From a virus, in IMG/VR virus record IMGVR_UViG_3300021090_000033, positions 1 to 48,488 of that record: a stretch of 48,488 nt of DNA; one strand, given 5' to 3'. The notes under the pieces were generated by a model that saw only the letters and a program-made list of their open reading frames with translations, was not told the origin of the DNA and ran no database searches. Shown here in pieces: positions 1-48,488 of this stretch (position 1 is the stretch's first letter; each line of letters opens with the position of its first letter). The position numbers and the translations under genes are program-made.

Positions 1-679
1 CCCCCCTCAACATCTGATTTCGTACGCGCTCCCTCATAGTGAATGCATTCGTCACGATCTCTGCGTAATCAAAGAGACCGCCATCGGATGAATCAGCCGC
101 CTCCACATCAGCCCGCAGCTGGGTTGCATGTTCCCTCAGCGCCCTCGCCACTGACGGACCATCCGTGCTCAGATCGAGCGTTCGTATCACCTTCAGGATC
201 ATCGCCTGGTTGCTCGCCATAATATCCAGTGCCGCCGCAGCTGCAAGACGGATGTCATTTGCATTCAACCCCAACAATCTCGTGATCGCTGCATCACTGA
301 ACATCGCCTGCTCGATATCGATATCCTGGATGATCATGCGGATTGCGCCAATGTCCGTGCTCTCATCCAGCGTGAACCCCACAGGCTTCCCCAGCACCGT
401 GATCATGAACCGTTCACTCTTGATCACACCAGTGGAAATGGTGACGGTCAACTCTGCTTCATAATTGCCAGGCGTTGCGATCCCGCTCCAGTTATATTGA
501 GCATACCCACTGCCAATAGTTCCAGCTGCAGCTGCTAGGATCTCCGCCTTCGTGTCTGCATTCCAGATCGCGCACACACACGCGCTGGGTGTTACTGGCG
601 TGATGCCATCTGCGTCATACACAGATGTTTTGAACAACTGCGAATCATTGATGTGAATTGCATCTAACTGTGTCGTCAT
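1..679 (-). CDS. Head-tail connector with N-terminal Ig-like domain (left copy, 3' end cut)
   Basis: Partial gene: 226 codons are present and only the last two or three codons are lost at the window edge, judging from the near-identical copy at 46920-47606. The N-terminal ~100 residues look like a beta-rich domain (SVYDADG, AIWNADTKAEIL, NYEAELTV). The C-terminal half has the alanine-rich helical pattern of phage head-tail connectors (AAAALDIMASNQ, ILKVIRTLDLSTDGPSV). This family joins portal to neck in siphovirus heads. The ATG at 679 follows a GAGGA ribosome site by about six bases and overlaps the preceding TGA (ATGA), so it is translationally coupled to the repeat protein. Family call is inferred from motif pattern and position. 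Confidence 0.75.
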   Translation of the reverse strand, partial: MTTQLDAIHINDSQLFKTSVYDADGITPVTPSACVCAIWNADTKAEILAAAAGTIGSGYAQYNWSGIATPGNYEAELTVTISTGVIKSERFMITVLGKPVGFTLDESTDIGAIRMIIQDIDIEQAMFSDAAITRLLGLNANDIRLAAAAALDIMASNQAMILKVIRTLDLSTDGPSVARALREHATQLRADVEAADSSDGGLFDYAEIVTNAFTMRERVRNQMLRG

Positions 680-1532
680 CGTAGGTTCCTCGTTTTCACG
701 CCAAGTACCTGATTCAGCCTTTTTCCAGTCAATTGATCGCCTTTCTTTCCAACAACCATCGCGCCTGGATATTGTGTGATCACGTCTGCAAGCATGCCTG
801 GATACTGCCATCCAAAATATTCATAGTAAAGTTCATACTGTTCGTCCATCTGTGGGTATTCACCGCATATGATCGGCTCATCCACTACAGGCTCTTCGAT
901 GATGACCGTCTGCCATCCGAAGAATTCTTCAACCAGGCTGTAACGTTCATCCATCTCTGGGAGTTCGGCAACTCCCAGCAGGGGATCTTCTATATCGTAT
1001 GGAACTGACCAACATACAAAACCATTGAAATCATGCCCGCTCGCATCATCGTAATGCTCGTCGATCTGGGGCAGTTCCGCCAGTGCTTGGAAATCAAGGA
1101 TGTCATTGGGTGTTTGCCAGATCGCAATGCCAGCGTAGTCATGCTCTTCATAATAGGTTTCATCGACCTGGGCAAATTCACCCAGGGGTTGGAAATCCTC
1201 GATGTTCTCGCTGATCTGCCAATAGGTAGATCCGCTGAAATCCTGGTTGAATGCTTCATCGTAGTATTCATCGATTTGCGGAAGCTCAGCCAGCGCTTGG
1301 AAATCTTCGATATTCTCAGGGACCTGCCAGTTCTCAAATCCATTGACTTTTTGGTTGATGGTCTCATCATATTGCTCGTCGATCTGGGGGAGTTGAGCGA
1401 GTGGCTGAAAATCTGCGACATCCTCCGGAACCTGCCATGTGACAGCTCCAGAATAATCATGTTGCTCATAATAGGTTTCATCGACCTGGGGGTACTCACC
1501 CAGGGGTTGGAAGTCCTCGATGTTCTCGCCGA
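1..1532. repeat. Left copy of diverged terminal direct repeat
   Basis: Positions 1-1532 align collinearly with 46928-48488. Long blocks are identical, but a block around 240-310 differs heavily at mainly synonymous sites, and the region 680-740 differs by insertion. It is therefore not an exact assembly overlap. It holds the connector gene and the C-terminal third of the acidic repeat protein. Confidence 0.95.
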
Positions 1533-2835
1533 ATTGCCAATTTGTGAAACCACTGAAGTCATTAGCAAATGTCTCGTCATACTGCTCGTCAATTTGCGGG
1601 AACTCAGCCAGCGGCTGGAAATCCTCCACATCCTCCGGTATCTGCCAACCTTCAAGCCCATTGACTTCCCGACAGAAGATCTCATCATATTGTTCATCGA
1701 TCTGGGGCAACTCCGCCAAAGCCTGGAAATCTTCCACATCCTCTGGAGCTTGCCAGACGGTGACGCCTGTATAATCGTGCTCTTCGTAGTATTTCTCATC
1801 GACCTGGGCAAACTCTGGCAGCGATTGAAAATCCTCGATGTTCTCAGGCATCTGCCAGATCGCAATACCTGCATAATCCTGTTCCCAGTCATAGGTCTCG
1901 TCGATAAATGGAAACTCAGCTTCTGCAATGGCAGGCTCGTCATCCGAGAGTGGCGCGATCTGCAATCCATCATAGAACTGCTCTTCATAGTACGTCTCGT
2001 CGATCTCGGGCATTTCCGACCAGAACTGCTCGATGATCACCATATCGGCTGGCATCTGCCAAATCACCCAGCCATGTAAATCAACTAGATACTCTTCCTG
2101 ATAGCTCTCATCGATCTGTGGCTGCTCAGCTTCTGCAGGTTGATCCACCACGGCAGCCGCTTTGACCACAAAGGAGACCATCGACCCTTTGAAAAATCCC
2201 CCCCCCGCAGTATAGGTATCGGTAATTGTTACAGTTGTCGATGCTGAATTCTCGCGCCGGGCAACGACCAAACTAGCTCCGCCACTCGGAGAAGCAACAT
2301 CATAGATCTTTGTCCAGCCTGCCGCCATTGTTGGGTTATTGGGAGTGTTGTCTGCGTCTACAGACGTGCAATACAACGTTACATCATCGGTGGTGGGTGT
2401 AGCTCCTAGCGTCTGCGTCTCAGAGCCATCACCAATATCAGCCGTCCCTGAAGAAACAAGTCCGGCAATCGACGTGCCGGTGTCATATCCCGTGTACGCT
2501 AATACTGCAATCCCATAGTTGTAGATATTATCGTTATTATCGTCATCAACCGTGATGGTCATTGACGATGGAGATGCACCTACCTCCGCGCGAAAAACAT
2601 TCACCCGCAGTGCCCAGGATGATTCGCCTCTGGCAGAGTCTAAAAAGGTATAGGTCAATCCGCCGCCCGAAATGGTTGGTTGACCTAAATCTCCTGTTAC
2701 CCCATTACCCATCATGGAAACAACGATAAGCAATATCGAGTTCGCGGGCGGCGTAAAGCTGCCCGTTGAAAATGAGCCTGTGCCATGCCCGGCGCCGCTT
2801 GCCCAATTGCCTATTTCGGTTCTGGTAAGCGCCAT
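676..2835 (-). CDS. Acidic tandem-repeat virion-module protein (719 aa)
   Basis: No family recognised. Residues 1 to about 225 form a Gly/Thr/Ser-rich, probably beta-sandwich domain with an Asp/Asn-rich loop (DDDNNDN). The rest is about 13 units of 31-37 residues, each with the pattern PQ(I/V)DE-x-Y near its start and a WQ-x-P-E-(D/N)-(I/V)-EDFQ core, strongly acidic and aromatic. Units group in threes: every third unit carries the YYEEHDY variant, so there is a higher-order period of about 106 residues. It lies between the capsid/decoration genes and the connector, so a capsid-surface or neck-associated fibre is plausible, but this is inference. A second, partial copy lies at the right end of the window. 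Confidence 0.8.
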   Translation of the reverse strand: MALTRTEIGNWASGAGHGTGSFSTGSFTPPANSILLIVVSMMGNGVTGDLGQPTISGGGLTYTFLDSARGESSWALRVNVFRAEVGASPSSMTITVDDDNNDNIYNYGIAVLAYTGYDTGTSIAGLVSSGTADIGDGSETQTLGATPTTDDVTLYCTSVDADNTPNNPTMAAGWTKIYDVASPSGGASLVVARRENSASTTVTITDTYTAGGGFFKGSMVSFVVKAAAVVDQPAEAEQPQIDESYQEEYLVDLHGWVIWQMPADMVIIEQFWSEMPEIDETYYEEQFYDGLQIAPLSDDEPAIAEAEFPFIDETYDWEQDYAGIAIWQMPENIEDFQSLPEFAQVDEKYYEEHDYTGVTVWQAPEDVEDFQALAELPQIDEQYDEIFCREVNGLEGWQIPEDVEDFQPLAEFPQIDEQYDETFANDFSGFTNWQFGENIEDFQPLGEYPQVDETYYEQHDYSGAVTWQVPEDVADFQPLAQLPQIDEQYDETINQKVNGFENWQVPENIEDFQALAELPQIDEYYDEAFNQDFSGSTYWQISENIEDFQPLGEFAQVDETYYEEHDYAGIAIWQTPNDILDFQALAELPQIDEHYDDASGHDFNGFVCWSVPYDIEDPLLGVAELPEMDERYSLVEEFFGWQTVIIEEPVVDEPIICGEYPQMDEQYELYYEYFGWQYPGMLADVITQYPGAMVVGKKGDQLTGKRLNQVLGVKTRNLR

Positions 2836-2940
2836 TCTTATTGCCTGGTTGAATTGTTAAGGTGCAGTCTCACGCCCACCCATATAGATGGGCGTGAGAG
2901 ATTTTCGATCAGATCACAAACCTGCTCTTTCCACACTGGT

Positions 2941-3382
2941 TTAGCAAAGTTCGTAGACCACGTGGATCGATACGTTGCTGTTGCCCACAGCTGGACGAAT
3001 GGACAACTGCCCCGAGTTGCGCACCACGATCTCCTGCCCGGGCTTTGCCACCCCAACGATACACACCGCCGTTGGCATTCACCGGCAACCGCAAAAGCGG
3101 GGTGCCGCTCAACGTTGGTTGAGCGCTCCAGGTCGTGTTGACCACCGTTACGCTATCCGCCAGGGAATCAGGGTCTACCGATTCAGGCGTGATCGCGCCG
3201 CCGCCGGTCGTGCCACCCGTGGAACGTTGCACGGCAATTTCATTTGCCGCGCTGGCAGTGCCCATGCCGCCCACCGAAATCTCATGGAGCTTGATCTTCC
3301 GGCTTGCCGCGGCAATAAAGGTCAGCAGATCGTTTGCTGTGTTGAGAGCCACATTGCTCCGCGTTACAGAATGCATACTCAT
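2941..3382 (-). CDS. Small head protein, reading frame broken by one base
   Basis: From the ATG at 3382 (AAGGAG upstream) the frame reads MSMHSVTRSNVALNTANDLL and onward normally to PVNANGGVYRW. There the four-base C run at 3051-3054 puts it out of frame into an unlikely tail that stops at 2909. Dropping one base of that run restores a sensible frame (WVAKPGQEIVVRNSGQLSIR, then SIHVVYELC) ending in TAA at 2941, giving 146 aa. Position directly after the major capsid gene suggests a minor head or decoration protein. The break could be a sequencing indel, a real mutation or a frameshift site. Confidence 0.6.
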
Positions 3383-3404
3383 AGTCTTTTTCTCCTTCAT
3401 ATCT

Positions 3405-3429
3405 CCCCTCTCCCATGTAGGGAGAGGGG
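3405..3429. repeat. Hairpin CCCCTCTCCC/GGGAGAGGGG
   Basis: A 10-bp perfect stem with a five-base ATGTA loop, between the capsid gene stop (3437) and the next gene's start. It belongs to the C-run/G-run hairpin class scattered through the window. Confidence 0.8.
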
Positions 3430-3436
3430 TTAGAAA

Positions 3437-4600
3437 TTATGATCCGCTTCCGTTGCTTCCCACGGTCATCTTGGGATCCTCGCGGGTCCCGCCAAACACG
3501 TGGCGCAGCTTGTGCTCGATCGCATCCGAATCGAAATCGCCGTTCATGGCGTCTTCACCGCCGCCGCCCACCGGCACTTGGTTCGGGGTCTTCATGAAGA
3601 TCTCCGGCTCCTCGTGCCCGATTAAGAAGCCCATCTCCAACGCCGGTCGCCCATTGTCGGGATTGGCAAAAAGGAACCAGCTCGTGTTCCCGTTCGCAGT
3701 GCTCGCCACGATTGGGATATACGCGTTCTTGTTCGGGCGGAACGTGGTCTTCATCCAGTTCTGGATCGTGAGCTTCCTCGCGCTCGTGCCGCCTTTTTCG
3801 GTGGCCTCGATCGTGATCGCGTTCAGGATATTCTGAACGGTCACTTCCAGCACAGGCGGGTAGACCAGCTCAACGGTATCGATCAAGATCGGCTCACCGT
3901 TTTGATCCGTCTGTTGCGAAAGGATCTCCATGCCCGTTTGCAGTGCGGCCACGGAAAGCGCGGGATTGCTGGTGATGATGTTCTTATTGCCAGCCGTATA
4001 GAACGATGCATGCGGACCGCTCGCATCCATGAACATCTGTGTGACAAACTTCTCTTCCGATCGCCTCGCTGCTCGTCCGAGTCGTTCCGGCTGATCCTTC
4101 AGCGCATCCAGGTCGTCGTTGACCATCGTCTCCCACGCGAACTTGATCTTGCGGCCATATTTGCCCACGTTATAGGTAAAGGGGGTGTCCTCGTTGATCT
4201 CCTCGTAGGGATATTCACCCTTCTGACCGATCACCGGGCCCAACACCTGGTCAGCGCCATATACACCGAATCGTTTCACCGTGCGGAAGTCACGTACCCG
4301 CCCGCGCTTGGCATAGTTCTGCCACGTGGTTGGCCACTCACGATAGGACGCCAGGATCTGGCGGTCCAGGATGTCCCCGAATAGATACGGGAAATCACTG
4401 GTCGTCATCGCCTCTTCCAGATAATGCATCTTGCGGCGGCCCTTATAAACATCTGCCACCAGCTTTGCGGCTTCCACCAGCATCGCCTGGTAGCGCGGTC
4501 CCTTCCTGCGCGACCGTGCACCGCTTCCTTCTTTACCGAACAGCCTCTGCACACTGGCTTCCTCTGCCCGGATAGTCTCGATCAATTCAAGCATTTCCAT
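3437..4600 (-). CDS. Major capsid protein, Mu gpT/HK97-fold type
   Basis: 387 aa. Builds the icosahedral head shell. The N-terminal helical region (MEMLELIETIRAEEAS) is followed by a typical capsid core: DFPYLFGDILDRQILASY, a strand-rich FTYNVGKYGRKIKFAWE segment, then an acidic/Gly-rich C-terminus. The similarity to gpT-type head subunits is from memory of the family; position after protease and decoration genes supports it. The start was placed at the ATG 4600, which has GAGG five bases upstream. The longer open frame to 4750 would translate a hairpin repeat and is rejected. Expected to be the most abundant virion protein. Confidence 0.85.
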   Translation of the reverse strand: MEMLELIETIRAEEASVQRLFGKEGSGARSRRKGPRYQAMLVEAAKLVADVYKGRRKMHYLEEAMTTSDFPYLFGDILDRQILASYREWPTTWQNYAKRGRVRDFRTVKRFGVYGADQVLGPVIGQKGEYPYEEINEDTPFTYNVGKYGRKIKFAWETMVNDDLDALKDQPERLGRAARRSEEKFVTQMFMDASGPHASFYTAGNKNIITSNPALSVAALQTGMEILSQQTDQNGEPILIDTVELVYPPVLEVTVQNILNAITIEATEKGGTSARKLTIQNWMKTTFRPNKNAYIPIVASTANGNTSWFLFANPDNGRPALEMGFLIGHEEPEIFMKTPNQVPVGGGGEDAMNGDFDSDAIEHKLRHVFGGTREDPKMTVGSNGSGS

Positions 4601-4629
4601 GTTTACCTCACTACTTTTGATAATCGCCT

Positions 4630-4724
4630 CTTCCCCCAAATTGCGCACTTCCATTTGGGGGAAGTGCCCGCCGAAGGTCCCGATGATCTTCGGGAAAGGG
4701 CGAAGGGGGTCAGGGGATAGGGGT
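4630..4724. repeat. Two-hairpin dispersed element, nested form
   Basis: First stem CTTCCCCCAAAT/ATTTGGGGGAAG (4630-4641 with 4653-4664). Second stem GCCC/GGGC (4666-4669 with 4698-4701), which encloses a further CCGAAG...CTTCGG hairpin. Ends directly at the TAG of the decoration gene. Confidence 0.85.
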
Positions 4725-5549
4725 CTATGAAACCCGCACGCCGAGCACATACACCGTGGCTGCTGGCTGGGTGGCCCCGGCAGAGCCGGTCACACGCAGC
4801 GTTCCACCCGCCGCGATCTCGTGTTGTGCATCATCGATGGTTGCGCATCGCACCAGCGCCTTGTCTGAGCCGCTGGCAGCCATTCCATCGGTAATGGCAG
4901 TTGCGCCGTTCTTGACCGTCAGCACGGCGCTTGTCACGCCTGCACCCGTCAACACCAGCCACGCATCGATCACGCGTGTTTTGTGCGTCAGGATCACATC
5001 GGTATCCGCATTGGCTCCAGCCGCGATATTGATGCGATGCAGCACCGGGATGCCTCCGATCACGTTGGCATTCGCTACCACTGCTGCTATTAAGCCAGTT
5101 AAACTGGCAGCTGTAATTTTTGCTTCGGAGACCGCTCCAGCCGCCAGCTTTGCAGTTGTGATGGTGCCATCGCCGAGTGTGCCTGCACCTGGACTTGGCG
5201 TATGCAAAACCTTGATGGTGGTTGTCGCACCGTTGTTTACTGCGGCCATTGCAAAGCCGTAGAAATGTCCGTTCGTCGCATCATTGTTAACCGCGCTGAT
5301 GCCGTCGTCGTAGAACAACGCATCACCTACCGAGATCGCCCCTGCTTCGCCTTTGACTGGAATCTCCGCAATGAACGGCCCGAAATTACACATCGTCTCG
5401 GTCACGCCCACACCGCCTTCGCCCTCATCGAGCAGGGCCAGGCCTGTCAGCGAACCAAAACGTACAGGATCGCCTGAATTGGGTGTGGCAGGATCGGTCA
5501 CCACAACCGGATATTCATATCCAGGCTGATACACAATATTCTTAGCCAT
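4725..5549 (-). CDS. Capsid decoration protein, DUF2190-like
   Basis: 274 aa. The N-terminal half (YQPGYEYPVVVT, GDPVRFGSLTGLALLDEGEG, then a strand-rich barrel ending VLHTPSPGAG) matches my recollection of DUF2190/gpD-like cement proteins, which bind the outside of the mature shell. The second half, beginning GTITTAKLAAGAVSEAKITAA, is an Ala/Thr-rich linker followed by a beta-rich domain as seen in fibre or decoration appendages, so this looks like a cement protein with a displayed C-terminal domain. It lies between protease-scaffold and major capsid genes. Confidence 0.75.
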   Translation of the reverse strand: MAKNIVYQPGYEYPVVVTDPATPNSGDPVRFGSLTGLALLDEGEGGVGVTETMCNFGPFIAEIPVKGEAGAISVGDALFYDDGISAVNNDATNGHFYGFAMAAVNNGATTTIKVLHTPSPGAGTLGDGTITTAKLAAGAVSEAKITAASLTGLIAAVVANANVIGGIPVLHRINIAAGANADTDVILTHKTRVIDAWLVLTGAGVTSAVLTVKNGATAITDGMAASGSDKALVRCATIDDAQHEIAAGGTLRVTGSAGATQPAATVYVLGVRVS

Positions 5550-5583
5550 ACTTCACCTCATGTTTCAATCAAAATTCATATGC

Positions 5584-5636
5584 TCCCTTTCTCCATCAAT
5601 GCTCGTCCGATGGGGAAAGGGCGGGGGGATAGGGGC
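5584..5636. repeat. Degenerate hairpin element
   Basis: CCCTTTCTCCATC pairs with GATGGGGAAAGGG, followed by a G-rich tail (GGGGGGATAGGGG) reaching the TAG of the protease-scaffold gene. Confidence 0.6.
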
Positions 5637-7379
5637 CTACTTGCGGCCCTTCGCCGCGATCTTTGAACCCTTCTCGCTCAAGCCCAGGTCTGCGAATGAC
5701 TCGGTCAAGGACTCTTCCGCCTTCTTACCGGCTTCATCTTCCTCATCATCATTCTCGCTTTCACCCAGGTCATGAACCCGACCCTTGCCAAGCACCGTCT
5801 CCAGATACTTGACCTCGATCTTGACCGCTTCCTGGATGACCTTTGCGAAGGCTTCCTTATCGAGCGCGCCTTCCTTCATCGGTGGGTTCTTCGCCAGGTC
5901 TTTGATCAGTCTGGCTTTGGTAACATCGGGCAGGGACGTGATCGCCTTGAGAGCTTCTTCGACCATATCCTTCGCGTCACGCAAAGCCATCGCTTCGATA
6001 AGCCTGGCATTGCTGGTCGCCAGCGTTTGATTATTGGTCTCCAACGTGGCAACCTTCTCGTTCAATTCTTTCAGATCCATATCTTCCTCCGTGATAGATT
6101 CGGAATTCGCCACGCTTGCACTGAGTTGTGCCGAAGTGTTGCTAGTGGCTTTCTTCGCAGGGACCGTCCCTGTCTTTGATTTATCAGTACGGACCGTCCG
6201 TACTGCTTCAAACAAGGAAATAACCTCCCCCCCCGCACCCGGCATCGTCACGTAATCCACGCGATTGAAAGGACTCTCCAGGATCTCCTGCACGATCACG
6301 CCCTGCTTTCCCTCCGCTTCGCCCTGCATGGCTCTGCCGCGCGCGTGGATGCTCACACCAATGTGCGGAGCCAGATCATTGACTGCTGATTGATAGGCCT
6401 CGAATACTTTTGTATCCGCATACAATCCTGCCCCCTTCGGACCGTTGTCCATCCAGCGTGCATCGGTCACCAGTTCAGAAGCCAGGTCATTCAGATCACC
6501 CTCAGGACGTTCCGCCTCTTCCATCGATGTGGGATGATTCCACATCATCTTCGTTCCTTTGGGGAAGGCTTTTGCTCCATCACGCTGAAGGACTTCTTTC
6601 GGGTAAAAACCGCTCGCACCCCAGCCAGGCTGGATAATCTTAAGTTTTGCCGTGCCATCATTTCGAATGGATTTCTCATCGAGTGCAATGGCTGCCTCGC
6701 TCAAATCAACAACTGCACTCTCATTGATCGAGCTTCCCGAACCAGGCTCCGGTGCATCCTCCCATGGGCGGCGTGTGAATAACTGCGGCGCATTATCCAC
6801 CATGAACTGATGGTAGCTGTCCAGGGCAACGCCAATGGCACCCGAAAGGATCTTGCGTTCGTCACGCGTCAACGTTCCACTGCCGAACATATCGTCTGCG
6901 ATCTGCGTCAATGACAAATGCAATCGGCTCTCCAGCCATTCTGCCAGGTTGGATTTCTCCTGCAGGCGCACAGCTTCGAGCAGCGCATCAGACTCGACTC
7001 TCTTCAGGTCATCCACATGCTTGATGTACTTCAATGCCTCGATGATCTCCGCCTCGCTCATCGCCTCACTTAACCCTGCATCCTTGCGGTGCAAACGCAA
7101 ATGTGCCTCGACGACGAGCTTGTCCTTCTGCGGGATCTCGGACTGATTCAAACGCGCCAATGCCCGGTTGACCGCCTCGATCATGGCAGGCGTATCCGTG
7201 CCAGGCGCATGGTGTGCGAACATATAGGATCGCCTGTTCGAAGGATCTTCGCTCTCGCTCACCCAGGCATGCATATATCGCAATATCTCTGCATCGTTCT
7301 TCGCTTCGAGTATTGCCTTCGAACCATCCCAACCGCCTGTCTTATTCACAGGCGTCCTATGTGGTTTGATTGCTCCCAT
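5637..7379 (-). CDS. Prohead protease fused to scaffold
   Basis: 580 aa. Residues 1 to about 225 are helical and of unknown role. About residues 240-390 resemble phage prohead proteases (MMWNHPTSMEEAERPEGDLN, then LAPHIGVSIHARGRAMQGEA and RVDYVTMPGAGGEVISL), with His and Ser as candidate catalytic residues. A low-complexity linker contains two near-perfect DNA palindromes, and the last ~150 residues form a coiled-coil scaffold (MDLKELNEKVATLETNNQTL) ending in a charged tail. Protease-scaffold fusions assemble the procapsid and are then cleaved. Position between minor head and decoration genes fits. Confidence 0.8.
   Translation of the reverse strand: MGAIKPHRTPVNKTGGWDGSKAILEAKNDAEILRYMHAWVSESEDPSNRRSYMFAHHAPGTDTPAMIEAVNRALARLNQSEIPQKDKLVVEAHLRLHRKDAGLSEAMSEAEIIEALKYIKHVDDLKRVESDALLEAVRLQEKSNLAEWLESRLHLSLTQIADDMFGSGTLTRDERKILSGAIGVALDSYHQFMVDNAPQLFTRRPWEDAPEPGSGSSINESAVVDLSEAAIALDEKSIRNDGTAKLKIIQPGWGASGFYPKEVLQRDGAKAFPKGTKMMWNHPTSMEEAERPEGDLNDLASELVTDARWMDNGPKGAGLYADTKVFEAYQSAVNDLAPHIGVSIHARGRAMQGEAEGKQGVIVQEILESPFNRVDYVTMPGAGGEVISLFEAVRTVRTDKSKTGTVPAKKATSNTSAQLSASVANSESITEEDMDLKELNEKVATLETNNQTLATSNARLIEAMALRDAKDMVEEALKAITSLPDVTKARLIKDLAKNPPMKEGALDKEAFAKVIQEAVKIEVKYLETVLGKGRVHDLGESENDDEEDEAGKKAEESLTESFADLGLSEKGSKIAAKGRK
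6158..6205. repeat. Paired GGACCGTCC palindromes inside coding sequence
   Basis: CAGGGAC-c-GTCCCTG (6158-6172) and CAGTACGGAC-c-GTCCGTACTG (6185-6205), two adjacent palindromes with a single-base centre, in the linker between protease and scaffold. They encode part of RTVRTDKSKTGTVPAKK. Confidence 0.85.
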
Positions 7380-7402
7380 AATTCATCTCCTTTCAAATGT
7401 CA

Positions 7403-8284
7403 TTAGTGCTTTACTCTTGTCAGCAGATCACATCTGCAACCGGGGAACCGCAATGGTCTCTGATGTCCACTGGGAAATGGCTTATCCAGTCCGATAAAGC
7501 CAACTGCTTCATTCTCACGGCATCCTTCTGAAACTTTGGAATCGCCAACCGTCGACCAAAACTTCTCCATCACGATTCCAGCATCCTGCAAATCACGCGC
7601 CACGATCATCTGCCCTTCCAGCGATGCATTCCCGGTCTCGGTCACCGCGATCAAGTGCGCGCGGCTGTCAATATGCGCCTGTGGCTTGCCGATCTGAAAT
7701 TCCTGATAACGTTCGATAATTGCTTCTGCAGTCCTCTTGTAGCTCCAGCCTTCATTTGCCGATTGGGTCATGATCGTGTTGAGATAATCGCGCGTCGTCT
7801 CATTGATCTTCGTCACCTGTTGTGCGCCATACTGATCCAGGTACTTCACTGCACGCGGGTTCTTCAGGTCGAACCTGATGTTCATGCCCACGTCTGCGAT
7901 GATGTTCCCGGCACCTTGCACCAATGCGGTCTGCACAGCCGCATCGATGGGCTTCTCGAACAAAGAGTTGGTCTTCTGCGAAACGAGATGGAACACAAAC
8001 ATCCACTCGGAAGGCACAACAGCTTCATTCAAGGGGATCATGCGGTCATCACCAAACGGAGACTTGATCGTCAACGCTTCACCGAAGCGGTCCCTGAATT
8101 TTCCGAACGCCCTCACGAACTGCCTGCCTTGTTCCTTGAAGGCTTTACGCATGGCCAGCTCCAGCCTGCGCTCGATCTGTTCGCGCTTCTTCAACCGCCG
8201 CGAACGGTTCACCGCCTCCACAAATTCAATGATGGATGCCGATAACTGATCATTGATGACTGGCGACTGGCTATTTATGCCCAT
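7403..8284 (-). CDS. Minor head protein, SPP1 gp7/Mu gpF-like
   Basis: 293 aa. The C-terminal ~110 residues have the features of the Phage_Mu_F/SPP1 gp7 family: HLIAVTETGNASLEGQM, then a cysteine-bearing end (SEGCRENEA, PGCRCDLLTRV). These proteins sit inside the head at the portal vertex and may help ejection. Start chosen at ATG 8284, with GGAG seven bases upstream; it overlaps the end of the portal gene by 14 bases. A longer open frame has no better ribosome site. Confidence 0.8.
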   Translation of the reverse strand: MGINSQSPVINDQLSASIIEFVEAVNRSRRLKKREQIERRLELAMRKAFKEQGRQFVRAFGKFRDRFGEALTIKSPFGDDRMIPLNEAVVPSEWMFVFHLVSQKTNSLFEKPIDAAVQTALVQGAGNIIADVGMNIRFDLKNPRAVKYLDQYGAQQVTKINETTRDYLNTIMTQSANEGWSYKRTAEAIIERYQEFQIGKPQAHIDSRAHLIAVTETGNASLEGQMIVARDLQDAGIVMEKFWSTVGDSKVSEGCRENEAVGFIGLDKPFPSGHQRPLRFPGCRCDLLTRVKH

Positions 8285-9959
8285 TGCCATTCTCCAGTAC
8301 CAATGCCTTCTCTGCCTGTATGGCAACGATCAACTTCCTCGCCGCCTCCTTCACAATCGCCTCACTCGTGCTCCCATCTCCAAATTGCGGTGCTTTCCCG
8401 CCATTTGGGGAGGGGCTGGGGGGGGGGTCACCCTCCGGGAACAACCCCGCCATGATCTCATCCACGTCATCCTCTGCGATCGCCTTCAAGATCAGCCTCG
8501 TCGCGGTCTGTTCATCCAGCAGTGTTAATTGCTGGCCGTTCAATGTCAATGCGGTCACGATGGCCTGCACTGAAGTTTGAATATCCTTCTCAAGGACTGG
8601 CGGGAAATCTATATCCAGCATCGCGGTCAATGGATCGTTCCACACGATCTTTTCCTCGACGATGCCTTCGTCTTCTTTGCTGTCAAGTTTTCCCAGCGAC
8701 TTGATCTTCGCGTCAGCGTCCGTCGTCTTCATCGCCTGTAGGATCACAAAACCGATAATGTTGCGGAAGATATCCGTCCACGTGGTCTGCCCTTCCTTCA
8801 TCGCCAGTTCTGTAGGTCGGTCCATCGTCTTGGCAGTCGCGAACGTTCCCACGCTCACATCGCCGAACATCGTTTCTGGGTATCCAAATACTGCGGCAAC
8901 CATCAACAACAAACGCCTGCCATCATCCGGGCTGATCGAAGCACCGCGTACCTGCATCGGTTGCAGGTCTGTCCCCTCACCCAGGAATGCCATTGCCCCC
9001 GTCACTGGCGGCGGATTGGTCTCCGCATTCGCTCCCCCGGTTGCCAGCGTGGTCGCCATCTTGGCACGCTCAGCCGCGATTGCCTTCTTGCCGCCTTTCG
9101 TGATCCGCTTCCATGCAAATCGGCTGTAGGCTCGCATCAGACTTGCCACGTCTTCCAGGAATTCCTTATAGGCGCGTGCCCAATCTATCGCCGCATACAC
9201 CTGGCTCACACCGAACTTCCACCCGCTCATGCCTCCCGTCTTCACGTGATAGACGGGTGTATCCCACATCACTTCGACACTGCCGATCTTGGATGGTTTA
9301 TTCTTCGGTGTGTAATGCCAATCCGGGTAATACGCGGTTCTGTGCCTGGTGTTGAATCTCCCGGTGGATTCGTTGAATTTCTTCTCCGTCCACTTCCTCA
9401 CATAGTATCTCGGCGTCTTCGCATCTTCGGGGTCGCTGATAATATCGGTGATCTCCTCGAAGGGCAGCGACCGCACGTGCACGCGACCATCTGAAGGGCG
9501 CACGAAGAAACAAAAGAAAATATTGCTGATGACTTCGTAATCCACCTGCTTGAGCATCTGCGCCTGGTGGCCGGTCAACTCCACCCGGTTCTTCGGGTCG
9601 TCCCAAAACTCCTGCAGGATCTTGTTCAACTCAGGGTTTTTATATTTGACGTTCACACCCTGCGCCCAGATATACAACGCCTTCACCATCACGCCGCGCT
9701 TGATCAGCGGGTTCTTGATGAACATGATGCGCGCCAGGTCAGCGATCTTCTTCAAACCATCGCGTGTGAATTCATGCTCGCCCTCGAACATCAGGCGCAT
9801 CCAGTTGGCATCCTCCAGCGCCAGTTCCAGTTCCGCCATGCGCTCGGTCAACACCTCATTCGTAAACTCGGCTTGTGACAGCGTTTCAGAGATCTGCTTG
9901 AAGTTCTCTCCAAGCAGTAAGGTTCCCAATCGCTCACGCAAACCAAAATTATTTTTCAC
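8271..9959 (-). CDS. Portal protein
   Basis: 562 aa. Dodecameric ring for DNA entry and exit. Seen: MLKQVDYEVISNIFFCFFVRP, VHVRSLPFEEITDIISDPED, YHVKTGGMSGWKFGVSQVY and AAVFGYPETMFGDVSVG, a pattern typical of Mu/SPP1-class portals. The GTG at 9959 has GGAG five bases upstream and is preferred; the upstream TTG would translate into a hairpin repeat. The C-terminus carries a translated hairpin element (residues GDPPPSPSPNGGKAPQFGDG) before a normal helical tail. Lies after the large terminase. Confidence 0.9.
   Translation of the reverse strand: MKNNFGLRERLGTLLLGENFKQISETLSQAEFTNEVLTERMAELELALEDANWMRLMFEGEHEFTRDGLKKIADLARIMFIKNPLIKRGVMVKALYIWAQGVNVKYKNPELNKILQEFWDDPKNRVELTGHQAQMLKQVDYEVISNIFFCFFVRPSDGRVHVRSLPFEEITDIISDPEDAKTPRYYVRKWTEKKFNESTGRFNTRHRTAYYPDWHYTPKNKPSKIGSVEVMWDTPVYHVKTGGMSGWKFGVSQVYAAIDWARAYKEFLEDVASLMRAYSRFAWKRITKGGKKAIAAERAKMATTLATGGANAETNPPPVTGAMAFLGEGTDLQPMQVRGASISPDDGRRLLLMVAAVFGYPETMFGDVSVGTFATAKTMDRPTELAMKEGQTTWTDIFRNIIGFVILQAMKTTDADAKIKSLGKLDSKEDEGIVEEKIVWNDPLTAMLDIDFPPVLEKDIQTSVQAIVTALTLNGQQLTLLDEQTATRLILKAIAEDDVDEIMAGLFPEGDPPPSPSPNGGKAPQFGDGSTSEAIVKEAARKLIVAIQAEKALVLENGNGHK
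8371..8429. repeat. Hairpin element inside portal gene
   Basis: CTCC-CAAATTGCGG...CCATTTGGGGAGG type stem followed by a G run. In frame within the portal C-terminus, encoding a Pro/Gly-rich insert. Confidence 0.75.
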
Positions 9960-9964
9960 CAATT

Positions 9965-10040
9965 CTCCAATTCTCTTCCCCAAAATTGCGATGTTCGTTC
10001 GCCATTTGGGGGGATGTCTGCGTACTCGCAGACAGGGGGG
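9965..10040. repeat. Two-hairpin dispersed element between terminase and portal
   Basis: First stem CCCCAAAATTGCGA.../...CGCCATTTGGGG. Second stem GTCTGCG-TACT-CGCAGAC (7 bp), then a GGGGGG tail abutting the large terminase TGA at 10041. The adjacent AATTGGAGAATTGG repeat supplies the portal ribosome site. Confidence 0.85.
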
Positions 10041-11639
10041 TCACACGGGTGATATATTCACCCGCTCCTCGTAAACTTCCACATCGTCTGCGTCCGCCTT
10101 CATCTGCTCCACGATCTGACGTAAAAGATTGTAGGCACTGCTTCCGCCATCGACGCGATCTTTGAATCTGCCCTTCGGGAACGCTGCATATTCATCCAGG
10201 AACGGATCATTCCACGCTCCTCTCACGAGTCGCACACGCCCGCCTTTTGCTTTGGTGGCAAACATCCCTGCATAATATTCCTTGCTCCCCGTCACCTGGT
10301 CGAACGTTCCCATCAAACCCTGATCGGCAAGTAAATTATTGAAAGCCTGTGCGCTATCCAGTCCCGCGCTCCCCGGGTCCTGCGGATGCCAGATCAGGAA
10401 GGGACCATCATTACGATAGTCTTCCTTGCCCAGCTCGATCATCGTTTCATCGCGCTCTGCAGATGCAAGTTGGTCAGCCGTTGAATGCTCGACGTAAAGA
10501 TAATCATCCAATCCCCAGCTCATCTTGACACTTGCGGATCTCGCTCCGCCTCCAGCTGTTGCCGCTTTATCCCATGCGCGCACTCGTGCCCAAATTGCAT
10601 TACCCGGTCCCTTGTCCACGATCGTGAACCAGTCCCGTTGGAACATATTCCCCTGCATCAGGTAGGGTTGCTGTTGATACAGTGCCTCGAAATCATAGAG
10701 ACCTACGTCTGCCCTCGTCCCGAGCAGCCAATCCACCGGATACCATTCAGGGCATAATGCCTCGCCTGGCTGTCGTCCCAGCGGGTCAGCCAATGGCATG
10801 TAAATGCCATCCCGCATCTTCTTGCGTTGCTCCTCAACGCTCGCAGGATAACTATCCAGGGCCAGCCCGGGCAGGCATACGATTTCCCACTGGCTTGCCA
10901 GCGGGTCGCTCACCATCTTCTGCATCAAACGCCCGGCCAGGTCGTCAGGGTGCCAGCGTGTATGGAAGATCACCACTGCCGCATTCGGTCTCAAGCGTGT
11001 GCGGCTCGAGCTTTTGTACCAATCCTCCACCAGCTCGCGGCGTGAATCGCTTTCGGCCTCTTCCCGGTTCTTGAACGGATCATCCACGATGAACAAATGC
11101 GCAGGCAGGCCTGTAATACCGCCTCCCACGCCCGCAGCCTTGACTCCGCCTCGATAGGGTCTCGCCAGATCCCAATTCTCTGTCGAGCGGCTGTCACTGC
11201 TCAACTCGACAGGGATCATCTTGTTGCTTTTATCTCCGAAGATCGCCTGGTACTTCTCATCGATGATCTGGTCTCTGATGAAACGGCTGTGCCTCGTTGC
11301 CAGGCTCTCACCGTAGGAAGTCAAAATGATGTGGCTGTCCGGAATCAGTCCCAGCAACCATGCAGGAAAATTCCGGCTTGCGATCTGACTCTTGCCGTGT
11401 TGTGGTGGCATAAGGATCATCAACCGTCCGATCCCCTGCTTGCCTCCGCTCGCGATGTACAACGCCACCTGTTGCAGCTTCGAAGCCAGCAATCGGATGT
11501 GGCGCGGCGTCTCATAACGTTCATCCACATACTGGCAATACGAAAGGAAATTCCTGCGCGCACTTCCTCGCAGCTTCTTCTCGTCGTATGCCTCGTGCGG
11601 CGTCATGTTCAAGCTGGGGTCGGTGAAGCTTTGAAGCAT
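10041..11639 (-). CDS. terL: Terminase large subunit
   Basis: 532 aa. ATPase-nuclease motor that packages DNA. Walker A-like MPPQHGKS at about residues 77-84, coupling segment SHIILTSYGESLATRHSRFI, Walker B FIVDDPF with VDD at about 185-187. The C-terminal RNase H-like nuclease domain starts near RAWDKAAT, whose Asp is the expected first catalytic acid. Length is normal. Its ATG overlaps the stop of the small subunit (TAATG), indicating coupling. Confidence 0.93.
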   Translation of the reverse strand: MLQSFTDPSLNMTPHEAYDEKKLRGSARRNFLSYCQYVDERYETPRHIRLLASKLQQVALYIASGGKQGIGRLMILMPPQHGKSQIASRNFPAWLLGLIPDSHIILTSYGESLATRHSRFIRDQIIDEKYQAIFGDKSNKMIPVELSSDSRSTENWDLARPYRGGVKAAGVGGGITGLPAHLFIVDDPFKNREEAESDSRRELVEDWYKSSSRTRLRPNAAVVIFHTRWHPDDLAGRLMQKMVSDPLASQWEIVCLPGLALDSYPASVEEQRKKMRDGIYMPLADPLGRQPGEALCPEWYPVDWLLGTRADVGLYDFEALYQQQPYLMQGNMFQRDWFTIVDKGPGNAIWARVRAWDKAATAGGGARSASVKMSWGLDDYLYVEHSTADQLASAERDETMIELGKEDYRNDGPFLIWHPQDPGSAGLDSAQAFNNLLADQGLMGTFDQVTGSKEYYAGMFATKAKGGRVRLVRGAWNDPFLDEYAAFPKGRFKDRVDGGSSAYNLLRQIVEQMKADADDVEVYEERVNISPV

Positions 11640-12313
11640 TACTTTTCATCCTCCTCGCCCGGCGCTTCATTCCCCGCATCTTTCTGCAGTTCCTCCACGC
11701 CCTTGGCCAGCAGCTCCACAGTCTCCTCATCCACCTCATGCGCGCCGCCTCCAGCTTTCCTCTTCAGCACAGCCGCCAGTTGAGTGAGCGGAATATAATC
11801 GCCGCTCATCTCCATGAATAATTTCAGGTGGTTGAAAAATTTGTAATCCACCCCCGCCCTCTTCATGCCATCGATCAAGTTCTTGAAACTGTCTGCGCGG
11901 TAATCCCACAGCTCCGCCGATTGCAAAATGGTGATCATCGTTTCGATTGCCGGGTTCTTCTTGCGCCACGTGCTGATCGCACGGTCGCTGTTCAAATTGA
12001 GATGTTTCTTCGCCAGCTCCTCCTGAGTTTCAGGCTTGCGTCCGTCCTTCGGCATCGATGCCCATGCGATATAGCAGGCTTGCCGCCATGGCCACCCCCC
12101 TTCCATTATGGATTCGAATCGCTCGAACCATGTGGGTTGTTCTGTCTTGCCCTTTAAAAGGAATAAAGCCGAACGGCCCGCCTCCGACCGCACCTGGGCT
12201 TCCTCGGTCGAAACGCCTTCTGTCTCAACTTCAGGCAGGTCCAGACCCAGCACCAATTGTCGGTACTGATCGTTCGATAGATCCAGCGCAAAATTCGGCT
12301 TTTGAACAGGCAT
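11639..12313 (-). CDS. terS: Terminase small subunit (copy adjacent to terL)
   Basis: 224 aa. DNA-recognition partner of the large terminase, assigned by position and by the helix-turn-helix-like core EELAKKHLNLNSDRAISTWRKKN. The core (GGWPWRQACYIAWASMP onward) is a clear paralogue of the protein at 17162-17767: I count about 38 identities in 60 core residues. N- and C-termini diverge. Late-operon position immediately before terL. Confidence 0.8.
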   Translation of the reverse strand: MPVQKPNFALDLSNDQYRQLVLGLDLPEVETEGVSTEEAQVRSEAGRSALFLLKGKTEQPTWFERFESIMEGGWPWRQACYIAWASMPKDGRKPETQEELAKKHLNLNSDRAISTWRKKNPAIETMITILQSAELWDYRADSFKNLIDGMKRAGVDYKFFNHLKLFMEMSGDYIPLTQLAAVLKRKAGGGAHEVDEETVELLAKGVEELQKDAGNEAPGEEDEK

Positions 12314-12315
12314 TT

Positions 12316-12663
12316 TTACTTCTTTGCGAGATCCCGTATTGCGGCTGCCAGCAACGTGATCGAACCTGAATGCATATTGATCGCATTTGTCAGCGAATCG
12401 CTTTCATGTTCCATCTCGATCACGTCCACATACTCGATTGAGCTATCCGCCTCCTCGACCCTCACCCACTCGGGCTTTTGTGGGTTCTGCGGCACAAGCC
12501 TTGCATACGGTACACCCTCGATGTTATGGATTCCATACGCATAGAGCTGTGTCCCAACTGTCACATTGCGCATCGTCCTCCCGCCTTGGCTTTCAGGTCT
12601 CGGTGTATCGCGGATCACCAAACCGCGCGGTTGTTTCACGATCAAAAGATATTTAGGTTCCAT
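12316..12663 (-). CDS. SH3b-like small protein
   Basis: 115 aa. The N-terminal 70 residues (LIVKQPRGLVIRDTP, VTVGTQLYAYG, VPYARLVPQNP) follow a bacterial SH3-like pattern, with a helical C-terminus. It lies between a holin-like/membrane gene group and terminase; a cell-wall binding or lysis accessory role is possible but unproven. Confidence 0.6.
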   Translation of the reverse strand: MEPKYLLIVKQPRGLVIRDTPRPESQGGRTMRNVTVGTQLYAYGIHNIEGVPYARLVPQNPQKPEWVRVEEADSSIEYVDVIEMEHESDSLTNAINMHSGSITLLAAAIRDLAKK

Positions 12664-12668
12664 GATTA

Positions 12669-13001
12669 CTATTTCTCCATTCTTTCCTTCACGGCTTTAA
12701 GCAAATCCTTCGTGATCCCCATGCGTTCATAACGTTCACTGGATGCCTTTTCATGATCTGCAAGTGCTTCGGCAATCGCCACGTAGGCTTCATCCTGCTT
12801 ATCCGCCAGCGTCTTGATGTAGGTCGCCCACATATTGTTGATCATCAGCTCGTGGTCGCGGCGTTCCTTCTCCATTTCCTTGGCATTGACAACGCGTCGT
12901 TCCTCGCGTTCCTTCTCTGCTTTCAAAAATAGAAAAGCCATTCCGATCACGGCCACCGCGCTCGGAATTTGCCTGGCTAATTCGACCAATAACTCATTCA
13001 T
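12669..13001 (-). CDS. Membrane-anchored coiled-coil protein
   Basis: 110 aa. One N-terminal membrane segment (IPSAVAVIGMAFLFL), then a long charged helix (EKEREERRVVNAKEMEKERR). Shape resembles small phage lysis accessory proteins (class III holin or inner spanin), but there is no diagnostic motif. Follows the preceding gene with an 8-base overlap. Confidence 0.6.
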   Translation of the reverse strand: MNELLVELARQIPSAVAVIGMAFLFLKAEKEREERRVVNAKEMEKERRDHELMINNMWATYIKTLADKQDEAYVAIAEALADHEKASSERYERMGITKDLLKAVKERMEK

Positions 13002-13245
13002 GATCTTTCACATCCAGCATCATCTCATCGAAAAAGAAACTCGCCACCAAAAGCCCGATCGCCACATCCTTCGCAAACCGTCCGCTCTCGATGATCTGTT
13101 GTAGCGAATCTGGAACTGTAATTGTCGGGACCATCCATCGCCCTAGATCATCCCGCAACTGACCCACAACGATGAAGATCCCGGCGCGTGATGGCGTGGG
13201 GTATCGAACAGTGATCGTCCTCGTTCGCTTTTGTGGCTCATTCAC
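12994..13245 (-). CDS. Hypothetical protein
   Basis: 83 aa, unrecognised. Begins MNEPQKRTRTITVRYPTPS, ends with a hydrophobic helix (DVAIGLLVASFFFDEMML). Sits between holin-like and coiled-coil membrane genes in the probable lysis segment. Confidence 0.6.
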   Translation of the reverse strand: MNEPQKRTRTITVRYPTPSRAGIFIVVGQLRDDLGRWMVPTITVPDSLQQIIESGRFAKDVAIGLLVASFFFDEMMLDVKDHE

Positions 13246-13257
13246 TTCAAATCCTCT

Positions 13258-13312
13258 TCCCCTAAATATCCCGTCAGGGTATTTGGGGGGAAAGCGGCGA
13301 AGCCGAAGGGGG
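13258..13312. repeat. Two-hairpin dispersed element
   Basis: First stem CCCCTAAATATCCC-gtca-GGGTATTTGGGG. Second stem GGC-gaa-GCC, then GAAGGGGG abutting the holin-like gene's TAA. Confidence 0.85.
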
Positions 13313-13651
13313 TTATTTCTTCGCGCCGAACATCCACAGCTTCAATGCCTTCGTGGGCTTCAACAACAGATGCACGCCCTGGTTCACGGTAACTGCAAGG
13401 AAAACAATGTACAGCAGATCCAGAGAGCCTTTTACCGAGCAGATCAAATTCGTGATGAACAAGCCAAAGCACGTCCCGCCAAAGATCACTGCCGCGCTGA
13501 GCAGGACCAATCCTGCATTCAACTGCCGTTTCACTTCGGTCGTAAGCGCATCAAACCACTTCGCCGCGCCTGGGAAATAATCGAACACCAGCGCCAGCAA
13601 ACCGGCCACCAGCACCAACAGAAAATCGGGTGTAACTGAAAACTCGTACAT
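13313..13651 (-). CDS. Holin-like membrane protein
   Basis: 112 aa. Three predicted membrane segments (LLVLVAGLLALVFDYF, AGLVLLSAAVIFGGTCFGLFI, LYIVFLAVTVNQGVHLLL) and a basic C-terminal tail (KLWMFGAKK): the general build of a class I holin. First gene after the late promoter and terminator hairpin. GGAG precedes its ATG by six bases. No sequence family recognised, so the function is inferred. Confidence 0.6.
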   Translation of the reverse strand: MYEFSVTPDFLLVLVAGLLALVFDYFPGAAKWFDALTTEVKRQLNAGLVLLSAAVIFGGTCFGLFITNLICSVKGSLDLLYIVFLAVTVNQGVHLLLKPTKALKLWMFGAKK

Positions 13652-13678
13652 GAAACTCTCCTTTCAAATCATGAAGCC

Positions 13679-13740
13679 TTTCCCCCATTTTGCGTTCCCC
13701 AGCCAAATGGGGGAAACGGGAAAGGGGGTAGGGGGTAGGG
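13679..13740. repeat. Hairpin element upstream of holin-like gene
   Basis: TTTCCCCCATTT pairs with AAATGGGGGAAA (13679-13690 with 13705-13716), then CGGGAAAGGGGGTAGGGGGTAGGG. It would lie in the late mRNA leader. Confidence 0.8.
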
Positions 13741-13748
13741 ATTAAATG

Positions 13749-13784
13749 CAAAAGCGCCCGCCGTGCAAATGCACGACGAGCGCT
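13749..13784 (-). terminator. Strong intrinsic terminator in late leader
   Basis: On the minus strand a 14-bp stem (AGCGCTCGTCGTGC with GCACGGCGGGCGCT, two G-U pairs), a four-base loop, then TTTT. It lies about 56 nt downstream of the predicted start of the late transcript and before its first gene. Confidence 0.7.
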
Positions 13785-13846
13785 CACTTCGTCAAACTCG
13801 ACCCCGCCATGTTGCTGGGTCTGCGGAGATATTCAGTTGTAGGAAA

Positions 13847-13875
13847 ATTTTAAGACTCTTTGCCTCCCGCGTCAA
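13847..13875 (-). promoter_or_regulatory. Probable late promoter
   Basis: -35 TTGACG (13875-13870), 17-base spacer, -10 TAAAAT (13852-13847); start near 13840. Five of six bases match consensus in each box. It points at the holin-terminase-head genes. The region 13652-13990 otherwise holds only hairpins. Confidence 0.65.
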
Positions 13876-13917
13876 GATATGGAGGCACAGTAATGCTATG
13901 CCCAATTTGTTACATTA

Positions 13918-13962
13918 AATGACAAACGCCTGGGTGAGGGGGGCACCCGAGCGTCTGTCATT
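13918..13962. terminator. 19-bp imperfect hairpin after the methyltransferase unit
   Basis: AATGACAAACGCCTGGGTG pairs with CACCCGAGCGTCTGTCATT (two mismatches and one wobble, seven-base loop). It follows the last gene of the 17.8-14.0 kb unit by about 30 bases. The T tract is weak, so it may be a terminator or a protein-binding site. Confidence 0.5.
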
Positions 13963-13990
13963 TCTGATTATAAGATCTTCTCAATAATTG

Positions 13991-14206
13991 TCAACCTGCG
14001 ATCTTCAATATCATTTCACCCGTTTGAACTGCTTCCAATAATATGAAATTCACCTGGCGTAAACATTCCACCTGTCGCCAGCCAACGCGTGACAACTCGC
14101 TTGCTCCCTCACCCACTCTCTGGATCTCTGAAAAACAACGCTGGAGCTTCTCTAGCTCCAGCGTGTAAACTTCTTTCGGATCTGTGATGTATGTTCTCTT
14201 TACCAT
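13991..14206 (-). CDS. Hypothetical helical protein
   Basis: 71 aa, unrecognised, alpha-helical (TLELEKLQRCFSEIQRV). Overlaps the preceding gene by seven bases. Last gene of the methyltransferase unit. Confidence 0.6.
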   Translation of the reverse strand: MVKRTYITDPKEVYTLELEKLQRCFSEIQRVGEGASELSRVGWRQVECLRQVNFILLEAVQTGEMILKIAG

Positions 14207-14433
14207 GTCTTCCCCACTTCCGCATATTCGCCTGTTTTGTGCAATTGATCCTTGAGATTGGTCAATGTCTCAACGATGCTTGCCAAATCGCCCACGTGCC
14301 CCCAGTGGTGCCCACCCTGCCCGCTGGCGTTGCGGTCGTGCTTCTCTAATCCCACTTCGATCTGCTTCAACAACTTCCTGATCTCTTTCTGCTTGGTTTC
14401 ATATTCCTTCAATGAATCTTGTTTCTGTTTCAT
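14200..14433 (-). CDS. Hypothetical coiled-coil protein
   Basis: 77 aa. Lys/Glu-rich N-terminal coiled coil (ETKQKEIRKLLKQIEVGLEK), then GGHHWGHVGD and a second helix. AAGGAGATCAAC precedes the ATG. No family recognised. Confidence 0.65.
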   Translation of the reverse strand: MKQKQDSLKEYETKQKEIRKLLKQIEVGLEKHDRNASGQGGHHWGHVGDLASIVETLTNLKDQLHKTGEYAEVGKTW

Positions 14434-14486
14434 GTTGATCTCCTTTGTTCGTTATGTCTACAGTAGGCCGTAGTGTTAATAGGAAG

Positions 14487-15710
14487 TCAAGGAGTTACAT
14501 GAGGCAGCAGACCCGATAAAAGATGCCATCTTTCTATCGTCACTGCCGCGTATATTGGATCCAATTCAACCGCCCTGCACTTCCTCTGCAATTGCTCACA
14601 AACGATCAGCGTTGTTCCACTTCCCACAAACGGATCCAGCACTACATCTCCGGGCAGGGATGAATTCACCAGCGAGCGCTCGATCAATGGCAATGGCTTC
14701 ATCGTTGGATGATCCTCCGATCGTTTCGGACGATCAATGAACCACACATCCGATTGTTTGCGGTCCACAACTTCCCTGATCCTGGGCGCATCGCTTTTCC
14801 ATCCATACCAAAGCGGCTCGAATTGCGTGTGATAATCCTTGCGTGAAAGAACAAGCTGATCTTTCACCCACATGATCGTGCTCGACCAGTGGAATCCCTG
14901 ATCACGCAGAGCTGTATCGATCGTTGGCCACTCCTGCGCACCCATCACCCAGTACACCATTGCTCCTGCCTGGCAGGAATTCCATGCACTTTTCACAGCA
15001 GTTTTGAGAAACGCAGGGAACTTGTCGCCCAGGTTGTCGTTCGCCATGCTTCGCTTTTTCCATGATGGATGATTGCTCCCGCCGTAATCTACATTCCAGG
15101 GCGAATCAGTCCAGCAGATCTGCGCCAGCTCTCCCTGCATCAATGCGGACATGACCTTCGCATCGGTGCAATCACCAACGATCAATCGATGCTTTCCCAA
15201 CTCCCACACCTGCCCAACTTCCACCTTCCACTTTGCAACGAGTGATTCACCCTGATCGACAAGCTCACCCGGGTCTGTAGTTTCCTCCGGAGTGTTTTGA
15301 TTCACCTCGATCAGAAGCTTCTGCAATTCCTTGTCAAGAAAACCGAGCGCATCCAGATCCAATCCTGCCGCGGCATCTTGAGCCAATATATCTACATCCC
15401 ATTCCAGATCGATCTCAGCAACGCGATTATCCAGGTATGCCAGCCTGCGCGCCTCCCCATTTGAATCATCCAGATCAAGGTCTTCTCTTTGCACCACCAC
15501 AAGCTCGTCACGATTAGTTGACACAACACGTACCTTCATGCCCGCCTTCCTCGCCGCGGCAAGTGTTTTATTCCCCGCGATCACATTGCCATCTTTATCC
15601 ACAAGAATGGATCTCCCTGCACCCAGTTCTTTGATGGATTGCTCGAGCAGTTCCTTGCCGCGCTCGGTTCCTTTGTTTGCATTATGCTCATCGAATTTCA
15701 ATTCATCCAT
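14487..15710 (-). CDS. ParB-like/DNA methyltransferase fusion, copy 2
   Basis: 407 aa. Residues 1 to ~95 form a ParB-N-like domain (DEHNANKGTERGKELLEQSI, DKDGNVIAGNKTLAAARKAG). About 165-400 form a class I SAM-dependent DNA methyltransferase: catalytic motif region TDSPWNVDY near residue 202 and SAM-binding DPFVGSGTT near 362, beta-class order. The usual (D/N/S)PP(Y/W) is DSPW here, so the first Pro is Ser. That is unusual and may change specificity or activity. Start at ATG 15710 (GAGG upstream), overlapping the end of its paralogue. Confidence 0.85.
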   Translation of the reverse strand: MDELKFDEHNANKGTERGKELLEQSIKELGAGRSILVDKDGNVIAGNKTLAAARKAGMKVRVVSTNRDELVVVQREDLDLDDSNGEARRLAYLDNRVAEIDLEWDVDILAQDAAAGLDLDALGFLDKELQKLLIEVNQNTPEETTDPGELVDQGESLVAKWKVEVGQVWELGKHRLIVGDCTDAKVMSALMQGELAQICWTDSPWNVDYGGSNHPSWKKRSMANDNLGDKFPAFLKTAVKSAWNSCQAGAMVYWVMGAQEWPTIDTALRDQGFHWSSTIMWVKDQLVLSRKDYHTQFEPLWYGWKSDAPRIREVVDRKQSDVWFIDRPKRSEDHPTMKPLPLIERSLVNSSLPGDVVLDPFVGSGTTLIVCEQLQRKCRAVELDPIYAAVTIERWHLLSGLLPHVTP

Positions 15711-17172
15711 TCGCTTCCTCCTCTCCCCCCAAATTGTCCTGAGCAGAGCGTAGCGAAGTCGAAGGATCCATTTGGGGGGATGCCAAAGGCAGGGGGGTCT
15801 TTCCTGTAAGGATGTTCCACCTCTCCAACGTCGCCGCCACATAAGCAGGACTCAACTCCATGCCAAAACAGACCCTCCCCAATACTTCACACGCCATCAA
15901 CGTCGTCCCGCTCCCACAGAAAGGCTCGAAGACGATCTCCCCGCGCTTCGTGTAAAGCATCAAATGACGGATTGGCAATTCCAACGGGAACGCCGCTTCA
16001 TGCCCATTTGCTGATGCGGTCCCGCGAATATCATCCCAATAGGCACGTAAAGCCCAACCTGCACCGGTCCATTCCTGTCCGCGTTGCTTTCCCTGTCTGT
16101 GATAGAAAGTCAACAGGCTCTGCACATCATCTTCGCGCACAGCGTCTTCGAAGCGCATTGCCTGGCCTTCGGCGTGTTCAAACGTTCCCAAGTATTCACA
16201 ATGCTGGTCGATGATATCTGTCCGCGGTGACGTGCTCATCAATTGACCTTCCTTCAGCCAGTGCCGCACATGACGCAGATTCCACCCGCGATCTCGCAAT
16301 ATATTTGTCCACTGATCGATCAACAGTAACACGTGCCGCTTTGCTTTTTTATCGAATGCAGTTGTAAATCCAGTACCGGTGTTGATCACGATCCTGCTTT
16401 CATCCTTTCTCGTCACCGCATCCATCACGCCACATATCTTCTCTATAAACGCCGCGATCTCTTCCTCGCTGGTTTGCGTTTCATATGCCTTGCCAACCCA
16501 ATAAGGCGGACTGGTAAATGTGAGCACTGCTTTATCTTTTTCCATCAATTGATTGATCACCGTCAAATCGGATGAATCACCGCACATCAATCGATGACTT
16601 CCCAACTGCCATATCTGACCCTGCTCCACGCCCCATTTGCGGACCAACTCCTCACTTTTATCGCGCTGATCACCTGGATCCACATACGCATCGCGCGCAG
16701 CGTCAAGCCCAGCCTGTTCCAGCATCACGCGTAGTTCCCCCTCGAGAAACCCAATCCCATCGAAGTCCAGACCTGAAGCGGCATCCTGTGCGATCTGTTC
16801 TGCATCCCACGCCAGATCCAGTTCACTGACGCGATTATCCAGGTACGCCAATCGCCGCGCCTCCCCCGTCTGATCATTCAGATCCAGATCCGTGCGTTGT
16901 ACAGCGACCAGCTCATCTTTTCCGGCTTCAACGATCCTGACCTTGATCCCCGATTCCTGCGCGGCTTCGAAGGTCTTGTTTCCCGCGATGATGTTCCCCT
17001 CTTTATCAAGCAGAATGGATCTACCGCCTCCCAACTCTTTCAGCGATTGCTTCAGCAGTTCCTTGCCGCGCTTCGTGCCTTTATTGGCATTATGTTCATC
17101 AGGGTGTATTCTCCCCTCTCCATTTTCGTTCGTTGAAAATGGGGAGGGGTCGGGGGTGGGGCTATTCGTCAT
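15703..17172 (-). CDS. ParB-like/DNA methyltransferase fusion, copy 1
   Basis: 489 aa paralogue of the next gene in transcription order. The ParB-like domain runs from about residue 22 (PDEHNANKGTKRGKELLKQS) to 110. The methyltransferase has FTSPPYWVGK near residue 220 and EPFCGSGTT near 419. TSPPYW is the form usual in cytosine-N4 or some adenine-N6 enzymes. The first ~21 residues (MTNSPTPDPSPFSTNENGEG) and last ~30 are translated hairpin repeats, so both ends have been replaced or extended by repeat DNA. Start ATG overlaps the stop of the small-terminase paralogue. Confidence 0.87.
   Translation of the reverse strand: MTNSPTPDPSPFSTNENGEGRIHPDEHNANKGTKRGKELLKQSLKELGGGRSILLDKEGNIIAGNKTFEAAQESGIKVRIVEAGKDELVAVQRTDLDLNDQTGEARRLAYLDNRVSELDLAWDAEQIAQDAASGLDFDGIGFLEGELRVMLEQAGLDAARDAYVDPGDQRDKSEELVRKWGVEQGQIWQLGSHRLMCGDSSDLTVINQLMEKDKAVLTFTSPPYWVGKAYETQTSEEEIAAFIEKICGVMDAVTRKDESRIVINTGTGFTTAFDKKAKRHVLLLIDQWTNILRDRGWNLRHVRHWLKEGQLMSTSPRTDIIDQHCEYLGTFEHAEGQAMRFEDAVREDDVQSLLTFYHRQGKQRGQEWTGAGWALRAYWDDIRGTASANGHEAAFPLELPIRHLMLYTKRGEIVFEPFCGSGTTLMACEVLGRVCFGMELSPAYVAATLERWNILTGKTPLPLASPQMDPSTSLRSAQDNLGGEEEANG
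15725..15795. repeat. Composite hairpin element with TTCGACTTCGCT repeat in its loop
   Basis: Outer stem CCCCCCAAAT/ATTTGGGGGG (15725-15734 with 15770-15779). The loop holds a different repeat, TCCTGAGCAG...TCGAAGGA (15737-15766). Second stem GCC-aaa-GGC, then GGGGGG. All of it is translated as the C-terminus of methyltransferase copy 1. Confidence 0.85.
17111..17161. repeat. Hairpin element at 5' end of methyltransferase copy 1
   Basis: CCCCTCTCCATTTTC pairs with GAAAATGGGGAGGGG, followed by GGGGG runs. Translated as the N-terminus of the methyltransferase and abutting the stop of the preceding gene. Confidence 0.8.
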
Positions 17173-17767
17173 TCGTTACCTCGCTCTCCAGGGCTTTCAC
17201 CAGGTCATCAAGCTCTTGATCTGTTTTCAATCCACCCTGCCCTCTCGCTGTCAGAGCGGCAAGGATCTTATGTGCAGGCATATAATCCCCCATCAATTCG
17301 AGTGCCAGCTTGCGATCGTTGTGGCTTTTATATTCCGGCTTGATTGCAACTGCCACAAGAGCAGTGAAGATCTCGGCTCTGTGTTTGAATAACGGGCCCG
17401 CTTGCATCATCCGCACCATCTCGTCAACTGCGGGATTCTTCTTCCTCCACGTATTGATTGCCCGATCGCTTGTCAGTCCAAGATGATTTCTCGCCAGATC
17501 ATCTTGTGTTTTCGGTTCCCGGCTTCCTCGCGGTGTTGAAGCCCAGGCAATATAGGCAGCCACGCGCCACGGCCACCCGCCTTTGCACATCTCAAGATAA
17601 TCGTCCAGCCAGCGCGGAGCGCCACTCTTCCCGAACATCGCTTCTAATGCCTGGCGCGCTCGTTCACTGCGCATCTGCATTTCATCACGATTCAGCGCAG
17701 CATCCTCTTCAGCTTCAGGCAAATCCAAAGCCAGCGGTAATTGATAGGAAACTTTTGGGATCGGCAT
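17162..17767 (-). CDS. Terminase small subunit paralogue linked to methyltransferases
   Basis: 201 aa, paralogue of the terS gene at 11639-12313 over the core GGWPWRVAAYIAWASTP to WRKKNPAVDEMVRMMQ, including the predicted DNA-binding helices (DDLARNHLGLTSDRAINTW). It is not next to terL but heads the unit with two methyltransferases, and has its own promoter. It may be an alternative or modification-specific DNA-recognition subunit, or a regulator derived from a terminase. This is inference only. Confidence 0.75.
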   Translation of the reverse strand: MPIPKVSYQLPLALDLPEAEEDAALNRDEMQMRSERARQALEAMFGKSGAPRWLDDYLEMCKGGWPWRVAAYIAWASTPRGSREPKTQDDLARNHLGLTSDRAINTWRKKNPAVDEMVRMMQAGPLFKHRAEIFTALVAVAIKPEYKSHNDRKLALELMGDYMPAHKILAALTARGQGGLKTDQELDDLVKALESEVTNDE

Positions 17768-17787
17768 TCACACCTCGTTAAATACGA

Positions 17788-17826
17788 ACAGCCAGCATGT
17801 GGACTGCGGGCCCGCACACTGGCTGT
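17788..17826 (-). other. 5'-terminal mRNA hairpin of methyltransferase unit
   Basis: ACAGCCAG/CTGGCTGT stem extended by TGTG/CACA, with GCGGGCCCGC in the apex. It starts at or within a base of the predicted transcript start. Confidence 0.5.
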
Positions 17827-17833
17827 CAAAATT

Positions 17834-17862
17834 ATTTTAGAACGCTAGTTCTATTTTGTCAA
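17834..17862 (-). promoter_or_regulatory. Promoter of small-terminase-paralogue/methyltransferase unit
   Basis: -35 TTGACA (17862-17857, perfect), 17-base spacer, -10 TAAAAT (17839-17834). Located right after the stop of the previous gene (17868) and 67 bases before the next start. Confidence 0.75.
17838..17853. promoter_or_regulatory. LexA-like operator overlapping the promoter
   Basis: TAGAACGCTAGTTCTA: arms TAGAAC/GTTCTA around four bases, fitting GAAC-N4-GTTC, the core of Gram-positive-type LexA sites. It fills the -35/-10 spacer, the ideal place for repression. Confidence 0.5.
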
Positions 17863-17867
17863 GTCAT

Positions 17868-18137
17868 CTATATGAATGGATTCAAATAATTCTCTTGATA
17901 CCATCTTTCGCCTCGACTTTTTAGTAACTCTTTATATTCCTCAAGTTGATGATCGTGATCAGCAGGCACGCTTGGAGATCCACCATATTCTCCCAATCCA
18001 TCTTTGATGCTTTTCTCTGCACAACTATCACATCGAAAATGACCGTCAGAGCATGAATGCACAAAGCAAATGGAAGGACAAAAGCAACATTTGGCTCTTG
18101 TCCGATATGAAATATGGATTTGAATAAGGTCTGTCAT
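17868..18137 (-). CDS. Small zinc-finger-like protein
   Basis: 89 aa. Cysteine pairs CCFC and CDSC with interposed His residues suggest a zinc-bound fold. C-terminal acidic helix (HQLEEYKELLKSRGERWYQE). Last gene of the long leftward early unit. Function unknown. Confidence 0.6.
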   Translation of the reverse strand: MTDLIQIHISYRTRAKCCFCPSICFVHSCSDGHFRCDSCAEKSIKDGLGEYGGSPSVPADHDHQLEEYKELLKSRGERWYQENYLNPFI

Positions 18138-18149
18138 TTCTCACCTCGT

Positions 18150-18629
18150 TCATGATGGATAATCAGGATCATCAAGACTGTACGAATGGCTTTCTACAAG
18201 ATGGTCATCACATCCATGCCGCCAATCTCCAAATGGCACCCATTCTCTATACATTTTATTATCAACAATCTCCATTTCATCCATTGCTACTGATGTAGCA
18301 AGTTTATCGCACTTATCGCATTTGAGACCTTTTATCATTTCTTCATCACGATCATCGATGATAATTAAGTCATCGTAAATAATTTCCGGTTTTGACAATG
18401 TGCAAAACGCAGGTGAAAACATTGCAATGCTTTCCCCATTCTTCCAGCAGTCTTTGAGAGCTACCAATTGGGCAAGCCAACGTAATTTTTTATTCATTGT
18501 GCCATCCGGCCAATACGAAAATTGAAATTTTTTCTCAGTCAGTTGTTCCAATATGCGTTTTTCATAAGGAGCGATTTCATAACCTTGTCGCATGGCGAAG
18601 TCAATGAACTCTTCTAAAGATTGTTTCAT
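18150..18629 (-). CDS. Hypothetical protein with Cys pair
   Basis: 159 aa from the ATG at 18629, chosen because GGAGG lies five bases upstream. Helical N-terminus (MKQSLEEFIDFAMRQGYEIA), an acidic middle (IIYDDLIIIDDRDEEMI) and a CDKCD zinc-knuckle-like motif. No family recognised. Confidence 0.6.
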   Translation of the reverse strand: MKQSLEEFIDFAMRQGYEIAPYEKRILEQLTEKKFQFSYWPDGTMNKKLRWLAQLVALKDCWKNGESIAMFSPAFCTLSKPEIIYDDLIIIDDRDEEMIKGLKCDKCDKLATSVAMDEMEIVDNKMYREWVPFGDWRHGCDDHLVESHSYSLDDPDYPS

Positions 18630-18639
18630 TTCTTCCTCC

Positions 18640-18876
18640 TCACCCTTCATCGACAATACCCATCAAGCTGAAATTATCGTAAACAACAATGGGCAAATGG
18701 CATTCAGGCGGATATGGTTTGCCTTCCTCCTTTGGCAGCCAATCTCCATTACTCGATAATCCAAATATCCCAATGAGTTCGTCATTGTCATTTGTCACTA
18801 CTTTTCTGACAACAACATCAGTTTTTCTTGGATCATCAAAGTTTATTTTGACTTTGGCGATAATTTGAATTTTCAT
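18640..18876 (-). CDS. Hypothetical beta-rich protein
   Basis: 78 aa from ATG 18876, which overlaps the previous stop (TAATG). Strand-rich opening MKIQIIAKVKINFDDP. No family recognised; small accessory protein of the early region. Confidence 0.6.
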   Translation of the reverse strand: MKIQIIAKVKINFDDPRKTDVVVRKVVTNDNDELIGIFGLSSNGDWLPKEEGKPYPPECHLPIVVYDNFSLMGIVDEG

Positions 18877-19112
18877 TATTTGCCTTTCTTCATCCACTTA
18901 TTCACCACCCCCAACCCCTTCACCTTCAATCGCAATCCAATCCCCGCCTTCTTCCCGCGCTGTGTAAACTTATCACAGCTATCGTCATCCTTCACTCTCG
19001 TCCGAAACCTGGGCGACTGTGAATTCGAACACCATTGCCCTGCACCTGGGATCTCTGTATCCATCTGGCCAGCCTCACGCTGATATTGGCAGTTCAAACA
19101 GATCTTCTTCAT
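18876..19112 (-). CDS. Small four-cysteine protein
   Basis: 78 aa. Cys at 5, 8, 28 and 46 (CLNC, WCSNS, SCDKF) suggests a single zinc site, followed by a strongly basic tail (RGKKAGIGLRLKVKGLG). This Cys pattern is common in short phage proteins of unknown role; nucleic-acid binding is plausible. Confidence 0.6.
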   Translation of the reverse strand: MKKICLNCQYQREAGQMDTEIPGAGQWCSNSQSPRFRTRVKDDDSCDKFTQRGKKAGIGLRLKVKGLGVVNKWMKKGK

Positions 19113-19135
19113 ATCCCTATTTTACTCCTTACGCT

Positions 19136-19163
19136 TTTCCTTCGTGATCCTTTGTGGTGAAAC
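19136..19163. repeat. CTTCGTG...TTTGTGGTGAA short repeat
   Basis: CCTTCGTGATCCTTTGTGGTGAAACAC in an intergenic gap. Related copies at 22293-22330, 36649-36684 and 40018-40052. Confidence 0.75.
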
Positions 19164-19166
19164 ACA

Positions 19167-19502
19167 TTACTCCGGTAAATAATTCTTCACCAGGTATTCA
19201 ACCAGCTCTTCATCCGGGTGCCATTCCTTGATGCATCCGCATCCGGGCACCGAGCATTTCCACACCATGCTCAGCATCTTGCCGTCGATCGTTCCTGCCA
19301 CATCGATCTCAGCCGGGATCTCCGCACTCAGATCAACCGCCTCGCGGAAGATGATCAGCCGCGTTGTGAAGTACTTCAGCGACAACCCGTTCACCTGAAA
19401 ATTGACCTTGACCCGTTCCGTCACCCCAAGCACGTGATCCTTGTTCTTCGAACACCGCCACTGCTTGAAATCGCTCAGCTTCTTCCCGTCCAGGTTGTCC
19501 AT
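19167..19502 (-). CDS. Zinc-ribbon-like hypothetical protein
   Basis: 111 aa from ATG 19502 (GGAG four bases upstream); the longer frame runs through a hairpin repeat and is rejected. Two Cys clusters (WRCSKNKDHVLG and WKCSVPGCGCIKEW) frame a beta-rich core. Probably zinc-binding; function unknown. Confidence 0.65.
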   Translation of the reverse strand: MDNLDGKKLSDFKQWRCSKNKDHVLGVTERVKVNFQVNGLSLKYFTTRLIIFREAVDLSAEIPAEIDVAGTIDGKMLSMVWKCSVPGCGCIKEWHPDEELVEYLVKNYLPE

Positions 19503-19518
19503 AATTCTCCACTTTCTT

Positions 19519-19573
19519 CCCCCTAAATGCGCCAGCATTTGGGAGGATGTCGTCGTACTCGGCGACAGGGGGG
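19519..19573. repeat. Two-hairpin dispersed element
   Basis: First stem CCCCTAAATGC/GCATTTGGGAGG. Second stem GTCGTCG-TACT-CGGCGAC with one wobble, then GGGGGG abutting the TAG at 19574. Confidence 0.85.
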
Positions 19574-20002
19574 CTATATCCTTCCGCCGCCAACGGCAAC
19601 GCAATGTTCCAACATCCAATCCGCTTCCGTCAAAACCATCCCCTCCACAAGCTGGCAAATCTCTGCTTCCCTCGGCAGCTTTCTTACAAACACAAACCCA
19701 GGTCTCAAGTTGAACATCACAAAAAAATACGTATAAGCCTGGCTGATCGCCTCCCGCACGGACCCGCAGTCGCCCAAACTCCAAACCACCAGCCTTCGAA
19801 ACTTCGTCCATCCTTCGCAATGGATATCCAGCGCGCCGCGATAGGGAATCTCCGTCCTCCAATGCCACACCCCAACCTCCTGCACAGAGCTTCCCAACCC
19901 GAATTCAGGATGCATGTCAGGCAAGCGTGCATTGCTCATCAAATGCACATGCCGCATGCAACGATCATCCACACGATCCTCGACAACAATGATGTCATTC
20001 AT
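19574..20002 (-). CDS. Hypothetical protein
   Basis: 142 aa, unrecognised. Contains HPEFGLGSSVQEVGVWHWRT and a hydrophobic TYFFVMFNLRPGFVFV segment. Eight bases downstream of the DUF5131-like gene, so co-transcribed. Confidence 0.6.
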   Translation of the reverse strand: MNDIIVVEDRVDDRCMRHVHLMSNARLPDMHPEFGLGSSVQEVGVWHWRTEIPYRGALDIHCEGWTKFRRLVVWSLGDCGSVREAISQAYTYFFVMFNLRPGFVFVRKLPREAEICQLVEGMVLTEADWMLEHCVAVGGGRI

Positions 20003-20009
20003 AATTCAC

Positions 20010-21107
20010 TCACCTCTCTTCCCCCAAATTCGTGCTCTCCGCATTTGGGGGAAGTGGCGAAGCCGATGGGGGTTGGGTCGGGAACTCCTTCACGCCCCAC
20101 AACTCCTCCGGCAGCCTCCCCTGCTGACCAGGCTTCAATGCAGAGTCCTGCTTCATGAAGAAGGGAACGCCCGCCTCTTTACATTCCTCTCGCAGGATCT
20201 CTGCCCAATGCACTTCCATTTCTCTCCGATCCTTTCCACTCTCTCCGCCGCAGATTACCCAGTGGAGCGCGCCATTCTTCAACGTCTTGAACCCGGCTCG
20301 AGCGCGTCTTCTCTCAGCCCACTCTCGATGCTCAGGGTTGTAAACCAGATCGCTCCCATAATTGACCCAATCCAGTTCAGCCTCGCATTCCTCCACGAAT
20401 TCTTCAGGCTCATCGTCACGATCAAAATCTGCGTTGATTTCATCCCAGGCATATTCATCAGGCTCAATTGCCGCGCTCAAATCAATAAAGTCCAGCAATG
20501 GCTCGCATGAAAGGAATCGCGCCTTCGCAGGGACCTTCTGCAAAAGCGGGATCCGTCTGTTCGCCTCCCTCTGATTCTCAACGCTCACTCCAATCCAAAC
20601 ATTCTTCAGCAAAACGAACAATTGATCTCCAACTGTGAAATCATTCAAAAGCCTGATGATATTCTCCGGTCTCTTCGTCAGGATCAACCAATCAAGGTTC
20701 GGAGTTTTCTCGATCAACTCGAACAACTCCAATCTCCAATCTCTAATCTCTTCCTTCTCCTCGAACACATCCGCCAGGCTCGCGCAGAATACCCGCTGAC
20801 GGGTTTGCTCCGCATTTTCATAATCATCAATTGCATTGTGACCACAACCAACACCATCAGATTCATTCCATCGTGCTCCGCATATTTTGCACTGCCACCA
20901 TTTCGCCGCGTTCCACTTCAACGGCTGCTTCCAATACCCCGCGGATGTTTTCACCCTCGTCCCTTGTGGTCCCCATTCCACCTTGTGATATTGCGTATCC
21001 ATCAACGTCTCGGCATAACAATGCTTGCAACCCGGAGAAACCTTCGTGCAACCCATCCACGGATTGAACGTATGATCACACCACGAAATATGACTATTCT
21101 CTGCCAT
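20010..21107 (-). CDS. Phage Gp37/Gp68-like protein (DUF5131)
   Basis: 365 aa. The N-terminus ISWCDHTFNPWMGCTKVSPG followed by CKHCYAE is diagnostic of the DUF5131/Gp37-Gp68 phage family, whose CxxxxxxCxxC motif suggests a metal-cofactor, radical-SAM-like fold; its reaction is not known to me. A zinc-ribbon insertion (WWQCKICGARW, then CGH) sits near residues 70-90. The C-terminal ~22 residues are a translated hairpin element. ATG 21107 has GGAGG six bases upstream. Confidence 0.85.
   Translation of the reverse strand: MAENSHISWCDHTFNPWMGCTKVSPGCKHCYAETLMDTQYHKVEWGPQGTRVKTSAGYWKQPLKWNAAKWWQCKICGARWNESDGVGCGHNAIDDYENAEQTRQRVFCASLADVFEEKEEIRDWRLELFELIEKTPNLDWLILTKRPENIIRLLNDFTVGDQLFVLLKNVWIGVSVENQREANRRIPLLQKVPAKARFLSCEPLLDFIDLSAAIEPDEYAWDEINADFDRDDEPEEFVEECEAELDWVNYGSDLVYNPEHREWAERRRARAGFKTLKNGALHWVICGGESGKDRREMEVHWAEILREECKEAGVPFFMKQDSALKPGQQGRLPEELWGVKEFPTQPPSASPLPPNAESTNLGEER
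20018..20076. repeat. Two-hairpin element inside DUF5131-like gene
   Basis: CTTCCCCCAAAT/ATTTGGGGGAAG (20018-20029 with 20043-20054) and GGC-gaa-GCC, then GGGGG. In frame at the gene's 3' end. Confidence 0.85.
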
Positions 21108-21757
21108 CACGAACCTCCGAACTCATATGCTTGATACCCAATCACCCACACCCACCAATTCTCATGCCATGGATATCCACGTTGCTCGTTTATTAAGTCC
21201 CAGAGCGTTTTAAACAACTGCTTGGAACTTCTCCCGGCAAAAGTTTTACAGCCTTCTGCTTGAGCATCCTCTTCACTTATTTCATTCAACCGTTGAACCT
21301 GGATAGTTTCATATTGTTTGAATGTCCTTGCAGCTTCCTTAGGCATATACAGCTGACTCAATACGTCCTTCTTCCATTTCCATCGGATAGGCTCGCCGGT
21401 CAAAAGATTGAACGCAACCGTCTTATCGTCAGCGTAATGGGCAAAATCAAACGGACCCTTGAAAAGCGGCTCTCGCATATAGCGAATATCGCCACTCTTG
21501 CCATAAGGACAACAACCAATGACTGTTGCAGGCACTGGTTCTCCTTCACCCCACTCATCGATTAAGCATCCTGTTCTTGGGTGAATCCATTCAACAAACC
21601 AGCTACTATTTATTCCATCGCCCACGTCGAAAAAATCAGGCTGCGGTTTCATTATTCGGCGGGTTTGAGTTTTCTCATTAGAACGATTTCTTGATCGAAG
21701 CGCAGAAATGAACGGTGGCATTGGTTTCAACAAATCAAACATCGCTTGATCGATCAT
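21107..21757 (-). CDS. ASCH-like phage protein
   Basis: 216 aa. The order TQTRRIMKPQP, CCPYGKSGDIRYMREP, YMPKEAARTFKQYETIQVQR, LNEISEEDAQAEGCK and PWVWVI-like end (NWWVWVIGYQAYEF) matches a widespread prophage family usually called hypothetical or ASCH/PUA-related. Such domains bind RNA or modified nucleotides. The role here is not known. TGATG coupling with the upstream gene. Confidence 0.7.
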   Translation of the reverse strand: MIDQAMFDLLKPMPPFISALRSRNRSNEKTQTRRIMKPQPDFFDVGDGINSSWFVEWIHPRTGCLIDEWGEGEPVPATVIGCCPYGKSGDIRYMREPLFKGPFDFAHYADDKTVAFNLLTGEPIRWKWKKDVLSQLYMPKEAARTFKQYETIQVQRLNEISEEDAQAEGCKTFAGRSSKQLFKTLWDLINEQRGYPWHENWWVWVIGYQAYEFGGS

Positions 21758-22080
21758 CACACTACCTCACCTTCTTCGTTTTTCTTTCCGATCTTCTCAG
21801 CCAACAAAGCCAGGTTTACATTGCTCCCAACATAACAATCTTGGCAGAGAAAAACTTCAACCCACAACTCTTTATTCTCCTCGCCGCCGATCTTCACAGC
21901 TTCAGGCTGGGAACCCATCGTTTCAGCCAACGCAAGCGATCCACAAAACATGCGCGATAAACCAAGCATCTCATTGGTTGCATCAGCATTGAAAACAGCA
22001 ATGGACGTTCGCACCACATAAAATATTGGAACGATCGCACCACCGCAGTTATCGCATGGGCGTATTTCAGATAACTTCAT
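21757..22080 (-). CDS. Hypothetical protein with CxxC
   Basis: 107 aa from ATG 22080, which overlaps the preceding TGA (ATGA). CDNCGG near the N-terminus and CQDCY near the C-terminus suggest a zinc site. No family recognised. Confidence 0.6.
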   Translation of the reverse strand: MKLSEIRPCDNCGGAIVPIFYVVRTSIAVFNADATNEMLGLSRMFCGSLALAETMGSQPEAVKIGGEENKELWVEVFLCQDCYVGSNVNLALLAEKIGKKNEEGEVV

Positions 22081-22280
22081 TTCACACCTGCCTTCTCCAA
22101 CTTCTTGATCTTCGCACCAAGGATCTTCGCCTTCGTCTTCTCCCCACGCCTGGTAACTCTCCTGAATGCCGCGCACAATACGTCCAAATCGTTGTAATTC
22201 CAAAGCCCGCTCTGCATATCCTGAACGGATGTATTAATCAAACTGTTTACTTGCTCTTGCAAATCTTTTGTATTCATCAT
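22077..22280 (-). CDS. Small basic helical protein
   Basis: 67 aa. Helical; ends TRRGEKTKAKILGAKIKKLE, which is very basic. ATGA overlaps on both sides show tight coupling with the membrane-HTH gene upstream and the CxxC gene downstream. May bind nucleic acid; unproven. Confidence 0.6.
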   Translation of the reverse strand: MMNTKDLQEQVNSLINTSVQDMQSGLWNYNDLDVLCAAFRRVTRRGEKTKAKILGAKIKKLEKAGVK

Positions 22281-23242
22281 GCACCTGCCTTTTCCCTTTG
22301 TGAATCTTCGTGACCCTTCGTGGTGAATAATTCATTACTCAACTCTGATGCCAGATCGCTCACCAATTCTTCCTGGAACTGCGCCACCTCCCCCACCATA
22401 CCCTCATCACGGCGCGCGTACTTCAGCCAGTTATAAGCAGAGCGTTCGTCCACGCCATACGTCTCCATCACCTGCTCGACCGTCATCCGCACGATCTTCA
22501 ACTTCTCCTCGTGTGGAACTTTCCGCCACGTCTTCCACTTACCGAAAGTTGCAGGCTTCTCGCTGACACTTTCAGAAACTTTCTCTGAAACTTTCACAGG
22601 CTCATCCTGCTTTACAGCAACTTGCAACTCCATCTTCTTCAACTTAAACTTTTGATCCCTGCGCTCCTTGGCGACCTGGCGTTTATAAGCGCGCTCATCG
22701 GCATCGGTGGACTTCTTCTCTGCTTCGTTCTTCGCATCGCGGATCATCTTCGCTTCCAGCCTCACCGAATGCTGGCCGCGCAAACTGATCGTCACCGCCC
22801 CTGCCACGCTCAACGTGCTCATCAACAGCTTCGAGAACCGCTCGATAAATTCAGAGTCATCCAGCAACACATTCACGGTCAAGACTACGATCAAATAAAA
22901 TGCCGCCACACCAACCGCAGGATAAAACGGAGCACCAGGGTCTTCTGCATGCTTCGTCGCATTGAAATCGACGAACTGCACCACCGTTGTGATCGTCGCG
23001 AACCCCAGGAACTCCACCACCAGGGCGCCAATGATGCTCACCCATAACGGCATCGTAAGCACAAAATAAAGATTGTGAAATGCCAGATATGCAGGGATCA
23101 CCGGCGCCAGCAATGGCACGTATGCCGCCACCACATCCACCAGCAACCGCTCGAACGCATGACTCAACGTCAGCGCTCCTTCCAGCAACGCTGTCACACC
23201 AGCCACAAAACCTTTCTTGTTCTTGATCTTCTTCTTAGCCAT
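22277..23242 (-). CDS. Membrane-anchored protein with C-terminal HTH
   Basis: 321 aa from ATG 23242 (GGAAAGGAAATT upstream). Three to four membrane segments in residues ~25-150 (VPLLAPVIPAYLAFHNLYFV, VSIIGALVVEFLGFATIT, VAAFYLIVVLTVNVLL), then a charged coiled coil (AYKRQVAKERRDQKFKLKK). A possible helix-turn-helix follows near the C-terminus (VEQVMETYGVDERSAYNWLK). The layout would place a DNA-binding domain on the cytoplasmic face. It recalls Spd-type plasmid-transfer membrane proteins in general shape only. Confidence 0.65.
   Translation of the reverse strand: MAKKKIKNKKGFVAGVTALLEGALTLSHAFERLLVDVVAAYVPLLAPVIPAYLAFHNLYFVLTMPLWVSIIGALVVEFLGFATITTVVQFVDFNATKHAEDPGAPFYPAVGVAAFYLIVVLTVNVLLDDSEFIERFSKLLMSTLSVAGAVTISLRGQHSVRLEAKMIRDAKNEAEKKSTDADERAYKRQVAKERRDQKFKLKKMELQVAVKQDEPVKVSEKVSESVSEKPATFGKWKTWRKVPHEEKLKIVRMTVEQVMETYGVDERSAYNWLKYARRDEGMVGEVAQFQEELVSDLASELSNELFTTKGHEDSQREKAGA
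22293..22330. repeat. CTTCGTG-type short repeat
   Basis: TTTGTGAATCTTCGTGACCCTTCGTGGTGAA, forming the 3' end of the membrane-HTH gene and translated as FTTKGHEDSQRE. Confidence 0.75.
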
Positions 23243-23258
23243 AATTTCCTTTCCTCTC

Positions 23259-23329
23259 CCCCCCAAATTCTGCGCTCATCCGCATTTGGGGGGATGTCGA
23301 TGCGCCGAAGGCGTACAGCGACAGGGGGG
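23259..23329. repeat. Two-hairpin dispersed element, long second stem
   Basis: CCCCCCAAAT.../...ATTTGGGGGG, then GTCG-a-TG...GCC-gaa-GGC...CA-g-CGAC and GGGGGG abutting the ATPase gene's TAA at 23330. Confidence 0.85.
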
Positions 23330-24712
23330 TTATGCACCCGCCAAATATGGGGTTTGTGGTGGGTTTGACGCGGTTTGACTCCGCATTTCAGGGCTTGACG
23401 CGGTTTGACCGGTTTGACGGTTTGACAATAAATCCTTCAACATGGGGGTCACATAACGTGCATTGCCCTGCGTAACCTCTTTGGAAAGCCATCCACGCTT
23501 CTCATATGTCTCCACCAGAGACCGTGCCTGGCGCTCCTCCATCCCCCACCCCTTCAACAAGGGGATGCTCATCCTCCCCCCCGCTTCCTGCAGGGACCGC
23601 AACACGATCTTCCGTTCATCTTCAGGCAATGGCGATGGCGCTTCAACATTCCCAAGCCATGCCCTCTCCTGCTCAGGCGAGACGTAATACAACTGCATCT
23701 TCTGATACCTGCCATTCGCAAACAACACCGCCCGTCCAGGGTGCTTGAAACGCAGAGCCATCTTTCCCCATTTATAGGAGCTCAACGTCACGTTCCCGCT
23801 CGTATCATCCGCCACGCGCAGGCACAACCTCGTCGGGAACAACGTTGACAGCCCGCGTGAAATATCCTCGGCTCTCCAGTTATGTGCCGCCATCGTCACA
23901 TGGATTCCCCACTTGCGACCCTTGCGTGCCAGGTCAGAGATTCCTTCGCGCACCAGGCGATCCGAAAGATACGTGTTCATCTCATCGCCGATCAAGTGGA
24001 TGCGTGGCAGTGGATCCGCGACCCTGTTGTATTCATCCAGATCTTCAGGCGTGATCCCCTGAACAGCCGCCGCTCTGAACAAAGCCACGCGCGCCTCGAT
24101 CTCAGCCTCAACTAAGTCCAGCATCGACAGCAGATCTCCCCGTGTCGTTGCCACCGGAGCCGCGCACAATGCATTCCACAAATCCGGGTTGAACGTGTGC
24201 GCCACCGGGTCCACAACGTACAACCTCGCACTTTGCAGTCGCGCGGTATGAGCCAGCAAACGCAACACCATGCTCTTCCCGCTGTCTTGTGATCCACCAA
24301 TGAGCATGTTCATCATCTTCGCTGCTTGCAGTTCCACATGTCCGCGCAGACTTACACCCAATGCAAACTCATCGCGCGGTAGGGGCACGGCGGTGCCGTG
24401 CCCAGGAAACCTCACCATCTTCGGCAACCTTGGCTTACCCGTCATCGATACCGCATACCTCACACCGCTGTGATTGCTCAACACAACAGGCAGGCCATTT
24501 ACAGCCGTGCTTAGTTGGTGAAGAAGATCTTCGTTCGTATACTTGCGGATCGATCCACGCAGGTTCTTCTCATCGATCACAGCCAGGATCAGGATGAAGT
24601 TACCATCGCGCAACAACTGATACTTCACCGGCGGTTGCAGTTTCAACTCGTCCGCCATCACATGGTCGATTGCTCTCGCGATCTCTTGAGCCTTATCAAT
24701 AATCGTAGGCAT
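23330..24712 (-). CDS. FtsK/HerA-like DNA-translocase ATPase
   Basis: 460 aa. P-loop NTPase with Walker A GGSQDSGKSMVLR near residue 142 and Walker B IHLIGDEMN near 241, followed by SDLARKGRKWGIHVTMAAHN, as in FtsK/TraB/HerA motors. About 110 residues precede the motor, with no membrane segment of their own. The C-terminus has a winged-helix-like part (MSIPLLKGWGMEERQARSLV) and then a Gln/Ser/Thr tail encoded by GGTTTGAC repeats. Adjacent lipoprotein and membrane genes suggest a membrane-docked DNA pump. Confidence 0.85.
   Translation of the reverse strand: MPTIIDKAQEIARAIDHVMADELKLQPPVKYQLLRDGNFILILAVIDEKNLRGSIRKYTNEDLLHQLSTAVNGLPVVLSNHSGVRYAVSMTGKPRLPKMVRFPGHGTAVPLPRDEFALGVSLRGHVELQAAKMMNMLIGGSQDSGKSMVLRLLAHTARLQSARLYVVDPVAHTFNPDLWNALCAAPVATTRGDLLSMLDLVEAEIEARVALFRAAAVQGITPEDLDEYNRVADPLPRIHLIGDEMNTYLSDRLVREGISDLARKGRKWGIHVTMAAHNWRAEDISRGLSTLFPTRLCLRVADDTSGNVTLSSYKWGKMALRFKHPGRAVLFANGRYQKMQLYYVSPEQERAWLGNVEAPSPLPEDERKIVLRSLQEAGGRMSIPLLKGWGMEERQARSLVETYEKRGWLSKEVTQGNARYVTPMLKDLLSNRQTGQTASSPEMRSQTASNPPQTPYLAGA
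23362..23426. repeat. GGTTTGAC iterated motif
   Basis: Five exact GGTTTGAC copies and one GGCTTGAC, 8-20 bases apart, in the 3' end of the ATPase gene. Confidence 0.85.
24383..24403. repeat. GGGCACGGC hairpin inside ATPase gene
   Basis: GGGCACGGC-ggt-GCCGTGCCC, 9-bp perfect stem, in frame (residues FPGHGTAVPLP). A different hairpin family from the CCCCAAAT type. Confidence 0.85.
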
Positions 24713-25665
24713 TAGTCCTCCTCGATGATCTGATCTTCGATCTCATCCAGGATCACTCGGTTCATACTTCCATCGCCAAGCACTTCGATCTGTGGGGCGG
24801 AACGCGCAATGGACGAATTCAATAGCGGCAGCATATCCTGATCGGGCTTTCCACTGGGCAATGACCGGATCATCTGTGCCATCTGCGCCCGTTTCGTCAC
24901 TTCGTCATTGCCCGCGACAAGCTCGATAGTCTTCTTTGTAGTGATCATCGCAGGTCCCGGCATACGGTCCATATCGATCACCTTCCCATCCATGATCAAG
25001 ACCGGCGCAGCGCCAAACGCATCCTTCTGCACCACACGCGTCCTCGACCAGCGGATTCCCATCACCACGATCAGTGACATCGCGGCTACAAACCCCATCC
25101 ACGGCAGCCACGCCCGCGTCATGTTCGTGGAGCGTTCCCGTTGCACTGCGAGTTCCACGCTTTGGGCATTCCCATAAGCCGCGGTTGCCTGAGCCGCGCC
25201 ATAAGCCGCATCCATTGTCGCGGTCGTCTGCCAGGCCTGTTGTGTCTGTGTTTGGTAAACTGATTGAGCGGTTGAAGTCAAGGGATATGCTGTAGCTGTG
25301 GCAGCCACCGCCGCGGTCACGGTCGTATTCCATGCGCGGTCCGTCCCAGCTTGCTGCACAATGAATGCTTCATGCGTCGCGGTCGCCTGCATGTTTTGCG
25401 CCTGCTGTGTTGCAATGATCGATTGCTGTGTTGCTCGGTCTTCCTTCACCTGCGCTGTCGCAGTCAATTGACCATAGATCCACATCTGCGTCGCCTCAAT
25501 GGCCTTTGCGGTGGCTTCAGCCTTCTGCACTTCCACTAGGAATTCGAGCGCGCCATTATCTTCCGGTGTGGGTGTCCATTCTGGATCGCTTGTAGGTGTT
25601 GCACATGCAGTCATGAAAGCAATAAGTAGCAGAATTAAGATAGTGAGGTGGATAGTTCGTTTCAT
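24712..25665 (-). CDS. Lipoprotein with transmembrane segment and Ala/Thr repeats
   Basis: 317 aa. Signal sequence MKRTIHLTILILLLIAFMTA with lipobox Cys21. Residues ~50-180 are rich in TATA/ATQ repeats, a style common in Chloroflexota surface lipoproteins. A membrane helix at ~185-205 (WLPWMGFVAAMSLIVVMGIR) is followed by a cytoplasmic acidic C-terminus (NRVILDEIEDQIIEED). Both lipid and membrane anchors would leave the C-terminus facing the FtsK-like ATPase encoded next (TAATG overlap). Confidence 0.75.
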   Translation of the reverse strand: MKRTIHLTILILLLIAFMTACATPTSDPEWTPTPEDNGALEFLVEVQKAEATAKAIEATQMWIYGQLTATAQVKEDRATQQSIIATQQAQNMQATATHEAFIVQQAGTDRAWNTTVTAAVAATATAYPLTSTAQSVYQTQTQQAWQTTATMDAAYGAAQATAAYGNAQSVELAVQRERSTNMTRAWLPWMGFVAAMSLIVVMGIRWSRTRVVQKDAFGAAPVLIMDGKVIDMDRMPGPAMITTKKTIELVAGNDEVTKRAQMAQMIRSLPSGKPDQDMLPLLNSSIARSAPQIEVLGDGSMNRVILDEIEDQIIEED

Positions 25666-26075
25666 AAAATCTCCTTTCGGTTCTTATCATTGCGATTCAC
25701 ATCTCGCAACAACAACATCGTCACCAAATCTTGAACGCTTGGCTTCTTTGGGTTCGCCTGCTTCACTTGCGGTGGTCTTCGTCTCTGCCAAAAACGCTCC
25801 CATCCGCCGTTCTTCAACTCATTGATCCGTGCCTGCTGGTAGGCAAAGATCCCGATCGCAACAAGTAGAGACACCACTACACCCGCGATCACCTTCGATA
25901 AAACGGTCATTGCCCACTCTGCGGTGGCCTGCACAACTTCAGGCTGGCGATCCAGCTGAATCTCCATCTCAGTCTTTGCCGCCGCGGCATTTGTCTGATC
26001 CCAATTGCTGTATGCAAATAACCCAAACACCAACAGCCCGGCCAGAAGGATGAAACCGATTCCAGTTTTATTCAT
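25662..26075 (-). CDS. Membrane protein, two helices
   Basis: 137 aa. Membrane segments at ~5-21 (GIGFILLAGLLVFGLFAYS) and ~60-78 (VIAGVVVSLLVAIGIFAY), then a basic tail (WQRRRPPQVKQANPKKPS). Overlaps the lipoprotein start by four bases. Part of the membrane cluster; no family recognised. Confidence 0.65.
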   Translation of the reverse strand: MNKTGIGFILLAGLLVFGLFAYSNWDQTNAAAAKTEMEIQLDRQPEVVQATAEWAMTVLSKVIAGVVVSLLVAIGIFAYQQARINELKNGGWERFWQRRRPPQVKQANPKKPSVQDLVTMLLLRDVNRNDKNRKEIL

Positions 26076-26193
26076 CTTTCACACCCTTCCAAATTCGCTT
26101 CACCTCCGGCCATGCCTTGATGAATAGGATGATTGACAAACCGGTGCCGGTGAACAGCACCATGAACAGGATCTCAATAGCGATTCGCAACAT
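26068..26193 (-). CDS. 41-aa single-helix membrane protein
   Basis: Begins MLRIAIEILFMVLFTGTGLS; one hydrophobic helix and a basic C-terminus (WPEVKRIWKGVKDE). The start is fixed by GGAGG seven bases upstream. Overlaps the next gene by eight bases. Confidence 0.65.
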   Translation of the reverse strand: MLRIAIEILFMVLFTGTGLSIILFIKAWPEVKRIWKGVKDE

Positions 26194-26194
26194 A

Positions 26195-26356
26195 TCAACC
26201 TCCAAAAACTTTCGCACCAATATACAGACCTGCCCAAAGGCAAAGCCCGCCAAATACGATGCCAATGAACAACCAGGCGATCACCCTCATCTGCCTGATA
26301 GCTGCCTCGTTCTCATCCAACTCAGCCCCTTTCGGTTTTGACCAATTCTCGTTCAT
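26195..26356 (-). CDS. 53-aa single-helix membrane protein
   Basis: MNENWSKPKGAELDENEAAI, then a membrane helix (VIAWLFIGIVFGGLCLWAGL). Its ATG overlaps the previous TGA (ATGA), and its 3' end carries the GGAGG ribosome site of the next small gene. It opens the membrane cluster. Confidence 0.65.
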   Translation of the reverse strand: MNENWSKPKGAELDENEAAIRQMRVIAWLFIGIVFGGLCLWAGLYIGAKVFGG

Positions 26357-26724
26357 GCCAAACCTCCATTTCTTGCTACCAAAACATGAGGATGACCCTC
26401 ATGCTGCCTCATGTTTGCCTCATATTTTTGGGGCGGTCGCACCCCCATTCCTATACAAGGCAAATAAAATCCGTTAAATAACCGTCCCTCATGTACCCTC
26501 ATAATCCTCATATTTTTGCATTTACTTGTCAGACAGCTTGCCAATTCATGAGGGTTATGAGGCAAAATGAGGCAGTTTTGCCGAAAAGCACCAGCTGCAA
26601 TTTGTTTTGTAAGCCGCGATCCACCACAAAACAAATTTTTTCCGTAGAGCGCCCAGGGTGCCTCATGACCCTCATGCTGCCTCATGTTTTCCATAAGGCA
26701 TTTCGTCGTGGGTCGAAGCGTCAT
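26353..26724 (-). CDS. 123-aa ORF overlapping CCTCAT iterons
   Basis: Coding status is uncertain. ATGA overlaps at both ends (with the primase stop and the next gene's start) argue that it is translated. The protein has no recognised family, is Cys/His-rich and contains recurring N-MR-x-HEG motifs (NMRQHEGHEA, MRIMRVHEGR, NMRQHEGHPH). These motifs come from thirteen CCTCAT/ATGAGG DNA motifs in phased clusters, and the middle of the ORF carries a 12-bp inverted repeat. The stretch may be a replication origin that is also read as protein. Confidence 0.5.
   Translation of the reverse strand: MTLRPTTKCLMENMRQHEGHEAPWALYGKNLFCGGSRLTKQIAAGAFRQNCLILPHNPHELASCLTSKCKNMRIMRVHEGRLFNGFYLPCIGMGVRPPQKYEANMRQHEGHPHVLVARNGGLA
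26386..26685. repeat. Iteron-like CCTCAT array, candidate origin
   Basis: Thirteen CCTCAT/ATGAGG copies in four clusters (26386-26423, 26487-26511, 26548-26572, 26661-26685). Spacing within clusters is 9-11 bases, about one helical turn. The third cluster is inverted and the first has one inverted copy. An inverted repeat AATTTGTTTTGT/ACAAAACAAATT (26599-26637) lies between clusters three and four. Directly downstream of the primase gene. Confidence 0.65.
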
Positions 26725-29723
26725 AACTTCATCTCCTCTTGCTTCACCACTGGCTCTTCAGCCAGATCCATCTTTTCCTGAACCATATTGAATCGGAACT
26801 TGCCCGCATCGATCTTCACCGGGTCCAGCACCACCGCATTTCCGCCGCCCTTCGAGCCTGCCCGCTCCACTGGGAATCGGAAGGCATTCCGGCAAATATC
26901 ACTTACCGTCTTCGCCGTTACACCCTCCCCTTCCTTCCTTTTCGCTGTGCTGTCAATCGAAAAATTCTCCGCATCCATCATCGTATTTGCGATCAATGCC
27001 AGGTCCTTTGCCAGCACATAACGCACGATTCCCATCTTCTTCAGCTTCCCTTGTTGAACATACTTCGCGAATTCCTGATCTCCATCCACTGCCACGATCG
27101 CACGGAAGATCAGCGCCTCGAACGAAGCGCTCTCCCGGTTCTGTTCCTCTTCGAAGTTGATCTCAGCCACCATATTGAGATCGTCCATCAAATCCTTGTC
27201 GCCCTGCAAATAAGCCAGCACCTTCAACGGTCGCATCACCTGGTTCATGCGTGCGCTCACACGCACGTCGGTCAACTTCACCGAAGCGTCCACTTCGATG
27301 CGTGGCATCCACGTGTTCAATCGGAAATAAAGCAGGTCGTTCGTTATCTCCAGCGCCTCAATATCCTGCTCGGGCGGGATCACTCCCGGCTCGATCGGTG
27401 GCTGATGATTCAACAGATCCCGCACATCCCGCTTGTATAGGTCGAACGATAAACACCGGCTCTCCGTCGCTGGGTCCTTGAACGCGCCGTACATCGTCAA
27501 CAACGTCGGACCGAACACAAACGTCGTGGTTGGTCTGAACGTATGAGTCCCATCTGGCTTCAACACATCCATCATCGTCACAATGCGCGCCTGTTTCTTC
27601 ATTGCTCTCACATTCAACAACGCTCGCAACTCGCCGCGGTCTTCCTTGCTGTTCGTTCCCAGCGAATCAACCTCGTCGATCATCAGCGTCCCTTTATAAA
27701 TGTGCGCCATCCCCTTGAAGCCTGCGATGCTCGTCAGGCCCGCGGTCGTCATCATGCGGTAACAGACCTTTCCAATCAACAGCATCAACTCGCTCTTGCC
27801 AGCGCCTGGTGCGCCGCGTGCCCGTAAATAAGGCAGGTACGGGAAACAGTCATAGACCCATGTGAACAACCCATACAACGAGCTTTGAATGATGTGGATC
27901 TCCGAATCCAGCAAAAAATATCTTGTAATAAATAGTCTGATCGTGGCCAGCAGCTCGCGGATTGTTCTCTTCTTGCCAAGCTCGCTCGGTAAATTCACCG
28001 TACCAAACCGGATGTTGTCATCGATCATCGGCACCAGTCGTTTCCCGTTGATGTCCATAAAATTCGCCATGCCGATCTCTCGGGTCGATGTCAAAGTCAC
28101 AGAAGTTCCATTAGGTTTCAACCAGATATGAGCATAAGCAAACTTTGACTTCCCGTTCCGCTTGTCATACAGCATCTCCAGCAAATACCCTTCTGTCCCT
28201 TCTTCATTCACCGGATACCAGCCACCGATCGTCTCTTCACGCTCCAGTGGTTCATCATCCTTCTCGGCATTCTTCAACTCATCCCCCACCAGCTTCTGAA
28301 AAGCCCGCAGGGGTGAGCCGTTGTATTCGGTGAACAGATCGTCTGGGAACAACACCTTCGCCAGCCTCAACCGCATATCATTCCGTGCATTGTTCGGCAT
28401 CCTGGCGATCAATGGCAGGACGATCTCCAATGCTTTCTGGCGGTCCGCCCCCATTTGCCTTCCTGCATACCTCGCCGTGAGCAAAACGATGGGCTCTGCC
28501 TTGTCGAAAACGTTCTTCACATTATCGGTTTGCATCTTCGGCTCGATCTTCTCATCCATGTGATACTGAGCCAGATCAGCGGCATCCTTGCAGGTCTTCT
28601 CTTGCCCATCGTGCACCCACTTGAACTTCGGCCACCGTGCAACCCATAGCATGGGTCCAAAAGCAGTAGTCAGCGGGAAATCATTTTTATTACCGGTGAT
28701 GATCATCTCGCCTGGTGTGTCCGCATCCGTCGCGAAGAAGATCGTTTCATACTTATCCTTCAACATCTTGATCGTCTCTTCGAGATTCTTCCATGCTGAA
28801 CCGCACAATGCCATCGCCGGGATCCCCCACTGCCCCAGCGTGATTGCATCCGCCTGCCCCTCCACGATCACAATGCGGCCGCGATCCCGCAAATGCATAT
28901 GGTTGAAGAACGGGACCTTCTCGCCAGCCAGCGCCGTGTATGGATTGAATGACTTCCACTCCCGATCCTCTCCCCCATCCTTTTCACGGATCACATCATG
29001 ACCCGGCAGCTGCCTCCGCGATATATAAGCGATCCTCCCGTTGATCTTGTGCGCATACACCAGCCCAGGCTTGTCCATCAAGCCGTGCACAGCCTTCTCT
29101 TTGAAGCCAGCAGGGTCAAGACCGTGTTTTTGTGCCCATGCTGCCACATCACCCCTGAACCCCAATATCATCACCGCATCTGGCGAGTCATGCTTGATGC
29201 CATGCAGGTCAAACTCGCCCTTCATCCCCTTTACTTGAGCAGCAGTAGCTCGCCCGCTGAACCCCAACCGTGAAGCCCCAATCGTTTCATCGTTCCATCC
29301 ACGCGAACGCGCGTATGCCAGTGCGTCCTGATCCTCTTGCAGCCACCTCACAAACAAACGCGCCGCGATCTGCAAGGCGTCTTCACGAGCTCGCACGGCC
29401 AGGCGTTGCTTCAACTCCGGTCCATCCATTTCACCCAATGGCAGATTCGCCCGGTTTGCCAGATCCTTGATCGCCTCCTTCACGTCATAACCTGGGTTCT
29501 TCTTCAGTACCCAGTCGATCACTGTCCCGCCCTCATTGCACGAACCGAAGCAATACCATGTTCCCGTATCAGGAAACACGATCAGCGCAGGCGTGTGCGA
29601 ATTCGCATGGAACGGGCAGAAGCCAGTCCAGTTCTTCCCGCTTCGACGCAGCTTCACTGCCACATCCTGTTGAATGAGATCCACTATATCTACTCGTGCT
29701 TTGATGTCATCAATGATCGTCAT
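26721..29723 (-). CDS. Primase-helicase
   Basis: 1000 aa. CHC2 zinc finger (Cys36, His39, Cys58, Cys62) opens a DnaG-type primase. TOPRIM core IVIVEGQAD near residue 286 and ATDADTPGE near 333. A long middle region leads to an AAA+/SF3-like helicase with Walker A GAPGAGKS near 638 and Walker B GTLMIDEVDS near 675. Combines primer synthesis and unwinding for phage replication, as in P4-alpha-like proteins, though with a bacterial-type primase. No DNA polymerase is seen in the window, so host polymerase is presumably recruited. Confidence 0.9.
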   Translation of the reverse strand: MTIIDDIKARVDIVDLIQQDVAVKLRRSGKNWTGFCPFHANSHTPALIVFPDTGTWYCFGSCNEGGTVIDWVLKKNPGYDVKEAIKDLANRANLPLGEMDGPELKQRLAVRAREDALQIAARLFVRWLQEDQDALAYARSRGWNDETIGASRLGFSGRATAAQVKGMKGEFDLHGIKHDSPDAVMILGFRGDVAAWAQKHGLDPAGFKEKAVHGLMDKPGLVYAHKINGRIAYISRRQLPGHDVIREKDGGEDREWKSFNPYTALAGEKVPFFNHMHLRDRGRIVIVEGQADAITLGQWGIPAMALCGSAWKNLEETIKMLKDKYETIFFATDADTPGEMIITGNKNDFPLTTAFGPMLWVARWPKFKWVHDGQEKTCKDAADLAQYHMDEKIEPKMQTDNVKNVFDKAEPIVLLTARYAGRQMGADRQKALEIVLPLIARMPNNARNDMRLRLAKVLFPDDLFTEYNGSPLRAFQKLVGDELKNAEKDDEPLEREETIGGWYPVNEEGTEGYLLEMLYDKRNGKSKFAYAHIWLKPNGTSVTLTSTREIGMANFMDINGKRLVPMIDDNIRFGTVNLPSELGKKRTIRELLATIRLFITRYFLLDSEIHIIQSSLYGLFTWVYDCFPYLPYLRARGAPGAGKSELMLLIGKVCYRMMTTAGLTSIAGFKGMAHIYKGTLMIDEVDSLGTNSKEDRGELRALLNVRAMKKQARIVTMMDVLKPDGTHTFRPTTTFVFGPTLLTMYGAFKDPATESRCLSFDLYKRDVRDLLNHQPPIEPGVIPPEQDIEALEITNDLLYFRLNTWMPRIEVDASVKLTDVRVSARMNQVMRPLKVLAYLQGDKDLMDDLNMVAEINFEEEQNRESASFEALIFRAIVAVDGDQEFAKYVQQGKLKKMGIVRYVLAKDLALIANTMMDAENFSIDSTAKRKEGEGVTAKTVSDICRNAFRFPVERAGSKGGGNAVVLDPVKIDAGKFRFNMVQEKMDLAEEPVVKQEEMKL

Positions 29724-30066
29724 TGTTCCCGTCCGAAAATTTCAAAATTTTTCAATGAGTCCATCCATCTTTCACGAAACTTTCCGAAACTTGCATCAAA
29801 ATCATGTGGGCTTTTTCCCCATTTTTGTAAGATTGCTCTGCAGCCCAAGCCCTACCCCTCAGCGCCCCCCACCCCTTCGAGAATTCGACCCCCCCCTCCC
29901 CTGCTCAATCCATGCAACATAACCCCATATTATGTTGCATGGATTTTGACCACCACAATCCCTTTTCTGTGCGAGCCAAGCCCACGGCCCACAACGCAGG
30001 TGGAGGGGGAACTTCACGATTCTCTCTACTACTGCACCAAGAAACAAAAGGCGCATCACCACTACA
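29724..30066. other. 343-base gap upstream of primase
   Basis: No convincing gene. Holds a 16-bp perfect inverted repeat (29907-29945), a C-run/G-run stretch near 29865-29900, and on the minus strand AGTTTCGGAAAGTTTCGTGAAAG-like short repeats at 29770-29800. Candidate regulatory or origin DNA. An overlapping 104-aa frame looks like noise. Confidence 0.6.
29907..29945. repeat. 16-bp perfect inverted repeat
   Basis: AATCCATGCAACATAA pairs with TTATGTTGCATGGATT around seven bases (CCCCATA). About 185 bases upstream of the primase start. Confidence 0.9.
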
Positions 30067-30318
30067 TCAACCATGCGTTGACCGTGCATACTGCACACTC
30101 CACTCAGCCAAACGGATACGACGCACAGTGCCATAACCAAGGACCCATGCATACGATGTATCAGCACGACCAACCTCCGCTTCGTAGATTTCTCGCTCTT
30201 TCCTCAATAATTGCAGTAGCAGAGAGACTCCCGCGCGCCAGGCTCCGATCCTGTCCTTTGGGATCGGCACATATTCCACCTTCAACTTCACAATAAAATC
30301 GGTAACCGGGCGCGCCAT
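30067..30318 (-). CDS. Hypothetical protein
   Basis: 83 aa, unrecognised. MARPVTDFIVKLKVEYVPIP, a helical middle and an aromatic, basic end. Starts eight bases after the coiled-coil gene. Confidence 0.55.
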   Translation of the reverse strand: MARPVTDFIVKLKVEYVPIPKDRIGAWRAGVSLLLQLLRKEREIYEAEVGRADTSYAWVLGYGTVRRIRLAEWSVQYARSTHG

Positions 30319-30326
30319 TCATTGCC

Positions 30327-31220
30327 CTACCAACCGCGCTGTGCTTTCTTCAGCTTTGCTTCAGCATCATCTAAATCGTTCTGAATATCTCTTACACGAT
30401 CATGTTCTTCTTCAGCACGACGTTGTGCATCGTTAGCCTGGCGACGAAGATCTTCAGCTCTGCGCGACCATCTCTCTTCAATGGAGTACATGGTTTCATT
30501 GGCATCTTCAATTTGCGATTCAAACATGCCTCGTTCCTGATGGATCATCAGAAATGCTTTCAGGAGATGGATGGCAACAGGATCATCCTTGAATACATTG
30601 AAAAGCTCACGTTCTTCAGTGTCTCTTATTGTTTGCTCAGATGCTCGCCTGGCATCGATCTCCTCTTGACGCTTGGCTTCTTGTTCTTCATGGAATTGAA
30701 CTTGTGCAATCTTTTCCTGATATTCCTGCTGTGCCAGCACAAAACTTTCTAACTCTTGCTCAGCTTCAATCAGAATGAATTCCAAATCTGATCGAAAGTA
30801 ACTATTGTTGTTGAAGCCTAACTTTGGTAATTCAGGACCATATTCTCTCCAGTTCGTATAGGACTGTGCTGAACACCATTTGCATTGGTCAAGATCGAAT
30901 CTGAATTTGATTGGTGCCAGTCCAGGGATATGGAATATCAAATCGAGATCGCTCATTGTTTTCGGCCTTTGACCGATGCTCTCTAACGAATCATCGTTCC
31001 AGGTTGATTCGGTCACATCATATTCATGTAACCACTCAGGAACGGCCTTCAATGATTCAGTAATTGAGGCACGAAGTAACTCTCGACCGCTTTGGATAAA
31101 TGCATCACGCTCCTCGTGCTTTTCCAGCTCTTCTTGTTTCTGTTTAGCCTCCATAGCCAGTCTTTTTTGCTCAATCAAAATTGCAACATGATCTGGTAGG
31201 ACCTTCAATTGATCGTTCAT
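30327..31220 (-). CDS. Coiled-coil hypothetical protein
   Basis: 297 aa. N- and C-terminal coiled coils (LAMEAKQKQEELEKHEERDA; ERWSRRAEDLRRQANDAQRR) flank a central globular part with CKWC and several aromatic residues (FRFDLDQCKWCSAQSYTNW). No family recognised. The upstream small gene ends AAGGAGTAA, providing its ribosome site. Confidence 0.7.
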   Translation of the reverse strand: MNDQLKVLPDHVAILIEQKRLAMEAKQKQEELEKHEERDAFIQSGRELLRASITESLKAVPEWLHEYDVTESTWNDDSLESIGQRPKTMSDLDLIFHIPGLAPIKFRFDLDQCKWCSAQSYTNWREYGPELPKLGFNNNSYFRSDLEFILIEAEQELESFVLAQQEYQEKIAQVQFHEEQEAKRQEEIDARRASEQTIRDTEERELFNVFKDDPVAIHLLKAFLMIHQERGMFESQIEDANETMYSIEERWSRRAEDLRRQANDAQRRAEEEHDRVRDIQNDLDDAEAKLKKAQRGW

Positions 31221-31224
31221 TTCA

Positions 31225-31353
31225 TTACTCCTTAACTCTGATATTCGGAATTACCTCGCTGCGGACCCGCGTCCACGCACCGAATGTGATCCGATCCATG
31301 AAGCGGTCAAATGCCGCCAAAAACAACTCAGCCAAACGATCTTGCAGGTTCAT
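31225..31353 (-). CDS. 42-aa hypothetical protein
   Basis: MNLQDRLAELFLAAFDRFMD onward, amphipathic. Its ATG overlaps the TOPRIM gene's TGA (ATGA), and its end supplies the ribosome site of the next gene. Too short for family assignment; context suggests it is real. Confidence 0.55.
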   Translation of the reverse strand: MNLQDRLAELFLAAFDRFMDRITFGAWTRVRSEVIPNIRVKE

Positions 31354-32267
31354 TTCTTCTTCCCTCTCTTCTTTGGCTTTCCATATCCATCCGCAAACTT
31401 GACCAGTTCAGCGCGCATCGTGTCTTCACGTGCAACGACCTCATCCCATAGATCCTGATCGATCAACTCTTGAACATTGTCACGGACCAGGTCTGCCAAA
31501 TCCCGCGGTTCCACTGCATCCAGTTCCCAGGATGATTCACCGAACTCGTTTGCATAGGCTTGATAACGGCTGTCTGTTTCCTTCGCGGGGTTCTCAGGCG
31601 GTTGCCAGAGCTCCACCTGATCCCAATTCAAAGCCAGCCTGTGCACGTTGACATGACCTATCAATCCGTAGGTGAATAAGCCCAGTCGCTCTGCAATGTC
31701 CCGCGTCATATCAATGCCGCTTGGATCATGATCTCCAAAATAGAAAAGATGTATCTCGTCAATACCGTCTGATTTCCAAATGCGGTGAAGGTGCTTCCCC
31801 GTTTCATACATCGCTGAGGATGAGCTGTATCCCTTGTTCGCTGTAAAGCGAATATCCAACTCCTGGCACACGGGAAGCAAAATGCCTGAGAGCGCATCCT
31901 TCTCAACCATCACTTCGACATAGTTCCGTTGACCTTCCCATTTGTATGTCCTGAACTGTCTTGAAGCATCACGCACGATCTCTGCAGGGTTATCCCAGTG
32001 GTTGAGGAAGTTGGTCTCTCGCCCTCGGTCCTCGATCATCCCCCAATCAACCAGACCAGCCAGGCGTGCATCGCTGATCAGGTTGCCAATCCGTTTATAG
32101 GACTTAACCGAATTCTCGATATGCCCACGTGCCACCAGTTGGTAGTACAACTGGCGCAAAGACAATTTATATCTCTGCACTGCATATTCGCGCAGGATAT
32201 CGTTCACCGTGACAATCAACTTAAGACTGGCTCCATTGAACTTGTGATCAATGAACTTCTCTTTCAT
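31350..32267 (-). CDS. Spo11/TopoVI-A-like TOPRIM protein
   Basis: 305 aa. The N-terminal winged-helix-like part (LSLRQLYYQLVARGHIENSV, RIGNLISDARLAGLVDW) precedes a TOPRIM domain with acidic residues in VEKDAL near 122 and GDHDPSG near 180. This combination is seen in topoisomerase VI subunit A/Spo11 relatives found in phages and plasmids. A catalytic Tyr of the true enzyme would lie in the N-terminal part (YYQ is a candidate), so DNA cleavage is possible but not shown. Basic C-terminus KPKKRGKKK. Confidence 0.75.
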   Translation of the reverse strand: MKEKFIDHKFNGASLKLIVTVNDILREYAVQRYKLSLRQLYYQLVARGHIENSVKSYKRIGNLISDARLAGLVDWGMIEDRGRETNFLNHWDNPAEIVRDASRQFRTYKWEGQRNYVEVMVEKDALSGILLPVCQELDIRFTANKGYSSSSAMYETGKHLHRIWKSDGIDEIHLFYFGDHDPSGIDMTRDIAERLGLFTYGLIGHVNVHRLALNWDQVELWQPPENPAKETDSRYQAYANEFGESSWELDAVEPRDLADLVRDNVQELIDQDLWDEVVAREDTMRAELVKFADGYGKPKKRGKKK

Positions 32268-32269
32268 TT

Positions 32270-32605
32270 CTATCTCCCTTCACAAACATCCAGCACACTG
32301 GCTGTGACCGAACCCTCGAGCCATGCGGACCCGTCGTAATATGCCACATAGGCAAAAGGCAGATCCAGCTTCAAAAACCACACCATGGATCCTTCAGGGA
32401 TTTGACTGATCACATAGCCTGTGGGTGATTCCCGCAAACCCACATCACGCACCATACACATCGGTCTCTCTATCGTCCTGACTGGTGCCAGTGCCCCTGC
32501 CAATCGACCCATCCAAAATGATGTCAATGCCAGGAACACTAAAGCGCACATTGTTGCAACGATGATTAGCGCACGAACAATAAACAAACGAATTTGAGTT
32601 TTCAT
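32270..32605 (-). CDS. Membrane-anchored SH3b-like protein
   Basis: 111 aa. N-terminal membrane helix (ALIIVATMCALVFLALTSFW), then an SH3b-like domain (CMVRDVGLRESPTGYVISQI, PFAYVAYYDGSAWLEGSV). Would display a wall-binding-type domain outside the membrane. A superinfection or envelope role is possible. It lies between the TOPRIM and integrase genes. Confidence 0.65.
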   Translation of the reverse strand: MKTQIRLFIVRALIIVATMCALVFLALTSFWMGRLAGALAPVRTIERPMCMVRDVGLRESPTGYVISQIPEGSMVWFLKLDLPFAYVAYYDGSAWLEGSVTASVLDVCEGR

Positions 32606-32607
32606 CT

Positions 32608-33579
32608 CTATACTGCTCCATTCACCATAGCCAACTCATCGAACGTCGCACGCAGATAACCAAGAGTCGTCCGCCTGTCGCTATGCCCCATCAACGTCTG
32701 TGCAACATCCAAAGCCTTCTCAACTGGCATTCCAGATTGCAACGCGGCGCGCATGATCCCTTCGCATCGTGTGTGGCGCATATCGTGCGGCTTGACCTTC
32801 ACCCCTGCATGTTCAGCCATCTGATACAATCTGCGCCGCACCTGACCCGTTGTCAAACGCTGACCATGCCAATCTGTCACCAGGGCAGACCCACTCTGGG
32901 GACGAAGCGCAAGCCATTCCATAATGGATTTCTTCAACTCGGCATTGATCGGGAATTCCTGCTCCACGTTCCCCTTCGCGATCACTCGAAAAACATCGTT
33001 GACCATGTCAAAGTCAGCCACATCCAAATTGACGATCATCTCGATGCGCAGGGCGGTATTCTTGAATAGCGACCAGATGAGATGATCCCGCATACCCAGC
33101 AAGCCGAACTTGACCGTCTGCCGCTTCAAATGGGACCCGTTCACTGCCACCGTCTCGAGCGCATGGATCTCCACCTCATCCTTCGCCTTCCGTGGCAATC
33201 TCTGTTGGCGGGCGCGTGACTGTCTCAAGGTGGGATCTACGTTCAACGCGCCCATGGCAAATCCCCACTTCACCATCGTGCGTAAATTCGCCAGGCGTCG
33301 ATTGCGTGTGTTTGGGCGAGCCTTCACAGACTCTTGCCAGTTGAAATAAGCATGCACCAATTCGGGCGTGACCTGATCCATCGAAAAGGGTTGCTGTGTG
33401 TAATGCTCGAACCACGTTGCAAAATGACGCGCATCCTGCAAATAAGCGCTCAGGCTCTTCTCTGCCAACTCCCCGCCACCGCGCTTGATGTAATCGAACT
33501 TCAACCATGCGCCATAACTTTCCAGCCAATGCAGTGTTGGTGCGACCGGCAATGTGGTAAGGTCAATTTGTTGCAACAT
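32608..33579 (-). CDS. Tyrosine recombinase (XerC/D-like)
   Basis: 323 aa. N-terminal SAM-like core-binding domain (LAEKSLSAYLQDARHFATWF), then the catalytic domain with Arg in NTALRIEMIVNLD near 177, HDMRHT near 266, GHSDRR near 299 and Tyr in TTLGYLRA near 307. The complete R-H-x-x-R-H-Y set predicts activity. May integrate the phage, resolve multimers or excise. Notable because a large serine recombinase is also encoded. Confidence 0.92.
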   Translation of the reverse strand: MLQQIDLTTLPVAPTLHWLESYGAWLKFDYIKRGGGELAEKSLSAYLQDARHFATWFEHYTQQPFSMDQVTPELVHAYFNWQESVKARPNTRNRRLANLRTMVKWGFAMGALNVDPTLRQSRARQQRLPRKAKDEVEIHALETVAVNGSHLKRQTVKFGLLGMRDHLIWSLFKNTALRIEMIVNLDVADFDMVNDVFRVIAKGNVEQEFPINAELKKSIMEWLALRPQSGSALVTDWHGQRLTTGQVRRRLYQMAEHAGVKVKPHDMRHTRCEGIMRAALQSGMPVEKALDVAQTLMGHSDRRTTLGYLRATFDELAMVNGAV

Positions 33580-33600
33580 ATTTCACCTTCCTGCAAAATA

Positions 33601-33711
33601 TTAAAACAATGGTTCAGTGGCAATGGCAACAATGATGATAAAAAGGATCATCACCAGGACCGTTCCGATGGCAATAAATAATTGCCTAAGACGCAATTTG
33701 TTTTTCTCCAT
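33601..33711 (-). CDS. 36-aa single-helix membrane protein
   Basis: MEKNKLRLRQLFIAIGTVLV then a hydrophobic run ending IAIATEPLF-like. The ATG overlaps the preceding TGA by one base (TGATG), indicating coupling. A single membrane helix; role unknown. Confidence 0.55.
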   Translation of the reverse strand: MEKNKLRLRQLFIAIGTVLVMILFIIIVAIATEPLF

Positions 33712-33962
33712 CACACCACCACCTTCTTGTGTATACGTGATCGATCTCGATGTGGAAGATTGGGTAATTCAGTCCAATATGTGACTCGTACAACTTCAAG
33801 ACCATTTACAGTCGTCCAATTCTGATCCCTGATGTCGAATTGCACGATGTCGATATATGGAGCATCGTCAGCAAAACAAATAACTCCTAAGACTTCCTGA
33901 CATTCTTCCGGCTTTCTTTGTCGAGATGGAATCCACTCTCGCGCAGGAATATAGGTAATCAT
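33711..33962 (-). CDS. DUF551-like small protein
   Basis: 83 aa from ATG 33962 (a GTG three bases earlier is possible). YIPAREWIPSRQRKPEECQE at the start and RVTYWTELPNLP at the end follow the DUF551 pattern common in phages (function unknown). Confidence 0.65.
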   Translation of the reverse strand: MITYIPAREWIPSRQRKPEECQEVLGVICFADDAPYIDIVQFDIRDQNWTTVNGLEVVRVTYWTELPNLPHRDRSRIHKKVVV

Positions 33963-33964
33963 CA

Positions 33965-34201
33965 CTACACCGCCTTCTTATTGAACACTTCCAGGCAGGC
34001 TTCATACATCTTCCTTCGATGCACATCCAGGTCATCGCGTAGCAGGATGTTCTCCACCTGGCCGCGGCTCACCACCAACACGTGATCGTTCTTCGTTGTT
34101 GTAATGGCCATCTTTCCGTTATGCATCAATTGGAAGTGATACGGCAGCACCTGGCGGACCGTCTTGGTGAAATCCTTGTGATCACTCAACGTGGTTCTCA
34201 T
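33965..34201 (-). CDS. Hypothetical protein
   Basis: 78 aa, unrecognised; TTKNDHVLVVSRGQVENILL suggests a small alpha/beta fold. Packed between neighbours with no gap. Confidence 0.55.
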   Translation of the reverse strand: MRTTLSDHKDFTKTVRQVLPYHFQLMHNGKMAITTTKNDHVLVVSRGQVENILLRDDLDVHRRKMYEACLEVFNKKAV

Positions 34202-34204
34202 TGC

Positions 34205-34594
34205 CTACCTCCCGACCCAATGCACGGACTTACCATGCACTTCGCAATGCGGATCATCACCTTCATGCACAGGATCCTGGCAAGAGCATATTACTTTCTT
34301 GCTCAATGCTTCCTGCAGGTGCTTCAACACTTGTTCATAATTCCCCCAATTGCCAAAGACAGAGCACGTGCTGAATGCCTGCGCATTTGCAGGATCGATC
34401 CCCATTCGCGAATTCTGCTCTTCGCACCACTCACGTGTTTGGCGACCGTAGGTCGTTGGGTAATAACCTCGCTCACCAAACTTCACGGCAATGACCTCGC
34501 CTGTCTTGCCATCGAACGTGCTCATCAAAACATTCAGGCAAAAATCAGGTCGTTCTCGCGCCGCACTTGCAAATAACGATGATTCAAGAGACAT
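34205..34594 (-). CDS. Hypothetical protein with Cys/His-rich end
   Basis: 129 aa, unrecognised. MSTFDGKTGEVIAVKFGERG and a C-terminal CSCQDPVHEGDDPHCEVHGK that could bind a metal. GAAAGGAAAATCTT precedes the ATG. First gene after the Cro-like gene's hairpins. Confidence 0.6.
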   Translation of the reverse strand: MSLESSLFASAARERPDFCLNVLMSTFDGKTGEVIAVKFGERGYYPTTYGRQTREWCEEQNSRMGIDPANAQAFSTCSVFGNWGNYEQVLKHLQEALSKKVICSCQDPVHEGDDPHCEVHGKSVHWVGR

Positions 34595-34628
34595 AAGATT
34601 TTCCTTTCTTTGCTATACTGGGAAGCGA

Positions 34629-34681
34629 AAAGGGCACTCACAATGCCCTTTATTCGCCAGGGCGGACCTGACAGTCCGCCC
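34629..34681. terminator. Tandem hairpins after Cro-like gene
   Basis: GGGCGGAC/GTCCGCCC (34660-34667 with 34674-34681) abuts the Cro-like TAA, then AAAGGGCA/TGCCCTTT (34629-34636 with 34644-34651) followed on the minus strand by TTTT. Possible partial terminator controlling read-through into the early genes. Confidence 0.5.
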
Positions 34682-35008
34682 TTATTTATTCAGTCTTTGC
34701 CAGTTCACAACCCTCAACGTCCACACCACACCACCCTTCCCCCACACGTGCGGACTCTTCATCCCCAGCAGCTTCAATGCCAAACGAAAACGCCGGTCAC
34801 TGGTTGGATAGACACACAGCATGTCCTCCAGCAAATCAGTGTTCGGCGCTTTTCCATGCACACGCATGTTGATGATCGTTGCATGACTGCGGATATAGGT
34901 ATCGCTTTCCTGCGAAAGCTTTTCGTTCAAATATTCCTGGAAGCGGCGATCATTCATCTTCAGGGCTTCCATCTCTGCGGCAATCAAATCTATAATTTCC
35001 TTGCTCAT
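34682..35008 (-). CDS. Cro-like regulator
   Basis: 108 aa. A probable HTH in HATIINMRVHGKAPNTDLLE with a helical surround (MSKEIIDLIAAEMEALKMND; RLALKLLGMKSPHVW). First leftward gene, facing the CI-like gene across a shared operator, the classical position of Cro. The DNA-binding assignment is from pattern, not homology search. Confidence 0.65.
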   Translation of the reverse strand: MSKEIIDLIAAEMEALKMNDRRFQEYLNEKLSQESDTYIRSHATIINMRVHGKAPNTDLLEDMLCVYPTSDRRFRLALKLLGMKSPHVWGKGGVVWTLRVVNWQRLNK

Positions 35009-35035
35009 AGCTACCGTCCGTCACTTTTTGTACTT

Positions 35036-35053
35036 TGGTCACAAATGTGACCA
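35036..35053. promoter_or_regulatory. Switch operator
   Basis: TGGTCACAAATGTGACCA, 7-bp perfect arms around four bases, located at the start site of the leftward promoter. Extra GTCAC/GTGAC half-sites occur at 35020-35024 and 35072-35077. Confidence 0.7.
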
Positions 35054-35060
35054 TGTTGCC

Positions 35061-35088
35061 ATTATATATATTGTGACGAGTTTGTCAA
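35061..35088 (-). promoter_or_regulatory. Leftward early promoter
   Basis: -35 TTGACA (35088-35083) and -10 TATAAT (35066-35061), both perfect consensus, 16-base spacer. Drives the Cro-like gene and the early operon. Confidence 0.8.
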
Positions 35089-35092
35089 GTAG

Positions 35093-35123
35093 TTGACCAA
35101 CACAAAAAGGTTACAGATATAAT
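35093..35123 (+). promoter_or_regulatory. Rightward repressor promoter
   Basis: TTGACC (35093-35098), 19-base spacer, TATAAT (35118-35123). The -10 ends inside the ATG at 35122, so transcription would begin near 35131, at an in-frame GTG. A leaderless mRNA is possible. Confidence 0.5.
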
Positions 35124-35130
35124 GCGCCTA

Positions 35131-35529
35131 GTGAATGATGATCCGGTTGTTTCATTGCTGGAAAATGCTCTTATTGCATGGCGCACCAGGCAGACAAAAG
35201 CAAGGGGCAATGTTTCCCTAAATGCTTTTGCTGAAGAGATCGGTGCAAGTCGTTCGCTTGTCAGCATGTGGATGTTGGGTGATAGACAAGTGACGCTCGC
35301 CTATCGAAAAAAAATTGCAAAACCAATTGCTGATCTGGTGGGTTCTGAAGCTTATAAGGTCTTGGACGTACCTCCGCCAAATCCCCATCTGCAAAGGATC
35401 ATCGAGCGTTTTCCAAATATTTCCACTGAACGACAACAGAAACTTGCCGAAGATTCAGAACGTTATGAAAATGAGAATGAACGATCTAAGAAAGCACCTG
35501 CAAAACGAAAGACTTCATCGAATAAGTAG
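35131..35529 (+). CDS. CI-like repressor (XRE-type HTH)
   Basis: 132 aa from GTG 35131 (135 from ATG 35122). HTH in VSLNAFAEEIGASRSLVSMW, then LAYRKKIAKPIADLVGSEA, as in XRE regulators; Lys-rich, disordered C-terminus, no peptidase domain. Lies opposite the Cro-like gene. With the integrase gene in the same direction, it is the probable lysogeny repressor. Start is uncertain because the predicted -10 overlaps the ATG. Confidence 0.75.
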   Translation: MNDDPVVSLLENALIAWRTRQTKARGNVSLNAFAEEIGASRSLVSMWMLGDRQVTLAYRKKIAKPIADLVGSEAYKVLDVPPPNPHLQRIIERFPNISTERQQKLAEDSERYENENERSKKAPAKRKTSSNK

Positions 35530-35683
35530 AGCCTGGCAATATTTAAATCCTTGGCAACGTGCATCTATTCTTATCCGCGCCACGTGGTGGTCATTGCCTT
35601 CTGTGATCGAGATTGTCAGGTACATCCGACTTCGCTTCAATGCAAAGCTCACTTATTACCTTTATCCAGTTCATTGGATTTAA
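35477..35683 (+). CDS. 68-aa hypothetical protein
   Basis: MNDLRKHLQNERLHRISRAW, aromatic and basic with a mildly hydrophobic middle (WWSLPSVIEIV). Overlaps the repressor gene's end. No clear ribosome site, so only moderately supported. Confidence 0.4.
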   Translation: MNDLRKHLQNERLHRISRAWQYLNPWQRASILIRATWWSLPSVIEIVRYIRLRFNAKLTYYLYPVHWI

Positions 35684-35684
35684 C

Positions 35685-35780
35685 ATGCCATACTACAACC
35701 AGGAATTCGGCATCGTGTTTGTTGTTGTTATTTTGCTCGTTGCGATATTTGCCACTCTTTTCCCTGAAAGGAAGGAATAA
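35685..35780 (+). CDS. 31-aa single-helix membrane protein
   Basis: MPYYNQEFGIVFVVVILLVA, a single membrane helix. Starts one base after the previous stop and ends one base before the next ATG; its 3' end carries the GGAAGG ribosome site of that gene. Confidence 0.45.
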   Translation: MPYYNQEFGIVFVVVILLVAIFATLFPERKE

Positions 35781-35781
35781 C

Positions 35782-36612
35782 ATGGCAACCGTTCCCACAA
35801 AAGTACAGGATAGATTAAGTGCAGGCATCAAGAGATTTCAGCCCGTGCTCACGTCCGCCAAATCTCGCGATGTGAACGAATCCGATACCGTCACCATCAT
35901 AGTGGACATGCTTGCAGATATATTTGGCTTCGATAAATATTCAGAGATCACATCCGAGTATGTCATTCGCGGCACATTGGTTGATCTTGCCATCAAACTT
36001 GATGGCAAACTTCAAATGTTGGTTGAAGTCAAGGCGATTGGCTTGGGCTTGAAAGATGCTTTTATTAAACAGGCTGTTGATTACGCGTCGAATGAAGGCG
36101 TGGAATGGGTCATCTTGACCAACGGTATCACATGGCAGGTATACAAAATTTCCTTCGGTAAACCCGTAAGCCATGAGCTTGTTCTCGAGATTGATTTTAC
36201 GAATCTCAGCTCCAAAAACTCTGGGCAGCTCGAAAACCTATATCTGCTGACGAAGGAAGGCATAAGCAGATCATTATTAGGTGACTACCACACGCAGCGC
36301 CAGGCATTGAGCCGTTTCTTCATTGGAGCAATTACCCTCAGTGACCCAGTCCTCGATATCATTCGTCGCGAGCTTCGCAAGATCTCCCCTGATGTGAAAA
36401 TTGATAATCAACAGATCAAGGACGTTCTTATTCAGGAGATCATCAAGCGTGATGTCATGGAGGGTGAGAAGGCTGATGAAGCGCAGCGCAAAGTCAATCG
36501 TGCCACCAAACGTCCCCCCAAAAAAGTGACAAAAGAATCACCGTCCAGTAGCGATGAACCTGAAGTGGAAGAAGAACCTGAATCCACATCTCCACCTGAA
36601 ACCCAAAACTGA
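35782..36612 (+). CDS. HsdR-N-terminal-like protein
   Basis: 276 aa from ATG 35782 (GGAAGGAATAAC upstream). ESDTVTIIVDMLADIFGFDK, GTLVDLAIKLDG, then LVEVKAIG form a PD-(D/E)xK-like core typical of the type I restriction HsdR N-terminal domain. There is no helicase. A stand-alone nuclease-fold protein of this kind is frequent in mobile elements; activity and target unknown. The Lys/Glu/Pro C-terminus is low complexity. Sits in the lysogeny arm, so a prophage-expressed defence role is possible. Confidence 0.7.
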   Translation: MATVPTKVQDRLSAGIKRFQPVLTSAKSRDVNESDTVTIIVDMLADIFGFDKYSEITSEYVIRGTLVDLAIKLDGKLQMLVEVKAIGLGLKDAFIKQAVDYASNEGVEWVILTNGITWQVYKISFGKPVSHELVLEIDFTNLSSKNSGQLENLYLLTKEGISRSLLGDYHTQRQALSRFFIGAITLSDPVLDIIRRELRKISPDVKIDNQQIKDVLIQEIIKRDVMEGEKADEAQRKVNRATKRPPKKVTKESPSSSDEPEVEEEPESTSPPETQN

Positions 36613-36684
36613 TCACTGCTTACTGATCACTTCTCCAATTCTCCTTTTTACCTTCGTGCTCCTTCGTGACCCTTTGTGGTGAAA
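36610..36684. repeat. Mixed short repeats upstream of recombinase
   Basis: TGATCACTGCTTACTGATCACTTCTCCAATTCTCC type (36610-36645) then CTTCGTG...TTTGTGGTGAAA (36649-36684), two families back to back, running into the recombinase reading frame. Confidence 0.75.
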
Positions 36685-38426
36685 CGCACCCCTTGCCCTA
36701 TCTCCCTCCTCCCTCCACCCTCTCCCCCGGCTCAATCGTAGACTCCTATCGTCGCGACAGTGGTGGCATGCGCCAGGATAAATCCACCGGCCAGCAACTC
36801 ACCGAGATCCAAGCCTACTGCACACAGCATGGGCTGATCCACCGTCATCGCTTCGTCGATGAAGCCAAATCGGGCGGCTCCACAGCCGGGCGCGACGACT
36901 TCAACCGCATGCTCGCCCTCTACAATGACCCAGCCGCACGACCACGTGGTCTCCTCCTCTGGAACTACGCCCGCTTCGCCCGCGACATAGATGATGCCCA
37001 GCTCAACAAGATCATCATCCGCAAAAAATGGGGCATCCTCATTCACTCCCTCAACGACCAGATCCCCGAAGGCGACTACGGTCGTTTCATCGAATTCTTC
37101 ATAGATATGTCAAATGAAGAAAAGCGCAAACAAACCTCCCTCGATGCCAGGCGCGGGCTAAAAGATCTCGTTGAAAAACATGGCTGTGTCCCTGGCACTC
37201 CCCCGCGTGGCTTCAAACGCGCACCCGTCAACCTTGGCAAACGACGCGACAACACCGACCACATCGCCCACCGTTGGGATCCGGATCCCGATTGGATACC
37301 CCGCATCAAACAAGCCTTCGCCCTCAAAGCCGCAGGCTCGAGTCTGATCCACATCCACCAAAAGACGCGTCTTTACAACTCCCTCAACTCCTACCGCACC
37401 TTCTACTTCAACAAAATATACATTGGGATACTCGAATTCGGGGACCTCACCATCGAGCATTACTGCCATCCCATCATCGACCGTCAAACATGGGATGCCG
37501 TCCAGCGAATTCTCGCGCTTCATGCGGACCGTCAAAATGTCTCCGCTAAAAATGCCCTTCATCCACGCCGCAGGGCTGGTGCCGCCAACTACCTCCTCTC
37601 AGGCATTGCCCATTGTGCCAGGTGCGATTCCCCCCTCTGGGGCATGACCTCCGGACAGCGCGATGGCTCCTACTACTTGCGCTATGCCTGCACCCGTGCC
37701 AAGCGCAACCGTGACTGCGACCTCCAGCCCATCCCTGCCAAATCGCTCGAGCGCGAAGTCATCAGCAAACTCACTGCCTTCTTCGATGATCCCGACAACC
37801 TGCAAGCACTCTTCGAAGAAGACCAGCGTGAGCTCTCGCAACTCGCCTCCCAAAACACGGTCTTGACCGGTGATCTCAAAAAGCGGCTCAAGTCCGTGCG
37901 ACGCTCCATCAACAACGTCACCGAAGCCATCGCCGAACGCAAGACCAGCAAAGCCCTCCTCACCAAACTCACCTCCCTCGAAGGTGAAGAAACCGAATTA
38001 CTATCCACGCTGAGCGGAGCGGAGCGTAGTCGAAGCGTCGAGACCCGTCCCTTCACCCCTGAAGAAATAATCTTCCTCTCCCATCGCCTCGTCGCCAACC
38101 TCCACAGCCATGATAATGTGACTATCCGCACAATCCTCCATGCCACTGTCAACAAACTCACCATCGACCGCACAGCCAGTCATGCCTTTGGAACCATCCA
38201 CATCCACAGCCCCCGCGAACCTGAAACCTCTTCAGAAGATCCATTTCCCCCAAATATCCTTCGGAGTATTTGGGGGAACATCGACGCACTCGGCGACAAG
38301 GGGGTCGGGGGTAGTATAATTACTGCGTCCACAGCGCTCCCCCCCGTGGGGGCACCTCTCCATACACGCAGTATCTCCTTCGAATTCACAATTTCAAGGG
38401 TAACAAAAAAATCCCGCTCCTCATGA
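36666..38426 (+). CDS. Large serine recombinase
   Basis: 586 aa. Resolvase-type catalytic domain with Ser32 in YRRDSGG and an Arg-containing LLWNYARFARDIDD motif. Recombinase domain, zinc ribbon (CARCDSPLWGM and later CTRAKRNRDC, ~318-350), coiled coil (~390-450). Typical integrase architecture for site-specific integration and excision. The start is uncertain: GTG 36666 lies in a repeat and no good ribosome site is seen. Three repeat families are embedded, at the N-terminus, at LSGAERSRSVET and at the C-terminus. Confidence 0.85.
   Translation: MTLCGETHPLPYLPPPSTLSPGSIVDSYRRDSGGMRQDKSTGQQLTEIQAYCTQHGLIHRHRFVDEAKSGGSTAGRDDFNRMLALYNDPAARPRGLLLWNYARFARDIDDAQLNKIIIRKKWGILIHSLNDQIPEGDYGRFIEFFIDMSNEEKRKQTSLDARRGLKDLVEKHGCVPGTPPRGFKRAPVNLGKRRDNTDHIAHRWDPDPDWIPRIKQAFALKAAGSSLIHIHQKTRLYNSLNSYRTFYFNKIYIGILEFGDLTIEHYCHPIIDRQTWDAVQRILALHADRQNVSAKNALHPRRRAGAANYLLSGIAHCARCDSPLWGMTSGQRDGSYYLRYACTRAKRNRDCDLQPIPAKSLEREVISKLTAFFDDPDNLQALFEEDQRELSQLASQNTVLTGDLKKRLKSVRRSINNVTEAIAERKTSKALLTKLTSLEGEETELLSTLSGAERSRSVETRPFTPEEIIFLSHRLVANLHSHDNVTIRTILHATVNKLTIDRTASHAFGTIHIHSPREPETSSEDPFPPNILRSIWGNIDALGDKGVGGSIITASTALPPVGAPLHTRSISFEFTISRVTKKSRSS
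38006..38043. repeat. TTCGACTACGCT-type repeat inside recombinase
   Basis: CTGAGCGGAGCGGAGCGTAG then TCGAAGCGTCGAG, in frame. Same family as the loop insert at 15737-15766. Confidence 0.75.
38245..38310. repeat. Two-hairpin element inside recombinase 3' end
   Basis: TTCCCCCAAATATCC/GGAGTATTTGGGGGAA and a degenerate second stem ATCGACG-CACT-CGGCGAC, then GGGGG. Translated. Confidence 0.85.
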
Positions 38427-38436
38427 GCGGGATTTT
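38408..38436. terminator. Bidirectional intrinsic terminator
   Basis: 12-bp stem (38408-38419 with 38425-38436) with CCCGCTC/GAGCGGG core. T run on both strands, longer on the minus. Overlaps the recombinase stop and lies seven bases from the tail fibre stop, so it serves two convergent units. Confidence 0.9.
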
Positions 38437-38442
38437 CAACTT

Positions 38443-39534
38443 CTATCCTTTATACCAACCATGATTATTTCCGATCCTGGATGCCCCCGATGCGGTCCAT
38501 GCAACATCCGTTGATCTGGTCACGACCAAATTAGTGGATGACACTGACGCTATTCCTGCTGCCACCACTGCACCGTTATCCTTGGGGATTGGTAATGCCC
38601 ATGTTGAATTTAAGGCGCTCGGGAAGGGCAGGGTGTAACTGTGCAATGCATTATTGCTTGTGCCATCCACAGGTTCGTAGATAAAAATTAAGATCTTTCC
38701 GGAACCTCCCTCGCCCACGATTTGATATTGATATTGAGCTGAGGAAGGATTGGCACTGTAGCCTGAAATGGTGGGCGCCCATGTCAGCAAACGGGTTTCA
38801 AAGATTGGCTTGCTGACGATGATGGATGTGGCAGGCACGGACCATTGATAACTCGCAGCTGCGCTCAGCTGAACATTGACACGCCCGATACAAATCACCT
38901 CATCGGTCCCAGCGGGTGCCGCTCCGGAGTAGATGGCATACTTTGCGTTTGCCAATGTTGCGCTAAAGTCCGCGTATGTGATCGCCCAGGGAATACGGCT
39001 CACGGCCAGGAAGATCGAAGCGTCGCTTGCCCTCCAGCCAACATAGACAAAAACATCTGTATCTTTTGCAGCCAGTTCTGCACTGCCCAGTAAACAATAA
39101 TTCGAACCATCGAGTGCAGTGATGCTCAACGCCGCGGTAAGGTTTCGTGATGATGTACCGATCCGGAATGAGATCGGGTTCGTAGAGCTGGCATCGTTTC
39201 CGTTCTTGTCCTTGATCGCCACCGTCAAATCGTTGGTAACCACAGATCTCAAGATTTGATAATTCAACCCAGCACCCTCCTGTGCATAAATCTGGTTCAG
39301 CAAATAATCCCACTTAACTCCAAGCGACTGGACTGAATCTGCCACAATGATCGTGCCATTTGCCCCCACGTTCAACACACCCATCGTATCCACACCGGAC
39401 CCAACCGCCATTTGACCCTTCGCGCTGAACACGTCCGGCACAGATGCCGCCATGTTGTCACGCCAATACGTGTTGATGAAAATTTCGTCGATCCAGTCGC
39501 CCGCCGCGACTGAAGGCACAGGGGTATAAGCCAT
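38443..39534 (-). CDS. Tail fibre/receptor-binding protein
   Basis: 363 aa. The N-terminus (DEIFINTYWRDNMAASVPD, then GQMAVGSGVDTMGVLNVGAN) is a familiar phage fibre signature; the rest is beta-rich (WSVPATSIIV, TWAPTISGYSANPSSAQYQY). Last gene of the late operon. Probably determines host binding. No chaperone domain seen. Confidence 0.75.
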   Translation of the reverse strand: MAYTPVPSVAAGDWIDEIFINTYWRDNMAASVPDVFSAKGQMAVGSGVDTMGVLNVGANGTIIVADSVQSLGVKWDYLLNQIYAQEGAGLNYQILRSVVTNDLTVAIKDKNGNDASSTNPISFRIGTSSRNLTAALSITALDGSNYCLLGSAELAAKDTDVFVYVGWRASDASIFLAVSRIPWAITYADFSATLANAKYAIYSGAAPAGTDEVICIGRVNVQLSAAASYQWSVPATSIIVSKPIFETRLLTWAPTISGYSANPSSAQYQYQIVGEGGSGKILIFIYEPVDGTSNNALHSYTLPFPSALNSTWALPIPKDNGAVVAAGIASVSSTNLVVTRSTDVAWTASGASRIGNNHGWYKG

Positions 39535-39535
39535 A

Positions 39536-40009
39536 TTAAACTCCGTTCATCGAATTCATTTCAATCAAGCTTTCCACGCTCTGACCCGGATACCAATTTC
39601 GGGTTAAGACCGTATATTTTGGTTTCGCCAGCAACGCCGCTTCAACCACGTTCTTCGCCGATGGATTCTCGATCACAGGGCGTTTCAACAAAGCGTCCTC
39701 GATCATCTTTCTATCTGCAGGGAAGATCACAGATCGTGCCAGCCCGCTGTTTCCATTTCCGCATCGAGCGCAGAACATCACTGGCTCATCCTCATTGACA
39801 TAATTATGTTGACCGCACTCGCACCGTGCCAGCCATCGCCCGAAATCCACGAAAGCCATCACCGGTGCTCCGCCCACGTGCTCCCCATCCCACCGCACCT
39901 GGAAATATCCGCGTTGAATCGACTTCTCCATCAGAGCCAATATCAACTCCGCGACAGTCGAATGTCCGTCTCGCCTTGCAACATCTCTTGCTGTGATCAA
40001 CCTGTTCAT
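39536..40009 (-). CDS. Zinc-ribbon hypothetical tail-module protein
   Basis: 157 aa. Central CECGQHNYV and FCARCGN form a four-cysteine ribbon; helical ends. AAGGAATTTG precedes the ATG 40009. No family recognised. Lies between hub and fibre genes. Confidence 0.65.
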   Translation of the reverse strand: MNRLITARDVARRDGHSTVAELILALMEKSIQRGYFQVRWDGEHVGGAPVMAFVDFGRWLARCECGQHNYVNEDEPVMFCARCGNGNSGLARSVIFPADRKMIEDALLKRPVIENPSAKNVVEAALLAKPKYTVLTRNWYPGQSVESLIEMNSMNGV

Positions 40010-40017
40010 CAAATTCC

Positions 40018-40052
40018 TTTGTGCTCCTTCGTGCTCTTAGTGGTGAAATGTA
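40018..40052. repeat. CTTCGTG-type short repeat
   Basis: TTTGTGCTCCTTCGTGCTCTTAGTGGTGAAATG in the gap between hub and zinc-ribbon genes. Confidence 0.7.
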
Positions 40053-40057
40053 TTGCC

Positions 40058-41503
40058 CTAAAACGGAACCTTGAATGGGATCCTGGCTGGCAGGATCCAG
40101 TAATTATCAAGTGACTCGACAGGTTCCAAATAAAATGTCGATCTCGTCACCAACCCTGCCATGTCCACCCACTGGTGTTCAAGATAATAAATACGATAAG
40201 TTCCGGTGATTCCCTTGCTTGTAATGGCTACATCCACCTGTTTCCCCAGGTCCATCGCAAATTGCTTGTCCGGGTTATCCACCAGTTGGAACGAAATGTA
40301 CTTCTTGGGGTAGGCCAGCGTGTTCTTCAGGTTTCGTGCGATCGCCCTCGCCGCATTCACGTTTTGGATCCACTCGTAATTAATATCGAGCGACCTTATC
40401 TGATACTTGCCCTGGCTCACGCTGTCGTTGAACTCGCTGGTCTGGCTGTTCGTCGTCAAGGCATCACCGCGTAACTTGTTGGTGATCAAATAACCGGCTG
40501 TGCTGCCGGTGTTCTCCGCGGTCAGTTTCGAAGCGGTCGAAAATGGAGTGGCTGTCACGCTGAAATCCGCCGTAATATCCACGCCGCTTCCATCCGATTC
40601 AGTGTTGGCAACATAATCCTCACCCGCCACCGGCTGGATGATGTTCGTGCCGAACACACTCTCCCCGTTATAGGTGTAACTGGCAAAAATATCGTCTCGC
40701 ACTTCCCCTGGTGTCAATCGCACAATATCGATGGATCTCCATAACTCAACTACTGGCTGGATCTCCTTTTCCCTCGCAGTCACGCGGATCGCATTACGCA
40801 CCACTTCCCATGGCTCGAGCACCTTCACCGATCCCAGGTACACATCGTTATCCGTGATTGTGAACAGGCTTGGTTGCACATGATGCCTGTTGCGGAAGGT
40901 GATCATCCCGTCCCCGGCGACCCACAACTTCCCCATCTCCGAAAACGCCAGGTCATACAGCGCGGTCGCCGCGCTTTTATCCACTGCATACCAATACTGG
41001 TGTAAGTCCACACCTCCGCTCAGGTCCCGTCCCCACAAGGTTGGCCATCCGATTGCATCCAACAACAAATCCATGGCATCGTCGCCATACAGGTCTTCCT
41101 GCAATTCGATGTTCACGCGGTTTGTCTGGTCTCGTAGCGTGCTCCATCCATCCTCGCCGTTCAATTGCATCCGCCTTGTTCCCCTCCCCTCCGTGATGAC
41201 TGGCTCGTTGATCTTTCCTGTGATCAGGTCGAATGTTGCTCCGCTCGGAGCATCCACCTGCAATCTGAAATATTTACCCGCTCCGATATCGGCGTTGATG
41301 TTGGTGTCATACCAGTCGTTCAAGTCCACTAGCGACGTGATCATTGTCCCGCTTTCATCTTCCTCGAACCCATCCCCGTTCGGCTTGATCACATATCGCT
41401 TCCCGCGTTTGATGCGCAGGCTCGTCATCATGGAACCGTTGTTTAAACTATCGTAGGCTCCATCCATGTTCCAATCGATATCCAGCTTGAAGAGCGATGC
41501 CAT
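40058..41503 (-). CDS. Tail hub/baseplate protein
   Basis: 481 aa. FKLDIDWNMDGAYDSLNNGS at the start and RYVIKPNGDG, then beta-rich hub domains (VDAPSGATFDLITGKI) and a C-terminal LVTRSTFYLEP strand. This pattern and the position after the tape measure suit the tail-tip hub of long-tailed phages. One-base overlap with the tape measure gene. Confidence 0.7.
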   Translation of the reverse strand: MASLFKLDIDWNMDGAYDSLNNGSMMTSLRIKRGKRYVIKPNGDGFEEDESGTMITSLVDLNDWYDTNINADIGAGKYFRLQVDAPSGATFDLITGKINEPVITEGRGTRRMQLNGEDGWSTLRDQTNRVNIELQEDLYGDDAMDLLLDAIGWPTLWGRDLSGGVDLHQYWYAVDKSAATALYDLAFSEMGKLWVAGDGMITFRNRHHVQPSLFTITDNDVYLGSVKVLEPWEVVRNAIRVTAREKEIQPVVELWRSIDIVRLTPGEVRDDIFASYTYNGESVFGTNIIQPVAGEDYVANTESDGSGVDITADFSVTATPFSTASKLTAENTGSTAGYLITNKLRGDALTTNSQTSEFNDSVSQGKYQIRSLDINYEWIQNVNAARAIARNLKNTLAYPKKYISFQLVDNPDKQFAMDLGKQVDVAITSKGITGTYRIYYLEHQWVDMAGLVTRSTFYLEPVESLDNYWILPARIPFKVPF

Positions 41504-43332
41504 TATCCCTGCTTTGCCCGCTTGCGGATCTCGTCCTGGATCATCGGAGCCAGCACAAAGCGCGCTTCATTCTCATCTGCAGTGCTGATCAGCGGATGAT
41601 AATCCAGCACCACTGTGACAGGTTGCCCCCCCCCGCCTCTCACGGACCCTAAACCTGATACAGCTCCAACAGGCTCCGGCACCAGTCCCGGCCCCATGCT
41701 CGGCAAGAGCATCTTGCGCACGCCCTCTTCCCAACCCGCCGCCGTGCCAGCTGCCATTTCCCAACCCACCTGATACTTCATCACCTTTGACTCGCTGTGG
41801 ATGCTGAAGAATCCCTTGATCGTATCCATGACGCCCTGCGAAACTTTACGGATCGCCGCATCGAGCTTCACCGCTGCCCAGAACAGACCATTGATGATCC
41901 CTTCGATGATATTTCTCCCTACTTGAGCCCAATCGATATTCTTGAACTTCTCGATGATCTTCTTGATTACATTATCGAAGACCAGCTTGATATTTTCCCA
42001 GGCGTTCTTCAGGAGCGTTTCCAACAATCTCATGGCGATGTCCCATATCTTTCTCATCTCCACCCCGAACATATACCAATTGCCGTTCTCGGCGTTTCGC
42101 CACGCCTGTTTGATGTGCCGCCAGATCGCCAGCGCACTTTCAATGATGGTTTGGATCGAATCCATGGCGTTTTGCCACATCTGCGAGAGCCATCCCAGTT
42201 TGCCTGAAGTCAGATCCTGGATGAATTGCATCCCACTCGCGATGATCCCCTTGATGAAGTCGATCACCACTTGCGTCTTGTCGCGGATGCCTCCCCAGTT
42301 GTTTGTCCACGCCAGGTACAACAGATACAATGCGCCTGCGATCAACGCGATCACAGCCACTACGATCAGCATCGGCGTGGTAATGGCTCCGATCACTCCA
42401 ATGATCGCGCCTATGCCTGTGATCAATCCGCCGATGATCATGATCAACGGACCCATCGCCGCAACGACTCCCAGGATGACTAAGATCCATTTCTGCTGTT
42501 CGGGTGTCAATGCCTGAAACCACGTAATAGCCTGGCTGATCCAGCCCAGCAACTGTATAGCATATGGCAATAGTTGTTGACCCAATGCCGCGGCTGCATC
42601 CTGGAACTGCGCTGTGACAATACGTTGTTGGTTTGCCGCTCCATCTGCAGTCCTGACAAAATCTCCCTGGGCTGCGGCGCTCTTTTCCACCATCAAAGCA
42701 TAGATCGCCTGGTATCGTGCCGCCTCAGAAAGTAAACCTCCCTCTTCCATCAAGCCCATTTGCATGGCTTTTTGTTCCAACGTGGCTTGATTGATCACAA
42801 TGCCCATGCGTCGCAGGGGCTCGTATTGTCCTGCCACCGCGCTCTGGATCGCTGCAAGTGCATCTGCTGGATTCAGGTTAAAAAAGCTTGCCCAATCCGA
42901 ACTCAACTGCACCAGCGACTTTGACCATCTCAGGTTTTCATCCTGGTTCAATCCTGCCGCCTGACCCATTGCCCCGAACATGCCGATCGCATCGAGTGCC
43001 TTCTGTTGTGACATGCCCAGCGACGTGGCTGAAGTTAGGCTCCACTCCATTACATCTTTTGCCATCGAGCCAAACACCACATTGACCTTGTTCTTCGTCT
43101 CCTCCAGATCGCTGGCAAACTTCACTGCCGCCACGCCTGCCCCAATGATTGGCAGCGTCACATACGTCGTCATTCCCTTTCCAAAGTCCGTGATCTTTCC
43201 ACCCACGTCCTTCAGATTCTTGGAGACGTTTTGAGACCAGGTCTGGGATTTCCTCTCAGCCTGATCCATCGTAGCCAAATATCCAGCCGCATCCGCGATC
43301 AATTTAACAGCCAGCGTCGCAATCGTTGTCAT
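41503..43332 (-). CDS. Tape measure protein
   Basis: 609 aa. N-terminal TMP-like region (AERKSQTWSQNVSKNLKDVG, KFASDLEETKNKVNVVFGSM), a hydrophobic stretch (residues ~275-345: WILVILGVVAAMGPLIMIIG on) and a helical C-terminal half. Sets tail length and is ejected with DNA. Relatively short, predicting a modest tail. Its ATG overlaps the stop of the chaperone frame. Confidence 0.9.
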   Translation of the reverse strand: MTTIATLAVKLIADAAGYLATMDQAERKSQTWSQNVSKNLKDVGGKITDFGKGMTTYVTLPIIGAGVAAVKFASDLEETKNKVNVVFGSMAKDVMEWSLTSATSLGMSQQKALDAIGMFGAMGQAAGLNQDENLRWSKSLVQLSSDWASFFNLNPADALAAIQSAVAGQYEPLRRMGIVINQATLEQKAMQMGLMEEGGLLSEAARYQAIYALMVEKSAAAQGDFVRTADGAANQQRIVTAQFQDAAAALGQQLLPYAIQLLGWISQAITWFQALTPEQQKWILVILGVVAAMGPLIMIIGGLITGIGAIIGVIGAITTPMLIVVAVIALIAGALYLLYLAWTNNWGGIRDKTQVVIDFIKGIIASGMQFIQDLTSGKLGWLSQMWQNAMDSIQTIIESALAIWRHIKQAWRNAENGNWYMFGVEMRKIWDIAMRLLETLLKNAWENIKLVFDNVIKKIIEKFKNIDWAQVGRNIIEGIINGLFWAAVKLDAAIRKVSQGVMDTIKGFFSIHSESKVMKYQVGWEMAAGTAAGWEEGVRKMLLPSMGPGLVPEPVGAVSGLGSVRGGGGQPVTVVLDYHPLISTADENEARFVLAPMIQDEIRKRAKQG

Positions 43333-44137
43333 TCAATACCTTCTCCACCTAAATTCCCGTTGCTCTTCGTGGGCATTTGGGGGGATGTCCCGGTACTCCG
43401 GGACAGGGGGGTCACCAACCCTCCAAATGCGGTCCGGACCTTATTCCACAATCGTTCATGCTCCGGGATCTCTTCCTGCGCCTCGTGTTCATCCAATGCC
43501 TTCTCGAAGTCGAAGAGTTCCATAAATTCGCCTGGCGTTTTTACCGGGTCGCTTTCCTTCGTCCTCGTCATAACATTGGTGATCACCGCCATCAGGCTTG
43601 CAGCACGGTAATCAGCGCGCCACTCATCGAAGGGTTCGAGTTGAGCATAAGCCAGCCACTCAATAAACTGCGGTGTGCTCATGCTTTCCAGCATTGCATC
43701 TACATCAAGGATCCCCAGTGCTTTGGCTAGTCGATACGCACTGCGTCGCCAGGGATCCCATCTGAGTTTTTTACAGCACCTGCCACGGCGTCTTCGTTCA
43801 TGCCGCTCAAACGCTGAGCTGCATCAGCCAGGCGTTTGAGAACTTTGGCGCTCTTTTTACCTAACCATTCTTTATCATCCACAGTAAAGAGTGGTTCAAA
43901 GTTCTCATTGCATGCAGTCAGAATAACCAGCTCTTCCATGAATCCATCCAGGCGTACAGAACGAACATTGCCTTTTGGATCCAACTGCACAAGTTTCTTA
44001 CTGAACCTGGATGCTTCTTTAGCGTTTACTCCAACCATGCGGACAACTGCGCCTTTTTCCCATTCGTCAACAGGCACATCTTCCCATTGCAAATCCTGAA
44101 CTGATTGAATAGTCTCACGCTTGATAAAATTTGTCAT
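43329..44137 (-). CDS. Tail assembly chaperone, frameshifted long form (G-T fusion)
   Basis: About 269 aa made by a -1 frameshift at A-AAA-AAC (43772-43766), joining the first 123 codons of the upstream frame to 146 codons of the downstream frame. After the slip the product reads KKLRWDPWRRSAYRLAKALG then MSTPQFIEWLAYAQLEPFDE, the usual shape of T-type segments. The long form would bind the tape measure. The C-terminal ~25 residues are a translated hairpin element. Confidence 0.8.
43345..43412. repeat. Two-hairpin element at 3' end of chaperone frame
   Basis: CCACCTAAATTCCC.../...CATTTGGGGGG and second stem GTCCCGG-TACT-CCGGGAC (43387-43404), then GGGGGG. In frame. Confidence 0.85.
43727..44137 (-). 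CDS. Tail assembly chaperone, short form (G-like)
   Basis: 136 aa. Helical, acidic/basic (VPVDEWEKGAVVRMVGVNAK, VLKRLADAAQRLSGMNEDAV). Position between tail tube and tape measure and the slippery site near its end identify it as the G-like chaperone; no reliable family motif otherwise. A GGAG within an AATTG-type repeat precedes the ATG. Confidence 0.78.
   Translation of the reverse strand: MTNFIKRETIQSVQDLQWEDVPVDEWEKGAVVRMVGVNAKEASRFSKKLVQLDPKGNVRSVRLDGFMEELVILTACNENFEPLFTVDDKEWLGKKSAKVLKRLADAAQRLSGMNEDAVAGAVKNSDGIPGDAVRID
43766..43772 (-). other. -1 ribosomal slippery heptamer
   Basis: A-AAA-AAC in the zero frame (codons GTA AAA AAC). Slipping enters the open frame that runs to 43329. 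Confidence 0.85.
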
Positions 44138-44158
44138 ATTGATTCTCCAATCTTCAAT

Positions 44159-44176
44159 TACTGATCACTGATCACT
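44159..44176. repeat. TGATCACTGATCACT short repeat
   Basis: Preceding the chaperone gene's ribosome site. Related to 36610-36636 and 45413-45432. Confidence 0.7.
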
Positions 44177-44179
44177 GGC

Positions 44180-44614
44180 TTAGATCTCCGTCACCGGCCC
44201 CGTGATCTTCAACTTAACATCCGCAGCCAGTTTGCCCTTCACGGGTGCCTTTGGCTTTACGCCGGTCACAAGCGCCGCGAACGTAAACCCATTTCCACCC
44301 GGGTCCGGATAGACGAGTTGGAAGTTTCGCTTTGTGCGGTTCTTTAAATCCGCCTGCAAACCTGTGACTCCGTCATGGGTGGCATTGCTCGGCAGGAAGT
44401 TGAGCGGGAATGAGACCTCACCGCCGCTCAGGATCGTTCCAACGAATTCATCCCATCCGCCCGTACTGCCGTGATGCGTCACCTCTTCAGTGGCCAGGCT
44501 CATATCCGGACCGTCGATGTCACCAACCTCGGCGATGGTTGCAAACGTCTCGGTGGGCGTTCCGCCATCGCCCTTCTTCAAAAATGTCCCGAAGGACGAA
44601 AGTGCATCTGTCAT
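44180..44614 (-). CDS. Major tail tube protein
   Basis: 144 aa. SFGTFLKKGDGGTPTETFAT then IAEVGDIDGPDMSLATEEVT HHGSTGGW-type opening, IKITGPVTEI-type end (LAADVKLKITGPVTEI): the pattern of siphovirus tail tube proteins, which polymerise into the tail. Between neck genes and chaperones. Confidence 0.85.
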   Translation of the reverse strand: MTDALSSFGTFLKKGDGGTPTETFATIAEVGDIDGPDMSLATEEVTHHGSTGGWDEFVGTILSGGEVSFPLNFLPSNATHDGVTGLQADLKNRTKRNFQLVYPDPGGNGFTFAALVTGVKPKAPVKGKLAADVKLKITGPVTEI

Positions 44615-44640
44615 GGTTTATCTCCTTTTAGATTTCACCT

Positions 44641-44702
44641 CTTCCCCCAAATCGTGCACTTCTATTTGGGGGAAGTGCCCGAAGGGCGAAGGGGGTGAGG
44701 GT
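44641..44702. repeat. Two-hairpin dispersed element
   Basis: CTTCCCCCAAAT/ATTTGGGGGAAG (44641-44652 with 44664-44675), GCCC-gaa-GGGC, then GGGGGT abutting the upstream gene's stop. Confidence 0.9.
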
Positions 44703-45077
44703 TTATCCCAACTGCAACACGCAGAAAAAGATATCCGCGCTCTCCCCTTCGATGTATACGTACCCGTCGCTCTGTCTCCAGCCCATTTGTTCCTTGAAAT
44801 AGAACGCCGCGATCTCGCCAACTCCCAGGGAATATGCCACGATATCGCCGGTGCGATTCCTGTCGTCAGCCTTCGACGTGATCGTGAACGTCCTGGCTAG
44901 AGTGGCATGCTTGTTCCACACCAGCAATAGATCCTTGCCGCTCGGAACGAACTGCTCCTTGATCGGGTCTCCGGCCACGTCCGCCGCGGTGAACGTCAAG
45001 TCCAGTGAATTCGCGGTGGGTTGTAGGACTGGGTACGGTCCCACAGGTATGATTTTTGCTAAAGTGTTTCTTGCCAT
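44703..45077 (-). CDS. Hypothetical virion-module protein
   Basis: 124 aa, beta-rich (NSLDLTFTAADVAGDP, FTITSKADDRNRTGDIVAYS). No family recognised. Its place between tail terminator and tail tube suggests a neck or tail component. Confidence 0.65.
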   Translation of the reverse strand: MARNTLAKIIPVGPYPVLQPTANSLDLTFTAADVAGDPIKEQFVPSGKDLLLVWNKHATLARTFTITSKADDRNRTGDIVAYSLGVGEIAAFYFKEQMGWRQSDGYVYIEGESADIFFCVLQLG

Positions 45078-45080
45078 GAT

Positions 45081-45455
45081 CTACTCCTTGATTGTGAAAG
45101 TCTTGTGCTCATTGCCCTGCTCATCGGTGGTGCTCTCCACCTCCTTGAGCTCGACTTCGAACACGCCATCCGAATCGCCATCGCTGGCGATTTGATCGGT
45201 TACTTCATTGCCGCGTTTGTCTGCCACCAATATGGATGATGGACTTTTGAGTTTGCTCAATTGATGCGTCTCGATATGTTGGAAGATCGCATCTTCATCC
45301 AGCGTATCGAACTTGCAAAGCAAACACTTGTATAGCGGCAATCCGCTCCACAGCCCAACCGTATACGGCGTTGCAGTCGCTGTGATCTTGGGTTCTTCCA
45401 GGCTGATCATTGTTGACTGATCACTGATCACTGTCTTTTTCTTCTTTACCATCAT
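45081..45455 (-). CDS. C2H2-like zinc-finger protein in tail module
   Basis: 124 aa. YKCLLCKFDTLDEDAIFQHI then ETHQ gives C-x2-C-x12-H-x4-H, a C2H2-like finger that is unusual in this position. Acidic C-terminus (SDGDSDGVFEVELKEVE). The N-terminus translates a TGATCA-type repeat (VISDQSTMISLEE), so the original start may have been the later ATG; GGAGG supports the present one. Confidence 0.65.
   Translation of the reverse strand: MMVKKKKTVISDQSTMISLEEPKITATATPYTVGLWSGLPLYKCLLCKFDTLDEDAIFQHIETHQLSKLKSPSSILVADKRGNEVTDQIASDGDSDGVFEVELKEVESTTDEQGNEHKTFTIKE
45413..45432. repeat. TGATCACTGATCACT short repeat
   Basis: Translated near the N-terminus of the zinc-finger gene. Confidence 0.7.
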
Positions 45456-45856
45456 GCCTCCTTGTACCAGATCTCTATATCGACACTGACCCAGTGCCTG
45501 TTCGTCTCAGGGTCAAAGTTGTCGTGTGCATTTTCCAGAAAGCCCGCATAACAGGTTGCGGTCCCCATCGCGCCTTTATAGCCATCCAGCGCGTTGATCA
45601 TCTGGCTTGCCAGTTTTCTCGCACCCAGGTATCCATCATGATCATCCACATCCTCGTCGAAGCAATCCAGTTGAAAGCGCGGATGCCTCAAACTACTGCG
45701 GCCACTGTGTGTATGCTCAGGCGGATCGCTCACCTGAAAATACTTGATGGCCGGGTATGTCGCTCCTTGCGGCACTTGATTCGGATAGATCCTGCTCGCC
45801 GCATCCGTTCCCTGGTCGCTCAAAAAAGAGAAAAGATCCTCGACAAATAATGTCAT
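45452..45856 (-). CDS. Tail terminator-like protein
   Basis: 134 aa. MTLFVEDLFSFLSDQGTDAA, RIYPNQVPQGATYPAIKYFQ, then SVDIEIWYKEA: the pattern of DUF3168/gpU-type tail completion proteins that cap the tail at the neck. Four-base overlaps with neighbours on both sides. Confidence 0.8.
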   Translation of the reverse strand: MTLFVEDLFSFLSDQGTDAASRIYPNQVPQGATYPAIKYFQVSDPPEHTHSGRSSLRHPRFQLDCFDEDVDDHDGYLGARKLASQMINALDGYKGAMGTATCYAGFLENAHDNFDPETNRHWVSVDIEIWYKEA

Positions 45857-46401
45857 CCTGCCGCCTTCATCACCACTGATTTGAATGCCCTGCCCATGTC
45901 GTCGATCGCATCCTGCTTGTGTTCATCGTAGGCTGGTCGCATATACGGATGTGCAGGGATCACCACGCTCTTTTTCAAAACGTATTGCACCTTGCCGCCA
46001 GCATCGACCATGACCAGATTTCCCGCGCCGGTTTTCCTCACGCGCAGATCTCCATATTTCCTCGGGCTTCCTGTGTAATTGCCAACAGGGATGGCGAGAT
46101 ATTTTGTAGCCTTCGCCCTGATCGTTCCTCCAAATTCATGGATGGCTGCGTACACCAGGTTGGTTCCGATATCCACTGCCGCGCGTGTGGAAGATCGCTC
46201 GCTGACTTCTTCATGCAATGACCTGCTGAGCGTGCGTGTCTCGATCAGTCCCTGGTCTCTGATATTCTGGCGCGCCGCATTCAAGATCACAAAGCCGCCA
46301 GCCCTCGCAACACCGACCAGTGACTCACCCTGCGCCGCCTGGCTCATCGCACGAAATTTCCTGATCAACTCTTCCTTGCCGACCACAATCTCTTCAGCCA
46401 T
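45853..46401 (-). CDS. HK97 gp10-like neck protein
   Basis: 182 aa from ATG 46401 (AGGAG upstream). ELIRKFRAMSQAAQGESLVG, RSSTRAAVDIGTNLVYAAIH then EFGGTIRAKATKYLAIPVGN and PAHPYMRPAYDEHKQDAIDD are typical of the HK97 gp10 family, which joins head and tail. Confidence 0.87.
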   Translation of the reverse strand: MAEEIVVGKEELIRKFRAMSQAAQGESLVGVARAGGFVILNAARQNIRDQGLIETRTLSRSLHEEVSERSSTRAAVDIGTNLVYAAIHEFGGTIRAKATKYLAIPVGNYTGSPRKYGDLRVRKTGAGNLVMVDAGGKVQYVLKKSVVIPAHPYMRPAYDEHKQDAIDDMGRAFKSVVMKAAG

Positions 46402-46416
46402 AATTCTCCTGGTGGC

Positions 46417-46489
46417 CTCTTCCCCCAAATTCGGTGCTCTCCCGCATTTGGGGGAAGAGGCTTAGCCGAAGGGGGTCGGGGGATGGGGG
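46417..46489. repeat. Two-hairpin dispersed element, 14-bp stem
   Basis: CTCTTCCCCCAAAT/ATTTGGGGGAAGAG (46417-46430 with 46446-46459), GGC-tta-GCC, then GGGGG runs abutting the head closure gene's stop. Confidence 0.9.
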
Positions 46490-46864
46490 TCATCGCACGA
46501 ACCTCGTCTCGAAATGTGTCATCACGCCTTCCGCATCATGGCTCGCCTTGCCCGGGCGCAGGATCTGATATGTGATCTCATCCACAACGGCAACCCATTC
46601 CTCCGTCACATCGTCAAATACACCAGGCACTGCGATGGCATGGGTTGTGTCCAGGTGTGTGTAATTGGTGCCGCGTCGTTCGCCGCCACTCGCTGGTGCA
46701 ACTCGGCAGGGCAATGCTTCATAGCCAGCCTGCGTTTCATAGGAGACCTTCTCCTTGCCAGTTGTGCTCTGGCTTTTGACCGGCTTCTTCAATGCGCACG
46801 ACTGCGGAAAGAAATCCCTTTCCAACACCTTCGTCATCTTCGGATGGATCAGTCGACTGTTCAA
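46490..46864 (-). CDS. Head closure/head-tail adaptor
   Basis: 124 aa. CRVAPASGGERRGTNYTHLD, VPGVFDDVTEEWVAVVDEIT then YQILRPGKASHDAEG: shape and position of head-completion proteins between connector and gp10. Start is probably the TTG at 46864, because an AATTGGAGAATTAGAG repeat gives a GGAG eight bases upstream; an internal ATG lacks a ribosome site. Confidence 0.7.
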   Translation of the reverse strand: MNSRLIHPKMTKVLERDFFPQSCALKKPVKSQSTTGKEKVSYETQAGYEALPCRVAPASGGERRGTNYTHLDTTHAIAVPGVFDDVTEEWVAVVDEITYQILRPGKASHDAEGVMTHFETRFVR

Positions 46865-46892
46865 TCTCTAATTCTCCAATTCTCTAATTACC
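46863..46892. repeat. AATTGGAGAATTAG-type repeat
   Basis: On the minus strand AATTAGAGAATTGGAGAATTAGAG. Provides the ribosome site of the head closure gene. Related sequence at 47611-47641 and 9960-9977. Confidence 0.7.
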
Positions 46893-46919
46893 ATTTACCA
46901 ACGCTCCACGTTCCACGCC

Positions 46920-47606
46920 TCACACATCCCCCCTCAACATCTGATTTCGTACGCGCTCCCTCATAGTGAATGCATTCGTCACGATCTCTGCGTAATCGAA
47001 GAGACCGCCATCGGATGAATCAGCCGCCTCCACATCAGCCCGCAGCTGGGTTGCGTGTTCCCTCAGCGCCCTCGCCACTGAAGGACCATCCGTGCTCAGA
47101 TCGAGCGTTCGTATCACCTTCAGGATCATCGCCTGGTTGCTCGCCATAATATCCAGTGCCGCCGCGGCCGCGAGCCTCACGTCGTTGCCATTCAAACCCA
47201 ATAGTCTGGTGATTGCCGCATCGCTGAACATCGCCAGCTCGATATCGATATCCTGGATGATCATGCGGATTGCGCCAATATCCGTGGTCTCATCCAGCGT
47301 GAACCCCACAGGCTTCCCCAGCACCGTGATCATGAACCGTTCACTCTTGATCACACCAGTGGAAATGGTGACGGTCAACTCTGCTTCATAATTGCCAGGC
47401 GTTGCGGTCCCAGACCAGTTATATTGAGCATAGCCCGCTCCAACCGTGCCAGCTGCAGCTGCTAGGATCTCTGCCTTCGTGTCTGCATTCCAGATCGCGC
47501 ACACACACGAACCAGGCGTGACCGGCGTCACCCCATCCACGTCATAAACGGATGTCTTGAACAATTGCGAATCGCTGATATGAATTGCATCTAACTGTGT
47601 TGGCAT
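46920..47606 (-). CDS. Head-tail connector with N-terminal Ig-like domain (right copy)
   Basis: 228 aa, complete. Same domains as the left copy, with small clustered differences. ATG 47606 has GGAG six bases upstream; the TTG at 47618 in the same frame lacks support. Unlike the left copy, its start is separated from the upstream gene by an AATTGGTAATT repeat. Connects portal to the neck. Confidence 0.8.
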   Translation of the reverse strand: MPTQLDAIHISDSQLFKTSVYDVDGVTPVTPGSCVCAIWNADTKAEILAAAAGTVGAGYAQYNWSGTATPGNYEAELTVTISTGVIKSERFMITVLGKPVGFTLDETTDIGAIRMIIQDIDIELAMFSDAAITRLLGLNGNDVRLAAAAALDIMASNQAMILKVIRTLDLSTDGPSVARALREHATQLRADVEAADSSDGGLFDYAEIVTNAFTMRERVRNQMLRGDV

Positions 47607-48488
47607 ATCAATCTCCAATTACCAATTACTAATTACCAATCTGTCTCTTCTTCAAACCAACCACCTGATCACCTTTTCTTCCAACCACTTGATCGCGCTT
47701 TTGCCCGACAACCATCGCGCCTGGATATTGCGTGATCACGTCTGCAAGCATGCCTGGATACTGCCATCCAAAATATTCATAATAAAGTTCATACCGCTCA
47801 TCCATCTGTGGGTATTCACCGCATATGATCGGCTCTTCCACCACAGGTTCTTCGATGATGACCGCTTGCCATCCGAAGAATTCTTCAACCAGGCTGTAAC
47901 GTTCATCCATCTCTGGGAGTTCGGCAACTCCCAGCAGGGCGTCTTCTACATCGCTCGGGGCTGACCAGCATACAAAGCCATTGAATTCATGCCCGCTCGC
48001 ATCATCGTAGTGCTCGTCGATCTGAGGCAGTTCCGCCAGTGCTTGGAAATCAAGGATGTCGCTGGGTATCTGCCAGACTGCAATGCCAGCGTAGTCATGC
48101 TCTTCATAATAGGTTTCATCCACCTGGGCAAACTCGCCCAAGGATTGGAAGTCCTCGATGTTCTCGCTGATCTGCCAATACGTAGATCCGCTGAAATCCT
48201 GGTTGAATGCTTCATCGTAGTATTCATCGATTTGTGGCAGTTCTGCCAACGCCTGGAAATCTTCGACATTCTCAGGGACCTGCCAGCTCTCAAATCCATT
48301 GACTTCTTGATTGGCAACCTCGTCGTATTGTTCATCGATCTGGGGGACTTGGGCGAGTGGTTGAAAATCTGCGACATCCTCCGGAACCTGCCATGTGACA
48401 GCTCCAGAATAATCATGTTGCTCATAATAGGTTTCATCGACCTGGGGGTACTCACCCAGGGGTTGGAAGTCCTCGATGTTCTCGCCGA
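46928..48488. repeat. Right copy of diverged terminal direct repeat
   Basis: Collinear with 1-1532 at an offset of 46927, rising to 46956 after the inserted bases between the two genes. Confidence 0.95.
47629..48488 (-). CDS. Acidic tandem-repeat protein, right copy (5' part beyond window)
   Basis: About 286 C-terminal codons, homologous to the last 280 or so of the protein at 676-2835, with the same WQ-x-P/EDFQ/PQIDE units. The end differs: it has an extra heptad-like run (VVGQKRDQVVGRKGDQVVGL) where the left copy has a shorter basic tail. The start lies outside the window. Confidence 0.85.
   Translation of the reverse strand, partial: GENIEDFQPLGEYPQVDETYYEQHDYSGAVTWQVPEDVADFQPLAQVPQIDEQYDEVANQEVNGFESWQVPENVEDFQALAELPQIDEYYDEAFNQDFSGSTYWQISENIEDFQSLGEFAQVDETYYEEHDYAGIAVWQIPSDILDFQALAELPQIDEHYDDASGHEFNGFVCWSAPSDVEDALLGVAELPEMDERYSLVEEFFGWQAVIIEEPVVEEPIICGEYPQMDERYELYYEYFGWQYPGMLADVITQYPGAMVVGQKRDQVVGRKGDQVVGLKKRQIGN

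Follow-up and report, generated by a model that had tools for sequence, protein, structure and literature searches.

The Rep protein of SaPIs recognises, through its C-terminal domain, iterons located directly downstream of the rep gene (PMC7581432). PICI origins are likewise found 3' of rep, where two iteron sets flank AT-rich DNA (PMC6092414). In SCCmec, the MCM-like initiator helicase Cch2 uses its C-terminal domain to bind short direct repeats directly downstream of its own gene (PMC7581432), and the alpha protein of P4 binds repeats via a winged helix, unwinds the DNA and primes it (PMC4234260). The system described here is of this initiator-helicase and downstream-iteron kind, already known; what is new is to find it in full-size phages.

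The window, that is the whole 48,488-nucleotide stretch analysed, is the IMG/VR contig IMGVR_UViG_3300021090_000033, of which positions 1-48,488 are the record itself. Its source is most likely a temperate tailed phage. A large terminase, an integrase and a serine recombinase are encoded in it, as well as a long ORF (41503-43332) that is tape-measure-like, a judgement from its length and appearance alone. No DNA polymerase turned up in the window proteins that were scanned, and the host polymerase is therefore presumably used. Within this genome, the segment 26386-26685 is very probably the replication origin, where the adjacent primase-helicase would bind, open the DNA and prime for the host polymerase. 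This assignment of a putative origin is strongly supported by sequence comparison. The features of the locus are collected in Table 1.

Table 1. Iterons, AT-rich elements and open frames at the putative origin (window coordinates).
Feature	Coordinates	Strand	Remarks
Primase-helicase, 1000 aa	26721..29723	-	CHC2 zinc ribbon, Toprim, AAA+ helicase-like part, C-terminal winged-helix-like domain; proposed initiator
Iteron cluster 1	26661..26685	-	ATGAGG x3, minus-strand sense
AT-rich palindrome ATTTGTTTTGT-N-ACAAAACAAAT, between clusters 1 and 2	26599..26637	no strand	Proposed melting or assembly site
Iteron cluster 2, inverted, x3, facing cluster 1	26548..26572	+	
TTGTCTGACA-type element	26525..26536	no strand	Kept in 6/8 close relatives
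Iteron cluster 3	26487..26511	-	ATGAGG x3
ATTTGCCTTGTATA element, between clusters 3 and 4	26452..26465	-	Resembles palindrome arm (ATTTGNNTTGT)
Iteron cluster 4	26386..26423	-	ATGAGG x3 + one inverted copy
123-aa open frame	26353..26724	-	Judged not a conserved gene
Small predicted membrane protein, 53 aa, next gene downstream	26192..26356	-	GGAGG before ATG

The array begins directly after the primase stop on the minus strand, and all iterons of the window are 3' of this stop. A count over both strands confirms the description given in the first-pass annotation: 13 copies of CCTCAT/ATGAGG are packed in 300 bp as four clusters, one of them inverted, with start-to-start spacings of 9, 10 or 11 bp within clusters (CCTCAT starts at 26386(-), 26397, 26407 and 26418; 26487, 26497 and 26506; 26548(-), 26557(-) and 26567(-); 26661, 26670 and 26680). 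Over the whole window this hexamer is not enriched (31 seen versus 39.5 expected). In 60 simulated first-order Markov sequences of 48.5 kb each, no 6-mer occurred more than 6 times within 300 bp, as compared to 13 in the array. The 12-bp inverted repeat that had also been noted is present, with arms (26599-26610 and 26626-26637) that are 100% complementary and separated by 15 nt. The array includes a 100-bp stretch of low duplex stability (0.8% of windows are less stable), which is not the minimum of the window. GC skew displays no turn at the array, where it is uninformative because almost all genes lie on one strand.

Comparison with the pri-rep-ori arrangement of SaPIs and PICIs reveals common architectural traits. 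In both cases the putative origin lies immediately 3' of the initiator helicase gene, to which a primase is sometimes fused in SaPI/PICI, and two iteron sets surround an AT-rich region, formed here, as in most relatives, by clusters 1 and 2 and the palindrome. Both also associate an AAA+ helicase with a C-terminal domain, DNA-binding in SaPI/PICI and winged-helix-like by model here (PMC6092414, PMC7581432). In contrast to these satellites, the window belongs to a full tailed phage with its own large terminase and integrases, its primase is of the fused DnaG-type (CHC2/Toprim), its four clusters form two modules, and its palindrome is conserved in sequence. The very similar organisation in full-size tailed phages implies that it may not be a hallmark of satellites.

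A search of viral contigs with a primase alignment yielded 29 loci. Phased short iterons directly following the primase gene are observed in ~25 relatives, mostly in one layout, and the same array occupies the same place in 6 close relatives (primase 72-81% identical) and ~18 more distant ones. The usual layout consists of forward iterons, an AT-rich palindrome, reverse iterons, a spacer, forward iterons, an AT-rich element often resembling ATTTGYCTTGTA, and finally forward then reverse iterons. Among 166 gaps of ≤30 bp, 132 measure 8-11 bp and 20 more 17-23 bp, the latter as would result from the loss or decay of one copy. In 22 of the 26 informative loci, 6-mer density is highest in the 500 bp that follow the primase stop; in two of the four exceptions (L071 and L073), iterons are still present, their word being degenerate. 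When phased convergent 6-mer pairs were sought blindly across 599 kb of the relatives' contigs, post-primase sites alone came up, and the array is the only one detected in the window and in its relatives, no second distant iteron region having been found in either. No iterons follow the primase gene in L064, its near-copy L069, and L072, which may use an origin of a different type or at another position.

The AT-rich elements are conserved to different extents. The palindrome arms are near-invariant in 8 close relatives and vary in the most distant ones, while the ATTTGCCTTGTATA element is conserved in most close relatives and recognisable in several distant ones. Searching viral contigs with the palindrome as sole query identified 12 stretches, 11 of which are directly after a primase-helicase gene; the viral match L021 was discarded as unrelated. 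The 22 matches of the pattern in bacterial genomes were attributed to chance, none being near a related primase.

Some loci depart from the common scheme. In L055 (the same phage as L015) and L056, some iterons are well inside the primase gene; in L055, at ~6998-7042, the iterons GATGAACC belong to the primase 3' end and encode the protein tail DEPMNPDEPD. In G029 (L073), a primase part (373-aa frame) and a helicase part (594-aa frame) match separately on the contig, and the iterons follow the helicase part. In G019 (L058), the primase-helicase match continues across the two ends of the contig, which hints at a genome that is circular or circularly permuted.

The first-pass annotation had proposed that the stretch serves both as an origin and as a protein. 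The open frame with ATGA overlaps at the primase stop and at the next start is indeed there, as are the NMRxHEG peptide repeats (NMRQHEG), which are the translated iterons. With the iterons held in place, the chance of such an open frame in the window is ~0.0035; several relatives have shorter frames starting from the same ATGA, and the first iterons of L015 establish that iterons can be coding, though in another gene. Dual-use DNA, combining an origin with a functional repeat peptide of 123 residues or fewer made by ATGA-coupled translation, is nevertheless very unlikely. Across the region, the frame is open in 0 of the 10 relatives checked, including those whose primase is 76-81% identical, and the longest frames from the primase stop are 106, 94, 81, 70 ... 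42 codons. The spacers of close relatives differ by indels whose lengths are not divisible by 3 and which shift the frame. A scan of viral contigs returned no relative of the peptide, and it has no family match. Moreover, the ATGA at the primase stop is common, often because iteron 1 (ATGAGG or ATGAAG) supplies the stop TGA. A conserved 123-aa peptide is ruled out by the interrupted frames, the frame-shifting indels and the absent homologues; a private, non-conserved peptide in the window phage is still conceivable. Asked which of the two is kept, relatives give a clear answer, the DNA motif and not the peptide: the origin half of the proposal stands, with layout, position and spacing retained in ~25 relatives, and the protein half does not.

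The inverted cluster might also be viewed at the RNA level, as part of an element in the primase operon mRNA whose opposed clusters would form hairpins controlling expression. Clusters 2 and 3 can form a hairpin (z -3.25 by folding as single-strand DNA); however, its pairing is carried by the iterons only (98% of iteron columns paired versus 57% of spacer columns), three of the four clusters share one orientation, and the ~10-bp phasing is a double-helix signature. The weak spacer pairing and the lack of any Rfam match led us to reject the hairpin, making an RNA element an extremely improbable explanation.

Short phased repeats are typical of partition sites and repressor operators too. Candidate occupants of a centromere or an operator array, as partition protein or regulator, are an HTH protein (35122-35529) and two ParB-like/methyltransferase fusions of the phage. 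Still, such a site is unlikely: no ParA was detected among the scanned proteins, the HTH protein and the ParB-like fusions each have matches in 6/16 relatives as opposed to an array present in nearly all and following the primase, and the arrangement of convergent sets about an AT-rich palindrome agrees with that of PICI origins (PMC6092414). To note, the two fusions are neighbours (14487-17172), each joining a ParB-like N-terminal part to an N6/N4 DNA methyltransferase.

The protein encoded upstream of the array was analysed by profile and structure searches. Pfam identifies a Zn_ribbon_DnaG domain (4.5e-21) and a Toprim domain (1.8e-7). An AlphaFold model of residues 560-1000 (alignment of 24 sequences; pLDDT 82.6) resembles SF3/MCM/ORC, NrS-1 helicase region and PriRep1 structures, the SaPI PriRep1 fold (7PDS) matching the helicase part; the predicted AAA+ helicase in the same chain as the Toprim primase is thus an assignment by fold only. 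The C-terminal domain is predicted as helix, helix, two short strands (wing) and helix, with a mean pLDDT of 79; modelled in isolation, it returned no significant Foldseek match (best E 0.046). Among named phages and plasmids there is no close annotated relative, the best of the matches listed covering 33-44% of the primase at ~25-31% identity. In many relatives, the primase-helicase terminates with a Q-x-x-(L/M/I)-x-(F/L) tail (KQEEMKL at 26721-26745 of the window; KQEEIPF, KQDRIPF and VQKDIPF in relatives); such tails resemble the motif that binds the bacterial sliding clamp and might serve to bring in the host polymerase.

Several described initiators can be placed beside this protein. P4 alpha binds its origin repeats by a winged helix (PMC4234260), the window counterpart of which is winged-helix-like by model only. 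Both proteins unite a Toprim-type primase and a helicase in one chain, with no P4 alpha sequence similarity detectable for the helicase and C-terminal domain in family libraries. P4 possesses a second distant iteron region, crr, as opposed to the single array observed here; its iteron, GGTGAACAG, would resemble the GTGAAC word of L056/L057. The NrS-1 primase-polymerase-helicase (6K9C) aligns in fold along the helicase part and C-terminal region, but its primase is of another class (PrimPol). SCCmec Cch2 differs in that its polymerase-primase is separate and in that its putative origin has three 5-nt iterons only. In lambda O-type origins, the iterons are inside the initiator gene and the host helicase is loaded by a partner protein, whereas every iteron of the window comes after the primase stop and a helicase-like part is encoded by the phage itself.

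The iteron word varies between phages and is largely uniform inside one origin. Across loci, the words are ATGAGG, ATGAAG, ATGAAC, GTGAAC, AGTGTA, ATGTAG, ATGTAC, ACGAAC, GCGAAG and GCGAAA, for which our own alignment suggests a common core RYGWRN. Word distance follows primase distance once terminase distance is removed (partial r 0.57, p 1e-4), and does not follow terminase distance once primase distance is removed (r -0.10, p 0.81). Across the 16 relatives compared, just three proteins are universal, namely the primase-helicase, the large terminase and a terminase-linked protein that cross-matches a second window ORF. Based on position, universality and covariation, we infer that the primase-helicase is the binder; physical linkage of array and primase alone could produce the covariation. 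A packaging site (cos/pac) bound by the small terminase would agree with the universality of the terminase-linked protein, yet it deserves almost no credence, since the array lies beside the primase, 14 kb from the terminase genes (10041-12313), and its word does not track terminase divergence.

Returning to an origin read by the primase-helicase, a partial Mantel test does not separate the C-terminal domain from the helicase core as the source of specificity (p 0.14). Among the 6 close relatives, four use ATGAGG and two, L003 and L007, use ATGAAG. The latter two are on separate branches of the primase tree, with 2 changes in bootstraps, a single origin being formally possible. In both ATGAAG phages, positions I943 and A947 of the window protein are replaced by L and M (two versus six sequences). 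Both positions lie within the predicted recognition helix or at its end, and are candidates for specificity residues.

Ring assembly, melting and priming can be proposed for this origin on the model of SaPI Rep, Cch2 and P4 alpha (PMC7581432, PMC6092414, PMC4234260). The 6-bp iterons, which recur once per helical turn in clusters of three, would be bound by subunits of the primase-helicase, the contact being probably made by the C-terminal winged-helix-like domain. Two helicase rings would then assemble head to head across the palindrome, between the facing clusters 1 and 2, and melt its AT-rich DNA, after which the Toprim primase would lay primers on both strands for the host polymerase. The second AT-rich element, together with clusters 3 and 4 on its two sides, may constitute a second origin half or a control element.

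No description of such a two-module layout was found for SaPI or P4. The chances appear about even that these loci represent a family of phage origins not described before, with the C-terminal domain and almost all iteron copies changing specificity jointly, which would give rise to some ten initiator/iteron pairs (core RYGWRN) sharing a single conserved two-module scaffold. The ~ten words on a fixed scaffold make the joint change of an initiator specificity and a dozen sites testable, and the locus provides a concrete candidate origin for a phage group known only from metagenomes.

Two further observations concern other window genes. The product of 31350-32267 matches a PHROG DNA topoisomerase family (E 9e-103), with no Pfam match at E 0.01, and is found in 6/16 relatives. 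The terminase-linked protein (11639-12313) and the product of 17162-17767 both match something in 16/16 relatives and resemble related copies with a common motif, a small-terminase role being only putative.
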